Below, one piece after another: positions 1 through 64,000 of a stretch of 64,000 bases of DNA; within the stretch, counting starts at the first letter, position 1; each line of letters opens with the position of its first letter. The position numbers and the translations under genes are program-made. The stretch is from NCBI RefSeq assembly GCF_000739595.1, contig NZ_BBJP01000039.1, positions 62,001 to 126,000 on the forward strand. Direction: 5' to 3'. Source of the stretch: Halorubrum halophilum. GTDB taxonomy: Archaea > Halobacteriota > Halobacteria > Halobacteriales > Haloferacaceae. The notes under the pieces are model-generated. The model worked only from the letters and a program-made list of their open reading frames with translations. It searched no databases and was not told the DNA's origin.

Positions 1-2
1 GG

Positions 3-611
3 CGACCGCGAGCAGCCTACGAGGGGGAGAATGCGATCGCCTCGTACATCGTGGTCGCCTCGTTTATGACTGGCCTCGTGGGAATCCCGCTCTACATCTT
101 CGCCGTCGATCTGGCTGGCCAACTCACCGGTGGCGTATTTATCGCTGTCATCGGACTGTTGCTAGTTGCAACCGGAATTTTGCAACTCGCGTCTGAATCC
201 GTCTCGATGGGAAAGAACAAAGCGCCAACATTCGCGGATTCAGTCCTCGTCGGCGCCGTTCAGGGGATCGCGATCCTGCCCGGCGTTTCGCGATCGGGGA
301 TGACCACGAGCGCCTTCCTCTTTCGCAGCTATGAGGCGCCGACCGCGTTTCGACTTTCGTTTTTGTTGTCGATCCCAGCCAGTCTCGGCGCAGCGGCACT
401 CACACTACTCAGTGCTGGTGGTCTCCCGGGGATCAGTCCCACGGCTGCGTTCGTCGCGCTTGCTGTCAGTGCGATTGTCGGCTACCTTACCATCGACGCG
501 CTCATGCGGGTCGTCGAGCGTGTCCCGTTCTGGGCGGTCTGCTTCGGACTTGGTGGGTTAGCGATTGTCGGGGGCGGTGTCGTGTCGATATTGACCTCCT
601 CCCCGGCCTGA
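3..611 (+). CDS. uppP: Undecaprenyl/polyprenyl-diphosphatase (UppP/BacA family), 3' part
   Basis: Integral membrane phosphatase that recycles polyprenyl diphosphate carrier lipid; in archaea the likely substrate is dolichyl diphosphate released by N-glycosylation. The frame is open to the window edge, so the start and the first acidic active-site motif are missing. The second family signature is present as PGVSRSGMT (about codon 81), which holds the catalytic Ser/Arg, and four to five hydrophobic helices follow. It converges on the nucleotidyltransferase at 718-1941, with an inverted repeat between them. A role in the surface-glycan cluster downstream is inferred from context. Family assignment is firm; carrier-lipid specificity is not shown by the sequence. 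Confidence 0.88.
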   Translation, partial: RPRAAYEGENAIASYIVVASFMTGLVGIPLYIFAVDLAGQLTGGVFIAVIGLLLVATGILQLASESVSMGKNKAPTFADSVLVGAVQGIAILPGVSRSGMTTSAFLFRSYEAPTAFRLSFLLSIPASLGAAALTLLSAGGLPGISPTAAFVALAVSAIVGYLTIDALMRVVERVPFWAVCFGLGGLAIVGGGVVSILTSSPA

Positions 612-616
612 AGGGA

Positions 617-664
617 TTGCCAGACTGTCTCGCGTTCTAGTTGCCCGCAGGCACAGTCTGGCAA
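617..664. terminator. Inverted repeat between convergent genes
   Basis: TTGCCAGACTGT (617-628) and its exact reverse complement ACAGTCTGGCAA (653-664) form a 12-bp stem with a 24-base loop. It lies just after the uppP stop and before the stop of the opposing nucleotidyltransferase. Position suggests a bidirectional terminator or 3' end processing signal; there is no long T run. Confidence 0.5.
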
Positions 665-717
665 CGAAGCGGTAGCCAGTTGGACGGCTCTCTCGTTGCC
701 CTTCACACCAATACTGG

Positions 718-1941
718 TCAGTCATTCGTGAGACGGTCCCGTGTGAGCACCTCACCGGGCGCTGTCGTCGCACCAACGCCCATCGTGACGCCGGCGTTCA
801 GCGACGTGTTGATCCCCGTCTTCGCGTCGTCGCCGACGACCACACCGAACTTTCGCCGACCCGTGTTGACCCGGTCGCCTTTCACGGTCAGCCGAACGTT
901 CTCGTCGTCGTGGCGCAGGTTCGCGACGTTCGTTCCGGCGCCGACGTTCACGTCGCGACCCAGTATCGAATCGCCGACGTAGGACAGGTGACCGACCGAC
1001 ACGCCGGCCATGAGCACCGAGTTTTTCACTTCGACCGAGTGACCCACATGACCGTCTGGACCCACGACGGTCGCCCCCCGAATGTAGGCGTTCGGTCCGA
1101 CTTCTGCACCCTCACAGATCAAGGCCGGCCCCTCCACGTATGCACCCGATCGAACACGGGCGCCGGCCTCGACGACGACAGCTCCCTCTAGGTGTACACC
1201 TTCCTCAACGGTACCGTCGAGTTGCTGGTCGTCCCAGTCGCCGAGGACGACCTCGGTCGCCTCCAACAGCTCCCACGGCCGCCCGACGTCGAGCCACGTG
1301 CCCGCATACGATGCGACCGCAATCTCGCGGTCGTCAGCAAGAAGCAACTCCAGCGTGGTCGTGATCTCGTACTCACCCCGCTCGCTTTCGGGCGTTCGCT
1401 CGATGTACTCGAAAACGTCCGGCTCGAACGCGTAACAACCAACATTCGCCAGCGATGTCGGGGGATCTGCGGGCTTCTCGATGATACCCGCAAGGACATC
1501 ACCATCGGTGCCATCCTCGCTCGTCGTCGAAATAACACCGTACGACTGTGGGTCGTCGACGACCGTAGCGGCGACTGCAGTCCCACCCGCGTCGGCTAGC
1601 GCCCGCGGCAGTTCGGGATCAACGAGTACGTCGCCGTTGAGTACGATAAACCGGTCGTCGACGACTGACTCGGCCTGCGCGACGGCATCGGCCGTCCCTC
1701 GCGCCTCTTCCTGCTCGACGTAGTGAACGGGTCGGTTTCGATACGAGTCACCGATCGTCTCGCGGATCAGATCGCCGCGATAGCCGATCACGACCACGAA
1801 CTCGTCGACAACCTCGTACGCGGCGTCGAACGCGTGTTCGAGCAGCGATCGGTCGCCGACCGGGAGCAGCGGTTTTGGTCGCCGATCCGTCAGTGGTCGC
1901 ATCCGCGTTCCACGACCCGCCGCGAGCACGACTCCGTACAT
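718..1941 (-). CDS. GlmU-type sugar-1-phosphate nucleotidyltransferase with left-handed beta-helix domain
   Basis: 407 residues. The N-terminal domain (1-230) has the NTP-transferase signature LAAGRGTRMRPLT followed by KPLLPVGD, and the metal-binding motif NGDVLVDPE. The C-terminal half (250-400) has hexapeptide-type repeats of a left-handed beta-helix acyltransferase. Expected reaction: NTP plus sugar-1-phosphate gives NDP-sugar, possibly with an acetyl transfer. The ATG at 1941 is chosen because the domain starts right there; an in-frame extension upstream lacks family character. It is a paralogue of the GlmU-like gene at 8975-10186, so one of the two may act on glucose- or another hexose-1-phosphate. 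It was probably once nearer to glmM, from which a mobile unit (2082-3429) now separates it. Confidence 0.88.
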   Translation of the reverse strand: MYGVVLAAGRGTRMRPLTDRRPKPLLPVGDRSLLEHAFDAAYEVVDEFVVVIGYRGDLIRETIGDSYRNRPVHYVEQEEARGTADAVAQAESVVDDRFIVLNGDVLVDPELPRALADAGGTAVAATVVDDPQSYGVISTTSEDGTDGDVLAGIIEKPADPPTSLANVGCYAFEPDVFEYIERTPESERGEYEITTTLELLLADDREIAVASYAGTWLDVGRPWELLEATEVVLGDWDDQQLDGTVEEGVHLEGAVVVEAGARVRSGAYVEGPALICEGAEVGPNAYIRGATVVGPDGHVGHSVEVKNSVLMAGVSVGHLSYVGDSILGRDVNVGAGTNVANLRHDDENVRLTVKGDRVNTGRRKFGVVVGDDAKTGINTSLNAGVTMGVGATTAPGEVLTRDRLTND

Positions 1942-2073
1942 ATCTGGGTGCGACGACCGGACGAGGTAAAGCCGCTCTGATCGTCGAAGACGGCTCACGC
2001 CCCGATCGCATCGGTGTGTGCCCACCCACAAATCTGATCGGAGAGAGCCGCACGAGAAACGCAGAGCTTTTAC

Positions 2074-2081
2074 GAAAAATT
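2074..2081. repeat. Target-site duplication, left copy (GAAAAATT)
   Basis: Eight bases GAAAAATT immediately before the left terminal repeat. The identical octamer follows the right terminal repeat at 3430-3437, as expected for an 8-bp staggered insertion. Confidence 0.85.
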
Positions 2082-2156
2082 GGCTTTGTTGAAATCCTCT
2101 TTTTCAGACATATCCTCTCTCGAAACAGCTGTTCGCTGATGGCTGCTGACTGACCA

Positions 2157-2684
2157 TTACGTGATCTCGTCAATCAGCTCAAACCCATTTTTGAACCGCA
2201 CACGATTCTCGAACCCGTGGGCGTCGAGTGTCGCAACAACCGCCTCGCCGGCGTCGATGTCGGTCGTCACGATACAGACCAGACCGCTATCCGCTTCGAG
2301 CCTTTCAACTGCGGCCGCAGCAAGCGCGGTGTCAGCCTTTTCGATCCGATCCTCGCTTCTTTTCGAGGATCGAGCGATATACGATCGGACACCGTCCATC
2401 ACTCGTGATACCGTCCCGTTCGTATAATCAGGCTCGTCGGCAACTGTAATCCAACCAGCGTCGATGGCGCTGTTGATCGGAGTCTGGCCCGGCGTACTTC
2501 TCTCCGGCGCACCACCGAGTTCGTCGTAGACCCGCTGCGGAACGACGAACGTGAGGTCGTTCCGTCGGGCAAAGCGTTCGAGAGCGGTGTACTTGTTGTT
2601 CTGTTGCCGACCACAGGCGATGAACAAACCTGTATCCGCTATCCAAGTCACGGAATCCTGCAACGGGTCGAACGTCTCACTCAT
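2157..2684 (-). CDS. PIN-like nuclease domain protein, toxin-like
   Basis: 175 residues. Acidic residues fit a PIN fold: D17 in IADTG, D54/E55 in YDELG, D118 in EKADTA and D142/D144 in TTDIDAG. PIN domains are metal-dependent RNases, typical of VapC toxins. The start lies 11 bp downstream of the winged-helix gene's stop, so the two are co-transcribed, with the putative regulator first. The pair is the whole coding content of the mobile unit 2082-3429. A toxin-antitoxin role is inferred from fold, pairing and mobility; it is not a canonical VapC, and an RNA-processing or defence role is possible. The stop codon abuts the conserved subterminal region of the element. Confidence 0.75.
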   Translation of the reverse strand: MSETFDPLQDSVTWIADTGLFIACGRQQNNKYTALERFARRNDLTFVVPQRVYDELGGAPERSTPGQTPINSAIDAGWITVADEPDYTNGTVSRVMDGVRSYIARSSKRSEDRIEKADTALAAAAVERLEADSGLVCIVTTDIDAGEAVVATLDAHGFENRVRFKNGFELIDEIT

Positions 2685-2695
2685 CGCTCTCGTAG

Positions 2696-3286
2696 TCAGC
2701 CTTCGACCGTCGGATTCTCGTTGGCATCCCGAATCTCGTCGAAGTAGGGATCAACCGGCTCCATGTCGAGGACGACGTCTCGTAGTGCCTGTAACACGGC
2801 AATTGCGAAGGCGTGCTGAAGGTCGAGTTCCCGGGCTGCAACTCGCTCCGACATGTTCCCGTTGGCGTACGGTATCGCATACGTTAGGGCGGCAGCGAGC
2901 TTTCCGAGACCGTCTCTCTCGATGAGGAGATTGAGGTCCTGATCCCGAGGAGATCGGCCGAACGCTTCGATGAGCGTCGGCGTGATCGTATACTCGTCTC
3001 CCCCGAGATTTGTCGAGAGAGTGATCGGGACTGCTGAATACGTGTGTGTTTTCTGGCCCTCATCTCGAGTGAGGACCTTGAGCTCAACGAGCGAGCCGGC
3101 ATCGGAATACGCTGTCGTCCGGGGAATCTCCAGTTCATCGACAATGTCGTCGATAGTGACCTCCTCTTGCCGGAGCACGAAGGTGTAGAGCCGCGCCAGT
3201 CGTGGCTCTTCCAGCAGCTGTGCAACTGACAGCAGGCCGTTGACGGCGCGTTCGGGGTCTCCAGCTGCCTTCGACATACAATTCAT
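2696..3286 (-). CDS. Winged-helix DNA-binding protein, antitoxin/regulator-like
   Basis: 196 residues. Residues about 30-90 form a winged helix: a helix pair around TIDDIVDELEIPRTTAYSD, then a charged wing (TRDEGQKTHTYSA). The C-terminal half is alpha-helical and unrecognised. A TATA-like stretch on the minus strand (about 3300-3310) lies roughly 25 bases upstream of either ATG 3286 or ATG 3277, so the transcript is probably leaderless and 3277 is an equally good start. It precedes the PIN gene by 11 bp in the same unit and is the natural candidate for its repressor or antitoxin. Haloarchaea carry many such PIN/HTH neighbours; exact family name not assigned. Confidence 0.7.
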   Translation of the reverse strand: MNCMSKAAGDPERAVNGLLSVAQLLEEPRLARLYTFVLRQEEVTIDDIVDELEIPRTTAYSDAGSLVELKVLTRDEGQKTHTYSAVPITLSTNLGGDEYTITPTLIEAFGRSPRDQDLNLLIERDGLGKLAAALTYAIPYANGNMSERVAARELDLQHAFAIAVLQALRDVVLDMEPVDPYFDEIRDANENPTVEG

Positions 3287-3413
3287 AATTCATGTACTAG
3301 ATAATAGTGTTTGGGGTTGCCCAATCGGACGAGATACTTCGGAAACCCTGTGCCGAGCGATTCGTGAGTCCTCTGTATTGACCGCAACCGGGGCAGAATA
3401 TATCACCTACTGA
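3287..3413. promoter_or_regulatory. Promoter of the PIN/HTH pair and right subterminal region
   Basis: Upstream of the winged-helix gene. The AT-rich stretch at about 3296-3312 supplies a minus-strand TATA box. The part near 3376-3413 (CTCTGTATT, ATCAC) is shared with the other unit's right end and is probably a transposase recognition region rather than part of the gene's promoter. Confidence 0.45.
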
Positions 3414-3429
3414 GGATTTCAACAGAGCC

Positions 3430-3437
3430 GAAAAATT
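3430..3437. repeat. Target-site duplication, right copy (GAAAAATT)
   Basis: Identical to 2074-2081. It is followed by a 6-bp stem with a GAAA loop (CGAGGC-GAAA-GCCTCG, 3438-3453) belonging to the pre-insertion sequence. Confidence 0.85.
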
Positions 3438-3459
3438 CGAGGCGAAAGCCTCGCCCTTC

Positions 3460-3616
3460 ACAGTAGTTGCCGAATCGGCCCGTATCAGTCACCGATCGGG
3501 TGTGAACAACGGTCTTCAGTTATATACGTAATAAAGAGATATATAAATAGAATACACCGAGTTTGATGACCAGTATCCTCGATATGAGACGTGTTGTGAG
3601 GTTCGGCAACTACTGT
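3460..3616. repeat. Small inverted-repeat element (MITE-like), 157 bp
   Basis: ACAGTAGTTGCCGAA (3460-3474) is matched exactly in reverse complement by TTCGGCAACTACTGT (3602-3616). The interior is AT-rich with no open frame. No clear target duplication is seen. A GGATGTCAA motif at 3629-3637 also occurs at the right end of the TnpB remnant (5728-5736), so IS605-type debris may be mixed in. The rest of the gap up to 3679 holds only the palindrome GCCTCGAGGC (3654-3663). Confidence 0.5.
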
Positions 3617-3679
3617 TTAGCGCGGGGAGGATGTCAAAGATAACAAGGCGAGTGCCTCGAGGCTTGCCCCCAAGGCGGT

Positions 3680-5020
3680 TCACACCCGATTAGCTGCTCG
3701 CTCGACCAGCTCGTAAGCCGTCTCGAACAGCGCCTCAGTATCGGCTTCCTCGCGTGCTTCAGCTGTCACTCGCACCAGCGGCTCGGTGCCGCTCGCACGT
3801 ACGAGGAACCAGCCTGCGTCGGTCTCCACGCGAATCCCGTCACGTGTCGAGATGTCGTCGAACTCTGCAGCCGCAATCTCGGCGACGGCCTCGACAACTG
3901 TGCTCTTCGAATCTGTCCGCACCGACTCACGCCGGATCGGATATGTGGGCAGCTCGTCGACAAGCGCCGCGAGCGATCCCTCCTGAACAACTAGCGCGGC
4001 GAGTACAAAGGCGGCGAGTGGCCCGTCTGGACACTGGGTGTGTTCGGGGAAGATCCACGCGCCGCTCGGTTCACCTCCGAAGACGACGTCTGGTTCTTCG
4101 GTCGCGGCCGCAACGTATGCATCCCCCACAGGCGTATATATCACCTCAGCACCCACGTCTCCGACCGCGTCCGCGACCAAGAGGCTCGTGTCGACTGGTA
4201 CGGCCACGCGGTCACCCGCTTCGGCCTCACGACGAGCGAACAACGCGAGCAGCGCGTCGCCGGAGACGAACTGCCCGTGTTCATCGATCGCCATCAGCCG
4301 ATCAGCGTCCCCGTCGTGAACCAGCCCTAAGTCCGCGTCGGTCGCCCCAACAAGTTTGCAGGCTGTCTCGCAGTGTTCGGCTGTCGGCTCGCTCGGTCGG
4401 CCGGGGAACCGTCCATCACGCTGGCCGTTGAGCGTCTCGACGGTACACCCCGCGGCGTGGAGTGCGTCGGCAGTCACGCGGCCGACACCGTTACCCACGT
4501 CGACGATGACGGACAGATCGTCGGGTAGTGACACCGCTGCGTGAAGTGCGCGCTCGTGTTCGGCACGAGGGCTCTCACCGTCACGTCCGTCGTTGATACG
4601 ACTGACTGTCCCGATCGCGTCGTGGGACGCGGCCGCGAACTCGCCCTCACGGACGATCTGGGCGATGCGATCGTTGCGCTCATCATCGAACGCACGGCCC
4701 GAGGCGGTCCAGAGCTTGATCCCGTTGTCGGACGGGGGGTTGTGCGAGGCGGTGACGACGACGCCCGCATCTGCGTCCTCACGACTCACCGTCCGCGCGA
4801 CCGTGGGTGTCGACTGTACGCCGACATCCGTAACGTCGCCGCCACACTCCGTGATCCCCGCGGTGAGCGCCCGGCTGAGCATGCGCCCGCTTGCGCGAGC
4901 GTCACGGCCGACCACGACTGTCTCGGCGCCGTCAGTCACAAGCGCCCGTCCCACGTCGAGTGCGAGATCGGCCGTGACCGTCTCGCCGACTGGACCGCGC
5001 ACGCCGCTGGTTCCGAACAT
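3680..5020 (-). CDS. glmM: Phosphoglucosamine mutase (GlmM-type phosphohexomutase)
   Basis: 446 residues, normal for the alpha-D-phosphohexomutase family. It interconverts glucosamine-6-phosphate and glucosamine-1-phosphate, between GlmS and GlmU in UDP-GlcNAc synthesis. All four active-site segments are visible: the phosphoserine loop TASHNPP, the metal loop DGDADR, the sugar-binding loop GGEPSGAW and the phosphate-binding loop RASGTEP. The ATG at 5020 is chosen because the protein then opens with MFGTSGVRG, the family's usual N-terminus; an upstream in-frame start adds 17 unlikely residues. GlmS and GlmU lie upstream on the same strand beyond mobile DNA. Phosphomannomutase activity cannot be excluded from sequence, but context favours GlmM. 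Confidence 0.9.
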   Translation of the reverse strand: MFGTSGVRGPVGETVTADLALDVGRALVTDGAETVVVGRDARASGRMLSRALTAGITECGGDVTDVGVQSTPTVARTVSREDADAGVVVTASHNPPSDNGIKLWTASGRAFDDERNDRIAQIVREGEFAAASHDAIGTVSRINDGRDGESPRAEHERALHAAVSLPDDLSVIVDVGNGVGRVTADALHAAGCTVETLNGQRDGRFPGRPSEPTAEHCETACKLVGATDADLGLVHDGDADRLMAIDEHGQFVSGDALLALFARREAEAGDRVAVPVDTSLLVADAVGDVGAEVIYTPVGDAYVAAATEEPDVVFGGEPSGAWIFPEHTQCPDGPLAAFVLAALVVQEGSLAALVDELPTYPIRRESVRTDSKSTVVEAVAEIAAAEFDDISTRDGIRVETDAGWFLVRASGTEPLVRVTAEAREEADTEALFETAYELVERAANRV

Positions 5021-5232
5021 ACGCTCGCGGTCGGTGGCCGTACCAAAGACGATTCTGGAAGCGTCGTCCATGTGCCCGAGGACCGCAACGGCTCAGGCCA
5101 TCACCGAGCACCGGCCGAAACCGATTCTCCTCGAGACGACGCCCCAATTTCGGAAGCTGTTCGACGCGTTCATCGACGTGGGAACGAAAATCTCCACCTC
5201 GTCGTTGGCTACATCACAATTGACGCGCTTAT

Positions 5233-5736
5233 ACCGATTCGAGGGGAATACCTGCGGCTTTAGCCACAGGATGAATCCGACAGAACTCTACACGAACCAC
5301 TGTTCGGTGGTATCCCCGAGTTTCCAAAGTCCGCAGTTTCAAGTGGTGTCAATTCGTATCTGAGGGTAAGGTCAGGTCGGAACGGAGCGATTCCGAACGG
5401 CCTTCGGAGGCGGCCTCGCCGCCGCTAATGAGACAATATCCGAAACACCAACACGGTGAACGCGAATGCCAGAAGCGTTCGTCTGTGCCTGTTGGTCGAG
5501 CAAGCCCAAAGATACCTCCAAGTCCGTCGAAGTGTCGGCGACTCCCTGCTGGCAAAAATAACAGGTGGGAGTCAGCGGCATTGAGGATAGGAGTACCGGC
5601 GGTTTGGCACCGCCAGTCAGCCACCGTTTCGTGATGGGTTAAACGGGTTCCCGAAGAAGAAATCGGACTCATGGTTGCGAACCTGAAACTCCCACCGCTC
5701 GGGATTCCTCCGCGTTCACGCGGAGGAGGATGTCAA
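5233..5736 (+). mobile_element. Internally deleted IS1341/IS605-type (TnpB) element
   Basis: About 504 bp with both ends but no intact tnpB. The left end follows TTAT (5229-5232) and reads GGGAATACC, an imperfect hairpin (CCTGCGGCT..AGCCACAGG), then ATGAATCCGACA. The intact element at 52078-53463 has the same order on the minus strand: TTTAT, GGCGAATACC, hairpin, ATGAAGCCGACA. The right end has the scaffold-like GGATTCC, a perfect hairpin CCTCCGCG-TTCA-CGCGGAGG (5706-5725) and terminates at GGATGTCAA. The middle contains short frames with Cys pairs but no RuvC motifs. It may still specify an omega-RNA-like transcript from about 5590 on (hairpin GGCGGT..ACCGCC). Confidence 0.65.
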
Positions 5737-5749
5737 TTTGCGCTCTATC

Positions 5750-5773
5750 GTTTCCGTTGAAATCCTCTTCTTC
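5750..5773. repeat. Left-end relic of a third inverted-repeat unit, used as insertion target
   Basis: GTTTCCGTTGAAATCC (5750-5765) matches 12 of 16 positions of the left terminal repeat at 2082-2097. It is followed by TCTTCTTC (5766-5773) which, joined across the inserted unit to AGATATATC at 6361, parallels TCTTTTTCAGACATATC in the 2082 unit. The relic was therefore split by the unit 5774-6352, and TCTTCTTC is its duplicated target. Confidence 0.65.
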
Positions 5774-5785
5774 GGCTCTGTTGAA

Positions 5786-6100
5786 ATCCTTAAGATCTGA
5801 TAGGATCGAGGTGCGAGATACAGAGGATGTAGTTAGCACCTGAACGATGTTATTTTCTCCGTCTATATCCTGAATTAGCCGATAGAATGTGCCTGCCAAT
5901 TGCTCATATCTTTATCGCGGACAGGGAGGTATGCAACCCTGATTTAATGGAAAAGGTTGAGCTTTTTCAAGATGGTGGTAGTACACATCGATTCCGGAAT
6001 ATATCTGATTTGCGGTATTAACGTCCGGTAAACCAGCACTGATTGATATACAGAATAATTCCATCGCTGTATGCCAGACTGTTTCGTAAACAGTGGCCAT
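5786..6100 (-). pseudogene. Possible interrupted gene inside the nested unit
   Basis: A minus-strand frame starts at ATG 6100 (MATVYETVWHTAMELF), meets TAA at 5912-5914, and continues in the same frame with protein-like sequence (LAGTFYRLIQDIDGENN) until it runs through the terminal repeat. It reads like one decayed gene with a nonsense codon, but I do not recognise it, and its 5' end overlaps the Cys-rich gene on the other strand. Alternatively it is chance sequence. Confidence 0.25.
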
Positions 6101-6214
6101 TGCGAAGGTTCTACGTGGGATGAATGTAATGAGTGTGATATTTATGTTTGTCCTCCTTGCACGGGAACCATGTCTGAATGTCCTAACTGCGGAACTACTT
6201 GGGGGTGGGGTTAG
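6071..6214 (+). CDS. 47-residue Cys-rich zinc-finger-like small protein
   Basis: ATG at 6071 opens 47 codons ending TAG; an in-frame TAA at 6056-6058 excludes a longer form. There are eight cysteines (4, 11, 19, 22, 27, 30, 37, 40), including pairs CNEC, CPPC and CPNCG, plus His10. This is enough for one or two zinc sites, like the CPxCG micro-proteins of haloarchaea. It is the only intact plus-strand gene of the mobile unit 5774-6352 and so its cargo. No function is known to me; a regulatory or nucleic-acid-binding role is a guess. No Shine-Dalgarno sequence is visible, which is common in haloarchaea. Confidence 0.6.
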   Translation: MPDCFVNSGHCEGSTWDECNECDIYVCPPCTGTMSECPNCGTTWGWG

Positions 6215-6458
6215 CAAATAGCTCTCACGATACATTTACTGTACTGAGCGATCCGGCCTGACCGAATCTGAGAGGAACTTAGTACGAGACTTGCGCTCTG
6301 TATTCAGCGTGCTCTCTCCAACCTATCACAATTTGAGGATTTCAACAGAGCCTCTTCTTCAGATATATCATCGTCTGAAGCAACCGGTCGCTGAGGAGTG
6401 CGTATTGAATGACCATGCCACCGACATCTATATCAGTATGAAAAAAGTATGAATATAC

Positions 6459-6728
6459 ATGTCCAAACACAAACGGAAAGTCGGAGATCGGGGGCAGGTG
6501 ACGATTCCGAAGGAACTGCGAGATCGTCGTGGCATTAAAGGCGGTGACGAAGTTGAATTCGTCGAAGTGAATGACGAGATCATACTCAAACCGCCGACAG
6601 ATGAAGAACGGCTTGCTGAAGGATATCGAAAGAGGGCCGAACGGTCTCGTGAGTTGGCTGAAGAAATGGAAGAAGCTTCCTCAGAAGCAACCGGGCATCT
6701 CGGTGACGCACCCGGCTGGAGCGAGTGA
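6459..6728 (+). CDS. AbrB/MazE-family antitoxin
   Basis: 89 residues. Residues 5-50 form a SpoVT/AbrB swapped-hairpin DNA-binding domain (GDRGQVTIPKELRDRRGI, then GDEVEFVEVNDEIILKP). The acidic, helical C-terminal tail (51-89) is the expected toxin-binding segment of a MazE-type antitoxin. It sits 15 bp upstream of a MazF-type gene. CTATATCA at about 6428-6435 is a TATA box 25-30 bases before the ATG, so the transcript should be leaderless. Like other MazE proteins it would repress its own operon. Upstream sequence is the split left-end relic of an inverted-repeat unit, so this pair may itself have arrived as cargo. Confidence 0.88.
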   Translation: MSKHKRKVGDRGQVTIPKELRDRRGIKGGDEVEFVEVNDEIILKPPTDEERLAEGYRKRAERSRELAEEMEEASSEATGHLGDAPGWSE

Positions 6729-6743
6729 ATTCTGGAGTCACGT

Positions 6744-7094
6744 GTGCAGGTACGCCGCGGCGACATTGTCATCGTTGAACTGAATCCCACGAAAGGGAGT
6801 GAGCAGCAAGGAAAGACCCGGCCCTGTGTTATCATCCAGAACGATGTTGGGAATCAGTACTCACCGACAACCATCATCGCTCCATTCACAACGCAGTACA
6901 CGTCTGGAGACACGTACCCGTTCGAGGTGGAAGTACTGGCTTCGGATACTGCCCTCGATCACGATTCAGTGGCAGACCTCAGTCAAATCCGGGTTGTCGA
7001 CATCGACAAACGTGTGAAAAAGAACATTGGATCTGTCCCGTCATCAGATATGGTGAAAATCGACTCGGCAATCAAAGATAGCCTCGGCATTTGA
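6744..7094 (+). CDS. MazF/PemK-family endoribonuclease toxin
   Basis: 116 residues, typical MazF length. It opens with VRRGDIVIVELNP and has the conserved GSEQQGKTRPCVIIQND segment, whose Arg is part of the MazF active site, followed by a TIIAPFTTQ strand. MazF enzymes cut single-stranded mRNA at short sequence motifs and are neutralised by the upstream MazE-type protein. The GTG at 6744 gives the standard N-terminus. An alternative GTG at 6742 is out of frame. The gene converges on glmS, whose stop lies 85 bp further on. No truncation is seen. Confidence 0.9.
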   Translation: MQVRRGDIVIVELNPTKGSEQQGKTRPCVIIQNDVGNQYSPTTIIAPFTTQYTSGDTYPFEVEVLASDTALDHDSVADLSQIRVVDIDKRVKKNIGSVPSSDMVKIDSAIKDSLGI

Positions 7095-7178
7095 GCGAAA
7101 AGTTCCGTCAGTGTATCGTCTGTCGTCGTTCCTGTGTTCTTTGAACGATTCTCTCCGCTGAGGAGTGGTCTGTGGTGT

Positions 7179-8975
7179 TCACTCCACAGTCACGCTCTTC
7201 GCGAGGTTTCGGGGTTTGTCGATCGACCGCCCAAGCTGGTTCGCGACATGATACGCGACCAGCTGTAACTGCGTGTTCGCAAGCAGTGGCAAAACACTCG
7301 GATGTGCATCGGGCAACTCCAGCGTGTGGTCAGCGTACTCAGAGACTCCCGTACTGCCGTCCGTTACTGCGATGACCGGCGCATCGCGCGCTTCGACCTC
7401 CTTCACGTTGCTCACCGTCTTCTGAGCTGCTTTATCATCATCGGTGACGACGGCGATCACTGGTGTATTCTCGGTGACGAGCGCAAGCGTTCCGTGTTTG
7501 AGCTCGCCAGCGGCAAGTCCCTCGGCGTGTTCGTAGGTGATCTCTTTGAACTTCAGCGCTCCCTCGAGAGCAACCGGATGGTTTGTGTTCCTGCCGATGA
7601 AGAAGTAGCCGTTCTGGCCGACGTACTCCTCGGCGATTGCCGCGGCAGTCGATTCATCGAGTACCTGTTGGATGAGCCCCGGCAAATCACGAAGCGCTTC
7701 GAGTCGTTCTCGCGATGCCGTCGATCCGTTTTCACACAGATGTTCGACGAGCAGCGAAAGTGTCACCACCTGACTCGTGAACGTCTTCGTCGCGGCCACG
7801 CCGATCTCCGGGCCAGCCCGGATATAGAGCGCTTCATCACACTCTCGTGCGGCTGTTGAGCCCACCACGTTCGTGACAGCCACCGTTTGTGCACCTCTAT
7901 TCTTGGCTGCTCGCAGGGCAGCGAGTGTATCAGCAGTCTCGCCACTCTGTGTGACCCCGATGACAAGCGCATCACCGACCGGGGGCGTCTGTGTCGCGTA
8001 CTCGCTTGCCAGAAATGCCTGTGCCGGGATACCCATCGCTTGGAACCGTTGGGCGCCGACGAGGGCTGCGTGATACGATGTCCCACAGGCCACAAGCTGG
8101 ACTGTTTGTGGCGAGTCTATCGCATCTACGTCAGTGAGTTCGACAGTCCCATCGAGCTGATTAATCCGGCCCGATAGACACTGTCGGAGCGCGGTCGGTT
8201 GCTCGTTGATCTCTTTGAGCATGTAGTGGTCGTACCCACTCTTGCCCGTGTCTTCGATATCCCAGTCGACAGTTCTCACTGGCTTCTCGACGGGTGTTCC
8301 CGCAGTATCACGCACGGTGAATCCGTCGGCAGTCATCCGCACTGTCTCACCGTCGTCGAGGTATACGACTTGCTCAGTAAACTGCAGAAAGGCGGGAACG
8401 TCACTCGCCAGATAATATCCGTCGTCGCCAACACCGAGCACGAGCGGGGAGTCGTTTCGCGCTGCATAGATTGCGTCTTCACTTCCGAACACGACAACGA
8501 TCGCGTAACTCCCCTCGAGTCTGGAGACCGCCCGCTGGAAGGCGGTCTCCGGATCGACGCCGTCAGCGAGGTACTGTTCAATGAGGTGCGGAATGACCTC
8601 GGTGTCGGTGTCGCTCGAGAAGGTGCGCCCAGCAGCTTCTAGCTCGTCTTTGAGTGTTTGGTAGTTCTCGATGATTCCGTTGTGAACGACTGCTACATCT
8701 CCGGTCTCGCCCGTATGCGGGTGCGCGTTGCGGTCTGTCGGCGGACCATGGGTGCTCCAGCGTGTATGTCCAATACCGATCGAGCCCGTCGGAGCGGCCG
8801 TCTCGATCGCCGTCTCGAGGTTTTCGATCTCGCCGGCTCGCTTGCGGACATCAATCCCGCCGTCGCTTACAGCGATCCCCGAAGAGTCGTAGCCACGATA
8901 CTCTAACTGGTTTAACCCGGCCATCAACACTCGTGTTGCGTCTCCCGTCCCGACGTAGCCGATAATCCCACACAT
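7179..8975 (-). CDS. glmS: Glutamine--fructose-6-phosphate aminotransferase (isomerizing)
   Basis: 598 residues, full length. The first enzyme of UDP-GlcNAc synthesis: fructose-6-phosphate plus glutamine gives glucosamine-6-phosphate. The nucleophile Cys2 is in MCGIIGYVG; the glutaminase domain (1-220) contains GHTRWSTHG. Two SIS sugar-isomerase domains follow (about 285-410 and 450-590), with SQSGETADT, and the protein ends in the family's KSVTVE. The start codon overlaps the stop of the upstream GlmU-like gene (TGATG), indicating translational coupling. The 3' end faces the MazF gene. Confidence 0.96.
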   Translation of the reverse strand: MCGIIGYVGTGDATRVLMAGLNQLEYRGYDSSGIAVSDGGIDVRKRAGEIENLETAIETAAPTGSIGIGHTRWSTHGPPTDRNAHPHTGETGDVAVVHNGIIENYQTLKDELEAAGRTFSSDTDTEVIPHLIEQYLADGVDPETAFQRAVSRLEGSYAIVVVFGSEDAIYAARNDSPLVLGVGDDGYYLASDVPAFLQFTEQVVYLDDGETVRMTADGFTVRDTAGTPVEKPVRTVDWDIEDTGKSGYDHYMLKEINEQPTALRQCLSGRINQLDGTVELTDVDAIDSPQTVQLVACGTSYHAALVGAQRFQAMGIPAQAFLASEYATQTPPVGDALVIGVTQSGETADTLAALRAAKNRGAQTVAVTNVVGSTAARECDEALYIRAGPEIGVAATKTFTSQVVTLSLLVEHLCENGSTASRERLEALRDLPGLIQQVLDESTAAAIAEEYVGQNGYFFIGRNTNHPVALEGALKFKEITYEHAEGLAAGELKHGTLALVTENTPVIAVVTDDDKAAQKTVSNVKEVEARDAPVIAVTDGSTGVSEYADHTLELPDAHPSVLPLLANTQLQLVAYHVANQLGRSIDKPRNLAKSVTVE

Positions 8976-10186
8976 CAGCGGATCACCTCCCCTTCCTCGA
9001 TGTTCGTGCGTACCTGCACTCCATCACCAACCGTTGCGTTCGGCCCGATTAGTACGCCGCCACACAGCGTTGCTCCACTGTGAATCTGTGCTCGATCTGC
9101 GATGACTGCGCCGAGGCGTCGGTCCGGATGGACTGTGGTCTGAACGTGGACGGCAGCCGGGCCACCGGCAGCAGTAACACCTGCTTCGATCTGGGCTTGT
9201 TGTCCGGTGACACAGTCACTGAGCGTCGTGTTCGGTCCGACGCGCGTGTCGTCGTCCAACACCGATCCCTCAACGACCGTGTTCGCTCCAATCGTGACGT
9301 TCCGTCCGACAACCGTGTTCGGCCCGACTACGGCTCCGGGTCCAATGACCGCGTCATCATCGATGACAACGGGTCCACGCAGCGTCACCGTCGAATGCAC
9401 GCGAGCGCCGTCCGCGATCCAACAATCCGTTTGCTCTGTCGAGTGCTCCCCAGCAGGTCGGCCCCACTCCCGCTCCAAGAGTTGCTGGGAGGCTTCCAGC
9501 AAGTCCCACGGATACGTCGCATCTGTCCAGAATCCTTCTGTCCGGACACCGGTGACTGTCAACTCCGAGTCCGCAGCTGCTGCTGCAACGACGGCGGGAA
9601 GCGACAGTGAGCCCTCCACGCGCGGTGCCTGTCCAAGCACATCGAAGAAGACAGGGTCAAACGCATACACCCCGGCGTTCAATAGCTCATAGTCGCCATC
9701 AGTCGGTCGTTCGACCAGATCGATAACCTCCCCATCGTTTGTGAGTTCGACGGCACCGTACTGGCTCGCCGCCTCGGTTCGAACGACACCGATTGTGGCG
9801 ATCGTTCCGGCGTCGCGATGGGCTTCGATGACATCGTCAACAAGTTCTGGGTCGACGAGTTGGTCACCGTTCACGACGACGAACGGTTCGGCAAGGGCGT
9901 CACGCGCTTGGAGCAGGGCGTGACCGCTTCCAAGTTGTTTTGCCTGATGGTGATATTCGAGTTGCTTGCCTCGATACGTCGGTCCGAATCGATCTTGGAC
10001 TCGATCTCCGTGATAGCCAATAACGAGATGAATCTCATCAATCCCGTTGGCGATCAACCCATCGAAGACGTGCTCGAGGATGGGTCGGCCACCGACTGGA
10101 AGCAATGGTTTTGGACGGTTTGCAGTGAGTGGCTGCAGTCTGCTTCCCTCTCCGCCCGCAAGAACGACCGCTGTTGTGAGTGTCAT
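8975..10186 (-). CDS. glmU: Bifunctional UDP-GlcNAc pyrophosphorylase / GlcN-1-P acetyltransferase (GlmU-type)
   Basis: 403 residues. The nucleotidyltransferase domain (1-230) shows VLAGGEGSRLQPLT, KPLLPVGGRP and NGDQLVDPE. The C-terminal domain (250-400) is a run of hexapeptide repeats ending in a left-handed beta-helix. It would acetylate glucosamine-1-phosphate and couple it to UTP. ATG 10186 is chosen because the domain begins at once; 13 upstream in-frame residues are unlike the family. Its stop overlaps the glmS start, so GlmU-GlmS are made together, with glmM downstream of them. It is a paralogue of 718-1941; which of them uses GlcNAc is inferred from coupling to glmS. Confidence 0.88.
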   Translation of the reverse strand: MTLTTAVVLAGGEGSRLQPLTANRPKPLLPVGGRPILEHVFDGLIANGIDEIHLVIGYHGDRVQDRFGPTYRGKQLEYHHQAKQLGSGHALLQARDALAEPFVVVNGDQLVDPELVDDVIEAHRDAGTIATIGVVRTEAASQYGAVELTNDGEVIDLVERPTDGDYELLNAGVYAFDPVFFDVLGQAPRVEGSLSLPAVVAAAAADSELTVTGVRTEGFWTDATYPWDLLEASQQLLEREWGRPAGEHSTEQTDCWIADGARVHSTVTLRGPVVIDDDAVIGPGAVVGPNTVVGRNVTIGANTVVEGSVLDDDTRVGPNTTLSDCVTGQQAQIEAGVTAAGGPAAVHVQTTVHPDRRLGAVIADRAQIHSGATLCGGVLIGPNATVGDGVQVRTNIEEGEVIR

Positions 10187-10558
10187 TGGTAGACTGTGTA
10201 GTGGTACGGTGACTGATCGGTCCAACTACGACCGCGGTCAGTTTCGGTACGTCGTTGGATGGACAACTGCTCCCACCGTTTTGAGGCGCTGTTGTTCCTG
10301 GATAGGAATGGGTGACCGCCAGCAGGTGCTCTGCGATTTCGACGGATGTGTGGAGGACTGAGATGGTGCTGTCGTCCGTCTGTTAAGAACGAGGACAGTA
10401 GACCCACTCGTGTTGGGTGGTCGACGGCGCGCATGGCCGGCCATATTGGCCACCTGGATAAAAACGTTCGCGAAGCAGTCACCACCTCCCGCATCACCTG
10501 TGGACTCCTCACCACCAATCGTCCGCCATCGACGATTGCGGTGCTCGGTCTACACGTA
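10187..10558. other. Intergenic region upstream of glmU
   Basis: 372 bp without a convincing gene. GGATAAAAACG at about 10456-10466 could be a minus-strand TATA box for glmU, which would give a leader of some 240 bases. A plus-strand open frame here runs into the antisense of the VanZ-like gene and lacks acidic haloarchaeal composition. Confidence 0.4.
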
Positions 10559-11005
10559 CTAGCTGATCGGTGGTTCGAGATCGGCTGGTCGCGCCACTCG
10601 ATAGAACCGAACATACCGCACGAGAACGCGCCAGCAGACAACCGCCACGGCCGAGCCAACCGCATTGACGCCCATATCTCCGAACGCGAACGTTCGCGAT
10701 GGGAGTCTCGACTGTAGCAGTTCGATCGTTACCCCGAACCCAACAGCACACACGAAGACAACAACAAACACCTGCCACTCTGCTAGGCGAGAATCCTGGA
10801 GTGCATACGCAAGCATCACCGCGAGACAGGCGTACGCGAGGAAATGCAGCCAGTCCGAGTAGGGAAACAGCCCAAGCGGTCCCGTCTGGAACGTTCCAGT
10901 ACCGGGTCCCGCACGGATTGAGTAATACAGAATGATCCCTGCAACCGTGAAGACGGCACCCCACCGAAGTGGGTTCGGGATAAGCGGAAGTCGGAGTCGA
11001 CGCAT
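10559..11005 (-). CDS. VanZ-like family membrane protein
   Basis: 148 residues with four predicted membrane helices: about 15-33, 48-66, 76-95 and 112-132. The VanZ signature elements are present: YSDWLHFLAYACLA after the first helix and an IELLQ...SRTFAFGDMGVNAVGS segment before the last. VanZ-like proteins are common in haloarchaeal surface clusters, but their activity is unknown. A minus-strand TATA-like stretch near 11027-11037 supports ATG 11005 as a leaderless start. It lies between the STT3-like transferase and glmU on the same strand. The 178 bp upstream to 11183 hold no gene. Confidence 0.78.
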   Translation of the reverse strand: MRRLRLPLIPNPLRWGAVFTVAGIILYYSIRAGPGTGTFQTGPLGLFPYSDWLHFLAYACLAVMLAYALQDSRLAEWQVFVVVFVCAVGFGVTIELLQSRLPSRTFAFGDMGVNAVGSAVAVVCWRVLVRYVRFYRVARPADLEPPIS

Positions 11006-11183
11006 ATACAGTCGGATTGATGTCGTTACAAAAAAGTCTCGTTACTCGACTCTCTGCTCGACGTGTACTTCACGCATTTCGCTCCTCCGATTCAGACACG
11101 CTGACGTTCGAGCATTCTCACTAGTCCTGTACCTACTACAGTTTGGACGAAATCCGCTCACCAACCCATCGCTACCATTAGCC

Positions 11184-13616
11184 TCAGCTGTTAAGTTGTG
11201 TCCCGTTTTGGACCGCATCTGCCGATACGTCGACAGGTTCCTGGTTGGAGTCAATTCCTTCACCACTGACTTCATAGGCACCTGAGTGTGCGACGACTAC
11301 TGAATAGGTCCCGTTTTCGCCCGCTGTCGTTCGGCGTTCGTACGTAAACGGCTCATCGAGTCCGTCGACTGCAGCCTCGGTTCGAACTGTCACCGTTGTG
11401 TCCGGCGGGGCCTCGCCCGTTATTGTCGCGCCTGCGACCAGGCGATGCACCACCAGATCGGCTTCGCTTGGAACGTATGATAGCTGGTACCGACCCGAAC
11501 CGTTCGCAGCCGCAGTTGCGCTCCCGCGTGCCTCAAATAGCTGTCCGTACGTCGATTCTGGTGGGAAATCAGAGTCGATCTCATGAATCACCACGTACCC
11601 AACCCGTCCGCTGAACCGATCAGCATACGGGTTCGGATTTTGTCCTTCAATAAACGGCTCATAGTTGGTTTGAGCGTAACTGTACGACCGCGCCTCGCCG
11701 TTTACCGCATAATTGAACATCCGACTTTTCCCCCATCCGGTCAACACGTAGTCGGGTCCCTCACGTTCAGTTGCGTCCGCGTCGATCCATTCGATTGCGC
11801 TCGCCTCTGCGTCAGTTGGGGCTACACTGTCGGTTATCGCCGGGATCATGAAAAGACTCAGGCTCGCGACGACGACCACGGCACCGATCGCGTATCCGGC
11901 CTGCTGCCAGGTGGTGTCTGACGGGGTCAGATTAATCTGCACCCGCTGGTCGCGTGATCCAAAGGGGGTTGGTCGATCGGCCAGATCGATAACCGATAGC
12001 AGATACACAAGTCCAAGTCCCGCAAAGACGGCGACTACTCCGGTCGCCTCACCAGCGAACCGAAGTTGGATAACCCCGAATCCGATCAGAGTGGTCCCAT
12101 ACCCCACGAGTACCAGCCACCGTGGTTCGTGCGCGCGGACACAACTCAATGCGACAACTCCAATTACCGGCAGCGCCACGAACAGAAACCATCCGAAATG
12201 ATCGATCGGCCCAAAGATCACACCAAAATCGGCAGCGAACAGCGACCGCGTCTCGACGGCCCCTTCCCGGCCGAGGAGTGCACCAGTTGCGCGTTCAACC
12301 AGTCTGGCGGCCGCTTCCGGCTGAATCGCTTCAAAGCCAACCCACAGCGGCAGGATACTTACTACGGACACAGCAAGGTGGACCCCTGGATGAACGTCGA
12401 ATCGACCCAGAATAGTGGCGGCACCCGCGACAACGGCGATTCCGACGGCAACCAACGCGAGCGAATACACAACGATCGGTTCCTGCCATCCCGCGCGCGT
12501 GTGTAGCGCGTAGGCGATCACAAACCCAATTCCGAGAGCGCTTACGAGCGGCGTTGCCGCGATCAGTGGATTCCACCCGGCACGCATGTCGGATGTTGCA
12601 CGAAGCGTCGCGTAGACGGCAAGCCCGACAAGCAGTATCGGCGAGCCGTTCCAACTGTGGACCATCGCCGCAAAGACGAGCCCGAGTCCTCCGACAACAA
12701 TCCACGTTGTCGGTGCGATGAGATGCCCTTGGCGTGTGTCCGAATCCCGTCCTTCGTGATCGCGTGCAAGCCAGAGTACGCCACCAATAGAGAGTGTAAG
12801 CCAGACATAATCGAACGCGTGGTGATCGAAGAAGCCGATACCCGAGTAGAGTACGTGTCCCGGTAGCAATGCAAAGACGACAACTGAGAGTACGCCGACC
12901 CGCTCATCATTCGTCGTCCACAGCCCCAACAAGTACACGCCTGCGCCAACGACGAGTGCACACAGAACTGGTAACCACGCGACGACCGTGATCGCGTCGC
13001 TTGCGCCCCCACCGGCGAGCCGTGTCGCCCACCAGCCCAGTGTGGGAACAAGGGGCTCACCGAAGCCTTGTCCTCCGAGAACCTCAGCGATCGCCTCGAA
13101 GTCGAGCGGGTTGGTGTTGGCCTCGGCGAGTCGTTCCACCCAGTAGAGATAGTAGTACGGATCATTCCCCGGAAGGAGGACGCGCTCGTCGCGAAACACC
13201 CGTCTGAGAGCCACAATCCGCGTCACGAAGAGGAGGAAGAATCCACCGACAAGCCCAAACAAGAGATCACGATGAACAGTGTCGCCAACCGACTGAATGC
13301 GCAGTCCTAGTTGCGATCTCAGCCCAGTACTGGCGTTTTCGTTGTTCGGTGGGTTCTCATAGGAGTCACCATCGAGTGCGGCCCGAACCGCTTCGTGGTC
13401 GACAACACGATAATGGTTGTCGCTGTCTCCGTTTGTGTCGGGTTGTTTCTCGACGATGCCACGAGAGACGAGTTCGCCGAAGGTCCCGGAATCCACGTCA
13501 ACGCTATCAAACGACCACGGACCATCAGCATCAACAGCTAGGATCTCTTCGAGAGCCGTCTCCACCTCCGGCCGCTCATCGAGGAGGGCGCGCGTTTTCG
13601 CGTGCGGATCCGCCAT
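11184..13616 (-). CDS. STT3/AglB-like oligosaccharyltransferase-family membrane protein, divergent
   Basis: 810 residues. Residues 1-90 form a soluble, probably winged-helix-like domain. About eleven to thirteen membrane helices follow (130-600), then an extracellular domain that ends with an Ig-like module. Catalytic-side GT-C motifs are present: NDPYYYLYW in the first external loop and GFFDHHAFDY in the second. The canonical WWDYG motif of AglB is missing; the corresponding region reads GWGKSRMFNY after EWIDADATE. AglB transfers lipid-linked glycan to Asn of S-layer proteins. This protein may be a paralogue with changed acceptor use. It is divergent from the S-layer gene at 13997, an apt neighbour. 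ATG 13616 is preferred over 13682, which adds an atypical tail. Confidence 0.78.
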   Translation of the reverse strand: MADPHAKTRALLDERPEVETALEEILAVDADGPWSFDSVDVDSGTFGELVSRGIVEKQPDTNGDSDNHYRVVDHEAVRAALDGDSYENPPNNENASTGLRSQLGLRIQSVGDTVHRDLLFGLVGGFFLLFVTRIVALRRVFRDERVLLPGNDPYYYLYWVERLAEANTNPLDFEAIAEVLGGQGFGEPLVPTLGWWATRLAGGGASDAITVVAWLPVLCALVVGAGVYLLGLWTTNDERVGVLSVVVFALLPGHVLYSGIGFFDHHAFDYVWLTLSIGGVLWLARDHEGRDSDTRQGHLIAPTTWIVVGGLGLVFAAMVHSWNGSPILLVGLAVYATLRATSDMRAGWNPLIAATPLVSALGIGFVIAYALHTRAGWQEPIVVYSLALVAVGIAVVAGAATILGRFDVHPGVHLAVSVVSILPLWVGFEAIQPEAAARLVERATGALLGREGAVETRSLFAADFGVIFGPIDHFGWFLFVALPVIGVVALSCVRAHEPRWLVLVGYGTTLIGFGVIQLRFAGEATGVVAVFAGLGLVYLLSVIDLADRPTPFGSRDQRVQINLTPSDTTWQQAGYAIGAVVVVASLSLFMIPAITDSVAPTDAEASAIEWIDADATEREGPDYVLTGWGKSRMFNYAVNGEARSYSYAQTNYEPFIEGQNPNPYADRFSGRVGYVVIHEIDSDFPPESTYGQLFEARGSATAAANGSGRYQLSYVPSEADLVVHRLVAGATITGEAPPDTTVTVRTEAAVDGLDEPFTYERRTTAGENGTYSVVVAHSGAYEVSGEGIDSNQEPVDVSADAVQNGTQLNS

Positions 13617-13813
13617 TGTACGACCCTCTGCGGCCAACCGGGTAAAATCCTGCGTTGAAATGAGCGCTACACTCGATGTCACTCAGTTCGCCCTCTTTTG
13701 TCAGTAGAGGTGTCTTCGCTTGGAACAGATCGAATCTCACAGTTCCACAATTGAAAACGACTGTCTTACACCTGTCAGACGCCTATGAGGGGTGTTCACA
13801 TACAGTCCAGAGA
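13617..13813. other. Divergent intergenic region between STT3-like and S-layer genes
   Basis: Contains the upstream regions of both divergent genes. No open frame with haloarchaeal composition is seen. The S-layer promoter lies just to the right. Confidence 0.4.
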
Positions 13814-13832
13814 CCACACAAAGCATTTATAC
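13814..13832 (+). promoter_or_regulatory. Promoter of the first S-layer gene
   Basis: CCACACAAAGCATTTATAC combines a purine-rich BRE-like stretch and a TATA box. The same block, CCACACAAAGTATATATG, occurs before the second S-layer gene (16780-16797). TATA-to-ATG distances are about 166 and 160 bases, so both mRNAs should carry a leader near 140 nt, unusual for leaderless-prone haloarchaea but known for S-layer genes. Confidence 0.75.
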
Positions 13833-13996
13833 TGACCACCTTAACAAACGGATGCAGACCCTACCCACAAATGCGACACGAAGGCGAGTAATCCGGGTCA
13901 CGTCTGATTGTGCTCCGCTGACACGGTTGGTGGATAACGAACAGGCGGATGAAGACGCGGATAAAGCACACTGTCGCGACGTAGAACACAACAACA

Positions 13997-16546
13997 ATGA
14001 CAAACGACACAACCTACCGCACGAAGGCCAACGCGGTCTTCTTTGCGGCAATCATGGTGGTTTCCATGGTCGCAGTTGGATTTGCTGCCGCTCCTGCTGC
14101 AGCAGCTGCCAATGGCCATGGCGACTTCTCCTATAACCCCGGAAGCCCGTTCCAGGGACAAGACGTATCGACTACCAACCTTGGTGCTGACAACAGCAAT
14201 GACTACCAGATCCGGCGTGTGACTGAGACCAATGATGGTCAGGTCACGAACAGCCAGTTCGTTGAGGACGTTATCCCCAGCGATGGCGAGATCTCTTACG
14301 ATACCGAAGATCTCGACGCCGATGACTACTTCGTCGCCGGAGACGGCCAGCTGAACCGGACACCGATGCTGGACGACACCTTCGAGGTGCGCACCCAGAG
14401 TCTCAGTACCGAGTTCGATGATGATGAAGTCACTGACGAGGGTTCCAACGCTCTGACCGACTTCGACATTTCCTCGAACCGAGGAAGCTACACGCTCAAC
14501 GTGAGTGCAGACGGTGACCTCGACGACGAGGAACTGTACGACATCTTCAACGACGGTGCTCGTGATTATAACACCGCGAAAAACACCGACGACTACACCG
14601 TTGATGCCGATGGTAATCCCACCGGTGGAGATTACTCTGGTAACTTCAAGGTCGGTCTCTACGACTCCGGTGAGGAAGACGCAGATGAGAAGATCCTTCT
14701 GTACAACATCGATGACCGTGAGTACGAGACGAACTTCACGGACATTGATTCCGATGACTACGACTTCGAGCTGAACGCCACCGAGACCGAGGCTTCGGAC
14801 ACCGCCAGTATCTCGGTCACCGAGCAGGACTCGAGTGCTGCGTTCGGTCAGAGCGTCTACACACAGACCGCCGGTGACATCGTCGAAGTCACCGTCGAAC
14901 TCGAAGACGCTGATGAATCGTACGTCCAGTTCGGTAGTGAGGACGCTGGCTTCGTCGACATTATCCGCGTTGAGGACGACGACGATGACGACGAAGTGAC
15001 CTTCGAGATCAATACCCGGACGCTCGGGGCCGTTGGCACCGATGCAGAGGACGCCGTCTACAACTCTGAAGACGACATCGTCGAGAGCTCAGTTCACGGC
15101 GATGCCGACGACGACATCGAGTTCCAGAATGAGGACGGCGGCGACCTACCCAATGACAACGACTTCGAGCAGTACCTGTACGAGCTCGACCTGATCGACG
15201 ACCCTGACTACGATCCGAACACGACGCTCACCCGGCCGCTCCAGGCGACCGACTACGACATGGCAGCGAACGGGAACAACGTGTTCATCGTGAACGATGA
15301 CGAGGAGTCCGAACTCGACGACGAGATCGGTCTCGCAACTGTCGACCTGACGCCGCCCGGTGTGCAGAACATCCAAACGTGGTCGGCGTCCGGTGACAAC
15401 GCTGACGAGGATGACAACCTCGAAGACCTCCTCGACAGCGTGTCGCAGCGCGAGGACATCGCAATCGACGACCGGCTCGTCATCCAGGCCGAAGCCAGCG
15501 GTATCTACGGCCAGATGGCCTACCAGGCTAGTGGAGACGATGATGACTCGGACTTCGAAGCGCTGGACGATGGCTTCAGTGGTCACGCTCTCTACCAGCT
15601 CAACAACGTGCTCGGTGAGGGAGTGACGTTCGAAGTTGAGGCCGACGACGCGACGGGTAACCAAGAGCCGACGTCGCTCAACCTCGAAGACATGGAGACC
15701 AACGAGGTCTTCGTGCTCGTCGACAATGACGCCGGCGAGATGTACGTCGTTGCCGACACGAGTAACAGCGATGTCTTCAGCAGCTCGCTTGAGGACGGTA
15801 CGGACTTCACGGCCGAACTCGAGTACGAGGCAGACGAAGACAACCGGTACGAGTTCAATGGCGAAGAACCGTACGGTGGTGCAGGTGACACGACCGCCGA
15901 CGCGTTCCCGTACTTCCAGGCTGGTGAGGATAACACGCAGTCCGCCTCGACTGAGTTCACCCTCGCCGACCGTGAAGCTACGTTCAACAACGTGAACGAT
16001 AACGATGAGGTCGAGATTGAGGTCGCCGAGGACGCGACAATCTCCGGTACGACCAACGTCGCGCCCGGTTCGGACGCGAGTATTCGCGTCCGCTCCGCGC
16101 AGGACGTCTCGCCCTCGTTCGTCGAGACCACTGACGCGAACATCACTGAGGACGGCGAGTTCTCGGCCGAGTTCGACTTCAGCGGTCAGTCCGTCGACGA
16201 CACTGCGACGGTGAACTTCCGGGTCGCCGGGAGCTCCATCTCGGACTCCGACGCGGTCCTCATTGAGGAAGTCGAAGAGGAAGACGGTGAGGACGGCGAA
16301 GATGACGGTGAGGACGGTGAAGACACCGACGGTGAGGACGGTGAAGACACCGACGGTGAGGACGGCGAAGACACCGACGGTGAGGACGGCGAAGACACCG
16401 ACGGTGAGGACGGATCCGACGACGGTTCCGACGGCGAAGACGGCGGTGACGGCGAATCCGAAGACGGCACGCCCGGCTTCGGTGCGCTCGTCGCACTCGT
16501 CGCCCTCATCGCGGCTGCGCTCCTCGCGACGCGGCGGAACGAGTAA
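13997..16546 (+). CDS. csg: S-layer glycoprotein, copy 1
   Basis: 849 residues. It has a signal peptide (cationic N-terminus, hydrophobic 14-30, cleavage after the Ala run near 38) and a large acidic extracellular region. A GEDGEDTD repeat stalk (about 770-820) precedes a C-terminal PGFGALVALVALIAAALLATRR segment, the PGF-type sorting tail that archaeosortase processes. The first mature residues include NPGSPFQGQDV, the conserved start of haloarchaeal S-layer proteins. Six N-glycosylation sequons lie in the mature part (NRT, NVS, NFT, NAT, NTT, NIT). Its codons are more AT-rich than those of the tandem paralogue at 16956. Major cell-wall lattice protein; both copies appear intact. Confidence 0.94.
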   Translation: MTNDTTYRTKANAVFFAAIMVVSMVAVGFAAAPAAAAANGHGDFSYNPGSPFQGQDVSTTNLGADNSNDYQIRRVTETNDGQVTNSQFVEDVIPSDGEISYDTEDLDADDYFVAGDGQLNRTPMLDDTFEVRTQSLSTEFDDDEVTDEGSNALTDFDISSNRGSYTLNVSADGDLDDEELYDIFNDGARDYNTAKNTDDYTVDADGNPTGGDYSGNFKVGLYDSGEEDADEKILLYNIDDREYETNFTDIDSDDYDFELNATETEASDTASISVTEQDSSAAFGQSVYTQTAGDIVEVTVELEDADESYVQFGSEDAGFVDIIRVEDDDDDDEVTFEINTRTLGAVGTDAEDAVYNSEDDIVESSVHGDADDDIEFQNEDGGDLPNDNDFEQYLYELDLIDDPDYDPNTTLTRPLQATDYDMAANGNNVFIVNDDEESELDDEIGLATVDLTPPGVQNIQTWSASGDNADEDDNLEDLLDSVSQREDIAIDDRLVIQAEASGIYGQMAYQASGDDDDSDFEALDDGFSGHALYQLNNVLGEGVTFEVEADDATGNQEPTSLNLEDMETNEVFVLVDNDAGEMYVVADTSNSDVFSSSLEDGTDFTAELEYEADEDNRYEFNGEEPYGGAGDTTADAFPYFQAGEDNTQSASTEFTLADREATFNNVNDNDEVEIEVAEDATISGTTNVAPGSDASIRVRSAQDVSPSFVETTDANITEDGEFSAEFDFSGQSVDDTATVNFRVAGSSISDSDAVLIEEVEEEDGEDGEDDGEDGEDTDGEDGEDTDGEDGEDTDGEDGEDTDGEDGSDDGSDGEDGGDGESEDGTPGFGALVALVALIAAALLATRRNE
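16307..16402 (+). repeat. Tandem 24-bp repeat in S-layer stalk
   Basis: Four near-identical 24-bp units, beginning GGTGAGGACGG and ending AAGACACCGAC, encode (GEDGEDTD)x4. Differences are single T/C changes. This is the flexible acidic spacer before the membrane anchor and is prone to slippage. Confidence 0.9.
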
Positions 16547-16578
16547 CGCAGCAGCGATTCACCACACTCGCTAACTAT

Positions 16579-16615
16579 CGGCCCTCGCGGGCCGACCCCT
16601 TGCGGTTTTCTTTAT
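16579..16615 (+). terminator. Terminator after S-layer copy 1
   Basis: CGGCCCTCGCGGGCCG (16579-16594) forms a strong 6-bp stem with a 4-base loop, then ACCCCTTGCGGTTTTCTTTATCG with T runs. The same block follows S-layer copy 2 (19685-19724) almost unchanged. Confidence 0.8.
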
Positions 16616-16779
16616 CGCGCGACGCCTCGACCGCCTAGCGACGGCTATCGCGGTAACGATGACACTCGCGATCGACGGAGTCGTTCACCCGATTAGTTAC
16701 ACGCAGTCGCATACTGCCGATCGTGTTCCGCTGTCTCGGGGACTCTCCTGTCCGAATATTCAGGTGTTCAAACTGTCAA
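16616..16779. other. Spacer between the S-layer genes
   Basis: No gene seen. Composition becomes more GC-rich about here, marking the change from the AT-richer surface island to the GC-rich remainder of the window. Confidence 0.4.
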
Positions 16780-16797
16780 CCACACAAAGTATATATG
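16780..16797 (+). promoter_or_regulatory. Promoter of the second S-layer gene
   Basis: CCACACAAAGTATATATG matches the copy 1 promoter block at 13814-13832 at the same distance from the start codon. The predicted leader between about 16820 and 16955 is GC-rich and not obviously similar to the copy 1 leader, so only the core promoter is conserved. Confidence 0.72.
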
Positions 16798-16955
16798 TTA
16801 TTCTAATCACTTGTTAGCCACCCACTCGTCGCCGGCGGATTCAGGGACCCCCCGCGCCACGCCCGCCCTCGGTACCGCGGTTACGGATCGAGAAACGGAC
16901 GGATCGAGAGACGGCCGGCCCGGAGACGCTGAGTCCGCGGGACGAGTGTACCCCC

Positions 16956-19652
16956 ATGATACACAACGACACAACTCGACGGAAGGCCAGCGCGGTCTTC
17001 TTCGCGGCGATCACGGTTGTCTCCATGGTGGCGGTCGGCTTCGCGGCCGCACCCGCCGCTGCGGCGCCCGCCGGTGGAGACGCCCCTACAATCGACAGCG
17101 CTGACGCATCACACCTCGACGACTCCGGGTTCTCCCAGACGTCGTCGTACACGAACGCGTACCTCCGCGCCAACGGGAACGAGGCGAGCCTCGTCTTCCA
17201 GGGACAGGACGTCTATCTGGTCGGAAGCGACCTCGATTCCGCCTCGGAAGGTGATACGGTCGATCTGCGCGAGGTCGACAGCTTTGACAGCGGTACCGTC
17301 CAGTCCAGTTCGTTCATCGAGGAACTGACCATCGAGGACGCCGCCGACGCCGGATACCCGCAGGCCGTGGTCGACGAGACCGGCTCGAACGGCCTCGCGG
17401 TCGAAGTCGACACGGGCAGCTTCGACGACGGCAACTACTACCTCCAGGGCGCGGGCGACCTCCCGTCGACCCCGGATCAGGACGACACCTTCGAGGTCAC
17501 GTCCCAGTCGCTCGACGCCGAGTTCGACGACGACGAGGTGACCGACGCGGGCACGAACGCGCAGACCGACCTCGATATCGAGTCGAACCGAGGAGGCTAC
17601 AACCTCAACGTAAGCGCTGACGACGACCTCAACGATGAGGAACTGTACGACATTCTCGTTGACACCACCGACTCCGGTGTCGATTCATATGACGACGCGA
17701 CTCCCGTGATCTACGACGACGTCGAGGACGGGAGCGCCGTCGACGACGCGAACGGTGACTTCAACGTTGTGCGCTACGCCTCCGGTGAGGAGGACGCCAA
17801 CCAGAAGGTCGCCATTGTTGGCTTTAACGACGGCGAGCATCAGATCGACTTCACGGACATCGACGACGGCGACTACACGTTCACCTTCGAGTCCGTCGAC
17901 ACCGACGCTGAGACGACCGCAGATATCACCGTGACTGAACGGGATGCTGGTGCCGACTTCGGCGATAGCATCTACACGCAGACCGCCGGTGACGTCGCCG
18001 AAGTGACGATCGAACTCGAAGACACGGACGATGCGTTCGTCCAGTTCGGTAGCGAGGACTCTGGCTTCGTCGATATCCTCTACATCGAGGACGACAACGA
18101 CGACGGCGAAGTAACCTTCCAGGTCAACACCCGGACACTCGGATCCGTCGGCACGAGCGCCGAAGACGACGTCTACTACTCCGAGGACGACGTCGTCGAG
18201 AGCTCGGTTCACGGGAACGCCGACGCCGACGTCGACTTCCAGGACGAGGACGGCGACGACCTGGCCGGCGACGACGACTTCGAGCAGTACCTGTCCGAGC
18301 TCGACCTGATCGACGACGCCGACGACGACGCGGACACGCAGCTCACCCGACCGCTTCAGGCGACGACCTACGACCTGACCGTGAACGGGAACAACGTGTT
18401 CGTCGTCAACGACGACGACGCGTCCGAAGCCGACAACGAGATCGGACTGGCGACGCTCGAACTGACACAACCCGGCGTCGAGAGCGTCCAGACGTGGGTC
18501 GCGCCCGAGAACGCCGCGGACGAGACCGAGGACCTCGACGCGCTCCTCGACACGGTGACGGAGCGCTCGGACGTCACGATCGATGACCGACTGGTGATTC
18601 AGGCCGAGGCCACCGGGATCTACGGCCAGTTGCTCTACGGCTCCGGGTCGGACTTCACCGCGCTCGATGAGGGCTTCGACGGCGACGCCCTCTATCAGCT
18701 CAACGAGGCGCCCGGCGAGGGCGTGACGTTCGAGGTCGAGGCCGATGACGCGACGGGCAATCAGGACGCCACGTCGATCAACCTCGAAGACGCGGAGTCG
18801 GACGAGGTCTTCGTGCTCGTCGACAGCGAGAACGGACAGCTGTTCGTGGTCGTCGACACCAGCAACGGCGACACCTTCGACGCGATCGAGGACGGCACGG
18901 AGTTCACGGCCAGCCTCGAGTACGAAGCCGACGCGGACGAGCGGTTCGCGTTCGGCGGTTCGAACAACGACTACGACCAACCGTACGGGAGCGCGGGCGG
19001 CGACTCGACCGACGACGCGTACCCGTACTTCGGTGCCGGTGCGGACAACACGCAGTCCGCCTCGGCCGAGTTCACGTTCGAAGACCGCGACGCCTCGTTC
19101 GACAACATGAACGAGGACGACGAGGTCCAGATCGAGATCGCCGAGGACGCGACGGTCTCCGGTGAGACCAACATCGCGCCCGGCTCGGACGCGAGCGTTC
19201 GCGTCCGCTCGAGTGATGGCGTCTCGCCCTCGTTCGTCGAGACGACTGACACCGAGATCACCGAGGACGGCGAGTTCTCGGCCGAGTTCGACTTCAGCGG
19301 GCAGGCCGCTGGCGACACCGCGACGGTGACCCTCCGGCTCGCCGGCAGCTCCATCGCGAGCGAAGACGCGGTCCTCGTCGAGGAAATCGAAGACGGGTCC
19401 GACGGTGAGGACGGCGAAGACGGGTCCGACGGAGAAGACGGAGAAGACGGCTCCGATGGCACCGACGACGGCGATGACGGCTCCGACGGCACCGACGACG
19501 GCTCTGCCGACGGTGACGACGGGTCCGACGGAGAGAACGGCTCCGACGGCGGTGACGGCGACTCCTCCGACGGCACGCCCGGCTTCGGCGCGCTCGTCGC
19601 CCTCGTCGCCCTCATCGCGGCTGCGCTCCTCGCTACGCGGCGTCACGAGTAA
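16956..19652 (+). CDS. S-layer glycoprotein, copy 2
   Basis: 898 residues, with the same architecture as copy 1. The signal peptide is nearly identical (residues 10-36). An inserted N-terminal stretch precedes VFQGQDVYLVGSDLDS; then the lattice region is collinear with copy 1, followed by an SDGEDGEDG-type acidic stalk and the same PGFGALVALVALIAAALLATRR anchor. Only two sequons remain in the mature part: NVS in the lattice region and NGS in the stalk. Codons are strongly GC-rich. ATG 16956 is fixed by the signal peptide. Which copy forms the lattice under given conditions cannot be told from sequence; promoter and terminator are equivalent, so both are likely expressed. Confidence 0.94.
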   Translation: MIHNDTTRRKASAVFFAAITVVSMVAVGFAAAPAAAAPAGGDAPTIDSADASHLDDSGFSQTSSYTNAYLRANGNEASLVFQGQDVYLVGSDLDSASEGDTVDLREVDSFDSGTVQSSSFIEELTIEDAADAGYPQAVVDETGSNGLAVEVDTGSFDDGNYYLQGAGDLPSTPDQDDTFEVTSQSLDAEFDDDEVTDAGTNAQTDLDIESNRGGYNLNVSADDDLNDEELYDILVDTTDSGVDSYDDATPVIYDDVEDGSAVDDANGDFNVVRYASGEEDANQKVAIVGFNDGEHQIDFTDIDDGDYTFTFESVDTDAETTADITVTERDAGADFGDSIYTQTAGDVAEVTIELEDTDDAFVQFGSEDSGFVDILYIEDDNDDGEVTFQVNTRTLGSVGTSAEDDVYYSEDDVVESSVHGNADADVDFQDEDGDDLAGDDDFEQYLSELDLIDDADDDADTQLTRPLQATTYDLTVNGNNVFVVNDDDASEADNEIGLATLELTQPGVESVQTWVAPENAADETEDLDALLDTVTERSDVTIDDRLVIQAEATGIYGQLLYGSGSDFTALDEGFDGDALYQLNEAPGEGVTFEVEADDATGNQDATSINLEDAESDEVFVLVDSENGQLFVVVDTSNGDTFDAIEDGTEFTASLEYEADADERFAFGGSNNDYDQPYGSAGGDSTDDAYPYFGAGADNTQSASAEFTFEDRDASFDNMNEDDEVQIEIAEDATVSGETNIAPGSDASVRVRSSDGVSPSFVETTDTEITEDGEFSAEFDFSGQAAGDTATVTLRLAGSSIASEDAVLVEEIEDGSDGEDGEDGSDGEDGEDGSDGTDDGDDGSDGTDDGSADGDDGSDGENGSDGGDGDSSDGTPGFGALVALVALIAAALLATRRHE

Positions 19653-19684
19653 CGCGGCTTCGACGCCTCACGCTCGCTAGCTAC

Positions 19685-19724
19685 CGGCCCTCGCGGGCCG
19701 ACCCCGTGCGGTTTTCTTTATCGG
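19685..19724 (+). terminator. Terminator after S-layer copy 2
   Basis: CGGCCCTCGCGGGCCG (19685-19700) with a following GGTTTTCTTTATCG T-rich tract, matching the copy 1 terminator apart from one base between stem and tail. Confidence 0.8.
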
Positions 19725-19851
19725 ACTGCCCCCACTGAGCGACAGCGATCCGCGTCGCTTCGCGTGGACGCGCTGTCTCCCCCGAAATCGTTCGTCGACC
19801 GCGACGCGTCAAGTGGCGCGGCTCGCGCGCTTCGGGTTCGCCCTCCCTCCA

Positions 19852-20850
19852 CTACTCGACGGCGACCGAGCCGCTTCCGTCGGCGCTCTCGTACAGGGCG
19901 TCGATAACGCGCATGTTCGCGACGGCCTCCGCCCCGTCGGTCAGTGGACGAGCACCGTCGTCGACGCGGTCTGCGAAGTGTTCCACCTGCAACCGGTACT
20001 GGTCGACGGGCTCGAACGTCTCGACGCCGCGCCGGCCGCCGATCTCGTAGGTCAGCTCCACCGGTTCGTCGGTGGGCGCGTCGAACGCGCGCTCGACCTC
20101 GATCCAGCCGTTGGTCGCGTCGACCCGGTAGCGCTGGACCAGCTGCGTGTCGAAGCCGCAGGCGACGCGCGCCGACCGGCCGTCGCCGTACTCCAGCACG
20201 CCCGCGAGCTCCGTGTCGACGCCGGCGTCGCGGGTGTCGTGCGTGTGAGCGTACGTCCGGTCCGGCTCGCCGAGGACGGTCCTGACGAGCGAGACCGGGT
20301 AACACCCAACGTCCATCAGCGACCCGCCGGCGAGGTCGGGGTCCAGCCGCACGTCGTTCGGCCGGTCGTACAGCGGGAATCGAAACGTCGAGGTCACGGT
20401 GCGCACGTCGTCTAACGCTCGTTCCGCCAGTTCGAGGACGCGCTCGGTGCGCGGGTGGTACCGGTACATGAACCCCTCCATCAGGGTGACGCCTCGGTCC
20501 GCGCAGTGGTCGGTCACCGTCTGCGCCTCCGCCGCGTCGCCCGCGAGGGGCTTCTCACAGAGCACGTGGAGCCCGGCGTCGGCCGCCCGGGTCGCCCACT
20601 CGGCGTGGAGCCCGTTCGGGAGCGGGATGTACACCGCGTCGAGCCCGTCGTCTTCGAGCAGCGCCTCGTAGGAGCCGTGGCTCCGCGGAATCCCGTGTGC
20701 CTCGGCGAACCGCTTCGCGCGCTCGCCGTCCCGGGACGCGACCGCGCCGACCGCGTGGTCGCTCGCCGCGATCGCCGGAACGACCGCTTTCCGCGCGATT
20801 CCCGCGGTTCCGAGCACGCCGAAGGTGAGCCGATCGGTCGATGTCGTCAT
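19852..20850 (-). CDS. Gfo/Idh/MocA-family NAD(P)-dependent oxidoreductase
   Basis: 332 residues. The N-terminal Rossmann fold shows GVLGTAGIARKAVVPAI with the dinucleotide loop. The family signature CEKPLAGDAAEA (Glu-Lys-Pro, catalytic Lys) is near residue 93, then the C-terminal alpha/beta domain with MDVGCYPVS. Such enzymes oxidise or epimerise sugars and cyclitols. Resemblance to haloarchaeal xylose dehydrogenases suggests a sugar substrate, but this is not shown. ATG 20850 is chosen because the Rossmann domain begins a few residues later; 30 upstream in-frame residues are not family-like. It converges on S-layer copy 2 and appears monocistronic. Confidence 0.85.
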   Translation of the reverse strand: MTTSTDRLTFGVLGTAGIARKAVVPAIAASDHAVGAVASRDGERAKRFAEAHGIPRSHGSYEALLEDDGLDAVYIPLPNGLHAEWATRAADAGLHVLCEKPLAGDAAEAQTVTDHCADRGVTLMEGFMYRYHPRTERVLELAERALDDVRTVTSTFRFPLYDRPNDVRLDPDLAGGSLMDVGCYPVSLVRTVLGEPDRTYAHTHDTRDAGVDTELAGVLEYGDGRSARVACGFDTQLVQRYRVDATNGWIEVERAFDAPTDEPVELTYEIGGRRGVETFEPVDQYRLQVEHFADRVDDGARPLTDGAEAVANMRVIDALYESADGSGSVAVE

Positions 20851-20965
20851 GCTCCCGCGGACACCCCGGACGATCAAAAAGCCGTGTGGTTCGACCCCGG
20901 CCGTCTCTCCGCCTCCCGTTCCGGCCCCGTTCGGAACCACGACCCGGGCGTGAGTCCAGCTTCGA

Positions 20966-21223
20966 CTACGGCTCTCGTTCCGGCTCCGGCGGCCCCGGAT
21001 CGACGAGGGGGGAGTCCTCGTTCACGCACTCGGGGCGGCCGCAGACGCCGGCGTCGGCGCCGGCCTGCGAGACGCCCGCGTCGAGCGACTCGATGTCCCA
21101 GTCGACAGCGTGGCCGGTGGTCGACTCGTGGTCGTCCACGGCGGTCCGGGCGTCGCGAAGTCGGTCGTACGTCGCCGCGAACGAGCAGTCGCCACACCGA
21201 ACCGCGACGCGCGTTTCGTTCAT
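20966..21223 (-). CDS. Small haloarchaeal zinc-finger-like protein
   Basis: 85 residues, acidic. RCGDCSFAATYDRL with DDHESTTGHAVDW gives a C-x2-C...H-x5-H pattern, as in a C2H2-like zinc finger (residues 10-41). A second Cys pair is near residues 61 and 66 (CGRPEC). The family is common in haloarchaea but uncharacterised. It lies alone between the oxidoreductase and the cytochrome oxidase genes, on the same strand. No function can be assigned. Confidence 0.7.
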   Translation of the reverse strand: MNETRVAVRCGDCSFAATYDRLRDARTAVDDHESTTGHAVDWDIESLDAGVSQAGADAGVCGRPECVNEDSPLVDPGPPEPEREP

Positions 21224-21323
21224 GGGGGGTATCTGGCGCTACGTCGGGATAACCGTCGGGGTCATCGACGCTCCGACGAAATCGAAAACGCTCCGGTCGC
21301 CGGAGCCGACGGTATCGCCGTCG

Positions 21324-21539
21324 CTACGCCGGCTCGTCGCCGTCGGGATCGGTCCGCCAGCCGCCCTTGAGCGTGACGAACCACACCGCGAGGCCGGCGA
21401 GGATCAAGACACCGGCCATGTACGGGATCAGCGGCAGCTCGATGCCGACGAAGTCGAGCACCGTCCGGAGCTCGTAGACGATCACGCCGACGATCGCGAG
21501 CGTCACGAGGAGTCCGCCGCGGGTCACGTCGACGGTCAT
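21324..21539 (-). CDS. Small membrane protein at the end of the ba3 oxidase operon (CbaE-like)
   Basis: 71 residues with two membrane helices (about 9-30 and 38-57) and a charged C-terminus. Its ATG (21539) overlaps the stop of subunit I (ATGA), so it is translationally coupled. Position and size match the small hydrophobic gene ending haloarchaeal cba operons. Probably an accessory or assembly subunit; sequence gives no further clue. Confidence 0.7.
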   Translation of the reverse strand: MTVDVTRGGLLVTLAIVGVIVYELRTVLDFVGIELPLIPYMAGVLILAGLAVWFVTLKGGWRTDPDGDEPA

Positions 21540-23320
21540 CGAACCACCTCGACGAGCGAGGCCCACGCGTCGCCGGCGAGGGGCGGCGTCGCCGCGTTCG
21601 CGAGCGCGTCGAGCCCGGGCGCGAGCCACACCGGATACGTGCCGACGCCGGGACCGAGCAGTCCGCCGCGGTTGATGATCGCCGCCAGCGGGAGCGCGTA
21701 CGCGAGGACCACGAGCGTGACCGCGATGGCGACCCACAGCCGGAGGTTGTCGAGCACGCGCGGCGCGTCGTCGGGCCCGGACAGCGCCGGGGGCAGCGTC
21801 TCCGCGAGCCCGGAAACCTTCGGGTTCCCCATCGTGAGCACGAGGTTCCCGATGAAGAGGATCGTCGAGACGAACAGCAGCGTCCCGCCGATCGCGATCT
21901 GAATGTTGAGCTCCTCGTACCCGCCGAACATCGTCGCGTACTCGAACCCGGAGTACTCGGGTTCGGCAGTCCGGCGCGGAACGCCCATGATCCCCTGCGC
22001 GTGCATCGCGTTCGACATCAGCGCCATGCCGATAAACCAGAGCACGACTTGGAACAGCCCGACCGCCCGGCTGTAGATCGGCTTGTTGGAGATCTGTGGC
22101 CAGATCCAGTAGGTGGCGGCCATGAACGTGAGCGCGACCGCGGTCCCCACGGTGAGGTGGAAGTGGCCCGGGACCCAGATCGTGTTGTGGATCATGTAGT
22201 TGATGTTCATCCCGGCGTTCACCATCCCGGAGAAGCCGCCGGCGGCGAACATCAGCCCCGCGAGCATCATCCCGGTGAACTCGGGTTTCCGCCACGGGAG
22301 GTCGGTGAGCCAGCCGAGGAGCCCGGTCCCGCCGCGCTGACGGGCGCCGTACTCGACGCTCGCCACGACCGTGAACGCGGTGAGCAGGCTCGGCAACAGC
22401 AGGAACATCGTGTTCGTCATCGAGATGAACTTGAACCCCTCCGCGATCCCCGGATCGAGGTACTGGTGGTGGATCCCGACCGGGGTCGATAGGAGGAGGA
22501 AGAGGACGAACACGACGCGGGCGAGCGGGTCGCTGAACAGCCGCCCGCCGGCGATCTTCGGCAGGACGGTGTACCACAGCAGGTACGCCGGCATCAGCCA
22601 GAAGTACACCACCGGGTGGCCGAAGAACCAGAACAGCGTCCGGGTCAGCGTCGGGTTGACCTGATCGATCAGCCCGAGCGACCACGGCAGCAGGAAGATG
22701 AGCACCGACGCCGCCACGGCGGACGACGCGATGTACCACATCGCCATCGTCATCAACACCATGAACGTCTGCAGCGGGATCCGCTCGCCGGGGTTCTCGC
22801 GCTTCCACGCGAGCCACGTCCGGAAGTAGTCGGCGCCGGCGATCCACGACCCGACGATGAAGACGGCGAGTCCCGCGTAGAACATCGGGTGCGCCTGCAG
22901 CGGCGCGTAGAACGTGAAGAGTACGTCCGCGCTCATGTCGATCGCGTCGGTGAATCCGGCGAGGATCGACACGCCGGTCATCGTCATCCCGACAGCCATG
23001 ATCGCGTACCACGTCCACGTGATCCGGATGTCGATAAGCGGCCGGTCAAGGCTTCGGGTCACCGCCCACGTGAACAGTCCCACGAGGAAGAAGATGGTGA
23101 AGCTGATCACCATGAACACGCCGTGGGCGGTCAACACGGTGTAGTAGTCGGTCGACGGAATGATCCGCGCCACGTCGGTCCGGTGAAGTGTCTGGATGAT
23201 CCCGAGAACCGCCCCGATCACCAGCGCGAGGAAGGAACTGAGCAAGGCGGCGCGAACGATACGCGCCTCTTCGGGGAACTTATCGACGAAGGTCCGATCG
23301 CCCTCGATGGCCTCGCTCAT
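21536..23320 (-). CDS. cbaA: ba3-type terminal oxidase subunit I
   Basis: 594 residues, 13 or more helices. Heme-copper catalytic core: low-spin heme ligand His in TAHGVFM, CuB ligand and cross-linked Tyr in FGHPVVYFWLMP, CuB HH in GIHHQYLDP, and heme a3/b ligands in WVPGHFHLTVGT. The HPxVYFWLxP form is typical of B-family (ba3) oxidases. It reduces oxygen to water and pumps protons across the cytoplasmic membrane. It overlaps subunit II upstream by 4 bp and the small membrane gene downstream by 4 bp. Start ATG 23320 is the only reasonable one. Confidence 0.94.
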   Translation of the reverse strand: MSEAIEGDRTFVDKFPEEARIVRAALLSSFLALVIGAVLGIIQTLHRTDVARIIPSTDYYTVLTAHGVFMVISFTIFFLVGLFTWAVTRSLDRPLIDIRITWTWYAIMAVGMTMTGVSILAGFTDAIDMSADVLFTFYAPLQAHPMFYAGLAVFIVGSWIAGADYFRTWLAWKRENPGERIPLQTFMVLMTMAMWYIASSAVAASVLIFLLPWSLGLIDQVNPTLTRTLFWFFGHPVVYFWLMPAYLLWYTVLPKIAGGRLFSDPLARVVFVLFLLLSTPVGIHHQYLDPGIAEGFKFISMTNTMFLLLPSLLTAFTVVASVEYGARQRGGTGLLGWLTDLPWRKPEFTGMMLAGLMFAAGGFSGMVNAGMNINYMIHNTIWVPGHFHLTVGTAVALTFMAATYWIWPQISNKPIYSRAVGLFQVVLWFIGMALMSNAMHAQGIMGVPRRTAEPEYSGFEYATMFGGYEELNIQIAIGGTLLFVSTILFIGNLVLTMGNPKVSGLAETLPPALSGPDDAPRVLDNLRLWVAIAVTLVVLAYALPLAAIINRGGLLGPGVGTYPVWLAPGLDALANAATPPLAGDAWASLVEVVR

Positions 23321-23832
23321 TCGCCGTCACCCCCGCTCGTTTGATTCTCGTACTCCGCCTGACTGACGACGTTCACCTTCCCCTCCATTACGTGGTGGCC
23401 GGCGCCGCAGTACTCGTTACAGATGAGCCCGTACTCCGTCGGCTCGTCCGTTTCGACGGTGATCTCCGAGACTTCGCCGGGGACGACCATCGTGTTGGCG
23501 TTCGTTCCGGCGACCTCGAAGCCGTGGATCACGTCTCGGGAGGTGACGTAGAACGTCACCGTGCTGTCTTCCGGTATCACGATCGGGTCCGGCTGGAACC
23601 CGAACTGGAAGGCGACGACGTACGCCGCGTACTCGTTCTCGCCGACCTGTTCGACACGGGGCTCCGAGAACCGCTCGTCCTCGTCGAGCGCGGTAGCATC
23701 GACTGGCTGCTCGCTGTCGCTGACCATCGCGACGCCGGGACCGACGGCGCCGTACGTGACGGAACCGAGGAGGAGCAGTATCAGGAGCACCGATGCCGCG
23801 AGCCACAGTTTTTCGTATGCGTGAATATGCAT
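23317..23832 (-). CDS. cbaB: ba3-type terminal oxidase subunit II (CuA)
   Basis: 171 residues. One N-terminal membrane helix (about 9-29) anchors an external cupredoxin domain. The CuA centre is intact: His in VIHGFEV, then CNEYCGAGHHVM (C-x3-C-x3-H-x2-M). It accepts electrons from a halocyanin-type donor and passes them to subunit I. ATG 23832 is preferred; an upstream in-frame extension is Ser/Arg-rich and runs across the neighbouring gene. The stop overlaps the subunit I start (ATGA). Confidence 0.93.
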   Translation of the reverse strand: MHIHAYEKLWLAASVLLILLLLGSVTYGAVGPGVAMVSDSEQPVDATALDEDERFSEPRVEQVGENEYAAYVVAFQFGFQPDPIVIPEDSTVTFYVTSRDVIHGFEVAGTNANTMVVPGEVSEITVETDEPTEYGLICNEYCGAGHHVMEGKVNVVSQAEYENQTSGGDGE

Positions 23833-23839
23833 CTCGTGA

Positions 23840-24016
23840 TCACCCCACGACGACCAGATCGCGGCCGAGGAACTCGATGTAGTAGATGTACACCCACGAC
23901 AGCACCAGGATCGTGAAGTAGATCCCGATGAGCGTGAGCGTCCCGATCGGATCGAACTCCTCTGTGTCACCGCTCACGTCGTCCGCGGGCGCGTGTGCGG
24001 TCTCGTTCCGGCCCAT
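23840..24016 (-). CDS. Single-helix small subunit of the ba3 oxidase
   Basis: 58 residues: an acidic N-terminus followed by one helix (TLTLIGIYFTILVLSWVYIYYIEF). Seven bases separate it from subunit II. The position and single helix fit subunit IIa of ba3 oxidases, which packs against subunits I and II. ATG 24016 is preferred; a TTG six codons upstream is also in frame. It is probably the first gene of the operon, divergent from the gene at 24114. Confidence 0.75.
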   Translation of the reverse strand: MGRNETAHAPADDVSGDTEEFDPIGTLTLIGIYFTILVLSWVYIYYIEFLGRDLVVVG

Positions 24017-24080
24017 GGGTTGCGTTATCGACAAGGAACCATATAACGTCTACCCGTTCTCGGACCCTGAAAACACGGGT

Positions 24081-24090
24081 GTTATATATG
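24081..24090 (+). promoter_or_regulatory. TATA box for the gene at 24114
   Basis: GTTATATATG lies about 27 bases before ATG 24114, predicting a leaderless mRNA. The opposite-strand oxidase operon starts within 70 bp, so the two promoters are back to back. Confidence 0.6.
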
Positions 24091-24113
24091 TCCGGCCAGC
24101 CCTTGGTCACGGC

Positions 24114-24317
24114 ATGAACTTCTCGCTTCAACAGGCCGTACTTCTCGTGCTCGGCGGGCTCGTCCCCGCGGCGGTGTTCATCGCGGACCGAGCGGAGATC
24201 TACGTCGCGATCACGCTGGTGAACGTGCTGCTCATCTGGGCGAGCCTCCGGATCGCGACCGGCGGAAGCATGCCGGGGATCGGCGGCGGCGATGCGGCGG
24301 ACCACGAACACGCGTAG
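24114..24317 (+). CDS. Small haloarchaeal membrane protein next to cytochrome oxidase
   Basis: 67 residues with two helices (about 6-22 and 28-46) and a His/Asp-rich tail (GDAADHEHA). It is divergent from the oxidase operon and upstream of the copper-type ATPase, so a role in oxidase assembly is plausible. The TATA box placement fixes ATG 24114. The His-containing tail could bind a metal; this is inference. Confidence 0.65.
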   Translation: MNFSLQQAVLLVLGGLVPAAVFIADRAEIYVAITLVNVLLIWASLRIATGGSMPGIGGGDAADHEHA

Positions 24318-24404
24318 TCGCCCGGAACAGGCGTCGAAGCAGCGGAACCCCGCGGTTACGACGCGTCGATTTCGGCCGCGGACCGGCCCCGGAAGCGAAC
24401 ACAC

Positions 24405-26813
24405 ATGCCACCCTGTACACTCTGTGACCTGCCGACCGGGGACGACCCCCATACGGCCCCGGACGTCGACGGCGAGTTCTGCTGTCGGGGTTGTCTCGCC
24501 GTCGCGCGGTCGCTCGGCGACGCGGAGGGGCTCGACGGGCTCGACGATGTCGAGGAGCGGCGACCGGACGCGGAGCCGGACGACGAGTTCGACGGCGAGA
24601 CGACGTTCCTCCACGTCGACGGCATGCACTGCGCGACCTGCGAGTCGTTCCTGGAGATGACGGCGGGCGAACAGCCCGGCGTCGCGGCCGCGGAGGCGAG
24701 CTACGCCACGGACACGATCCGGGTCGACTACGACCCCGACGCCGTCGGCGCCGACGAACTCCCCGAGCGGCTCTCGGTCGCCGGGTACTCCGCGAGCCAC
24801 CGGGCGGATCCGGACGCCGAGGACGACGACGCGGTCGTCCGGTTCCTGATCGGCGGCGGCTTCTTCGGGATGATGGCGATGCTGTGGTACGTCGTCTTCC
24901 TGTACCCCACCTACTTCGGCTACGAGCCGTTCCTCGATCTGGGCGGGATCTCGGGGTTGTACCTGTTCACGCAGATCTGGGTGTTCGCCTCCATCGTTCT
25001 GTTCTACACCGGATACCCGATCCTGCGGGGCGCCTACGTGAGCCTCCGCGCGCGACAGCCGAACATGGATCTCTTGGTGTCGCTCGCGGCGGTGAGCTCG
25101 TACGCGTACAGCACCCTCGCGATGTTCCTCGGCCGGACCGACCTCTACTTCGACGTGACGATCGCGGTCATTCTGGTGGTCACCGCCGGCAACCACTACG
25201 AGTCGCTGATCAAGCGGCGCGCGACCGGCGCCCTCTCGGCGCTGACGACCGCGACGGATCGGGAGATCCGGACCGAGGCGGGCGAGACGATTGCGCCCGA
25301 CGCGGTGGACCCGGGCGATCGCCTGCTCGTGCGCCCCGGCGAGCGCGTCCCGTTCGACGGGACCGTCGTCGAGGGGACCGCCGCGGTCGACGAGGCCTTA
25401 GTCACCGGCGAGTCGCTCCCGGCGACGAAACGCGAGGGTGACCCGGTCCGCGGCGGAACCGTCGTCACGGACGCCCCGGTGGTCGTCGAGGTGGGCGAAG
25501 ACGCCGAGAGTACCCTCGACACGCTCGTGCGGCTGCTCTGGGAGATCCAGAGCTCGCGGTCGGGGATCCAGCGGCTCGTCGACAAACTGGCGACGGTGTT
25601 CGTTCCCCTCGTCGTCGCCGTCGCGGTCCTCGCGGCCGGCGCGACGCTCGCGCTCGGCGCCCCACCCACGGAGGCGGCGCTCGTCGCGCTCACGGTGCTC
25701 ATCGTCTCGTGTCCGTGCGCGCTCGGGCTCGCGTCTCCGCTCGCCGTCGCGGCCGGGATCCGCGACGCGGCCCGGCGGGGGATCGTGATCGTCTCCGACG
25801 CCGTCTTCGAGGAGGCCGCCGACGTCGACACGGTCGTGCTCGACAAGACCGGGACGCTCACGGACGGGGAGATGCGACTGCTCGGCACCGAGACCGACGG
25901 GGCGGACCCGGAGACCGTTCGGACGCGGGCCGCCGCGTTGGAGCGCGCCTCGGCCCACCCGATCGCCGAGGCGATCGTCGCGGGGGTGCGTGGCGGGGAG
26001 ACCGAACCCGGCGAGGCCGCTGACCGTCGGACCGCGGCGACTGATGGCGGTGTCGCCGCCGCACCGTCGCCCGCCGCCGCGGACGTGACGGTCACGGACA
26101 GGGGCGTCTCCGGTCGGATCGACGGCGACGAGGTCGTCGTCGGTCACCGGTCGCTGTTCGAGGGCGACGCGTGGACCGTGCCCGAATCGCTCGACGCGGT
26201 CGGTACGAAAGCCCGCGAAGCCGGTCGCGTCCCCGCGTACGTCGGCTGGGACGGGGGCGTTAGGGGAGTGCTCATCGTCGGCGACGAGGTGCGCGACGGC
26301 TGGGAGGCGGTCGTCGAGGAGCTCGCGGCGGACGGGCGTCGGGTCGTCCTGCTCACGGGCGACTCGCCGGCCGCGGCCCGGCAGTTCGAGGAACATCCCG
26401 CGATCGACGAGGTGTTCGCGGGGGTTCCGCCGGAGGCGAAGGCCGAGACGGTCCGGCGCCTGACCGCGACCGAGCGCGTCGCGATGGTCGGCGACGGGAG
26501 CAACGACGCGCCCGCGCTCGCGGCGGCCGACATCGGGATCTCCGTCGCCAGCGGGACCGATCTGGCCGCCGACGCCGCCGACGCCGTCCTGCTGGAGGAT
26601 CGCCTCTCGGCGATCCCGGAGCTGTTCGCGGTCACCCGCGGGACGAACCGCCGGCTCAAACAGAACCTCGGGTGGGCGTTCGTCTACAACGCGGTCGCGA
26701 TCCCGATGGCGGTCTCCGGGGTCCTCAACCCCCTGTTCGCCGCGGTCGCGATGGCGACGAGCAGCCTCCTCGTGGTGTCGAACTCCGCGCGAGCCGTTTA
26801 TAAAGACGAGTAG
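24405..26813 (+). CDS. Heavy-metal (Cu-type) translocating P-type ATPase, CcoI/CopA-like
   Basis: 802 residues. An N-terminal Cys-rich module has CTLC (4-7) and CCRGC (about 26-30). A heavy-metal-associated domain follows with GMHCATC (about 72-78). Then come the P1B core with the ion-site motif SCPCALG (CPC at 436-438), phosphorylated Asp480 in DKTGTLT, the TGDSPAA segment and GDGSNDAPAL. Six to eight helices. CPC with this N-terminal module resembles FixI/CcoI exporters that supply copper for cytochrome oxidase assembly, and the ba3 operon is adjacent. Direction of copper movement and physiological role are inferred. All catalytic residues are present. Confidence 0.92.
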   Translation: MPPCTLCDLPTGDDPHTAPDVDGEFCCRGCLAVARSLGDAEGLDGLDDVEERRPDAEPDDEFDGETTFLHVDGMHCATCESFLEMTAGEQPGVAAAEASYATDTIRVDYDPDAVGADELPERLSVAGYSASHRADPDAEDDDAVVRFLIGGGFFGMMAMLWYVVFLYPTYFGYEPFLDLGGISGLYLFTQIWVFASIVLFYTGYPILRGAYVSLRARQPNMDLLVSLAAVSSYAYSTLAMFLGRTDLYFDVTIAVILVVTAGNHYESLIKRRATGALSALTTATDREIRTEAGETIAPDAVDPGDRLLVRPGERVPFDGTVVEGTAAVDEALVTGESLPATKREGDPVRGGTVVTDAPVVVEVGEDAESTLDTLVRLLWEIQSSRSGIQRLVDKLATVFVPLVVAVAVLAAGATLALGAPPTEAALVALTVLIVSCPCALGLASPLAVAAGIRDAARRGIVIVSDAVFEEAADVDTVVLDKTGTLTDGEMRLLGTETDGADPETVRTRAAALERASAHPIAEAIVAGVRGGETEPGEAADRRTAATDGGVAAAPSPAAADVTVTDRGVSGRIDGDEVVVGHRSLFEGDAWTVPESLDAVGTKAREAGRVPAYVGWDGGVRGVLIVGDEVRDGWEAVVEELAADGRRVVLLTGDSPAAARQFEEHPAIDEVFAGVPPEAKAETVRRLTATERVAMVGDGSNDAPALAAADIGISVASGTDLAADAADAVLLEDRLSAIPELFAVTRGTNRRLKQNLGWAFVYNAVAIPMAVSGVLNPLFAAVAMATSSLLVVSNSARAVYKDE

Positions 26814-26843
26814 CGGAAGGAGGCGACTGCGAGGGCGTCGCCG

Positions 26844-27086
26844 TCACGCCGTCGCGCCGACGTACGGCTTGACCGCGCGCACGATGGCGTCCACGTCGTA
26901 CTCGTCTTCCGTCTTGTCGAAGACGACATCGCCGTCGGCGCGCACGACGAACACGCCGGCGTCGCCGGTTACCAACGCGACCTCGTCGATCCCCTCGCCG
27001 AACTGCTTGAGGACCGCCTCCGAGACGTCTTGAGCGCGATTCAACATGCCGCACGGGACGCAGTACTCGATCTCGATGCGGGTCAT
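26844..27086 (-). CDS. SelW/Rdx-type thioredoxin-like protein
   Basis: 80 residues. It begins IEIEYCVPCGMLNRA, the CxxC redox motif after the first strand of the SelT/SelW/SelH (Rdx) family, then an amphipathic helix and a beta-hairpin typical of that fold. Selenocysteine is replaced by Cys. A thiol-redox role is likely; the substrate is unknown. It is convergent with the P-type ATPase, 30 bp apart, and near the oxidase assembly genes, where such proteins often occur in haloarchaea. Confidence 0.82.
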   Translation of the reverse strand: MTRIEIEYCVPCGMLNRAQDVSEAVLKQFGEGIDEVALVTGDAGVFVVRADGDVVFDKTEDEYDVDAIVRAVKPYVGATA

Positions 27087-27156
27087 ACGGGAGGGTGTAG
27101 GGTGCGAGCGGTGTTAAAACGGGCGTCCGTCCGAGCCTCTCTCCCGGGCCGCGCGT

Positions 27157-28560
27157 TCAGACAACGAGCGCGTCGAGGACGACCGCGAACAGCAGGAGAC
27201 CGAGGTAGGCGTTCGACGCGTGGAACGCCCGGAACGCCGCGGCCTCGGTACGCTCGTAGTGGAGTCGGACGACGGTCCAGAGGAACACGGCGCCGACGGC
27301 GACGCCCACGACCGCGTAGAGCGCGCCGAGCGGCTCGGAGACCGCCGCGAGCGCGACCGCCGCGACGAGCGTCGCGCCGAGGTACCAGACGATGTGCCGG
27401 CGCGTCGTCGTCTCCCCGCGGACCACGGGCATCATCGGGAAGCCGCCGCGCTCGTAGTCGTCCTTGTAGGCCAGCGCGAGGTTGTAGAAGTGTGCCGGCG
27501 TCCACAGGAAGATGACCAGAGCGAGCAACAGCCCGCCGCCGCCGATTTCGCCGGTCACCGCGGCCCAGCCGATGAGGGCAGGGAGCGCGCCGGCGGCCCC
27601 GCCGATCACGGTGTTTTGCACCGTGTTCGGCTTCAGGATGAGCGTGTACACGACGCTGTAGAAGCCGATCGCGATCAGTCCGAGCGCCGCCGTCAGGAAA
27701 TTAACCGTCCAGAACAGGCCGACCGAGACGAGCGTGAGGAGCCCGCCGAACGCGAGCGCGTGGGACACCGGCACGAGGTCGGTCGCCAGCGGGCGGTCGT
27801 TCGTGCGCTGCATCCGCTTGTCCACGTCGCGTTCGAGCACGTGGTTGAACGTGCCGGAGGCGCCGATCGAGAGCGCCCCGCCGACGAGGGTCGCTCCGAC
27901 GGCGTACGGCGTGAACCCGGGACCGCCGGCCAGCGCCATCGCGGCGGCGGCGACCAGACAGAGCAGCCACATCAGCCGCGGCTTCATCAGCCGGAAGTAC
28001 GCCGCGGCGGTCGCCCGCAATCGGGGGACCGTCGCGGTCGGCACGTCCGGATCGGGCGCATCCTCGATCGGCGGGAGGTCGTCGGTTCCCGGTTCGAAGT
28101 CGACCGGCGCGTCGTTCGGATCGCCGGTCTCGGCCTCCAGCCACCACGCGAGCCCGGCGAGCACGGCCGCGAAGATGGCCACACCGAGGACGAGGTGGAC
28201 CGGACCGAGGGCGGTCGGGAGCCCGCCGACAGCGACGAGCGCGCCCACGCCGGCCTGCGCCGGGTACACGAGCAGCGCGGCGGTGAGCGCAGCCCGGATC
28301 CGGCGGCTCGCGCCGTCGATCCACGCGAGGGCGGCGGAGAGGGCGACGAGAATTCCGACGACGACGGCGAGTAGTCGGTGGCCGAGCGCCACCCACCCGG
28401 CGGTCTGGGTGGGGAGCTCGGCGCCGTTCCCGCAGGCGGGCCAGCCGCCGCAGGCCGTCGCCGCCTCCGTGAGGGAGGTGGTCGCGCCGACGACGACGAC
28501 GAGGTACACGCCCATCGCCGCCGCCGCGAGAACCGCGGGGAATCGGTCGGGTATCGTCAC
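27157..28560 (-). CDS. ctaB: Heme A synthase-like (CtaA) / protoheme IX farnesyltransferase (CtaB) fusion
   Basis: 467 residues. Residues 1-150 have four helices with ACGGWPACG and GHRLLAV, matching half of a CtaA/COX15 protein (His ligand and Cys pair). A charged linker (150-185) leads to a full UbiA-type prenyltransferase with NHVLERDVDKRMQRT, followed by RPLATD, the farnesyl-diphosphate/Mg motif, and a second Asp motif (YKDDYERGG). CtaB makes heme O from protoheme. The CtaA-like half may aid conversion to heme A or heme transfer. Such fusions are known in haloarchaea. It sits within a few kilobases of the oxidase genes. Start ATG 28560 is clear. Confidence 0.9.
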   Translation of the reverse strand: MTIPDRFPAVLAAAAMGVYLVVVVGATTSLTEAATACGGWPACGNGAELPTQTAGWVALGHRLLAVVVGILVALSAALAWIDGASRRIRAALTAALLVYPAQAGVGALVAVGGLPTALGPVHLVLGVAIFAAVLAGLAWWLEAETGDPNDAPVDFEPGTDDLPPIEDAPDPDVPTATVPRLRATAAAYFRLMKPRLMWLLCLVAAAAMALAGGPGFTPYAVGATLVGGALSIGASGTFNHVLERDVDKRMQRTNDRPLATDLVPVSHALAFGGLLTLVSVGLFWTVNFLTAALGLIAIGFYSVVYTLILKPNTVQNTVIGGAAGALPALIGWAAVTGEIGGGGLLLALVIFLWTPAHFYNLALAYKDDYERGGFPMMPVVRGETTTRRHIVWYLGATLVAAVALAAVSEPLGALYAVVGVAVGAVFLWTVVRLHYERTEAAAFRAFHASNAYLGLLLFAVVLDALVV

Positions 28561-28639
28561 GTGGTCGGTCTTGGGAACCGACCCATATAGGTTCCGCGCT
28601 TCGGCGTATCGCTCGCGTTCGCCGCCGGGAGTACGGCCG

Positions 28640-29101
28640 CTACCGCCGTCCGTCGCGGGCGTCGTCGCGGTCGGATCCCCGGCGCTCGACGATCCGGTCG
28701 ACGATGTCGCCGCTGGAGAGGAGTTCGTCCTCGTACCGGGGATCGCGGGCCGAGGCGCGCTCGACCCGACAGTCGATCCCGCGCTCGGCGAGCGCGTCGG
28801 CGATGTCGGCCTCGTCGTGGTGCTGATCGAACCCCAACACGATCACGTCGGGATCGAGGCGCTCGATGGGGACGAACACGTCCTCCGGATGGCCGAGGTG
28901 GGCCTCGTCGACGGCGTCGAGCGCGGCGACCATGTCGCGGCGCTGCTCGGCACAGAGGATCGGCGCCGGCTTGTGCGTGACGTTGGTGCGGCGGGCGACG
29001 ATGGCGTGAAGCTCGTCGCCGTACGCCGCGGCGTCCTCCAGGTAGTGGACGTGGCCGGGGTGGAGCAGGTCGAAGGTCCCCTGCGCGACGACCCGCGTCA
29101 T
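28640..29101 (-). CDS. ribL: Archaeal FAD synthase (RibL-type cytidylyltransferase family)
   Basis: 153 residues. It begins [20 protein letters not shown], holding the HxGH nucleotidyltransferase motif of this family, with a later conserved GFDQHHDE. Archaeal RibL adenylylates FMN to FAD; a glycerol-3-phosphate cytidylyltransferase-like reaction is the family alternative. ATG 29101 overlaps the stop of the upstream JAMM gene (ATGA), fixing the start and showing coupling. Its 3' end faces the CtaA-CtaB gene's promoter, 79 bp away. Confidence 0.88.
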
Positions 29102-29619
29102 CGGAACCACGAGAGGAAGCCGCCGCCGTCCCGTCGCTCCTCGCCGATCTCGCGGTCGATGTCCTCCTGCGTGAAGTCGAAGAAGTGCTCGTCGGGGACC
29201 TCCACGTCGAGCACGTCGAGAGTCGTCTGGTTCCCCTCGTTGTCGAACGCCTTCCAGTCGCCCCACCCGTAGGGCGCGCCGACGATGATGTGGACCCGTC
29301 CCTGTCCGAACGTCGCGAGGTCGGCGTCGCTCGGTCGGAGCGCGCCGTTCGGATGCGAGTGGACCGAGCCGACAGCACGCATGTCGTTCGGCTTCATGTG
29401 GGTACGGACGCTGGCGCTCGTCGGATTCGACTCCGTGCCGGGAATCACGAGCACGTCGGTGATCACCTGCCCGTCTCGGTCGAGGTCGAGCTTCCGGGCG
29501 TCGTCCGCGCGGAGGAACCCCATGTACTCGTCGGGGTGGCTCTCCTCGCTCGCCTCGAGGACGAACTCCATGGTCTCCCGGGCGATCCCGAGGAGCTCGT
29601 CCGAGCGGAACAGTCGCAT
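29098..29619 (-). CDS. JAMM/MPN+ metalloprotease (desampylase-like)
   Basis: 173 residues. The JAMM zinc site is intact: Glu in the DEYMGFL strand, then [16 protein letters not shown] (H-x-H-x10-D). Haloarchaeal JAMM1 proteins remove ubiquitin-like SAMP tags from target proteins and process SAMP precursors, and this protein has their length. ATG 29619 is chosen because the family fold begins at RLFRSDELL; longer in-frame starts add Pro/Arg-rich residues. Its stop overlaps the ribL start. Confidence 0.85.
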
Positions 29620-29768
29620 AGGCGACGGGAGGGCCCGTCGCCCCATATGGATTCCGGACCGCGGGGCGCTCGGGTCCGACCGTCCCCAGTCTGGCCGAAT
29701 TCGCTCCCTCGACGGCGGCGGAGACACGAGAGAACAGGCTTAACACCGGTCCTTCCCGATGAGTATTC

Positions 29769-31715
29769 ATGAGCGAGAACACCGCCGGGGATCCCGGCAT
29801 GCGGGGCGATTCGAGCCCCGAACTCGACGCCGACGCGGCGGAGGGGGCGGCCGACGACCGGCCGACCGTCTACGATCTGGCACCGGACTGCACCCTCGAA
29901 GACGCCGAGGTCGACGCGCTGTACCACGCCGAGGTCAACGGCGTCGTCGACTACGGGATCTTCGTCGACGTCTCGGACGCCCTCTCGGGGCTCGTCCACG
30001 AGTCGAACCTCGACGGCGCCTACGCCGTCGGCGACCGGCTGGTCGTCCGGCTGACCGAGGTGAAGGAGAACGGCGACGTGGCGTTCGACGACGAGGACCT
30101 CGACGACTACCGCACGGAGACGGTCGCCCACGAACCGACCGTCTCCCGCGTCCGCGGGCTCGCGCCCGGCGACGAGGTCACCGTGGAAGGGGAGGTCGTG
30201 CAGGCGAAACAGACGGGCGGCCCGACGATCTTCGCCGTCGCGGACGCCTCCGGCGTCGTCTCCTGTGCCGCCTTCGAAGAGGCGGGCGTCCGGGCGTACC
30301 CGGAGGTCGAGGTCGGCGACATGGTCCACGTCGGCGGCACGGTCGAGACCCGCGAGAACGCCCTCCAGTTGGAGGTTGACTCGCTGAAGCGGCTCCCCGA
30401 GGAGCGCGCGGCCGAGGCCCGCGACCGCTTCGAGGCGGCCCTCGACGAGCGCGCCGAGCCCGCCGACGTCGACCCCCTCGTCGAGTGGGAGGCGTTCGAG
30501 CCGATCCACGACGACCTCCGTGAGCTCGCCCGGCTGCTCCGCCGGACCGTGCTCTCCGGCCGTCCGCTTCGCGTCCGACACCATGCCGACGGCGACGGGA
30601 TGTGCGCCGCGATCCCCGTCCAGCTCGCCTTGGAGAACTTCGTTCAGGAGGTCCACGAAGACCCCGACGCGGCCCGACACCTGTTCAAGCGGCTCCCGAG
30701 CAAGGCGCCGTACTACGAGATGGAGGACGTGACCCGCGACCTGAACTTCGCCTTAGAGGGCCGAGCCCGCCACGGCCAGAAGCTCCCCTTCCTCCTCATG
30801 CTCGACAACGGCTCGACCGAGGAGGACGTGCCCGCCTACGAGAACCTCGCGCACTACGACATCCCCATCGCGGCCGTCGACCACCACCACCCAGACCCCG
30901 AGGCGGTCGAGCCGCTGCTCGACGCCCACGTCAACCCCTACCTCCACGACGAGGACTACCGGATCACGACGGGAATGATGTGCGTCGAGCTCGCCCGACT
31001 CATCGATCCGTCGATCACGGAGGAACTGGAGCACGTCCCGGCCGTCGCCGGGCTCTCCGACCGCTCGAAGGCGGAGGCGATGGACGACTACGTCGCGCTC
31101 GCCGAGGACGCCGGCTACGACGAGTCCGACCTGCTCGACATCGGCGAGGCGCTCGACTACGCCGCCCACTGGCTGCGCTACTCCGAGGGAAAGACCCTCG
31201 TCAACGACGCCCTCAACGTGGGCTGCGAGGACGAAGACCGTCACGAGGAGCTGGTCGAATTCCTCTCCGAGCGGGCCGACCGCGACGTGCAGCGCCAGCT
31301 CGACGCCGTCGACGACCACGTCGAACACGAGCGGCTCGCTTCCGGCGCGCACCTCTACCGCATCGACCTCGACGAGTACGCCCACCGGTTCACCTACCCC
31401 GCGCCCGGGAAGACGACCGGCGAGCTCCACGACACCCGTGTGCAGGAGACGGGCGACCCGGTCATCACCATCGGCTACGGGCCGGACTTCTGCGTGCTCC
31501 GGTCGGACGGCGTCCGGCTCGACATCCCGAACATGGTGACCGAGCTGAACGAGGAGCTCCCCGAGGCGGGCGTCTCCGGCGGCGGTCACCTCGTCGTCGG
31601 CTCGATCAAGTTCGTGAAGGGCCGTCGGAGCGCCGTCATCGAGACGCTCGTCGAGAAGATGGCCGAAGCGGAGATCGACGAGGCGCTCTCGTCGACGGCC
31701 GCGATCGACGACTGA
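29769..31715 (+). CDS. RecJ-like DHH-family exonuclease with S1 and OB domains
   Basis: 648 residues. An S1 RNA-binding domain (about 45-115, [15 protein letters not shown]) is followed by an OB fold (120-210), a DHH phosphoesterase core (265-480) with [14 protein letters not shown] and AVDHHHPD, and a DHHA1 region with SGGGH (about 610). Such proteins are archaeal RecJ/Cdc45 relatives that degrade single-stranded DNA or RNA and bind the replicative complex. Catalytic Asp/His residues are present, so it should be active. It stands alone, divergent from the JAMM gene. Confidence 0.88.
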
Positions 31716-31749
31716 ACCGCGGTCTCGCGACCAGTTTCTTCAGACGCCG

Positions 31750-31962
31750 CTACGCGAACGCCACCTCCCGGCGAGCGACGGCGTCGGCGCTCTCGCCGAT
31801 CCCCGCTTCGGGATCGGCGGCGACCGCGGCCGGCGCGGTGAGCGTCAGGGCGACGAGGAGGAGCGCGCCGGCAACGACGGCGGCGACACTACCGAACGGG
31901 GCGGCACCTTCGGAACGCGTCGCGGTCGACGACACGCGGGGTCTGCCCGCGCCATCCGACAA
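31750..31962 (-). CDS. Hypothetical small secreted or membrane protein
   Basis: 70 residues with one hydrophobic segment (about 25-48, VAAVVAGALLLVALTLTAPAA) that could be a signal peptide ending AVAA. The remaining tail is short and acidic. It converges on the RecJ-like gene and follows the HEAT gene's 3' end by 27 bp. Codon use fits the neighbourhood, but no family is recognised. Confidence 0.45.
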   Translation of the reverse strand: MSDGAGRPRVSSTATRSEGAAPFGSVAAVVAGALLLVALTLTAPAAVAADPEAGIGESADAVARREVAFA

Positions 31963-31989
31963 AAAGAGTCGTCCGAATTCGCGTCGTAA

Positions 31990-33363
31990 TCAGGCCGTCG
32001 GCGCCGTCTCGTCGAGCGCGCGCTCGGCCTTTTCGGCCTCAGTGGAGACGATGAAGGAGTGCTCGTCGCCGTACTCGGCGACCGCTTCGAGCGCCTCTCG
32101 GGTGCCGATCTGGCGGAGCGCCCACCCGGCGGCCGCGCGCACGTCGTCGGAGTCGTCCTCGGCGAGCGCGTCGGTGAGGGGGTCGATCGCGCGCGTGTCG
32201 CCGATGAGCCCGAGCGCGCGGGCGGCGTGGGGACGCACGAGGTCCTCCGTGTCGCCCTCGGGGTCGAGCTGGTTCGCGAGCGGCTGGACCGCCTCTGCGG
32301 CGCCGATCTCGCCGAGCGCCTTGAACACGACTTTCTGGAGCTGCGGGTTCGAGTCCTCCGGGACGTACTCCACGAGGGTCTCGGTCGCCTCGTCTGCCGC
32401 CATCTTGCCGAGGATCCGGATGGCCGGTTGATTACGCTTCTCGGCGCGACCGAGCAGCTCCTCGACCGACGCCTCGGTCTTCCCGCGTTTGCCCATGCGT
32501 TCGAACGCCTCGAGGCAGTGGCGCTCCATGAAGTCGGACTGCAGCGAGTCGAGCGCGAGCAGGATCATGTCGACGTTGCCGCGCTTCTCGTGCTCCTTCA
32601 GCGCGGCCCACTCGACCGGGAAGTCCTTGTAGTGGCCGAGCACGTCGTAGTACTCCTGCGCGCGGAGCTGCTCGTGCGTTTCGAGGTCGTCCCACTCCTC
32701 GGCGTCGTCGAGGCCCGCCTCGAGTCCGTCGGTCGCGTCGAGCAGCGCCGCGATCGTCTCGGCGTCGTCGTCGGGGTCGAGACCGGCGTCCGCGACCGCC
32801 TCGGCGACGGCGTCGAGCGCCGCGACGAGGTCGTCGAGGCTCTCGTGTTCGGGGAACGCGTCGACCGCGACCGACTCGGACGCCTCCTCGACGAAGGCGT
32901 CGACCGCGTCGGCGGCGTCGTCGCGCCCGTCAGCGGTCCACTCGGTATCTTCGAGCGTCGATACGGCCGCCTCGATCGCGTCGACCACGTCCTCGGCGTA
33001 GGGGCCCCGAGCTTCTTCGACGCCGTCGCGGAGCTCCGCGATCCGGTCTTCGAGGTCGCCGCGCGGGTCGTCGGCGTCCTCGTCGTCCTCGTCCGGTTCG
33101 GGGAGGTCCGCCTCGGCGACCCCCTCTTCGGCGTCGTCGAGGAGCGCGTCGATGTCGTCGAGGTCCGCCTCGGTCTCGGCGCTGTCGAGGCGGTCCGCGA
33201 TCTCGTCGAGGTACTCTGTTAAGGACTCCTCGGTCGCTTCGTCGGGAAGCGTGGGCGCGGCGGCCGCGTCCGTCGACTCGCCGGCGCCGCCCGCCTCCTC
33301 CGCGTCGTCCGCGGCGTCGGCCCCCTCGGAGGCGTCGGCCGGGTCGTCGTCGCCGTTGCTCAT
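31990..33363 (-). CDS. HEAT-repeat protein with acidic coiled N-terminus
   Basis: 457 residues. Residues 1-230 are extremely acidic, Ala/Asp/Glu-rich and helical. Residues 250-457 form about five HEAT (PBS-lyase type) repeats with the pattern ALGLIGDTRAIDPL, LRQIGTREALEAV and LGEIGAAEAVQPL. Such scaffolds bind other proteins; no enzymatic residues are seen. ATG 33363 is chosen because the upstream in-frame part crosses the dpsA promoter region and is not acidic. It is divergent from dpsA. Confidence 0.8.
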   Translation of the reverse strand: MSNGDDDPADASEGADAADDAEEAGGAGESTDAAAAPTLPDEATEESLTEYLDEIADRLDSAETEADLDDIDALLDDAEEGVAEADLPEPDEDDEDADDPRGDLEDRIAELRDGVEEARGPYAEDVVDAIEAAVSTLEDTEWTADGRDDAADAVDAFVEEASESVAVDAFPEHESLDDLVAALDAVAEAVADAGLDPDDDAETIAALLDATDGLEAGLDDAEEWDDLETHEQLRAQEYYDVLGHYKDFPVEWAALKEHEKRGNVDMILLALDSLQSDFMERHCLEAFERMGKRGKTEASVEELLGRAEKRNQPAIRILGKMAADEATETLVEYVPEDSNPQLQKVVFKALGEIGAAEAVQPLANQLDPEGDTEDLVRPHAARALGLIGDTRAIDPLTDALAEDDSDDVRAAAGWALRQIGTREALEAVAEYGDEHSFIVSTEAEKAERALDETAPTA

Positions 33364-33432
33364 ACACCATAAACTGCGCGCGTAATCCATTAAGACGTTT
33401 CCCTTCGCGGGCGGAGTCGATGACGGTACCGG

Positions 33433-33503
33433 CCGATATCGAATACTAACAAATATATTTTCGATATATAGAATTTCTCTTACCAAATTACGAGCTATTA
33501 AGT
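33433..33503 (+). promoter_or_regulatory. dpsA promoter and possible metal-repressor operator
   Basis: CTATTAAGTACC at 33494-33505 is a TATA-like box about 30 bases before the dpsA start. Just upstream, CGATATCG (33434-33441) and the AT-rich stretch with TCGATATATA (33461-33470) form symmetrical elements that could bind a DtxR/SirR-type regulator. The binding role is inferred. Confidence 0.4.
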
Positions 33504-33530
33504 ACCTCGCGCGCGTACGTGTAGACAGAC

Positions 33531-34079
33531 ATGAGCACCCAGAAAGAAGCCCGTCAACGGTACGGCGACGTCCACGAGAGCGAAGCGCTGCGCATCCCCG
33601 AGGAGAAGGCCGAGCAGCTCGTCGACGCGCTCAACTCCGATCTCGCGGCGACGTACGTCCTCTACCACCAGGTGAAAAAGCACCACTGGCTCGTCGAGGG
33701 CGCCGAGTTCCACGACATCCACGAGTACCTCGGCGAGGTCGCCGCGGACCTCGAAGAAGGTGCCGACGTGATCGCCGAGCGCGCGCAGGCGCTCGGCGGC
33801 GTGCCGCTCTCGGGCGGCGCGAACTACGAGGAGCACGCGCCGGTGAGCCCCGAGGACGCCGACGCCTACGACATCCGCACCTCGCTGGAGAACGACCTGG
33901 AGATCTTCGGCGACATCATCGAGCAGCTCCGCGAGCACATCCAGCTCGCCAACAACCTCGGCGACTACACCACCGAGGAGCAGCTCCGCGAGATCCTCGA
34001 AGGCGTCGAGGAGCACGGCCACCACATCGAGCACTACCTGGAGGACGACACCCTCGTCAGCCAGGGCACGCTCGAGTAG
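33531..34079 (+). CDS. dpsA: DNA-protecting ferritin DpsA
   Basis: 182 residues. A four-helix ferritin-like protein of the Dps family: ferroxidase residues appear in YHQVKKHHWLVEGAEFHDIHEYLGEVAADLEE (His52 region, Asp/Glu pair). Halobacterial DpsA assembles into dodecamers that oxidise and store iron and limit Fenton damage. Length and the N-terminal extension match haloarchaeal DpsA. It is monocistronic; an AT-rich promoter with palindromes precedes it. Confidence 0.93.
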   Translation: MSTQKEARQRYGDVHESEALRIPEEKAEQLVDALNSDLAATYVLYHQVKKHHWLVEGAEFHDIHEYLGEVAADLEEGADVIAERAQALGGVPLSGGANYEEHAPVSPEDADAYDIRTSLENDLEIFGDIIEQLREHIQLANNLGDYTTEEQLREILEGVEEHGHHIEHYLEDDTLVSQGTLE

Positions 34080-34175
34080 GCGTCGACGGTCTCACAAGCG
34101 TCGAAAACTCCGTAACTGCGGCCTCGAATTCTCTCGTTTTCTCGTCCAAAAGCGGCGGCTATCGCTTATAAGAAA

Positions 34176-34613
34176 CTAGCGGCCGGACTCGTAGAACTCC
34201 TCGCGGTACACCCGTCCGAACGCGTTCCGGCGGAGGGTGCTTGCCGCCGCGTCCGGCTCTTCCTGATACGTCGCCGCGACCACGGTGTCGGCGAAGGGGA
34301 CCGGGTGCCACACGATGTTGTCGACGTTGTCCGAGCCGATCCGAACCACGCTCTCCTCGTCGAACTCGCTGTCGGCGAGCCACTCGTCGAACTCTCCCTC
34401 CTCGCCGACGTGGACCGTGAGCATCTCGGCGAACGTCGCGTCGCGCGCGGTCCGGATCACCTCGGGCGTGACCCGCTCGTCGTACTCGTCGGCGTCAAAC
34501 GACATCGCCTTGGTCGCCTCGCGGACGACGACCTGCGCGACCGGGCCGACCTCCTCGTAGCGTTCGAGCGCGTCGGCGCGGGTCTCCGGGGCGAACGTTC
34601 CTCTGGTGTGCAT
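34176..34613 (-). CDS. Conserved haloarchaeal hypothetical protein
   Basis: 145 residues, acidic alpha/beta protein with no transmembrane segment. Begins MHTRGTFAPETRADALERYEEVG; the sequence GEEGEFDEWLADSEFDEE suggests a compact soluble domain. It belongs to an uncharacterised haloarchaea-restricted family and is followed upstream on the same strand by another such gene (34650-35132, 36 bp away), so the two form a small operon. No catalytic pattern is recognised. Confidence 0.7.
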   Translation of the reverse strand: MHTRGTFAPETRADALERYEEVGPVAQVVVREATKAMSFDADEYDERVTPEVIRTARDATFAEMLTVHVGEEGEFDEWLADSEFDEESVVRIGSDNVDNIVWHPVPFADTVVAATYQEEPDAAASTLRRNAFGRVYREEFYESGR

Positions 34614-34649
34614 ACCCGTCGTTCGCCGTCGACTGAAAAGGGCGTTCCG

Positions 34650-35132
34650 TTACGCGGACGAGTCGTCGGGGGCGTCGCTGTCCGCTGGGTCGGTCTCAGC
34701 ATTCTCGCCGTCTGCGTCGTCTTCACTGTCTCCCGCCTCCCGCGCCATCTCGCGAGCCTCGCGGATCGCGTCGGCCACCTCCGGACTGGCCTCGTCCGTC
34801 ACGTCGACGGCGCCGGATCTTCCGCCTGCGGCGTGATCGTGGCCGGCATGATCGTGACCGCCCGATCCGACCCCGTCGTGCGCTCCGAGGTCCACGTCGG
34901 GGCGTCCCCGGTTGACGGTGTCTTCGAACACCTCGTGGTACTCCGCGTCCTCGGCGTGGGGCGTCACCTCGGCGGCGAGCCCGGCGGGTTCCCGATCGCT
35001 CCAGTCGGACACGTGGTCGTCGAGCCACGCCTCGTGGTCGCCGCCGTGTAACATCGCCGTGAACGCGAGGTGATGCGCGAGGTGTTCGCCGTCGCGCTGG
35101 GGCGTCTCGCAGACGGGGCACGCGTATCCCAT
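34650..35132 (-). CDS. Haloarchaeal zinc-finger-like protein with His/Asp tail
   Basis: 160 residues. Starts MGYACPVCETPQRDGEHLAHHLAFTAML, a C-x2-C...H-x3-H zinc-finger-like pattern (5, 8, 18, 22). The middle (about 85-105) is His-rich (GGHDHAGHDHAAGG), and the C-terminus is an acidic disordered tail. The start is taken at 35132 because the finger begins there; 20 upstream in-frame residues are unlike the family. Metal binding is likely, function unknown. It probably shares an operon with 34176-34613. Confidence 0.72.
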   Translation of the reverse strand: MGYACPVCETPQRDGEHLAHHLAFTAMLHGGDHEAWLDDHVSDWSDREPAGLAAEVTPHAEDAEYHEVFEDTVNRGRPDVDLGAHDGVGSGGHDHAGHDHAAGGRSGAVDVTDEASPEVADAIREAREMAREAGDSEDDADGENAETDPADSDAPDDSSA

Positions 35133-35463
35133 ATTGGACGCGGGTACGGCCGTGAGGCGTAAAGTCGCGTCGAACGTGGATCGCTCGCTCATACGCAGTC
35201 ACCAACACATCGGCGGAGAGCACCTCCGAACCCTCAGTCACTCGGAAGTACGTGCTTGGCCCCTCCGCGAACACCTCCAAAGCTCCAGCCGTGACGACTC
35301 GTGCCCCGTGAGCGCTCAGAGGCACACGCCACTGCACCAGTCTTGGTGGGTCTGAGTAGTTCGCCGCCGCCTCGCCGCGTGCGCGTTTCGCACCTATAAC
35401 AGCAACTTTATCACTCGCACGGAGCGAATTTCCGGTAAGACTACTCCGTTAGGAGGTCCAACA
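35133..35463. other. Gap upstream of eIF2-gamma with possible gene relic
   Basis: A minus-strand frame from 35337 reads MQWRVPLSAHGARVVTAG...EVLSADVLVTAYER down to about 35200, then becomes Arg-rich across the neighbouring gene in the wrong frame. It may be the 5' relic of a lost gene. On the plus strand, ACCTATAACAG (35391-35401) or CTTTATCAC (35407-35415) can be the eIF2-gamma promoter. GGAGGT at 35450-35455 is a good Shine-Dalgarno sequence eight bases before GTG 35464. Confidence 0.35.
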
Positions 35464-36708
35464 GTGACTGAAGCCAACACACAACCGGAGGTGAACATCG
35501 GTCTCGTCGGTCACGTCGACCACGGGAAGACGACGCTCGTGCAGGCGTTGTCCGGCTCGTGGACCGACCAGCACAGCGAGGAAATGAAACGCGGTATCTC
35601 GATCCGGCTGGGGTACGCGGACGCGACGCTCCGGCGCTGTCCCGGCGTCGACGCGCCCGAGTGTTACACCGTCGACGAGGAGTGCGAGGACGGCTCCGCG
35701 AGCGAGCCGGTCCGGACGGTCTCGTTCGTCGACGCGCCCGGCCACGAGACGCTGATGGCGACGATGCTCTCGGGCGCCTCGATCATGGACGGTGCCGTCT
35801 TGGTCGTGAGCGCGACCGAGGACGTCCCGCAGGCGCAGACGGAAGAGCACCTGATGGCGCTCGATCTCATCGGGATCGAGAACATCGTCATCGCGCAGAA
35901 CAAGGTCGACCTGGTCGACCGCGACCGCGCCGTCGACAACTACCGGCAGATCCAGGAGTTCGTCGAGGGCACCGTCGCGGAGGACGCCCCGATCGTCCCC
36001 GTCTCGGCTCAGCAGGAGGTCAACATGGACCTCCTCATCGACGCGATCGAGACGGAGATCCCGACGCCCGACCGCGACCCCGGCGAGAGCGCCCGCATGT
36101 ACGCGGCCCGCTCGTTCGACATCAACCGCCCGGGCGCGACCGCGGCGGACCTGAAGGGCGGCGTCGTGGGCGGCTCGCTGGTAAGCGGCGAGCTGTCCGT
36201 CGGCGACGGGCTCGAGATCCGACCGGGCCGCGAGGTCGACGAGGAGGGCCAGACGGAGTGGCGCCCCCTCGAAACCACGGTGCGCTCGCTGCAGGCCGGC
36301 AGCAACAACGTGGAGTCCGCCCGGCCGGGCGGGCTGCTCGGCGTCGGCACCGGGCTCGACCCGAGCCTGACGAAGGGCGACGCGCTCGCGGGACAGGTCG
36401 CCGGTGAGCCCGGTACGCTCCCGCCGACGCGCAACGAGTTCGAGATGCAGGTCGACCTCCTCGATCGGGTCGTCGGGAAGGAGGACGACGAGAGCGGCGA
36501 GAGCGACATCGACGACATCAACACCGGCGAGCCGCTGATGCTCACGGTCGGCACCGCGACGACGGTCGGCGCGGTGACGAGCGCGCGCGACGGCGAGTGC
36601 GAGGTCAGCCTCAAGCGCCCGGTCTGCGCCGAGGAGGGCGCACAGATCGCGATCAACCGGCGCGTCGGCGCGCGCTGGCGACTCATCGGCGTCGGGACGC
36701 TCTCGTAG
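35464..36708 (+). CDS. eif2g: Translation initiation factor aIF2 subunit gamma
   Basis: 414 residues. GTPase motifs: G1 [10 protein letters not shown]2 region [12 protein letters not shown]3 DAPGHE, G4 NKVD, and a zinc knuckle (CPGVDAPEC, then CEDG). Domains 2 and 3 are beta-barrels. aIF2 carries initiator Met-tRNA to the small ribosomal subunit. The start is GTG, set by the GGAGGT eight bases upstream. It heads a conserved archaeal cluster: PIN protein, RpoE1, Spt4, dephospho-CoA kinase, S24e and Kae1-Bud32. Confidence 0.96.
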
Positions 36709-36709
36709 C

Positions 36710-37153
36710 GTGACCGACGACGCCCGCGCGGACGACTCGGAATCGCTCTCCGCGGGAGGTGCCCCCGACGGCGCCCCGGTCGTCGCGCTCGATGCGAGCG
36801 CGCTGATGGCGCCCGTCGAGGCGGACCTCCGGCTGTTCGAGGAGCTCGATCGGCTCCTCGGCGCCCACGAGGCCGTGGTCCCGACGGCGGTCGTGTCGGA
36901 GTTAGACCGGCTGCAGGGCGGGAACGGCGCGGCGGCGACCGCGGCGAGCGTGGGGGCGGACCTCGCGACGCGGGCGGAGACGGTGGAAACGGACGAATCG
37001 TACGCCGACGACGCGCTCGTCGAACTGGCCACAGAGGGCCGGGTTGACGGCGTCGTCACCAACGATCGACCGCTGGCGAACCGGGTGCTGGAGGCGGGCG
37101 CACCAGTAATCGGTTTAAGGGGTCGGAACACACTGGCGATAACGGAACCCTAG
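36710..37153 (+). CDS. PIN-domain protein of the eIF2-gamma operon
   Basis: 147 residues. PIN pattern: VVALDASALMAP (first Asp), VVSELDRL (Glu), then SYADDALVELA (Asp pair) and VVTNDRPLANRV. It resembles the Fcf1/Utp24-like PIN proteins found beside aIF2-gamma in archaea, thought to act in rRNA processing, rather than a VapC toxin, since no antitoxin gene is near. The start is GTG 36710, one base after the eIF2-gamma stop, so translation is coupled. A disordered acidic tail of about 22 residues precedes the domain. Confidence 0.82.
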   Translation: MTDDARADDSESLSAGGAPDGAPVVALDASALMAPVEADLRLFEELDRLLGAHEAVVPTAVVSELDRLQGGNGAAATAASVGADLATRAETVETDESYADDALVELATEGRVDGVVTNDRPLANRVLEAGAPVIGLRGRNTLAITEP

Positions 37154-37172
37154 CGGACGCGGACAACCAATC

Positions 37173-37748
37173 ATGTACAAACGAGTTCGACTCAAGGATA
37201 CGGTCGAGGTACCGCCGAAACACCTGGCGGATGTCACCGACGAGCGGGTGAAAGCCCTGCTGCAGGACAAACTGGAAGGACGAATGGACGAGGACGTGGG
37301 GAGCGTCGTGAGCGTCATCGAGGTCCACGACATCGGCGACGGCGCGGTGTTACACAACCGCCCCGGCGTCTACTACGAGGCCGAGTTCGACGCGCTGACC
37401 TACGACCCCGACATGCAGGAGGTCGCCGACGGCACGGTCGTCGAGACGGTCGAGTTCGGCGCCTTCGTCGGGATCGGTCCGGTGGACGGCCTGCTGCACG
37501 TCTCGCAGATCACCGACGAGTACCTCACGTTCGACGGGGCGAACCAGCAGCTCGCCTCCTCGGACTCCGACAAGACCCTCGGCGTCGACGACGCCGTCCG
37601 AGTCCGCGTGGTGACCAAGAGCATCGACGAGCGCAACCCGCGCGACTCGAAGATCGGGCTCACCGCGAAACAGCCCGGCCTCGGGAAACACGAGTGGCTG
37701 GAGGGCCAACGGCTTCACCGCGAACAGACCGGTGAGGAGGCCGACTGA
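37173..37748 (+). CDS. rpoE1: DNA-directed RNA polymerase subunit E' (Rpb7-like)
   Basis: 191 residues. Begins MYKRVRLKDTVEVPPKHL, the Rpb7 tip domain (1-80), followed by an S1-type OB domain (about 82-160, VVETVEFGAFVGIGPVDGLLHVSQITDEY). Forms the stalk of RNA polymerase with RpoF and helps initiation and RNA binding. Its stop overlaps the start of spt4 by one base (TGATG). Confidence 0.96.
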   Translation: MYKRVRLKDTVEVPPKHLADVTDERVKALLQDKLEGRMDEDVGSVVSVIEVHDIGDGAVLHNRPGVYYEAEFDALTYDPDMQEVADGTVVETVEFGAFVGIGPVDGLLHVSQITDEYLTFDGANQQLASSDSDKTLGVDDAVRVRVVTKSIDERNPRDSKIGLTAKQPGLGKHEWLEGQRLHREQTGEEAD

Positions 37749-37945
37749 TGGCCGAGGACCGCCTGGCGTGTCGTGAGTGTCACCACGTCAACGACCCCGA
37801 CTCCCAGACGTGCGAGCACTGCGGGTCGTCGTCGCTCACCGAGGACTGGGCGGGCTACGTCATCATCACCCAGCCCGAGGAGAGCCAGATCGCCGAGGAG
37901 ATGAACGTCACGAAGCCCGGTTCGTACGCGCTGAAGGTCCGGTAA
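37748..37945 (+). CDS. spt4: Transcription elongation factor Spt4 (RpoE'')
   Basis: 65 residues. A zinc ribbon with CRECHHVNDPDSQTCEHCG (two C-x2-C pairs) and a SLTEDWAGYVIIT strand typical of Spt4. Partner of Spt5 in clamping RNA polymerase for processive elongation. Overlaps rpoE1 by one base; same operon. Confidence 0.95.
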   Translation: MAEDRLACRECHHVNDPDSQTCEHCGSSSLTEDWAGYVIITQPEESQIAEEMNVTKPGSYALKVR

Positions 37946-37992
37946 GCGACTGTTCGCGGCAACGCCTTACGGCTTCGGCCACTACGTACCCC

Positions 37993-38571
37993 ATGCTCAC
38001 GCTCCCCGACTCCCTGCGCGACGCCTTCAAGGAGCCGCTCGGCCCGGTGACGACGGACGCCGACGAACTGCTCGCGGGCGCGGCGGAGACCCGCGGGGAA
38101 CGGGCCGCGCCCGACGCCCCCGTCATCGCTGTCGGCGACGTAGTCACGTACCACCTGCGGGAGGCGGGTCGCGTCCCCGACGTCGCGCTGATCGACGGGA
38201 AGACCGAACGCGAGGCGGTCGATCCGGAGATCGAGTTGGCGCTCGCGGCCGCGGACGACCGCCGAATTTCGGTGGAGAACCCCGCCGCGTCGCTGTCGAC
38301 GGAGCTGCTTGAGGCGCTCGCCGAGGCGCTCTCCGACGCCGACCCGGTCATTATCGAGGTGACAGGCGAAGAGGATCTGGCCGCCCTGCCGGCGATCCTC
38401 GCCGCGCCCGACGGCGCGAGCGTCGTCTACGGCCAGCCCGGCGAGGGGATGGTCCGCGTCGCGGTCACGCCCGAGTCCCGCGACGGGGCGCGAGAACTGT
38501 TCGAGGGGCTCGACGGCGATGTCGAGGCGGCCTACGAGGCGCTCGGTCGCGTCCCCGACGGCGCCCGGTGA
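37993..38571 (+). CDS. GTP-dependent dephospho-CoA kinase (archaeal type)
   Basis: 192 residues. Conserved blocks of the archaeal DUF359 family: VGDVVTYHLREAGRVPDVALIDGKTERE (strand-loop with DGK), and EVTGEEDLAALPAIL, YGQPGEGMV near the C-terminus. This family phosphorylates dephospho-CoA with GTP, the last step of CoA synthesis in archaea. ATG 37993 is chosen because an in-frame upstream extension runs across spt4. Context (downstream of spt4, upstream of S24e) matches other archaea. Confidence 0.9.
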   Translation: MLTLPDSLRDAFKEPLGPVTTDADELLAGAAETRGERAAPDAPVIAVGDVVTYHLREAGRVPDVALIDGKTEREAVDPEIELALAAADDRRISVENPAASLSTELLEALAEALSDADPVIIEVTGEEDLAALPAILAAPDGASVVYGQPGEGMVRVAVTPESRDGARELFEGLDGDVEAAYEALGRVPDGAR

Positions 38572-38666
38572 GATCCGGGCGGAGACGACCGAGCGCCGGA
38601 TCCCGACGACACCCCCGCTTCGAAATCCTTTTACAGCTTTCGAGGGGATATACGCCTAACTGAACC

Positions 38667-38975
38667 ATGGACGTCGATATCATCTCCGAGGAGGAGAACC
38701 CGATGTTGCACCGCACGGACATCCGTTTCGAGACGACCCACGAGGAGGCGACGCCCTCTCGTCTGTCGGTCCGCGACTCGCTCGCGGCCAAGCTCGACAA
38801 GGCCTCCGAGGAGGTCGTCGTCCACGAGCTGGACACGAAGTTCGGCATGCGCAAGACGGTCGGCTACGCGAAGGTGTACGACAGCGCGGAGGACGCGCTC
38901 GACGTCGAGCAGGAGTACATGCTCGAACGCAACAAGATCGGCGGCGAGGGCGACGCGGACGCCGAAGAGGCCTAA
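38667..38975 (+). CDS. rps24e: 30S ribosomal protein S24e
   Basis: 102 residues. MDVDIISEEENPMLHRTDIRF and FGMRKTVGYAKVYDSAEDA are S24e blocks. An acidic C-terminal tail is typical of halophiles. A TATA-like TTTTACA (38629-38635) precedes it. In many haloarchaea rps27ae follows directly; here only ten bases separate S24e from Kae1-Bud32, so S27ae is encoded elsewhere or has been lost from this site. Confidence 0.94.
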   Translation: MDVDIISEEENPMLHRTDIRFETTHEEATPSRLSVRDSLAAKLDKASEEVVVHELDTKFGMRKTVGYAKVYDSAEDALDVEQEYMLERNKIGGEGDADAEEA

Positions 38976-38985
38976 CGCCCGCCGA

Positions 38986-40695
38986 ATGCGCGTTCTCGGC
39001 ATCGAGGGGACCGCGTGGTGCGCCAGCGCCGCCCTGTACGACGCCGAGACCGACTCCGTTCTCATCGAGTCGAACCCGTACGAACCGGACAGCGGCGGTA
39101 TTCACCCGCGTGAAGCCGCCGAGCACATGTCCGAGGCGATCCCCGGGGTCGTCGACGCGGTTCTCACGGCGGCCGAGAACGAGCACGGCCCGGACGCGAT
39201 CGACGCGGTCGCGTTCTCGAAGGGCCCGGGACTCGGTCCGTGTCTCCGGACCGTCGGCACCGCCGCCCGGTCGCTCGCGGGGGCGCTCGGCGTGCCGCTC
39301 GTCGGCGTCAACCACATGGTCGCGCACTTGGAGATCGGTCGCCACCGGTCCGGCTTCGAGAACCCGGTGTGTCTGAACGCCTCCGGCGCGAACGCCCACC
39401 TGCTCGGCTACCACGACGGGCGCTACCGCGTGCTCGGGGAGACGATGGACGCCGGCGTCGGCAACGCGATCGACAAGTTCACGCGCCACGTCGGCTGGGA
39501 TCACCCCGGCGGTCCGAAGGTCGAGGCGGCGGCGCGGCGGTACGCCGAGGGGAGCGACGGCCCGGGATATCTCCTCGACCTTCCGTACGTCGTCAAGGGG
39601 ATGGACTTCTCCTTCTCCGGGATCAGCTCCGCGGCCAACGACGCGTCCGACGACGGCGTCCCCGTCGAGGAGATCTGCTTTTCGCTCCAAGAGCACGTGT
39701 TCGCGATGCTCACGGAGGTCTCGGAACGCGCCCTCTCGCTGACGGGCGCCGACGAGCTCGTGTTGGGCGGCGGCGTCGCGCAGAACGACCGGCTCCGCGA
39801 GATGCTGGCGTCGATGTGCGCGGCCCGCGGCGCGGCGTTCCACGCCCCGGAGCCGCGGTTCCTCCGCGACAACGCCGGGATGATCGCCGTGCTGGGCGCG
39901 AAGATGGCGGAGGCCGGTGACACGCTCCCCATCGCCGAGTCCGCGATCGACCCGAACTTCCGCCCGGATCAGGTGCCTGTGACGTGGCGGAGCGGCGAGT
40001 CGGTCGCTCGGGGGCGCGCCCCCGGAGGGGAACAGGCCGTGACGGACGCCGATCGGCGGGGCGCCGAAGCCACGGTGGAGTTCGTCGCAGGCGGCGGCGG
40101 AATCGGGGGCGGCGACGACGAGCGGCGCGTTTCCGACGCCGCCGACCGCCGCGTGATCAAGCGCCGCGTCTCGAAGGAGTACCGCCACCCCGAACTCGAC
40201 CGAACGCTCAGGCGCGACCGGACCGTCGCCGAGGCTCGGCTGACGAGCGAGGCGCGCCGGGCGGGCGTTCCGACGCCGCTGGTGTACGATGTCGACGTGC
40301 CGAACGCGACGCTGACGCTCCAGCACGTCGGCGACCGCGACCTCGCCGCCGTCCTCGACGGAGGGGCCGAGCGCGCGGCGGCGGTCGGGCGACACCTCGC
40401 GCGGCTCCACGAGGCCGGGATCGTTCACGGCGACCCGACCACGCGGAACGCGCGGGTCGGGCAGCGGGAAGACGGCGACCCGCGAGTGACGCTCATCGAC
40501 TTCGGGCTCGCCTACCACACCGGCCACGTCGAGGACCACGCGATGGACCTCCACGTGTTCGAGGGGTCGGTCCGCGCGACCGCGGCCGACCCCGACCCGC
40601 TGATCGAGGCGTTCGAGGCCGGGTACGGGGCCGTCGGCGACGAGAGCGTCCTCGACCGCCTCCGCGACGTAGAGGGGCGCGGGCGGTACCGGTGA
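38986..40695 (+). CDS. kae1-bud32: Kae1-Bud32 fusion: tRNA threonylcarbamoyladenosine synthase subunit and kinase
   Basis: 569 residues. Kae1 (1-325) has the metal site NHMVAHLEIGRH and ASHK-type blocks (GVGNAIDKF, GGVAQNDRL). A Gly-rich linker precedes Bud32 (about 350-569), a small kinase with KRRVSKEYRHPELD, catalytic HGDPTTRN and DFGLAYH. Together they form the core of KEOPS, which makes t6A37 in tRNAs reading ANN codons. Fusion of the two is common in euryarchaea. Directly downstream of S24e on the same strand. Confidence 0.95.
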   Translation: MRVLGIEGTAWCASAALYDAETDSVLIESNPYEPDSGGIHPREAAEHMSEAIPGVVDAVLTAAENEHGPDAIDAVAFSKGPGLGPCLRTVGTAARSLAGALGVPLVGVNHMVAHLEIGRHRSGFENPVCLNASGANAHLLGYHDGRYRVLGETMDAGVGNAIDKFTRHVGWDHPGGPKVEAAARRYAEGSDGPGYLLDLPYVVKGMDFSFSGISSAANDASDDGVPVEEICFSLQEHVFAMLTEVSERALSLTGADELVLGGGVAQNDRLREMLASMCAARGAAFHAPEPRFLRDNAGMIAVLGAKMAEAGDTLPIAESAIDPNFRPDQVPVTWRSGESVARGRAPGGEQAVTDADRRGAEATVEFVAGGGGIGGGDDERRVSDAADRRVIKRRVSKEYRHPELDRTLRRDRTVAEARLTSEARRAGVPTPLVYDVDVPNATLTLQHVGDRDLAAVLDGGAERAAAVGRHLARLHEAGIVHGDPTTRNARVGQREDGDPRVTLIDFGLAYHTGHVEDHAMDLHVFEGSVRATAADPDPLIEAFEAGYGAVGDESVLDRLRDVEGRGRYR

Positions 40696-40787
40696 GCGGT
40701 CGAGAGTCGGGTCGGCGAGTCGCCGGCGGACAACTACCACTGTCGACTTGCGCCACGCTTTATATGCCCGGCGAGTGATATGCCTGT

Positions 40788-41081
40788 ATGGCAGACAAAC
40801 CGTCCTCGGGAGAGATACTGGGGATCCCGTACAACTTCGAGCGGCCGAGCCTCGGCCGGATGCTCTCGTCGTACTGGCAGCCCGACAAGGGAATGCTCGT
40901 GGAGAAGCCGTTCGGCATCGGGTACACCCTGAACCTGGCGAACTGGCGGTCGTGGATCGTTCTAGCCGTCGCCGGCGGGCTCTACTACCAGCAGACGCAG
41001 TCGGCTGGAGCCGCCGACGCGTCCGACGACGACGTGGACGCGAGCGACGAGCCGGTCGAAGTGATCGTCGACGACGCCTGA
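40788..41081 (+). CDS. Small haloarchaeal membrane protein (DUF5808-like)
   Basis: 97 residues. GIPYNFERPSLGRMLSSYWQP and KPFGIGYTLNLANWRS are conserved features of a bacterial/archaeal DUF5808-type module, followed by one helix (SWIVLAVAGGLYY) and an acidic tail. TTTATAT at 40757-40763, about 27 bases before the ATG, predicts a leaderless transcript. Function unknown; likely membrane-associated. Confidence 0.75.
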   Translation: MADKPSSGEILGIPYNFERPSLGRMLSSYWQPDKGMLVEKPFGIGYTLNLANWRSWIVLAVAGGLYYQQTQSAGAADASDDDVDASDEPVEVIVDDA

Positions 41082-41198
41082 TCGTCGACGCCCGATCGAC
41101 GACGAGCTGTCGCCGCCGAAATCGACTCCTGCGCACCGATTTTCAGGCCCGATTTCGAGACGGATTATCTTAAATACCAGAACCGACTACCGGAAGCA

Positions 41199-41333
41199 AT
41201 GAAAGTCCAGTTCGAGTGCTCGTGTTCGGAGGAGATCTCCGAGTTCACTCGCGGCGAGACGAGCCGCGGGGTCCACGTCGAATGCGGGAACTGCGGCGCG
41301 GTGTACGCGGTGACGATCACGGAGCTCGACTAG
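41199..41333 (+). CDS. 44-residue zinc-ribbon micro-protein
   Basis: ATG 41199 opens 44 codons ending TAG. MKVQFECSCSEEISEF contains C7 and C9, and ECGNCGAVYAV gives C29 and C32: a four-Cys zinc ribbon. TTAAATACC about 25-30 bases upstream fits a leaderless promoter. It is too short for most gene callers. It is not S27ae, which has different spacing and basic composition. The histidine kinase gene converges on it. Composition and codon use are those of a real haloarchaeal gene. Confidence 0.7.
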   Translation: MKVQFECSCSEEISEFTRGETSRGVHVECGNCGAVYAVTITELD

Positions 41334-41373
41334 CCTCGCGGCTCGATCCACTCGGTCTCCGTCTCCCCTCCGT

Positions 41374-42381
41374 TTAGCCGTCGTCGGCCGCTTTCTCGCC
41401 GTTTCCGTCCGCGATCGCGTCGGCTCGCGCCGTGTCGCTCCCGCACCGCGTCCGTCGGCACGTCTCTTCCGCCGACGCTGTCGACGCCGGACCGTCGACC
41501 GACTCGAATCGAAGCCGGACCGTCGTCCCGTCGTCGCTCGTCTCGAACCCGACGGTCCCGCCCTGCGTTTCGCACATCCACTTCACGAGCCACAGCCCGA
41601 TGCTGCTCGCGTGCGACAGCGGCGTCTCCTCTTCGGCGCGCAACACCGCCCGCTCGTCGTCGGGGATCCCCGGGCCGTTGTCGCGGACCTCCAGACAGGT
41701 CGTCGATCCGTTCTCGGTAACGCTGACGTCGACCCGACGCATCGACTTGTCGTTGTGCGTGACGGCGTTCTCGAACACCTCTCGGATCGGGTACTCGATC
41801 GACTCGTCCGCGCGGACCCACGCCTGCGCGGGCGCGTCGACGGTGAGCGAGACGTCCGCGCGGTCGATCTCCGCGGCCGCCTCGTGAACCGCGTCGACGA
41901 GATCGATCCGACCGCTCGGGGGTTCGGGCGACGCGTCTTCAATGATACGCAGCTTCTCGCTGATCTCCACCACGTCGTCGGTCGTCTCCCGGATCGTCTC
42001 CAGGCACTCGCGGCTCCGCTCGTCGTCGACCCGGTCGATGAGCAGGTCCGTGTACCCCTGAATGACATTGAGATCGTTTCGAACGTTGTGTCGGAACACG
42101 CGGCTCAACACCTGCAGCTGCTGATTCGACGTCTCGAGTTCGCTCCGGGCGGTGACCGCCCGACGCCGCTGATATGCCGTCGCACCGTAGAGAACCAGCG
42201 ACGAGACGACGACCAGCGCCCAGCCGCCGACGGCGTGAATCGGCGTCCACGTCGGGAGCGACCCGACCGCGGAGGCGGCCGCGAGATCGGTGGCGACCAC
42301 GAACAGCGTCCCGAGACAGCAGTACGCGACGGCGAGTTCTCGCGGGGGTCGGCCGAGGACGCGGTCGGGTTCCAATTTCAT
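41374..42381 (-). CDS. Membrane sensor histidine kinase
   Basis: 335 residues. Two helices (about 15-35 and 48-66) precede a dimerisation domain with FRHNVRNDLNVIQGY (phospho-His near residue 98), and an ATPase domain with the N box ENAVTHND, G1 box DNGPGIPDDE and a G2 region SHASSIGLWLVKWM. The HNVRND form is typical of haloarchaeal kinases. No PAS or response-regulator domain is fused, and no regulator gene is adjacent, so the signal and partner are unknown. Acidic C-terminal tail. Confidence 0.88.
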   Translation of the reverse strand: MKLEPDRVLGRPPRELAVAYCCLGTLFVVATDLAAASAVGSLPTWTPIHAVGGWALVVVSSLVLYGATAYQRRRAVTARSELETSNQQLQVLSRVFRHNVRNDLNVIQGYTDLLIDRVDDERSRECLETIRETTDDVVEISEKLRIIEDASPEPPSGRIDLVDAVHEAAAEIDRADVSLTVDAPAQAWVRADESIEYPIREVFENAVTHNDKSMRRVDVSVTENGSTTCLEVRDNGPGIPDDERAVLRAEEETPLSHASSIGLWLVKWMCETQGGTVGFETSDDGTTVRLRFESVDGPASTASAEETCRRTRCGSDTARADAIADGNGEKAADDG

Positions 42382-42457
42382 TTATATCCAACAAAACATC
42401 AGGTGATCGTCGCCGTAACTAACGGCTGACCCGCTTCGTATTAAGTTTTGATTCAGA

Positions 42458-42685
42458 TCACCACGACTTACAGGCGGGACAGACGCGGTCCCCGTCGTCG
42501 AGCCAGCGGCGTTCGACGCGCTCGCCGCACCGCTCGCAGTCGGCGCCGCCGGTGGTCCACGTCGCCGTCGACGTGGCGGGGATCGGGTCGTCGAGGGTAT
42601 CAGTGGGGTCGGCGTCTGCGGGGTCGGACTCCGAAGCGTCATCGTCCGACCCCTCGAACTCGTCGAGCGAGCGGTCCTCGGGCAT
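42458..42685 (-). CDS. Small zinc-ribbon protein upstream-coupled to LysRS
   Basis: 75 residues. The acidic N-terminus is probably disordered; the C-terminus CERCGERVERRWLDDGDRVCPAC is a two-pair zinc ribbon. Its start lies against the LysRS stop on the same strand, so translation follows LysRS. Family known only from haloarchaea; function unknown. Possibly a translation-related accessory, from position only. Confidence 0.72.
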   Translation of the reverse strand: MPEDRSLDEFEGSDDDASESDPADADPTDTLDDPIPATSTATWTTGGADCERCGERVERRWLDDGDRVCPACKSW

Positions 42686-44395
42686 CTACGCCTCCCGGCG
42701 GAGCCGAGCCACGACGTAGTCGCGCTCCAGTTCGCCGAGGAACTCGCCGAGCCGCGGCCCCTGCGTGTCGTCGAAGAAGAGCCGGTAGCCGGCGGTGAAG
42801 AAGTCGCTCACCTCCACGTCGTGGGCGCGCGCCGTCTCGTACATCTCCGACTGGATCGCGTCGCCGTCGTGGCCGGCCGCGACGAAGTCGGCGAGGTCGT
42901 TGAGCGCGGCCGCGACGTCGTCGTCGAAGTCGACCTCGGGCAACTCCGTCTGGAGCAGGTAGTCGTACTCGTTTCCGGTGCGTTCGGCCCAGTTGCGCGC
43001 CTTCTCGACGCGGGCGAGCGCCGCCTCGACGACCTCGTCGGAGGCGTCGTCGGGGATGTGCCCCTCGTCGCGGGCGAGCCGCTCGCGGAAGTCGGGGTCG
43101 TCGACCATCCCGAGGACGGCCGCGAAGGTGTACGGGAGCCGCACGGGCCGCTCCTCTGGCGGGTCGTCCGCGCGCCCGACGACGAACGGGTAGGCGCGCT
43201 CGGCGAAGGCAGTGAGATCTTCGTCGTCGACCTCGCCGAAGTACGCGCGCTCGAACCGGTCGAAGCGGTCGACGAGCTGGTCGAGCCGCTCGATGTCGAG
43301 GTCGCGGGCCTTCTTCGGGTGGAGCGCGAAAAAGTACCGGAGCACCGCGGGTTCGAGCAGTTCGAGCAGTTCCGGGACGGTGACGATGTTGCCGGCCGAC
43401 GAGGAGAGCGGCTCGCCGTTGAGCGTGAACCACTCGTACACCATCGGCACCGGCGGCTCGATTCCGAGGACGTTCCGAGCCACGTCGACGCCCGAGGGCC
43501 ACGACCCCTCGGCGTGGTCCTTCCCGAAGGGCTCGAAGTCGACGCCGAGCACGTCCCACTGGCCGGGCCACTCCAGTCGCCACGGGAGCTTCCCCTCGCG
43601 GAACGTTGCCGTGCCCTCGTGACCACACCCCTCGATGACCTCGTCGCCGACCTCCATGTCGGTGCAGACGTACTCGACGGTCTCGGCGTCGAGATCGATC
43701 CCGGTGACCGTCTCCGTGATCTTCCCGCACTCGGAACACACCGGGTTGAAGGGGACGTACTCCCCGTCCACCTTGTTCTGATACGTCGAGAGCACCTCGC
43801 GGACGCCGTCGAGGTCCGAAAGCACGGTTCGAGTCACGTCGTCGAAGGCGCCGTCGGCGTACAGCTCCGTGTTCGACACCATCTCGACCGGAATCTCCAG
43901 CCGGTCGGCGTCGGCCTTCAGCAGGGCCGCGAAGTGGGCGGCGTACGAGTCACGCTCGCCGAACGGGTCGGGGATCGCGGTGTACGGCTTCCCGAGGTTC
44001 CGCCCGAGCGCGCCGGCGTCGACCTCGCCGAGCCCGACGATCTCACCGTCGGCGTTCGCCAATTTCCGCGGGAGCTTGCGGAGCGGGTCCTTGTCGTCGG
44101 AGGTGAACACCTGCCGGACCTCGTGGCCGCGATCGCGGAGCACCGCCGCGACGAAGTAGCCGCGGATGATCTCGTTGAAGTTGCCGAGGTGCGCGACCCC
44201 CGAGGGAGAGACGCCGCCCTTGATCACGATCGGCTCGTCGGGGTCGCGCGCCTCGATCTCGTCGGCGACCACGTCGGCCCAGAAGGCGTGGAACCCCTCG
44301 CCGTCGGCATCGTCGACCTCGTCGCCGGCTCCCGCCGCGCCGTCGGCCCCCTGAGACTGTTCGGAGAGGATGTGCGGGGAGTCGTCGGCGCTCAC
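42686..44395 (-). CDS. lysS: Lysyl-tRNA synthetase, class I
   Basis: 569 residues. Class I Rossmann core with GGVSPSGVAHLGNFNE (HIGH equivalent) and SSSAGNIV (KMSKS equivalent), an interposed zinc-like element (CSECGKITETV; CTDMEVGDEVIEGC), and the C-terminal anticodon-binding helical domain. Class I LysRS is the usual archaeal form. Its start overlaps the UMP kinase stop by 4 bp (ATGA), giving an operon UMP kinase - LysRS - zinc protein. A 40-residue acidic extension precedes the core. Confidence 0.95.
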   Translation of the reverse strand: MSADDSPHILSEQSQGADGAAGAGDEVDDADGEGFHAFWADVVADEIEARDPDEPIVIKGGVSPSGVAHLGNFNEIIRGYFVAAVLRDRGHEVRQVFTSDDKDPLRKLPRKLANADGEIVGLGEVDAGALGRNLGKPYTAIPDPFGERDSYAAHFAALLKADADRLEIPVEMVSNTELYADGAFDDVTRTVLSDLDGVREVLSTYQNKVDGEYVPFNPVCSECGKITETVTGIDLDAETVEYVCTDMEVGDEVIEGCGHEGTATFREGKLPWRLEWPGQWDVLGVDFEPFGKDHAEGSWPSGVDVARNVLGIEPPVPMVYEWFTLNGEPLSSSAGNIVTVPELLELLEPAVLRYFFALHPKKARDLDIERLDQLVDRFDRFERAYFGEVDDEDLTAFAERAYPFVVGRADDPPEERPVRLPYTFAAVLGMVDDPDFRERLARDEGHIPDDASDEVVEAALARVEKARNWAERTGNEYDYLLQTELPEVDFDDDVAAALNDLADFVAAGHDGDAIQSEMYETARAHDVEVSDFFTAGYRLFFDDTQGPRLGEFLGELERDYVVARLRREA

Positions 44396-45117
44396 GCGTC
44401 GCTCGCCCCCGTCCAGTAGGTCGGCTCGTCGCTTCCGGTCGGCACCACGTCGGTGCCGGTGTGCTCGCCGCGGAGCACGGCGTCAACGACCGCGCTCGGG
44501 TCGGTGCCGTCGAGGACGATCGACCGGATGCTCGCCCGGTCGATCAGCTTGGCCGCGAGCAGGTCCACCGGCGCGGACGCGCCCGCGTCCCGGCTCATCG
44601 GGAGGACGATGTCCACGAGCTCCGCCGGCGACATCGACTCGAACTGGGTCGCGTCGGAGTCGACGTTGGGGTCGGCGTCGTACACGCCGTCGGCGCTCGT
44701 GGCGTACACGAGCAGGTCGGCGTCGACCGACTCCGCGAAGGCGGCAGCGACCGCGTCGGTGGTCTGTCCGGGTGTCACGCCGCCCATCACCGCCACCTCC
44801 CCGCGGCGGAGGGCGGCGGCCGCCTCGTCGTACCCCGTCGCCGGCGAGAGGTTCGCGCTGCCGTCGAGCGCGGCGATCAGCAGCCGGGCGTTGAGCCGGG
44901 TCGTCCCGATGCCAAGCTGGTCGAGCTCGACCTCGTTCGCGCCGAGGTCGCGCGCCGTCTCGATGTACTCGCGCGCGACGCCGCCACCGCCGACGACGAC
45001 GCCGACCTCGCAGCCGTCGGCCGCCAGCCGCTCGATCGCCTCGGCGTACGCGGTCACCCGGTCGGGGTCCAGATCGGGCGCGAGCACGCTCCCGCCGATA
45101 GAAACGACGACTCTCAT
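44392..45117 (-). CDS. pyrH: UMP kinase
   Basis: 241 residues. Amino-acid-kinase fold: VVVSIGGSVLAP, VVGGGGVAREYI, GEVAVMGGVTPGQTTDAVAA and ATSADGVYDADPN. It phosphorylates UMP to UDP for pyrimidine nucleotide and UDP-sugar supply. ATG 45117 is the natural start; the stop overlaps the lysS start (ATGA). Divergent from the MoaE gene. Confidence 0.93.
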   Translation of the reverse strand: MRVVVSIGGSVLAPDLDPDRVTAYAEAIERLAADGCEVGVVVGGGGVAREYIETARDLGANEVELDQLGIGTTRLNARLLIAALDGSANLSPATGYDEAAAALRRGEVAVMGGVTPGQTTDAVAAAFAESVDADLLVYATSADGVYDADPNVDSDATQFESMSPAELVDIVLPMSRDAGASAPVDLLAAKLIDRASIRSIVLDGTDPSAVVDAVLRGEHTGTDVVPTGSDEPTYWTGASDA

Positions 45118-45233
45118 TACGGTTGGATACCCCTGTCGCGCTCTTAAGGATTATCAAGCGAGACCGGGTCGCTTTCGGCCGCTCTCCGGTGCCCTCGGGA
45201 AACCCCTAAGCCGCTCGCAGCCCGCCTTCGGGT

Positions 45234-46064
45234 ATGCAACCGATATCGATCGTCGGCCCGGGTGCGAGCGACCTCGCGAGGTCGCTCGCGGATCGGCTCG
45301 ACGGGCGAGTAGCGGTCGTCGACTGCGGAGAAAGAAATGTCGCGGCGAGACGAGGCGACCTCGACGGCGCGGAGGGAGGGACGGAGATGACCGCCGAGAC
45401 GACGCTCTCGCTCGCCGCCGACGGCTCGTGGACGGGCCGCGGCCGCGTGGACGGACTCGACGACCTCCTCGACGGGCTCGCGCCCGACCACGACTACCTC
45501 GTCGCCGTCGGCGAGTCCCGCCTGCGCGTCCCGACGGTCCTGCTCGGCGAGGACGCAGAGCCGTCGGACGTTCCCGGTTCGGTCGTCGCCGTCGCCGACG
45601 CACCCGGCGAGGTCGAGGTCGACCGACTCGTCGCGGACTTGGACGACGCGGAGCCGTGGATCACCCGAGAGGCGCTCGTACGCCGCGTGGAGGCGTCCGC
45701 GGACGCTGACCGCGCGGGTGCGATAGCGACCTTCACCGGGCGCGTTCGCGCGCGAGACGCGCCCGACGACGACCGTACCACCCACCTCGCGTTCGAGAAG
45801 TACGAGGGGGTTGCCGCCGAGCGGATGGACGCCATCACGGACGAGCTGACCGAGCGCGACGGGGTGTTCGAGGTCCGGATGCACCACCGGACGGGCGTGA
45901 TCGAGGCGGGCGAGGACATCGTGTTCGTCGTCGTCCTCGCCGGTCATCGCCGCGAGGCGTTCCGAACCGTCGAGGACGGAATCGATCGGCTGAAAGACGA
46001 GGTGCCGATATTCAAAAAGGAGGCCACGGAAGAGGAGGAGTTCTGGCTCCACCGACGTGACTGA
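45234..46064 (+). CDS. moaE: Molybdopterin synthase large subunit MoaE with extra N-terminal domain
   Basis: 276 residues. Residues 150-276 are MoaE: AGAIATFTGRVRARD, YEGVAAERMD, MHHRTGVIEAGEDIVFVVV, and the catalytic-site segment KDEVPIFKKEATEEEEFW. Residues 1-130 begin PISIVGPGASDLARSLADRL, like a MobB-type nucleotide-binding domain but without a clear P-loop Lys, so possibly degenerate. MoaE transfers sulfur with MoaD to make molybdopterin. Divergent from pyrH. Fusions of this sort are seen in haloarchaea. Confidence 0.88.
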   Translation: MQPISIVGPGASDLARSLADRLDGRVAVVDCGERNVAARRGDLDGAEGGTEMTAETTLSLAADGSWTGRGRVDGLDDLLDGLAPDHDYLVAVGESRLRVPTVLLGEDAEPSDVPGSVVAVADAPGEVEVDRLVADLDDAEPWITREALVRRVEASADADRAGAIATFTGRVRARDAPDDDRTTHLAFEKYEGVAAERMDAITDELTERDGVFEVRMHHRTGVIEAGEDIVFVVVLAGHRREAFRTVEDGIDRLKDEVPIFKKEATEEEEFWLHRRD

Positions 46065-46418
46065 CCCCTGCTCGGCCACCCGAGGCCTGCAACCGGCCCG
46101 CGATCGACCTCCGCGGGTGACCCGACCCGGCTGCGCGATCGGTGACAGTGGCGCCGCACACCGCCATCTTCCGGCAATATCTTCTGGTTAAGCCCTGCTC
46201 ACCAATCTACCGAAGCGGAACAGCTACCGAAATCGGATGCCAGTTCGAAGCTATTAGAAAGCAGTATAAAATTTCTAAGTGGTTTTGAAACCGTTTTGAA
46301 CGGTCTGTCAGACACGTTTTAGCCGGTGTCCTCGGATTAAAACGCCATGAAAACCGCTGAACGCCCCCCAACGGTCGTGCCTTTATAACATCCTCTGGGG
46401 GCAAGTATGGAGTGTACT
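46065..46418. other. AT-rich intergenic region with promoter of the 46419 gene
   Basis: 354 bp with no gene seen. It is distinctly AT-rich from 46170 on. Symmetrical elements GGTTTTGAAACC (46281-46292) and GTTTTGAAC/GTTTTGAAA direct repeats could be an operator. CTTTATAAC at 46381-46389 is a strong TATA box for the gene beginning at 46407 or 46419. Confidence 0.45.
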
Positions 46419-46670
46419 ATGAGCGCGACTGCAAACCCCTCCACGACGACCGACGACCTCAGCAAGGAAGAGCGGTTGAAGCGGTACCTGCTCGACCGCG
46501 CCGAGGAAGGCGAGATGTACTTCAAAGGGAAGTTCATCTCCGAGGACGTCGAGCTCTCGCCGAAGGAGATCGGCGCCCTGATGGTGAAGCTCCGGGACTC
46601 CGCCACGGAGCTCACTGTCGAGAAGTGGTCGTACACGGGTGCGACGACCTGGCGCGTCGAGCCCGCCTGA
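46419..46670 (+). CDS. Conserved haloarchaeal small protein with winged-helix-like fold
   Basis: 83 residues. LSKEERLKRYLLDRAEEGEMYFKGKFISEDVELSPKEIGALMVKLRD reads as a small winged helix. The family is widespread and highly conserved in haloarchaea, without known function. ATG 46419 gives the usual N-terminus; ATG 46407 is four codons upstream and is closer to a leaderless start given the TATA at 46381. A strong promoter suggests high expression. A DNA-binding role is a guess. Confidence 0.72.
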   Translation: MSATANPSTTTDDLSKEERLKRYLLDRAEEGEMYFKGKFISEDVELSPKEIGALMVKLRDSATELTVEKWSYTGATTWRVEPA

Positions 46671-46870
46671 CCGCCGGAAGCACCGCCGTCGAACAGCGCG
46701 CTCACGCGCGTCCCCGCATCGTACGCTGATAACCCCTCTCGCACCGGTCGACGACTCGCACCGGCCGACGACTCTTCTTCGGTCTCCCGCGCTTCGCCAG
46801 CGAGCCGAAGCGGTCGGCGAACGCTTCGCCCGACGCGGGGTTTATACTCGCCGGCAAGCTACGACCGACG

Positions 46871-48022
46871 ATGCCAGAACACGAGGACGGGGAGCCGTCG
46901 GGGGCGTCCGACGTTCCGCGTCCCGAACCGCTCCGGACGTTCTTTCGGATCGACGAAATCCGTCGGGAGGACGGCCGCGTTCGGTACGTCGGAGAGTCGT
47001 ACGTCCCGGAGCGCACGCTGTTGCGGAAGCTGGTCCCGGAGTTCCGCGACGCCGGGTACGACGTCGACTTTGAGACGGTCGAGGGTGGACACGTCGTCGT
47101 CGCGACCCCGTTCGACCGCGGGCGGGACGGGGTCCCGTGGGTCAACGTCGCCATGTTCGCGGCGACGGTGCTGTCGACGCTGTTCGTGGGCGCGTACGGC
47201 TGGTACTACATCGGCTGGGAGGAGATCGCGGCGAACCCGCTCGTCATGCTGCGAGCGTGGCCGTTCACCGCCGCGGTGCTCGGCGTCCTCATGACCCACG
47301 AGCTCGGCCACTACGCCGCCGGGCGGTACCACGGCGTCGACGTCTCGCTTCCGTACGTCATCCCGTTCGTCTTCCCGTTCGGGACCCTCGGGGCGATCAT
47401 CCGGATGCGGGGTCGGATGCCCTCTCGGAAGGCCCTGTTCGATATCGGGGTCGCCGGGCCGATCGCCGGGCTCGTCGCGACCGTTCTCGTCACCGCGATC
47501 GGGCTCTCGCTCGACCCGATCCGCGTCCCGGCGGAGATCGCCAGCTCGTCGGGGACGATGATCCGGTTCAACAACCCGCCGCTTCTGGGGATCATCGCCG
47601 ATCTCCTCGGGCAGCCGACCGCGTACGAGGACCCGTCGCTCTCAGCGCACCCGGTGGTTATCGGCGGCTGGGTCGGGATGTTCTTCACCCTCCTCAACCT
47701 CCTGCCGGTCGGCCAGCTCGACGGGGGGCACATGGTCCGGGCGATGGTCGGTCCGCGACAGGAGACGATCGCGGCGCTGGTCCCCGGCGCCCTCCTCTCG
47801 ATCGCCGCGTACCTCTACTTCTGGCGCGGCTTCGGGCTCGACCAGTCGGTGGGGCTGTGGGCGTTCTGGGGCGTGTTCGCGCTCGTGATCGCGTTCAACG
47901 GACCCGCCGACCCGGCCGACGAGGAGCGGCTTGGGTGGCCGCGGCTCGCCGTCGGGATCGGGACGTTCGCGGTCGGCGCGCTCTGTTTCCTCCTCGTTCC
48001 GATCGAAGTCGTCTCGGCGTGA
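46871..48022 (+). CDS. Site-2 protease-like membrane metalloprotease (M50)
   Basis: 383 residues. Zinc site HELGH in the first core helix (about residue 143) and LDGGH in the third (about 285), with the GPIAG and NLLPVGQ segments in between; six or more helices. The N-terminal 90 residues are a soluble domain. Site-2 proteases cut membrane-bound regulators within the bilayer. TTTATAC at 46839-46845 places a leaderless start at ATG 46871. Converges on the UbiB-like kinase gene. Confidence 0.87.
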   Translation: MPEHEDGEPSGASDVPRPEPLRTFFRIDEIRREDGRVRYVGESYVPERTLLRKLVPEFRDAGYDVDFETVEGGHVVVATPFDRGRDGVPWVNVAMFAATVLSTLFVGAYGWYYIGWEEIAANPLVMLRAWPFTAAVLGVLMTHELGHYAAGRYHGVDVSLPYVIPFVFPFGTLGAIIRMRGRMPSRKALFDIGVAGPIAGLVATVLVTAIGLSLDPIRVPAEIASSSGTMIRFNNPPLLGIIADLLGQPTAYEDPSLSAHPVVIGGWVGMFFTLLNLLPVGQLDGGHMVRAMVGPRQETIAALVPGALLSIAAYLYFWRGFGLDQSVGLWAFWGVFALVIAFNGPADPADEERLGWPRLAVGIGTFAVGALCFLLVPIEVVSA

Positions 48023-48055
48023 GCGGCGGGGTTCACGCGACGATGTGGCTGTCGG

Positions 48056-49729
48056 TCAGTCCTCGCGCCGCTTTTTCATCCCCTGTCTGGTGAACTGGGG
48101 CTTCGCTCGGATCCCGCGCTTCTTCCGGAACGACCGGTAGAGCGCCACGGCCAGCGGGGCGGCGAGTAAGAGCACGACCGCCGCGAGCCGCCACGACTGG
48201 GCGAACGAGTAGAGGATCGTCGCGGAGAGCACGCCGACGGCGAGCAGCACCGAGTAGGCGATCCGCATCGCGAGCTTGTCGAGGACGTTCGAGCCGTCGT
48301 CGATCGTGACGTCGACGTGGAGGTCGCCGCGGTTCGCGCGGTCGAGGAAGTCGTCCGCCTTCGGCGGGACCGTGAACAGCGCCTCCGCCGTCTTCTGGGC
48401 CTGCTGTCCGGCGTCCTCGGCGAGGTTGCGGGCGGTCTGCTCGTAGTATCCCTCCTCCTTGAGGTACTCCGTCGCGGTCGAGATGAAGTCGAACTCGGGG
48501 TCGAGCGTGACGCAGACCCCTTCGACGACGGTGGCGACGCGGAGGACCAAGGCGAGGTTCGGCGGGAGTCGGAGCGGGAACTCGTAGATGGTGGACTCCA
48601 CCTGCTCGATGATCTGGTTCACCTGATACTGCTCGATGTCCTCGCCGCTGGCGTCGGCGATGGCCAGCTCCATCACGTTCCCCATCACCTCGCGGTCGGC
48701 CTCCGGCGAGAGGGTCCCCATCGCGATCAGCGTGTCGAGGATGCCGTCGATGTCCTGCCGGGCGACCGCGACGTAGAAGTCGACGATCTTCTCCTGGACG
48801 AACGGGTCCACCCGCCCGGCCATCCCGAAGTCGTAGAAGATCACCCGCCCGTCGTCGTCGACCGCGAGGTTCCCGGGGTGGGGATCGGCGTGGAACACGC
48901 CGTCCTCGATGATCATCTGGAGGTACACCTCTTGGAGGGTCTCGGCGATGGCGTTCCGGTCGTGGCCCGCGTCATCGAGGGCGTCGATGTCGCTGATCTT
49001 GGTCCCCGGGATGTACTCCATCGTGAGCACCCGCGGCCCTGAGACCGCCTCGAAGGCGGTCGGGATCCGGATCCGGTCCTCGTCGGCGAAGTTGTCGCGG
49101 ATCTCCTCGAGCATCTCTCGCTCGCGCTCGTAGTCCATCTCCTCGCGGATCGTCTTCGAGAACTCGTCCGCGAGGTTCTCTAGGGAGAACGCCCGTCCGC
49201 TGCCGATGAACGCCTTGACCAGCGGGATCGACCACCGGATCGTCCGGAGGTCGGCCTCGACGAGCGACTCGATGTTCGGACGCCGGACCTTGACGGCCAC
49301 GTCGGTCCCCTCGTAGCGGGCGGTGTACACCTGCCCGAGGCTCGCGCCGCTTATCGGCTCCCGGTCGAAGTCGTCGAACGTCTCGTCGACCGGGCCGAAC
49401 TCGTCTTCGAGGACGACCTTCGACTCCTCCCACGGGGCCGGCGGCACGTCGTCTTGGAGCCCCTCCAACACCTCGATGTAGGCCGGCGGGAGGATGTCCG
49501 GTCGCGTCGAGAGGATCTGGCCGAGCTTGATGAACGTGGGGCCGAGCGTGAGCAGGATGTCGAGGAGGACGGCGGCGCGCTCGCGCTGCGTCTCGGCGTC
49601 GACCTCGCGGCCCCCGCCGAACAGGAAGTACCGCTTCCGGTCCCGCCAGTAGGCGACGATCAGCGGCGAGAAGCGCCGCATGACCACGAAAAACCGCCAG
49701 TAGGCGCGAAGGTTTACCAGCGTGACCAC
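48056..49729 (-). CDS. AarF/UbiB-family atypical protein kinase
   Basis: 557 residues. The KxGQ motif FIKLGQILSTRPDILP, an Ala-rich nucleotide loop (ASLGQVYTA), VAVKVRRPN (ATP Lys), FHADPHPGN and YDFGMAGRV are all present, followed by two C-terminal membrane helices (about 500-540). The family acts in isoprenoid quinone or lipid metabolism as an ATPase-like regulator. It lies four bases downstream of the Hsp20 gene's stop, likely one transcript. Biological substrate unknown in archaea. Confidence 0.9.
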   Translation of the reverse strand: MVTLVNLRAYWRFFVVMRRFSPLIVAYWRDRKRYFLFGGGREVDAETQRERAAVLLDILLTLGPTFIKLGQILSTRPDILPPAYIEVLEGLQDDVPPAPWEESKVVLEDEFGPVDETFDDFDREPISGASLGQVYTARYEGTDVAVKVRRPNIESLVEADLRTIRWSIPLVKAFIGSGRAFSLENLADEFSKTIREEMDYEREREMLEEIRDNFADEDRIRIPTAFEAVSGPRVLTMEYIPGTKISDIDALDDAGHDRNAIAETLQEVYLQMIIEDGVFHADPHPGNLAVDDDGRVIFYDFGMAGRVDPFVQEKIVDFYVAVARQDIDGILDTLIAMGTLSPEADREVMGNVMELAIADASGEDIEQYQVNQIIEQVESTIYEFPLRLPPNLALVLRVATVVEGVCVTLDPEFDFISTATEYLKEEGYYEQTARNLAEDAGQQAQKTAEALFTVPPKADDFLDRANRGDLHVDVTIDDGSNVLDKLAMRIAYSVLLAVGVLSATILYSFAQSWRLAAVVLLLAAPLAVALYRSFRKKRGIRAKPQFTRQGMKKRRED

Positions 49730-49732
49730 CCG

Positions 49733-50146
49733 TCAGGCGTCGTCGGCTTCGGTGTCGTCGGACTCACCGTCGCCGTCGGACTCCCCATCGCCGGCCTCGT
49801 CGACCGGAATGGTGCGGGAGGCGCCGTCGGTCCGCTTGGGGATCGTCACTTCGAGCACCCCGCGGTCCATCTCGGCGTCGGCGCCGCTGCCGTCCGCGTC
49901 GCCGGGGAGCGGGAGTTCCGCGTCGAGGAATAGCGGTCGGTCCTCGCGCACGTAGCGGAACCCCTCGGGGACCTCCTTCTCGCGGCGCCCCTCGATGGCG
50001 ATCCGGCCGTCTTCCGCGAGGACCTCGGTGGTCTCGGCGGTGGCGCCCGGGAGGTCGACGACGAGCACGTACCCCTCGTCGGATTCGAGCAGGTCCGCAA
50101 ACACCGCGTCCGGGAGGTCCCGGAGCGCGTCGCGTAACGCTGACAT
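49733..50146 (-). CDS. Hsp20-like small heat-shock domain protein
   Basis: 137 residues. An alpha-crystallin-like beta-sandwich: GYVLVVDLPGATAETTEVL, RIAIEGRREKEVPEGF and RGVLEVTIPKRTDG, then an acidic disordered tail. ATG 50146 is preferred over ATG 50152 (MCMSAL). It is upstream of the UbiB-like gene with three bases between. A chaperone role follows from the fold. Confidence 0.82.
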   Translation of the reverse strand: MSALRDALRDLPDAVFADLLESDEGYVLVVDLPGATAETTEVLAEDGRIAIEGRREKEVPEGFRYVREDRPLFLDAELPLPGDADGSGADAEMDRGVLEVTIPKRTDGASRTIPVDEAGDGESDGDGESDDTEADDA

Positions 50147-50212
50147 GCACACGGGTACGGTCGCCGCGGCGAAAAAGGTGTGGAAAGGGGGGGACGGTCC
50201 CGCTGGGGCCGG

Positions 50213-50968
50213 TTAGTCGTCGAAATCGAGGTCGAGGTCGAGCTCGCTGATGTCCTCGCCCTGCGACTCGCCCGGGAGGATGTCGCCGAGGCTCGCGCCG
50301 AACGCGGCGGCGGCCCAGACGACCGCCACGCGCGAGACCCGTTCGAGTCCGGTGGGATCCCCCTCGTGGAGCCGGCCCCAGAGGGCCAGCATGAACACGG
50401 AGGTGAACAGCGAGACGAGCAGGATCCCGGCGTAGCGCCGGGGAATAACCCCCAAAATCGGATGGCTGATCTCGATCTGGCGGAAGTCCGCGAAGTACAG
50501 CAGTCCGGCGGTCAGGAGGAGCACGAACCCCACGTGCGCGAGCAGGAAGACGGGAACGCCGCCCGGCGTCACCGCCGCGAACCACGTCGCGATCTCGAAG
50601 ACGCCCCCCTCGACGAGCAGGGGCAACGCGAAGAGGACCGACCCCACGAACGCCTCGGCCATGTCGCGCGACGTGTACTTGGTGATGCGGGTGGTGAACG
50701 CGGCGCTGCCGGGCATGCGCTCGACGAGCGAGATGGTCTGGCGCACCTTCTCGCGCTCGTGGCCCTCGTCGACCGTGTCGCTCAGGGCGTCGAGCTTCGC
50801 GAGCAGGTCGTTGATGTCCGGGTCCGCGGGGCCGTGCGTCGAGGCGTCGGAACTGCGCGAGGCATCGGAACTGCGCGAGGCATCGGAACTGCGCGAGGCG
50901 TCGGAGGCAGCGTCGCCCTCGCGGGAGCCGGAGCGATCGGAGCCGCCGTCCGGGCCGGAGCCGTCCAT
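50213..50968 (-). CDS. DUF2391-type haloarchaeal membrane protein
   Basis: 251 residues. A Ser/Asp-rich N-terminus with (SDASRS)n repeats is followed by a coiled segment (about 50-80) and six helices (95-225), ending in an acidic LDLDLDFDD tail. It matches the TIGR02587/DUF2391 type of integral membrane protein, function unknown. ATG 50968 is taken because upstream in-frame residues are Pro/Arg-rich. Confidence 0.75.
   Translation of the reverse strand: MDGSGPDGGSDRSGSREGDAASDASRSSDASRSSDASRSSDASTHGPADPDINDLLAKLDALSDTVDEGHEREKVRQTISLVERMPGSAAFTTRITKYTSRDMAEAFVGSVLFALPLLVEGGVFEIATWFAAVTPGGVPVFLLAHVGFVLLLTAGLLYFADFRQIEISHPILGVIPRRYAGILLVSLFTSVFMLALWGRLHEGDPTGLERVSRVAVVWAAAAFGASLGDILPGESQGEDISELDLDLDFDD
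50841..50894 (-). repeat. Three 18-bp tandem repeats
   Basis: Units GAGGCGTCGGAACTGCGC and two of GAGGCATCGGAACTGCGC encode the (S-D-A-S-R-S) repeats at the N-terminus of the membrane protein 50213-50968. Slippage here changes only a disordered tail. Confidence 0.85.
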
Positions 50969-51070
50969 TGGGTTCCGATCGAGACCGTCGTTTAAAAAGG
51001 GTGCCGGCGGCCGCCGGAGACGGGGCGGCGAACGACTTAAGTGGTGTGGAGTGTTAGCGTGTGACACGAG

Positions 51071-51223
51071 GTGAGTACGGAGGACATCGAAGACCGAGAC
51101 CTACAGCGATCGACGATCGGGTGGTACCGCATCGAGTTCTGTCCAGACGGCTTCCAGACACGGGCCGCGTCTCGGTCCCCGGACGCGCCCCGGACGACCG
51201 CTTCGCTCGCCGCGGCTTTTTAA
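51071..51223 (+). CDS. Possible 50-residue small protein
   Basis: GTG 51071 opens 50 codons beginning with an acidic stretch (STEDIEDRDLQRSTIGWYRIEF) and ending TAA. Start-proximal composition is haloarchaeal; the C-terminal third is Ala/Arg/Thr-rich and less convincing. No Shine-Dalgarno sequence is clear, and the TATA-like CTTAAG at 51035-51040 would favour a start nearer 51061. It may be noise; the rest of 50969-51268 holds no gene. Confidence 0.3.
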   Translation: MSTEDIEDRDLQRSTIGWYRIEFCPDGFQTRAASRSPDAPRTTASLAAAF

Positions 51224-51268
51224 GTACGTCCGTCCCGAAAGCGGCGGCCATCCCCCGCTACGGCGCGA

Positions 51269-52051
51269 CTACGATCCCTCCGAGATCCGCGAGCAGAACG
51301 CCGCCAGCGCCGCGTTGAACGCCGCCGGTTGCTCGAGCATCGCGAGGTGCGCGGCGCCCTCGATCGTCGCGCGCTCGCACTCCCCGATCCGGTCCGCGAG
51401 GTAGTCGTGGTACTCGACCGGCGTGAGCGCGTCGTGTTCGCCGACGACCGCGAGCGACGGGACCGCGATCTCGCCGAGGCGCTCGCGGACGTCGAAGGCG
51501 TGGCAGGTGCGGAAGTCGCGCTCGGTGACCGCGCGCCCGCACGCTCGCATCCCGGCGCGTGACAGCTCGACGTACTCCGGCGGCGCGTCGTGGAAGAGGC
51601 GGTCGGGCCCGTGAAGCAGCTCGATCGCCCGGTCGAAGTCGGTCGCCAGCGCGTCGCGCAGGGGCTCCGCGACGGCGAGTTTCGCGCCCGTGCCCGCGAG
51701 CACGAGCCCGTCGAGCGCGAGGTCGCGCTCCAAGGCGACCCACAGCGCCACGGCCCCACCCAGCGAGTTGCCGCAGAGAACGGTCGCGCCCGTCTCATCG
51801 ACGACGGCGGCGGCGTCGTCCGCGTACGCGTCGAGCGCATCGCGGCCGGCGGAGACATCGATGTCGTCGCTGTCGCCGTGGCCAGAGAGGTCGAGCGCTG
51901 CGACCGGGAACCGATCGCTCAGGCGCGCCTGCGCCTTCCAAACGTCTTTGCTCCCGCCGCTCCCGTGGACGAAACAGACCGTCGGCCCCTCGCCGCCGCG
52001 GTCGAAGGTCCGGTAGGCGGTGTCGCGGCCGTGGTGCGTGACCCGCTCCAT
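51269..52051 (-). CDS. Alpha/beta-hydrolase fold protein
   Basis: 260 residues. CFVHGSGGSKDVW (oxyanion HG), nucleophile elbow GNSLGGA (Ser near 97), an acid in VVGEHDALTP and His in EGAAHLAMLEQP complete a catalytic triad. Substrate unknown; esterases, lactonases and haloperoxidase-like enzymes share the pattern. ATG 52051 is chosen because the fold begins at once. The TnpB element lies just upstream at 52078-53463, so its natural upstream region may have been displaced. Confidence 0.85.
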   Translation of the reverse strand: MERVTHHGRDTAYRTFDRGGEGPTVCFVHGSGGSKDVWKAQARLSDRFPVAALDLSGHGDSDDIDVSAGRDALDAYADDAAAVVDETGATVLCGNSLGGAVALWVALERDLALDGLVLAGTGAKLAVAEPLRDALATDFDRAIELLHGPDRLFHDAPPEYVELSRAGMRACGRAVTERDFRTCHAFDVRERLGEIAVPSLAVVGEHDALTPVEYHDYLADRIGECERATIEGAAHLAMLEQPAAFNAALAAFCSRISEGS

Positions 52052-52077
52052 GGGCGTTGCTCCCGCGCGCCGTCTCT

Positions 52078-53463
52078 TGAATGTTACCGCGCGCACGGTG
52101 GCGCGGGGAATCCTGCTCTCACGAGGGCAGGCTTCCTGTTTCGATGACGTGACTTGCAGACACCGACTCAAAGCGATCCGTGTCCGTAGCGGCCACAGTC
52201 TCCACAGGCGTTGATTCGGGCCATCCCAGCCCTCGTTCAGCAAACCCTCTCTGCAAGACGTTCATCGCCGCGTTCGCGTCCCTGTCTGTCTCGAACCCAC
52301 AACTCGGACACGAGTGTTCTCTAACCCAGATGGGTTTCGCTGTCTCCACACCGCACGACGCGCATTCTTTGGTCGTGCCTCGGGCTTCGACTTGCACTAC
52401 GTGAGTGCCGTACAACGCTGCTTTGTATTCGAGGAGAGTGATGAACTGTCGCCACGCCGCGTCTTGCTTGTTCCGAGCGTTGTGCGACTGTTCGAGCATC
52501 TCCTTGACATTCAAGTCTTCGACAAATACGGCGTCGTACGTCTTCACGAGCCACGTCGTAATCTTGTGCTGGTAGTCCAGCACCTTCCGCCGGATGTGAC
52601 GCCTAGCCTTCGCCACTTCTTGGCGTTGCTTCTCGTAGTTATTTGATCCGTGTTCTTTCCGTGAGAGTTTCCGTTGCTCGTGGCGGAGCCGATCGTACTC
52701 GTCATCGAGATCGATCCAATCCACAGTCTTCCCGTCACTCGTGTGGACGTAGTTGAGGATACCAAGGTCAATCCCCACGCTGTTACTCGCGGTGAGTGAT
52801 TCAACAGCGGGTTTTTCTGGGACGTGTTCGTCCTCAGTTTCGAGACTAAATGTGATGAACCACTCTCCCGTGGTTTCCTTTTTGAATGTGGCTTCTTTGA
52901 TCGAAGCGTGGTCAGGAATGGGGCGAGAGTACCGGATCTTCATCCATCCAATTTTGCTGAACCAAACGTATGCGTCCTTGTCGTGGCCCCTCTTTTCATC
53001 GAGGTCAAAGCCAGACTGATTGTACGTGACGCTTCGGTAGTCGGTGGGTGCTTGCCGTTTGAGCCGACCGACGTTGTACCCCTTTTCTTTGAGTTCACTC
53101 AGGACAGTGAGGTTGTGGTGGAAGCGAGCGACAGTGGCTTGTGCAGCTTTCGAGTGTGTTTCTGCGAACACTGGCCACGTGCGTTTCCACTCAGGGAGTT
53201 TGTTGTTCTGGTCGTACTCGCTCGGTTTGTCGTCCTCGGGACTATTCGTGTAGTCCCAGCGGACGTGGTTGTAGAGTTGACGATGAACGTTTAGATGGTG
53301 TTCCAGTCCTTCCGCTACCTCTTGTGTCGGGTAAGCGTGGTAGCGGTGACTGTATTCCATCGCTGTCTTGTGATTAGTGATATGTTGATTTAATGGTTTG
53401 TATTGTGAGTTGTCGGCTTCATCCCCGACCACGGTGGGTCGGGGTATTCGCCCCGTATCTATC
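52078..53463 (-). mobile_element. IS1341-type element: TnpB with hairpin ends, no TnpA
   Basis: About 1386 bp. On the minus strand the left end follows TTTAT (53464-53468 on plus as ATAAA), reads GGCGAATACC and a strong hairpin CCCCGACC..GGTCGGGG, then ATGAAGCCGACA. The right end has GGATTCCCCGCGCC, a GC hairpin and ends ACATTCAA at 52078. The internally deleted element at 5233-5736 has the same layout, which defines these borders. The tnpB 3' end plus about 40 bases downstream should give the omega RNA, with its guide being sequence beyond 52078. No transposase TnpA is present, so movement would need one in trans. Confidence 0.7.
52119..53360 (-). CDS. tnpB: RNA-guided nuclease TnpB (IS1341 family)
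   Basis: 413 residues from ATG 53360. The RuvC-like catalytic residues are present: Asp198 in GIDLGI, Glu281 in VFVEDLNV and Asp361 in DRDANAAMN. A zinc ribbon lies between the last two (CASC 333-336, CPSC 351-354). TnpB uses an omega RNA from its own 3' end to cut DNA next to a short TAM, which helps retain the element. All motifs are intact, so it is probably active. A longer in-frame start at 53474 runs across the left-end hairpin and is rejected. Confidence 0.9.
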   Translation of the reverse strand: MEYSHRYHAYPTQEVAEGLEHHLNVHRQLYNHVRWDYTNSPEDDKPSEYDQNNKLPEWKRTWPVFAETHSKAAQATVARFHHNLTVLSELKEKGYNVGRLKRQAPTDYRSVTYNQSGFDLDEKRGHDKDAYVWFSKIGWMKIRYSRPIPDHASIKEATFKKETTGEWFITFSLETEDEHVPEKPAVESLTASNSVGIDLGILNYVHTSDGKTVDWIDLDDEYDRLRHEQRKLSRKEHGSNNYEKQRQEVAKARRHIRRKVLDYQHKITTWLVKTYDAVFVEDLNVKEMLEQSHNARNKQDAAWRQFITLLEYKAALYGTHVVQVEARGTTKECASCGVETAKPIWVREHSCPSCGFETDRDANAAMNVLQRGFAERGLGWPESTPVETVAATDTDRFESVSASHVIETGSLPS

Positions 53464-53574
53464 ATAAAGGGCACCGCCGAGCCGAGCGGTCGCCGACGGC
53501 GCCGCGATTGACCCCGAACCGCAACACTACCGATATTCTGTTATCATCTCACGTCCTGCGGTTTTTGGCGATAT

Positions 53575-53583
53575 GTTTATATA
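53575..53583 (+). promoter_or_regulatory. TATA box of the 53609-Cdc48 operon
   Basis: GTTTATATA, about 27 bases before ATG 53609, predicts a leaderless mRNA for the two-gene operon. The intact TnpB element ends about 110 bp upstream, so it did not separate promoter from gene. Confidence 0.65.
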
Positions 53584-53608
53584 CTCTCGCGCCTAACTTG
53601 TAGTTAGC

Positions 53609-53860
53609 ATGAATCACCAACAGACCCGATCGAGCGGAGACGGCGCGCTGCTCCGCCGGTACGAGTACGAGGACGGGTGGGTCGTCGCCGCCGATCTGGG
53701 CGCCGACGCCGAGAACGTCTCCGTCGACACGGTCGGCGAGACCGCGATCGTCGTGATCGAGAGCGACGACGAGCCCGTCGAGTCGGAGTTCGAGCTCCCG
53801 AGCGAGGCCGACTCGGTCTCCGTCGAGAACGGCGTGGTCACCGTGGAGGGCCAGCGATGA
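53609..53860 (+). CDS. Small Hsp20-like protein coupled to Cdc48
   Basis: 83 residues. A beta-sandwich of Hsp20 type: [28 protein letters not shown] and [16 protein letters not shown]. It lacks the longer N-terminus of classical small heat-shock proteins. The last codons overlap the cdc48 start (ATGA), so the two are translated together. A cofactor or adaptor role for Cdc48 is inferred from this coupling, which is conserved in haloarchaea as far as I recall. Confidence 0.75.
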
Positions 53861-56124
53861 ATCTCACGGTCAGACCGCTGAAACAGAAGGACGCCGGGCG
53901 CCGCCTCGCGGCGATCGACCGCGTCGCCGCCGAGGAGCTCGGGCTCTCCGGCGGGGACATCGTCCGCGTCGAGGGATCGGACGGCGCCGCGATCGCCCGC
54001 GTCTGGCCCGGGTACCCCGAGGACGACGGGACGGGCGTCGTGCGCATCGACGGCCGCCTCCGTCAGGAGGCCGGCGTCGGGATCGACGACCGCGTGACCG
54101 TCGAGGACGTCGACGTCTCGCGGGCGGAGTCGGTCACCATCGCCTTCCCGAGCCAGCTCCGCGTCCGCGGGCAGATCGCCCCGTTCATCCGCGACAAGCT
54201 CTCCGGCCAGCCGGTGACCGAGGGCCAGACGATCCGCACGTCGATGGGCTTCGGCCTGATGGGCGGTCAGTCGCAGGCGGTGCCGATGAAGGTCGCCTCG
54301 ACGACTCCGTCGGGGACCGTCGTCATCACCGACGACACCGAGATCGAGATCTCCGAGGTCCCCGCCGAGGAGCTGACCGAGCAGAGCGAGGCCGGTGACG
54401 GCTCCAGCGAGGGGCCGGACGTGGCCTACGAGGACATCGGCGGGCTCGACAGCGAACTCGAACAGGTCCGCGAGATGATCGAGCTACCGATGCGGCACCC
54501 GGAGCTGTTCAAGCGGCTCGGCATCGATCCGCCCAAGGGCGTGCTCCTGCACGGCCCGCCGGGCACGGGGAAGACCCTGATCGCCAAGGCCGTCGCCAAC
54601 GAGATCGACGCGAACTTCCACACGATCTCCGGCCCGGAGATCATGTCGAAGTACTACGGCGAGTCGGAGGAGAAGCTCCGTGAGGTGTTCGAGGAGGCGT
54701 CCGAGGAGGCGCCCGCGATCATCTTCATGGACGAGCTCGACTCCATCGCGCCCAAACGCGAGGAGGCCGGCGGCGACGTGGAGCGCCGCGTCGTGGCCCA
54801 GCTGCTCTCGCTGATGGACGGGCTCGAGGAACGCGGCGAGGTCGTCGTCATCGGGGCGACGAACCGCGTCGACGCCATCGACCCCGCGCTCCGGCGCGGC
54901 GGCCGGTTCGACCGCGAGATCGAGGTCGGCGTCCCCGACCGCGAGGGCCGCAAGGAGATCCTGCAGGTCCACACGCGGAACATGCCCCTGGTCGACGAGA
55001 TCGACTTAGACGAGTACGCGGACAACACCCACGGCTTCGTCGGCGCCGACTTGGAGTCGCTGGCGAAGGAGTCGGCGATGCACGCGCTGCGGCGCATCCG
55101 CCCCGATCTCGACCTCGAGAGCGACGAGATCGACGCCGACGTGCTGAACTCCATCCAGGTCACGGAGTCCGACTTCAAGGAGGCGATGAAGGGCATCGAA
55201 CCCTCCGCGCTCCGCGAGGTGTTCGTCGAGGTCCCCGACGTGAGCTGGGAGCAGGTCGGCGGCTTAGAGGACACCAAAGAGCGGCTCCGCGAGACGATCC
55301 AGTGGCCGCTCGAGTACCCCGAGGTGTTCGAGGAGCTCGACATGCAGGCCGCCAAGGGCGTCCTGATGTACGGCCCGCCGGGCACGGGGAAGACCCTGCT
55401 CGCGAAGGCGGTCGCCAACGAGGCGGAGTCGAACTTCATCTCGATCAAGGGGCCCGAGCTGCTGAACAAGTTCGTGGGCGAGTCCGAGAAGGGCGTCCGT
55501 GAGGTGTTCAGCAAGGCCCGCGAGAACGCGCCGACGATCGTGTTCTTCGACGAGATCGACTCGATCGCGACCGAGCGCGGCAAGAACTCCGGCGACTCCG
55601 GCGTCGGCGAACGCGTCGTCTCACAGCTGCTGACGGAGCTCGACGGGCTCGAATCGCTGGAGGACGTGGTCGTTATCGCGACGACGAACCGCCCGGACCT
55701 GATCGACTCGGCGCTGCTCCGGCCCGGCCGGCTGGACCGCCACGTGCACGTCCCCGTGCCTGACGAGGACGCGCGCCGGAAGATCCTAGAGGTCCACACC
55801 CGGAACAAGCCGCTGGCCGACGACGTCGACCTCGACGCCATCGCCCGGAAGACCGAGGGCTACGTCGGCGCCGACATCGAGGCCGTGGCCCGCGAGGCGT
55901 CGATGAACGCCTCCCGGGAGTTCATCGGCAGCGTCTCGCGCGAGGAAGTGGGCGAGTCCGTCGGCAACGTCCGCGTGACGATGCAGCACTTCGAGGACGC
56001 GCTCGACGAGGTGAACCCGAGCGTCACCCCCGAGACGCGCGAGCGCTACGAGGAGATCGAAAAGCAGTTCCGCCGGTCGGAGGTCGAGTCCGCGGAGACC
56101 GAGCCCGGAACCGCCTTCCAGTAG
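53857..56124 (+). CDS. cdc48: Cdc48/VCP-type AAA ATPase
   Basis: 755 residues. An N-terminal double-psi barrel (1-185) is followed by D1 with Walker A GPPGTGKT (about 233-240) and Walker [10 protein letters not shown], and D2 with Walker A GPPGTGKT (about 506-513) and Walker [10 protein letters not shown], plus arginine-finger segments and a short C-terminal tail. It unfolds substrates for the proteasome. ATG 53857 overlaps the upstream Hsp20-like gene. Both ATPase sites look intact. Confidence 0.95.
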
Positions 56125-56166
56125 TCGGTCCGGCTCCGGTCGGATCGGCCCGCGGCTGCGGTTTTT

Positions 56167-56379
56167 CTAGACGACGCCCAGCGTCGACAGCAGGTAGAGC
56201 ACGGCGACGACGACGATTCCGATCGTGACGAGTCGCCACGCGAGCTTCAACACGAACTTCCCGAGGACGATCACAACCGCGATAGCGACGAGCGCGGCGA
56301 GGAGTTGACCGGTCGGGCTGGCGAGGATGCCGGCCTGAAGCGGTACCGAAGCCGCGAGCGCGGCGAGCGAAGCAGTCAT
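56167..56379 (-). CDS. Small two-helix membrane protein
   Basis: 70 residues with two long hydrophobic segments (about 5-35 and 42-65). ATG 56379 sits about 25 bases downstream of a TATA-like CATAAGCTT region (56402-56411, minus strand), giving a leaderless start; ATG 56406 is an alternative. It converges on cdc48. No family recognised beyond common haloarchaeal small membrane proteins. Confidence 0.5.
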   Translation of the reverse strand: MTASLAALAASVPLQAGILASPTGQLLAALVAIAVVIVLGKFVLKLAWRLVTIGIVVVAVLYLLSTLGVV

Positions 56380-56833
56380 GTCCGGGTCCACGGCGACGCC
56401 CGGCATAAGCTTGTGGGAGCGAGAGCGACCGACTGTTGTCGTTTTTTGATAGGTCTGCGGCAAAAACCGCGGCTGACGACGACGAACGATCACCGGTACG
56501 ACCCCCGTGAACGCGGTACCGTGTCGCATTCCCCGGCGAGTCCCCGCCGAACAACCCCCCTTTTGTTCCGGTGGGAAGGGACCTCTTTGATGCGGTTTTC
56601 TCCGCCACCGATCAGTTTCACTCCGGTCTGGCTACGCTTATGTGTCCGGAGTCCGTTCCTTGTCGACGTACCGAAATTCAGCGTCAGACGCGCGGAACGG
56701 ACGTTGCATAACGAATCGTACATATAGACGCCCGTCGGGTCCGAATATCCGAACGTACAAGGGCCCGCCTCACAAGTACACCAACACTACAGATGATCCA
56801 TATCTCACGCCAACCGAGCGGGGTGGCCGTCGA
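56380..56833. other. Intergenic region upstream of nrdJ
   Basis: 454 bp with no gene seen. ACATATAG at 56718-56725 can be a TATA box, giving an nrdJ leader of roughly 80-90 bases. A stem CTGCGG..CCGCGG near 56454-56474 may end another transcript. I looked for a cobalamin-riboswitch B12 box, since NrdJ uses adenosylcobalamin, and did not recognise one. Confidence 0.4.
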
Positions 56834-59800
56834 ATGAGCAGCGACGGCGTCGCCGCCGACGAACTCGAACTGCCGATCAAACGCACCACGGGCGAGACGA
56901 TGGAGGACCGTCTCACCGCCAACGCCTACCACAACATCCTGCCCGCGCGCTACCTCCGGAAGAACGCGGACGGGGAGGCGATCGAAAATCCCGAAGAGCT
57001 GTTCGACCGCGTCGCGCGCAACGTCGCGCTCGCTGAGGCCGTGTTCGAGGCCGAGAAACAGGACGTTGAGGTCACGGTCACGCCCGACCAGCTCAAGCCC
57101 GATCACCCGCGGCGCGACGAGCTCGCCGAGGAGGTCTTCGGCGCGGGGACCACCGCCGAAGATGACGCCGAGACGGCGCTCACCGCCCACAACGTCAACA
57201 AGTTCGCGTACGACACCGTCGTCCCCGAGCTGCCCGAGAGCGTGCGCGACCACGTCGAGGCGACCGCGGACCGATTCCGCGACGGGATGGAACAGCTCTC
57301 CTTCATGCCGAACTCGCCGACGCTGATGAACGCGGGCGACGAGCTTCAGCAGCTCTCCGCCTGCTTCGTCGACTCGCCAGAGGACGACATCACCGACATC
57401 CACCAGACCGCCAAGGAGGCGGCCGAGGTGTTCCAGTCCGGCGGCGGCATGGGGTACGCCTTCTGGAAGCTCCGCCCCTACGGTGACTCCGTCGGCTCCA
57501 CCGGCGGCATCGCCTCCGGGCCGATCACGTTCATGCGGACGTTCGACCAGATGTGCGAGACGATCGCGCAGGGCGGCGCGCGCCGCGGCGCCCAGATGGG
57601 CGTCATGCGCGTCTCGCACCCGGACGTCATCCAGTTCATCCACTCGAAGAACAAGGACGTCTCGCTGGCTCACTCACTGCGCCTGAACGACCCCGACGAC
57701 TTCACGCACAACTCCTTCGCGGACGCCTTGGAGGAGGCGCGCGAGCTGATTGATGACGACGGGAAGGTCCCCGAACACCTCCGGAACGCTGTCGAGGGCC
57801 ACCTCTCGAACTTCAACATCAGCGTCGGCGTCACCGACGACTTCATGGAGGCGCTGTACAACGACGAGGAGTTCACCTTCACCAACCCCCGCACGGAGGA
57901 GCCCCACGTCGCGACCCCCGAGACGAAGGAGATATACGACATGTTCGGCCTCGGCGAGCACGTCGAGGTCGGCGAGGTGCTCTCGATCCCGGCCCAGGAA
58001 CTCTGGGACGACATGATCGAGGGCGCCCACGAGAACGGCGAGCCGGGCGTCATCTACCTCGAGCGTGTCAACAAGGAGCACTCCTTCGACACCGAGGAAC
58101 ACCCCGACCACCGGATCCTCGCGACGAACCCCTGTGTCACCGGCGACACGCTGATCAGCACCGAAAACGGCCTCGTCGAGGCTGAAGAACTCTACGAGCA
58201 AGGTGTCGCGCGCGACGTGGTCGTGGACGGGCGCCTCAGCGAGGAGACGCTCAAGGAAGCGAGTAGCGTCTACAAAACCGGCGAGAAGGACGTCTACAAG
58301 CTCACGACCGAAGAGGGGTACGAACTCCGGCTGACCGCCGACCACCGCGTCATGACGGACGACGGATGGGTCGAAGCCGGTGATCTCGGTGCAGGCGACA
58401 CGGTTCACATTCAGAACCGGAAAGGCTCCTTCGGCCAGCACGGAACGGCCGCGGAAGGTCGTGTGCTCGGCTGGATGGTCGGTGACGGCCACCTCAAAAA
58501 CGGTGAAGAACGTGCCGTACTCAACTTCTACGACGAGGACGCCGAGGTCTCGGAGTCGTTCGCGGCCGATGTGAACGAGGTCGTTCGCGATCCCGTCGGT
58601 AACGCCGACTACGAGGTCGGTGTCAACGAGATCGCCAGAGGTGACGACTACCGCGGTACACAGGCCGTCGAACAGCGGATCCGCTCGGCCCGACTGTACG
58701 AGTACGCCGAGGAGGCCGGCTTAGTCGACCAGAAGCATCAGGTTCCTGAGGCAGTGATGCGCGGGAGCGAGGAGATGGCACGCGGATACCTCCGTGCGCT
58801 GTTCTCCGCGGACGGCAGCGTACAGGGAAGCAGTGAAAATGGACGGAGTATTCGACTCGCGAGTTCGGAACTTGATCTGTTAAAACAGACTCAACAACTG
58901 CTTCTCAACTTCGGTATCGCGAGTCGACTCTACCGTGAGCGTCGTCCCGCACAGAGTCGAAAGCTGCCGGATGGTAACGGTGGAACGAAAGAATACGACA
59001 CGAAAGCTCAACACGAACTGGCGATAACCAAGGACAATCAACAACGGTTCGCCGAGGAGATTGGATTCCTCCGTGATGATAAATCAGAGCAACTCCGAGA
59101 GAATCTCGATGCATATACATACGGCCCGCAGAGTGAGACGTTCACCGCAACTGTAGCCGCAGTCACGGCCGATGGACATGAGGAAGTATACGATCTGACT
59201 GAGCCGGAAACGCACTCGTTCGTCGCTAACGGTGTTGTAACCCATAATTGCGGGGAGCAACCGTTGGAGGAGTACGAGGCGTGTAACCTCGGCCACATCA
59301 ACCTCTCGACGCTCGCGGCGCAGGACGCGCCGGACTGGCGCGTCTGGTCCGCGGAGCACGCCGACGAGTACGACTCGCAGGAGGCGGCGATCGACGCCTT
59401 CCTCGAGGAGGCGATCGACTTCGAGGAGTTCGACGAGCGCATCGACTACGGCACCCGCTTCCTGGAGAACGTGGTCACGATGTCGGACTTCCCGGTCGAG
59501 AAGATCGAGCAGAAGGTCCGCGACATGCGGAAGATCGGACTGGGAGTGATGGGGCTCGCGCAGCTGTACATCCAGCTCGGGATCCAGTACGGTACCGAGC
59601 CGGGTCACGAGGTCGCCCGCCAGCTGATGACGCACATCAACCACGCGTCGAAGCAGACCTCCCACGAGCTCGCGACGGAGCGCGGGACGTTCAACGACTG
59701 GGACGAGTCGAAGTACGCGAACCCCACCGAGCACCGCGAGTGGTTCGAGCACTACACCGGGCTCGACGCCGACGAGTGGGAAGACGGGTTCCCGATCCGC

Positions 59801-61123
59801 AACCACAACACGACGACGATCGCGCCCACGGGCACGACGTCGATGATCGGCAACACCACCGGCGGCTGCGAGCCGATCTACAACGTCGCCTTCTACAAGA
59901 ACGTCTCCGACGACGTGCAGGGCGACGAGATGCTCGTCGAGTTCGACGACTACTTCCTGCGCACCTTGGAGGCGAACGACGTCGACGTCGACGCCGTCAA
60001 GAAAGAGGCCCAAGCGCAGATGGCGGAAAACGAGTTCGACGGCGTTGACGGGCTGGAGACGGTCCCGGAAGCGATCGGCGAGCTGTTCGTCGTCACCGGC
60101 GACCTCTCGGGCAAGCAGCACGCGGCGGTCCAGTGCGCCTGCCAGAAGGGCGTCGACTCCGCTATCTCGAAGACGTGTAACTTCCCGAACGACGCCACCG
60201 CCGAGGAGATGGAAGAGGTGTACCGCTACATCTACGACCACGGCGGCAAGGGCGTCACCGTCTACCGCGACGGCACCCGCTCGAAGCAGGTGCTCACGAC
60301 GCGCGCGAAGAACACGGAGTTCGCCGACGAGAGCGAGGCGGCCGAGGCGATCGTCGAGCAGATCGGCGAGGTGTTCGGCGGCATCGAGTCGTTCCTCGAC
60401 AACGAGGACGTGCAGGCGGCGATCGACGCGGAGATCTCGGACCTGCTCGAAGCCAGCGAGCAGCCCCGGATCGACTACAGCGAGCGCAGCCCGCGCCCCG
60501 ACTCCCTGAACGGCGTCACCCAGCGGGTCGAGACGGGCTACGGCAAGCTGTACGTCACCATCAACGAGGACGACAAGGGGCTGCCGTTCGAGCTGTTCGC
60601 GAACATCGGCCACTCCGGCGGCTACACCAACTCCTTCACGGAGGCGCTCGCGAAGGTCATCTCGACGGCGCTCCGCTCGGGCGTCGACCCCGAGGAGATC
60701 GTCGACGAGCTGCAGGGCACCCGGAGCCCGAAGGTCGCGTGGGACAAGGGCGAGCAGATCCAGTCGATCCCGGACGCGATCGGCACCGCGCTCCGGCGCT
60801 ACCTCGACGACGAGATCGACAAGGGGATCCCCCAACAGCAGAGCCTCGACGACGTGGAGGGCGTTGCTGAACCGCCGAGCCAGACCGACGGCGGCGCGGT
60901 CGACGCTGACACGGCCGACGCCGGAACCACGACCGATACCCCGGTCGACGCTCCAGCCGCCGGCGGTCCCGAGGCCGCGGACGACGCGGCCGGCGCGGAC
61001 GACGCGATGCAGGAACTGATCGCGGCGGGCGAGTCGCCCGAGTGTCCCGAGTGCGGCGGGATGAACCTCTACTACTCCGAGGGCTGCAAGACGTGCGAGT
61101 CGTGCGGCTGGTCGGAGTGTTAG
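56834..61123 (+). CDS. nrdJ: Adenosylcobalamin-dependent (class II) ribonucleotide reductase with intein
   Basis: 1429 residues including a 372-residue intein (434-805). After splicing the enzyme is about 1057 residues, normal for NrdJ. SFMPNSPTLMNAG, SACFVDSPEDD and the catalytic loop NP/CGEQPLEEYEACNLG are visible; the intein splits this loop directly before the thiyl-radical Cys. PTGTTSMIGNTTGG follows, and the C-terminus has a CPECGGMN...CKTCESCGWSEC thiol/zinc tail that re-reduces the active site. It makes deoxyribonucleotides independently of oxygen. ATG 56834 gives the usual N-terminus; an upstream in-frame extension is Arg-rich and not family-like. Confidence 0.95.
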   Translation: MSSDGVAADELELPIKRTTGETMEDRLTANAYHNILPARYLRKNADGEAIENPEELFDRVARNVALAEAVFEAEKQDVEVTVTPDQLKPDHPRRDELAEEVFGAGTTAEDDAETALTAHNVNKFAYDTVVPELPESVRDHVEATADRFRDGMEQLSFMPNSPTLMNAGDELQQLSACFVDSPEDDITDIHQTAKEAAEVFQSGGGMGYAFWKLRPYGDSVGSTGGIASGPITFMRTFDQMCETIAQGGARRGAQMGVMRVSHPDVIQFIHSKNKDVSLAHSLRLNDPDDFTHNSFADALEEARELIDDDGKVPEHLRNAVEGHLSNFNISVGVTDDFMEALYNDEEFTFTNPRTEEPHVATPETKEIYDMFGLGEHVEVGEVLSIPAQELWDDMIEGAHENGEPGVIYLERVNKEHSFDTEEHPDHRILATNPCVTGDTLISTENGLVEAEELYEQGVARDVVVDGRLSEETLKEASSVYKTGEKDVYKLTTEEGYELRLTADHRVMTDDGWVEAGDLGAGDTVHIQNRKGSFGQHGTAAEGRVLGWMVGDGHLKNGEERAVLNFYDEDAEVSESFAADVNEVVRDPVGNADYEVGVNEIARGDDYRGTQAVEQRIRSARLYEYAEEAGLVDQKHQVPEAVMRGSEEMARGYLRALFSADGSVQGSSENGRSIRLASSELDLLKQTQQLLLNFGIASRLYRERRPAQSRKLPDGNGGTKEYDTKAQHELAITKDNQQRFAEEIGFLRDDKSEQLRENLDAYTYGPQSETFTATVAAVTADGHEEVYDLTEPETHSFVANGVVTHNCGEQPLEEYEACNLGHINLSTLAAQDAPDWRVWSAEHADEYDSQEAAIDAFLEEAIDFEEFDERIDYGTRFLENVVTMSDFPVEKIEQKVRDMRKIGLGVMGLAQLYIQLGIQYGTEPGHEVARQLMTHINHASKQTSHELATERGTFNDWDESKYANPTEHREWFEHYTGLDADEWEDGFPIRNHNTTTIAPTGTTSMIGNTTGGCEPIYNVAFYKNVSDDVQGDEMLVEFDDYFLRTLEANDVDVDAVKKEAQAQMAENEFDGVDGLETVPEAIGELFVVTGDLSGKQHAAVQCACQKGVDSAISKTCNFPNDATAEEMEEVYRYIYDHGGKGVTVYRDGTRSKQVLTTRAKNTEFADESEAAEAIVEQIGEVFGGIESFLDNEDVQAAIDAEISDLLEASEQPRIDYSERSPRPDSLNGVTQRVETGYGKLYVTINEDDKGLPFELFANIGHSGGYTNSFTEALAKVISTALRSGVDPEEIVDELQGTRSPKVAWDKGEQIQSIPDAIGTALRRYLDDEIDKGIPQQQSLDDVEGVAEPPSQTDGGAVDADTADAGTTTDTPVDAPAAGGPEAADDAAGADDAMQELIAAGESPECPECGGMNLYYSEGCKTCESCGWSEC
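58133..59248 (+). mobile_element. Intein in nrdJ with LAGLIDADG homing endonuclease
   Basis: 372 codons. It begins CVTGDTLISTENGLVEAEEL (block A, Cys1). Block B is ELRLTADHRVMTDDGW with the T-x-x-H motif; endonuclease dodecapeptides are VLGWMVGDGHL and YLRALFSADGSV; block F/G ends HSFVANGVVTHN (His-Asn) followed by Cys+1. All splicing residues are intact. Codons are more AT-rich than in the host exteins, especially 58840-59240, as expected of a transferred element. Insertion before the catalytic Cys makes unspliced enzyme inactive. Confidence 0.93.
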
Positions 61124-61151
61124 AATAGAACCTCCACTTCTCAGTCTTTTT

Positions 61152-61550
61152 ATGACGAGTCGCTCCACGCCCGACCATCGACATAGCCATCCCGACGTGG
61201 ATTACACGGTCCACATAGAGTACGGACTCTCGCGGATCAATCTGGAGATGGGGCTTTCCGATGGAAGCGTAGAGTGGTTCATCGTTCAGCTAGAACAGAA
61301 CGTCGGCCAGCGATACGGAGAACGAGACTGGCGACAGGTGGCGCGATTCGATCATCACCCCGACTCAGCGTGGGGGCATGATATCGAGTCCGAACGTCTG
61401 CATCTCGATTTATATCGAGACGGGCGGAAAGTCGACGTTCAGCGCGGATTTCCACGGGTGACCGCGGAAAACGCTCCCGCGTACTGCGAACGCTTTTTCA
61501 AAGAGCGCGCTGGGGATCTCCTCGAAAGATACGGTCCGCGAAACGAGTAG
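61152..61550 (+). CDS. Hypothetical haloarchaeal protein
   Basis: 132 residues, soluble, with aromatic and charged residues: HIEYGLSRINLEMGLSDGSVEWFIVQLEQNV and FDHHPDSAWGHDIESERLHLDLY. Codons are more AT-rich than the surrounding genes, suggesting separate origin. It starts 28 bp after the nrdJ stop and converges with a small AT-rich frame at 61555-61692. No domain is confidently recognised; a small family of haloarchaeal proteins with this pattern exists to my knowledge, function unknown. Confidence 0.6.
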   Translation: MTSRSTPDHRHSHPDVDYTVHIEYGLSRINLEMGLSDGSVEWFIVQLEQNVGQRYGERDWRQVARFDHHPDSAWGHDIESERLHLDLYRDGRKVDVQRGFPRVTAENAPAYCERFFKERAGDLLERYGPRNE

Positions 61551-61554
61551 TTGC

Positions 61555-61692
61555 CTACCGCTCTTTTTCCGGGACCGATTCGAGATCGCCGAGCTCCGGG
61601 ATCGGCTTGTCATCCGCAGAATATTTTTCCACGGGCTCACCCGTCTCCTCAGATAGAACGGTATCTGCGGATTTTGTCTCGTGAGTAGGCAT
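61555..61692 (-). CDS. Possible 45-residue acidic protein
   Basis: ATG 61692 opens 45 codons, acidic and AT-rich: MPTHETKSADTVLSEETGEPVEKY... It is four bases from the convergent 61152-61550 gene's stop. Composition is haloarchaeal and similar to that neighbour, so the two may have arrived together. Longer in-frame starts upstream are Cys/Arg-rich and implausible. Confidence 0.4.
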   Translation of the reverse strand: MPTHETKSADTVLSEETGEPVEKYSADDKPIPELGDLESVPEKER

Positions 61693-61814
61693 TGGTCTCG
61701 TGTCTCGACGTTGTATCCCGCAGATAAATAGCTTGTCACCGCTTGTACAGCAGCGACGAAATCGCATTTCACCGGCCGTACGAGCGAGTGGGAGTCGAAA
61801 AGAACGTCGCGGAG

Positions 61815-62285
61815 TCAGTCGTCTTCGAGCGCCTGCGCGATGCGCTGGAGCTGACGGGTGGCGTCGCGGACCTCGTCGCGGAGCTGGCGCACCTCGCGGA
61901 CGAGCTCCTCGTTACCGGCCTGATCGCCGCGCTCCTCGCCGCGACCGCCCGCGCCGCCGGGACCGCCGCCGCCCATCCCGGGCGGACCGCCCGCGCCGCC
62001 GGGACCGCCGCCGCCCATCATGCCGGACATCATCTGTGCGAAGGGGTTGCCGCCGCCGCCACCGCCCATCCCCGGCGGACCGCCGCCGCCGCCCATCATC
62101 TCCTCGGGATCGGGCCGGTCGCCCTCCTCGCGCTCCTGCTCGCGTCGCTCGCGGATCTCCTCGACGCGCTCGCGGAAGGACTTCTCTTCGGCGTCTTCGC
62201 CGTCGGCGTCGCCGCCCTCGGCTCCGGCGGCGCTGTCGCCCTGTCCCTCCCCGGCGTCGGCGTCAGTGGGGTCATCGTCTGCCAT
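61815..62285 (-). CDS. Gly/Met-rich acidic low-complexity protein with C-terminal coiled coil
   Basis: 156 residues. An acidic N-terminus leads to a charged helix (KSFRERVEEIRERREQEREE), then Gly/Pro/Met-rich low complexity (MMGGGGGPPGMGGGG, twice repeated) around NPFAQMMSGMM, and a C-terminal coiled coil (VREVRQLRDEVRDATRQLQRIAQALEDD). ATG 62285 is chosen because the acidic haloarchaeal composition begins there. The layout suggests oligomerising scaffolding, but no function is known to me. Confidence 0.6.
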   Translation of the reverse strand: MADDDPTDADAGEGQGDSAAGAEGGDADGEDAEEKSFRERVEEIRERREQEREEGDRPDPEEMMGGGGGPPGMGGGGGGNPFAQMMSGMMGGGGPGGAGGPPGMGGGGPGGAGGRGEERGDQAGNEELVREVRQLRDEVRDATRQLQRIAQALEDD

Positions 62286-62404
62286 GGGCCTCGGTTCGGC
62301 GTCCCGGCCGAAAAGGGTTGTCGTGCCGCCCGCGACGGTGCGTTTATAAGTAGTCGACGACCGGAGGAGTCCGGATTCGATCCGCAATCAGGTCGACGGC
62401 AGCG

Positions 62405-62560
62405 TCATGTCCGAACCATGCGGTGGCAGTTCGGACACTCCGCCGTCTCCGCGTCCCCGCCGGCCGCCGGTACGTGATCGCCGCAGTTCGGACACCGGAT
62501 CCGAGTGCGCGCGTACTCGGTGCTCGATCGGACTGAGGACCGTTCGGTGTCGTCGCCCAT
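62405..62560 (-). CDS. 51-residue CPxCG zinc-ribbon micro-protein
   Basis: ATG 62560 opens 51 codons. The acidic/Ser-rich N-terminus is followed by IRCPNCGDHVPAAGGDAETAECPNCHRMV, two CPNC pairs (23/26 and 42/45) of a zinc ribbon. The frame is too short for usual gene calling. A short inverted repeat CTTGTcaACAAG (about 62567-62580) lies just upstream. This is the CPxCG class of haloarchaeal micro-proteins, several of which affect growth phenotypes; this one's role is unknown. Confidence 0.7.
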   Translation of the reverse strand: MGDDTERSSVRSSTEYARTRIRCPNCGDHVPAAGGDAETAECPNCHRMVRT

Positions 62561-62657
62561 ACACCCTTGTCAACAAGTGTCATACAAATAGCTTGTCGGT
62601 ATATTCCTAAAACACGTTTTAGGCCGCTGAGGAACCGAATCTGTCGATCCCGCGGCG

Positions 62658-63635
62658 TTACTCGTGGCCGGAGACGCGGACCGGCTCGTACGGCGCTTCG
62701 AGCCACTCGATGTCGGACTCAGAAAGGTCGATGTCGAGCGCTTCGACGGCGTCTTCGAGGTGCTCGACGCTGGTCGTCCCCACGATTGGGGTGTCGACCC
62801 ACTCCTTGTGGAACAGCCACGCCAGCGCGATCTGGGCCATTTTCACGCCCTTCTCGTCGGCCAGCTCCGCGACGCGCTCGTTGACCGCCGGGCCGCCCCC
62901 CTCGCGGTAGGGGTGTTCGTAGAGGTGTTCTTCGGTCTCCCCGCGGAGCGTGGCGTCCACGTCCTCGTGCGGGCGCGTGAGGTACCCGCGAGCGAGGGGG
63001 CTCCACGGCATCACGCCGATACCCTCCTTCTCACAGAGCGGGAGGGTCTCGCGCTCCTCTTCGCGGTACGCGAGGTTGTAGTGATTCTGCATCGTGGCGA
63101 ACCGCTCGTACCCCTTCCGGTCGCTCGCGTGGAGCGCCTCGGCGAACTGGTGGGCCCACATCGAGGAGGCGCCGACGTACCGTACCTTGCCGCGCCGGAC
63201 CGCGTCGTCGAGCGCGGCGAGCGTCTCTTCGATCGGCGTGTCGTCGTCCCACCGATGGATCTGATACAGGTCGATCGTCTCCATGCCGAGCCGGTCGAGG
63301 CTGTTCTCTAGCTCCTGTTCGATCGCCTTCCGCGAGAGGCCGCCGGAGTTCGGGTTCGACTCGTCCATCTCGCCGTACACCTTGGTGGCGACGGTGAATC
63401 GGTCGCGGTCGTACTCGGCGAGCGCGTCGCCGAGGATCGCCTCGCTCTCCCCGGTCGAGTAGACGTTCGCGGTGTCGAAGAACGTGATTCCCAGATCGAT
63501 CGCGCGCTCGACGATCTCCTTCCCCTCCTCCTCGTCGAGGACCCACTCGCGCCAGTCCGAATCGCCGAAGCTCATGCAGCCGAGACAGATCTTCGAGACC
63601 GTCGTTCCGGTGCTTCCGAGTGTCGTGTACTCCAT
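62658..63635 (-). CDS. Aldo/keto reductase
   Basis: 325 residues, full (beta/alpha)8 barrel. Catalytic tetrad: Asp in FFDTANVYSTGESE (with Tyr), Lys in ATKVYGEMD and His in YQIHRWDDDTP. C-terminal NADPH-binding segment HKEWVDTPIVGTTSVEHL. It reduces carbonyls to alcohols with NADPH; closest in style to YajO/Tas-type enzymes. A TTTTTATCC box (about 63657-63665) lies about 25 bases before ATG 63635, predicting a leaderless mRNA. Confidence 0.92.
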   Translation of the reverse strand: MEYTTLGSTGTTVSKICLGCMSFGDSDWREWVLDEEEGKEIVERAIDLGITFFDTANVYSTGESEAILGDALAEYDRDRFTVATKVYGEMDESNPNSGGLSRKAIEQELENSLDRLGMETIDLYQIHRWDDDTPIEETLAALDDAVRRGKVRYVGASSMWAHQFAEALHASDRKGYERFATMQNHYNLAYREEERETLPLCEKEGIGVMPWSPLARGYLTRPHEDVDATLRGETEEHLYEHPYREGGGPAVNERVAELADEKGVKMAQIALAWLFHKEWVDTPIVGTTSVEHLEDAVEALDIDLSESDIEWLEAPYEPVRVSGHE

Positions 63636-63702
63636 ACGGCGAGCAGACGGAGGGAGGATAAAAAGGTACTCGCGCCCCGAGGGCCGATCGCCGCGGGGCG
63701 GC

Positions 63703-63900
63703 CTACTCGTTCCGGAACGACGCCGTGTACACGAGGAACGCGCCCGTCAGGAGCACGAACGCGAGGAACGTCACGAGCGCGAGCACGTTCGCGACCGGGG
63801 CGAGCGGATCGAGGAACGATCGCCCCGTCGAGTCGAGCACGAGCACCGCGAGGAGGGCAGCGATCAGCGCAAGGAGCCAGTTCGTGAGAATCTCGTCCAT
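63703..63900 (-). CDS. Small two-helix membrane protein
   Basis: 65 residues with two hydrophobic helices (about 5-22 and 32-57) and a cationic C-terminus (SFRNE). CTTTTTATTC at about 63920-63929 is a TATA box 25 bases upstream of ATG 63900. Function unknown. The remaining 100 bases to the window end hold only this promoter. Confidence 0.65.
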   Translation of the reverse strand: MDEILTNWLLALIAALLAVLVLDSTGRSFLDPLAPVANVLALVTFLAFVLLTGAFLVYTASFRNE

Positions 63901-64000
63901 GTCCCTCCCTCACCGAGCCCGAATAAAAAGGCGGGGATGTCGCGGACCGAGAGGCGATCGCGACCCTCTCTCGTCCCCTAGACCTACGTCGACCGCGCCC

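Follow-up and report, generated by a model that had tools for sequence, protein, structure and literature searches.

A transposase-less unit on ISHla2/ISHxa2-type ends in Halorubrum halophilum: a probable mobile insertion cassette with a putative zinc-finger-like micro-protein as cargo

Introduction

Mobile insertion cassettes (MICs), such as MIC231A1 of Bacillus cereus and mic-qnrD (PMC3913671), are units in which the inverted repeats of an insertion sequence (IS) enclose a passenger gene in the place of the transposase, which is supplied in trans; a target duplication is a further feature of these units. Haloarchaeal MITEs have for the most part been described as non-coding, with ISH2-type elements as the exception (PMC3119063). 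Among small haloarchaeal proteins, the C(P)XCG micro-proteins of Haloferax volcanii include a majority that bind zinc and several that do not (PMC11241148).

The window analysed here is a stretch of 64,000 nucleotides from Halorubrum halophilum (assembly GCF_000739595.1, contig NZ_BBJP01000039.1, positions 62,001 to 126,000), and the sequence evidence gathered for positions 5774-6352 supports a first-pass annotation that had read them as a transposon-type unit. This unit is very likely a mobile insertion cassette with a captured gene for a 47-aa protein, which would be moved in trans by an IS5 transposase of the ISHla2/ISHxa2 type. The reading is built on the ends and their duplications, a terminal inverted repeat (TIR) common to a transposase-bearing element, cargo common to different element types, the conservation of the small protein and uninterrupted target sites; trans-mobilisation, end-skipping capture, expression and metal binding are what we infer beyond these.

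The 579-bp unit and its landing site

The features of the unit and of its surroundings in the window are as follows (TSD, target duplication).

2082-3429, no strand assigned: sister unit of 1348 bp from the same family (TSD GAAAAATT), encoding a TrmB/DUF7437 HTH protein and a PIN-like protein
5750-5773, no strand assigned: first stretch of the left end belonging to an older cassette, now eroded, with a TIR carrying three mismatches at 5750-5765; the end continues at 6361-6400
5766-5773, no strand assigned: left TSD copy TCTTCTTC, an exact match to 6353-6360
5774-5789, plus strand: left TIR GGCTCTGTTGAAATCC; in relatives the same 16-mer lies 52 bp upstream of the IS5 transposase gene
5774-5902, no strand assigned: conserved left end, TIR and subterminal region (unit positions 1-129), matching many genomes of the genus and resembling the transposase-distal end of the element L261
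6239-6352, no strand assigned: conserved right end (unit positions 466-579), with matches in other genomes
6337-6352, minus strand: right TIR, by sequence the exact reverse complement of GGCTCTGTTGAAATCC
6353-6360, no strand assigned: right TSD copy TCTTCTTC, exact
6361-7123, plus strand: rest of the older cassette, comprising the remainder of its left end to about 6400 and the mazE-like and mazF/pemK-like genes; right end lost
6459-6728, plus strand: mazE-like gene (Pfam MazE_antitoxin, 1.1e-13)
6744-7094, plus strand: mazF/pemK-like gene (Pfam PemK_toxin, 1.6e-31)

The perfect 16-bp inverted ends, the exact 8-bp duplication and the length of 579 bp are all as first proposed; the unit, which has a G+C content of 45% as against 65% for the window, holds no transposase gene. 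Its right end had also been said to match that of the sister unit at 2082-3429, a match that is real but short, extending over 29 nt at 86% identity, 16 nt of which are the TIR itself. The exact TSD makes the very recent movement that had been read from the perfect ends plausible; the perfect TIRs themselves give no date for the insertion, and dating on that ground was rejected, since the family consensus is this same perfect 16-mer.

When the unit is compared with 52 genomes of the genus, matches are found in 50, and those listed cover the ends only (about 1-137 and 455-579); the whole unit occurs in the window's genome alone, and its middle, including the 47-aa gene, is unique within this set. 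Conserved ends around a unique middle are the signature of common ends enclosing exchangeable cargo. Among plasmid records that match the unit the commonest organism is Halorubrum, and no copy was found in phage records.

The duplicated TCTTCTTC is itself part of the left end of an older member of the same family, a cassette carrying mazEF, into which the 579-bp unit inserted. Once 5750-5773 are joined to the sequence from 6361 on, a typical end is restored, with which 77 other distinct end sequences align uninterrupted, and in four other genomes (G073, G017, G074 and G019) the joined sequence runs uninterrupted into the same mazEF, which provides the empty target site that the first-pass annotation had proposed to look for. 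In G073, mazEF lies inside an 839-bp unit with both ends, whose flanking 8-mers differ at two positions; in the window the right end is gone after about 7123. In at least seven other genomes a mazEF of 92-95% identity is found at unrelated sites without an end and starts at about the same boundary (window positions around 6399-6404). Counting copies of either kind, at least ten other genomes of the genus carry the mazEF pair of 6459-7094 at 92-96% identity in unrelated places, with ends around some of the copies and not around others; the pair is mobile by more than one route. Adjoining the outer cassette, at about 5690-5740 of the window, is a hairpin, CCTCCGCGTTCACGCGGAGG, which we take to be reminiscent of haloarchaeal IS605-type or PATE ends.

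Common ends and exchangeable cargo

Ends of this type are far more frequent than expected by chance. Five TIR-like sites with at most three mismatches are present in the window against 0.17 expected, and the 3.68-Mb genome holds 58 sites within two mismatches of the 16-mer against 1 for the pattern read backwards. Pairing of inward-facing TIRs in this genome yields numerous complete units that have exact 8-bp duplications and differ widely in what they contain. Of 93 convergent TIR pairs in loci collected by TIR sequence, 39 are flanked by an exact 8-bp duplication, compared with none in shifted controls (five per pair, for the same 93 pairs). A later collection comprises 52 distinct units with exact TSDs, 14 with a transposase gene and 38 without; the transposase-less units of at least 360 bp (n=30) fall into 27 cargo groups when grouped by DNA. 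Units were drawn by TIR matches, and these counts describe that sample rather than a census. On this sequence evidence, dozens of different genes are carried on the same type of ends across the haloarchaea, and it is the breadth of this cassette family, rather than one small protein, that is the surprising part.

The cargo is varied. A 591-bp unit elsewhere in the window's genome (L020:1501-2091, contig C82; TSD ATTGGAAC) encodes a protein of 107 aa that contains a zinc ribbon of the RPB9 type (Pfam E 1.6e-7), and zinc-binding cargo is thus not unique to the 579-bp unit; the first-pass annotation had held a zinc micro-protein to be unusual as transposon cargo, and the product of the 579-bp unit is indeed zinc-finger-like, but as cargo it is one among dozens. 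In a 2026-bp unit (L136:2217-4242; TSD AAATTCTC) whose TIRs are perfect lies the gene of a fni-type isopentenyl diphosphate isomerase (type 2), the only one detected in that genome (G405). Over 1241 bp this unit matches, at 99.2% identity, the copy that the window's genome carries in other surroundings, and, where capture of a housekeeping gene is concerned, either copy could be native on these data. The TrmB-type HTH/DUF7437 and PIN-like genes of the sister unit resemble a toxin-antitoxin pair, and toxin-antitoxin-like pairs recur as cargo, in 2082-3429, in the mazEF of 6459-7094 and as an AbrB-like/PIN pair in the locus L212. Between the sister unit and glmM, window positions 3449-3690 hold inverted repeats, one of 26 nt at 85% identity (3449-3474/3602-3627) and one of 13 nt that is perfect (3495-3507/3678-3690). 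In a contig classed as viral (IMG/VR), a unit with an exact TSD, TGGTACTC, carries an HNH endonuclease gene (L125:9928-10843), and such cassettes may therefore travel on proviruses.

How cargo may be acquired

Transposase-bearing copies are also loaded. A complete ISHxa2 copy (2490 bp, TSD CACCGTCT) contains two genes besides its transposase, and other complete copies likewise hold extra DNA, with small membrane proteins, a lipoprotein and a SnoaL-like protein among its products. ISHxa2 shares an 838-bp segment, which encodes a DUF6498-like membrane protein, at 91.8% identity with a 1279-bp unit of the window's genome that has no transposase; the segment starts just after the transposase gene in ISHxa2 and ends at a copy of the element end in both elements. 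Two copies of an HTH cassette in the window's genome, with different TSDs (GATTATTC and GACAATAT), are 98.9% identical over 709 bp, and one of them reaches 131 bp further to a second end while keeping the first end inside. Internal end copies of this kind are present in 10 of 53 units against 0.13 expected, and a nested TSD-flanked unit explains only one of these ten.

These internal copies point to capture by end-skipping, and a mechanism can be proposed on this basis. The 273-aa transposase of the ISHla2/ISHxa2 type would act in trans on ends of this type, producing 8-bp target duplications; now and then it would skip its own end, pair with a farther one and take the DNA between them, leaving an internal end copy behind. 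Loss of the transposase gene after capture would turn such an element into a transposase-less cassette. A gene for a 47-aa zinc-finger-like micro-protein, captured in this way, would travel with its own upstream region, and the resulting 579-bp unit would then have inserted into the left end of the older mazEF cassette. The cargo was, from the arrangement of ends and junctions, probably acquired by end-skipping capture followed by transposase loss.

The alternative that survives best, although we regard it as rather unlikely, is that cargo diversity arises mainly through homologous recombination between end copies, or through other transfer of genes beside them, and not through transposase-driven capture. 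The many end copies could recombine, and the mazEF copies of 92-95% identity at unrelated sites without ends speak for other routes of spreading; however, exact TSDs at the outermost ends show that ends and cargo moved as one unit, and in ISHxa2 and the 1279-bp unit internal end copies stand at cargo junctions. TSDs and junctions together leave room for recombination as the step that first joined an end to its cargo.

The transposase-bearing relatives

Units of 1.2-3.7 kb with the same ends encode a 273-aa protein that matches the IS5 model NF033579 (E 7.5e-64, over the cut-off), and the IS5-type DDE transposase is thus found in these autonomous relatives and not in the 579-bp unit itself. The transposase gene starts 51-53 bp, mostly 52, inside the TIR in 33 of 34 copies, the remaining copy having no recognisable TIR at that place. 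In the window's genome one such gene lies at C96:56590-57408, preceded at a distance of 52 bp by a TIR with one mismatch. Public annotation relates the 273-aa protein to ISHla2 (Halorubrum lacusprofundi, 94%) and ISHxa2 (Halopiger xanaduensis, 96%). The left end of the 579-bp unit is 75% identical over positions 1-129 (BLAST) to the transposase-distal end of L261, a transposase-bearing member of this group, with a global identity of 0.65 against a shuffled maximum of 0.54; with the other autonomous copies compared, the unit has the TIR in common and not the subterminal region.

Other transposases of the same genome were considered as the source of the ends and set aside: IS6-type elements have ends that read GGTGTTCAGATAAGGATTG, IS1595-type genes are not flanked by a close TIR pair, and the ISH1-like IS5 groups have TIRs that are similar and not identical. 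Mobilisation by a different IS5 group seems improbable. One candidate would be the ISH1-like elements, whose TIR is GGCTGTGTTGAATCGC or GGCTCTGGTGAATCGC: they also make 8-bp duplications, are abundant in the window's genome and have similar TIRs. Their TIRs, however, depart from that of the unit at 3-4 of 16 positions, while most copies of the 273-aa group carry the identical 16-mer, and L261, a member of that group, has the subterminal region of the unit. Mobilisation by an ISHla2/ISHxa2-type transposase therefore remains the preferred reading.

The 47-aa Cys-rich protein

Two features in the middle of the unit concern its cargo.

6043-6050, plus strand: TATA-like box TTGATATA, 21-28 nt before the ATG; weak, in an AT-rich context
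6071-6214, plus strand: gene of a 47-aa Cys-rich (eight Cys) zinc-finger-like protein, read as captured cargo, with a 48-aa homologue in the genome G315

The eight cysteines described in this frame are present, but it is not the single intact plus-strand gene it had been taken for, since frames of 44 aa (5887-6021) and 42 aa (6093-6221) lie on the same strand; the longest frame of the unit is one of 107 aa on the minus strand. The 47-aa frame is the only one for which evidence of conservation was obtained. A search of 391 Halobacteria genomes returned one clear match, a 48-aa frame in G315 (E 2.7e-13), from another genus of the same family, which is 54% identical and keeps all eight cysteines; a profile search of the same genomes added one weak match, part of a longer frame in G116 (E 2.7e-4), and plasmid records and viral contigs gave none. 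Between the two genes, identities at the three codon positions are 0.72, 0.68 and 0.36, the third position being the most diverged, and YN00 gives a dN of 0.48 and a dS of 1.97, a substitution pattern that reads as a protein-coding signal from this one gene pair. In both genes the ATG is preceded, at about 21-30 nt, by a TATA-like box, a weak indication of a leaderless haloarchaeal transcript. With a homologue that retains every cysteine and third codon positions that have diverged most, the 47-aa protein is probably the product of a real, translated gene.

The least credible reading of the unit, a plain non-coding MITE moved in trans whose 47-aa frame is open by chance, can draw on its shortness, its several overlapping small frames, the mostly non-coding nature of haloarchaeal MITEs (PMC3119063) and the fact that no family model matches the protein, but is opposed by a homologue in another genus that keeps length and all eight cysteines while third codon positions are far more diverged.

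As for what the protein may do, it contains three CxxC motifs (C19NEC22D, C27PPC30T and C37PNC40G), all conserved as CxxC in the homologue, the full C(P)XCG being found only in the last. At fewer than 70 aa and with at least two C(P)XCG-like motifs it falls within the definition of the C(P)XCG micro-proteins, and it resembles a zinc finger and is a putative zinc binder. Library family models, including Pfam, gave no match, and the best hit of a PDB search, an HVO_2753-like protein, was not significant (E 0.68); an AlphaFold2 single-sequence model is uninformative (pLDDT 47).

The first-pass annotation had suggested asking whether homologues lie between such ends. The sole clear one does not: it is chromosomal, flanked by dinB-like and Lrp/AsnC-like genes (read from translations), and no TIR within four mismatches was found in its 3.1-kb locus. 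For this reason the 47-aa gene is more readily taken for captured cargo than for a part of the transposon itself and, judged by the genomic context of its homologue, seems to be an ordinary but rare gene acquired by capture; no chromosomal source of it was found at high identity.

Implications

When these elements are annotated as IS, the transposase is named, while the genes carried between the ends are entered as hypothetical and unrelated. A wider and tentative reading, to which we give somewhat less than even weight, is that ISHla2/ISHxa2-type IS5 elements form a standing gene-packaging system of the haloarchaea, in which end-skipping adds whole genes as concatenated, end-separated modules, the transposase is shed, dozens of one- or two-gene cassettes accumulate per genus and rare genes are spread, among which would be zinc micro-proteins and toxin-antitoxin pairs. 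Continual packaging of whole genes by one IS5 group would constitute a simple route of single-gene transfer in archaea and could account for the strain-specific orphan genes that lie next to housekeeping loci such as glmM. It would also offer a computational handle, any gene between such ends with an 8-bp duplication having moved.

Comparison with known systems

No description of exchangeable cargo on ISHla2-type ends was found in the literature searched, which took in few subscription journals and not ISfinder, and an earlier description may exist. ISHla2 and ISHxa2 themselves have the same 16-bp TIR and 8-bp duplication as the 579-bp unit and carry their transposase gene 52 bp inside the TIR; the unit differs in having none, and the subterminal regions vary. 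Like haloarchaeal MITEs and ISH2 (PMC3119063, PMC10264941), the unit is transposase-free, TIR-bounded and, as we suppose here, moved in trans, and ISH2 also has a non-transposase frame; unlike MITEs, which are mostly non-coding families of short, near-identical copies, nearly every unit here differs in content, and the 579-bp unit has a unique middle with a conserved gene.

Plant Pack-TYPE elements (PMC8903248) are comparable in being non-autonomous DNA transposons with captured gene sequence between their ends, although the present units are prokaryotic, carry whole small genes and belong to a different transposase family. A homologue of the 47-aa gene exists elsewhere without TIRs, but at only 54% identity, and the mazEF of the neighbouring cassette is seen with and without ends. 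The cargo protein, in turn, is similar to the C(P)XCG micro-proteins (PMC11241148) in its size and paired CxxC knuckles, one of them a complete CPNCG, and differs in having eight cysteines, with the additional C4 and C11, and no significant match to a known member.

The closest likeness is to the MICs. The same 16-mer that bounds the 579-bp unit flanks IS5 transposase genes, its target duplication TCTTCTTC is exact, and a 47-aa gene with a conserved homologue stands in the transposase's place; MICs get their transposase in trans, and so, judging by its sequence, would this unit. It differs from the described MICs in its IS5-family ends, its archaeal host and the dozens of cargos found on one type of end, and in that its transposase-bearing relatives carry cargo too.
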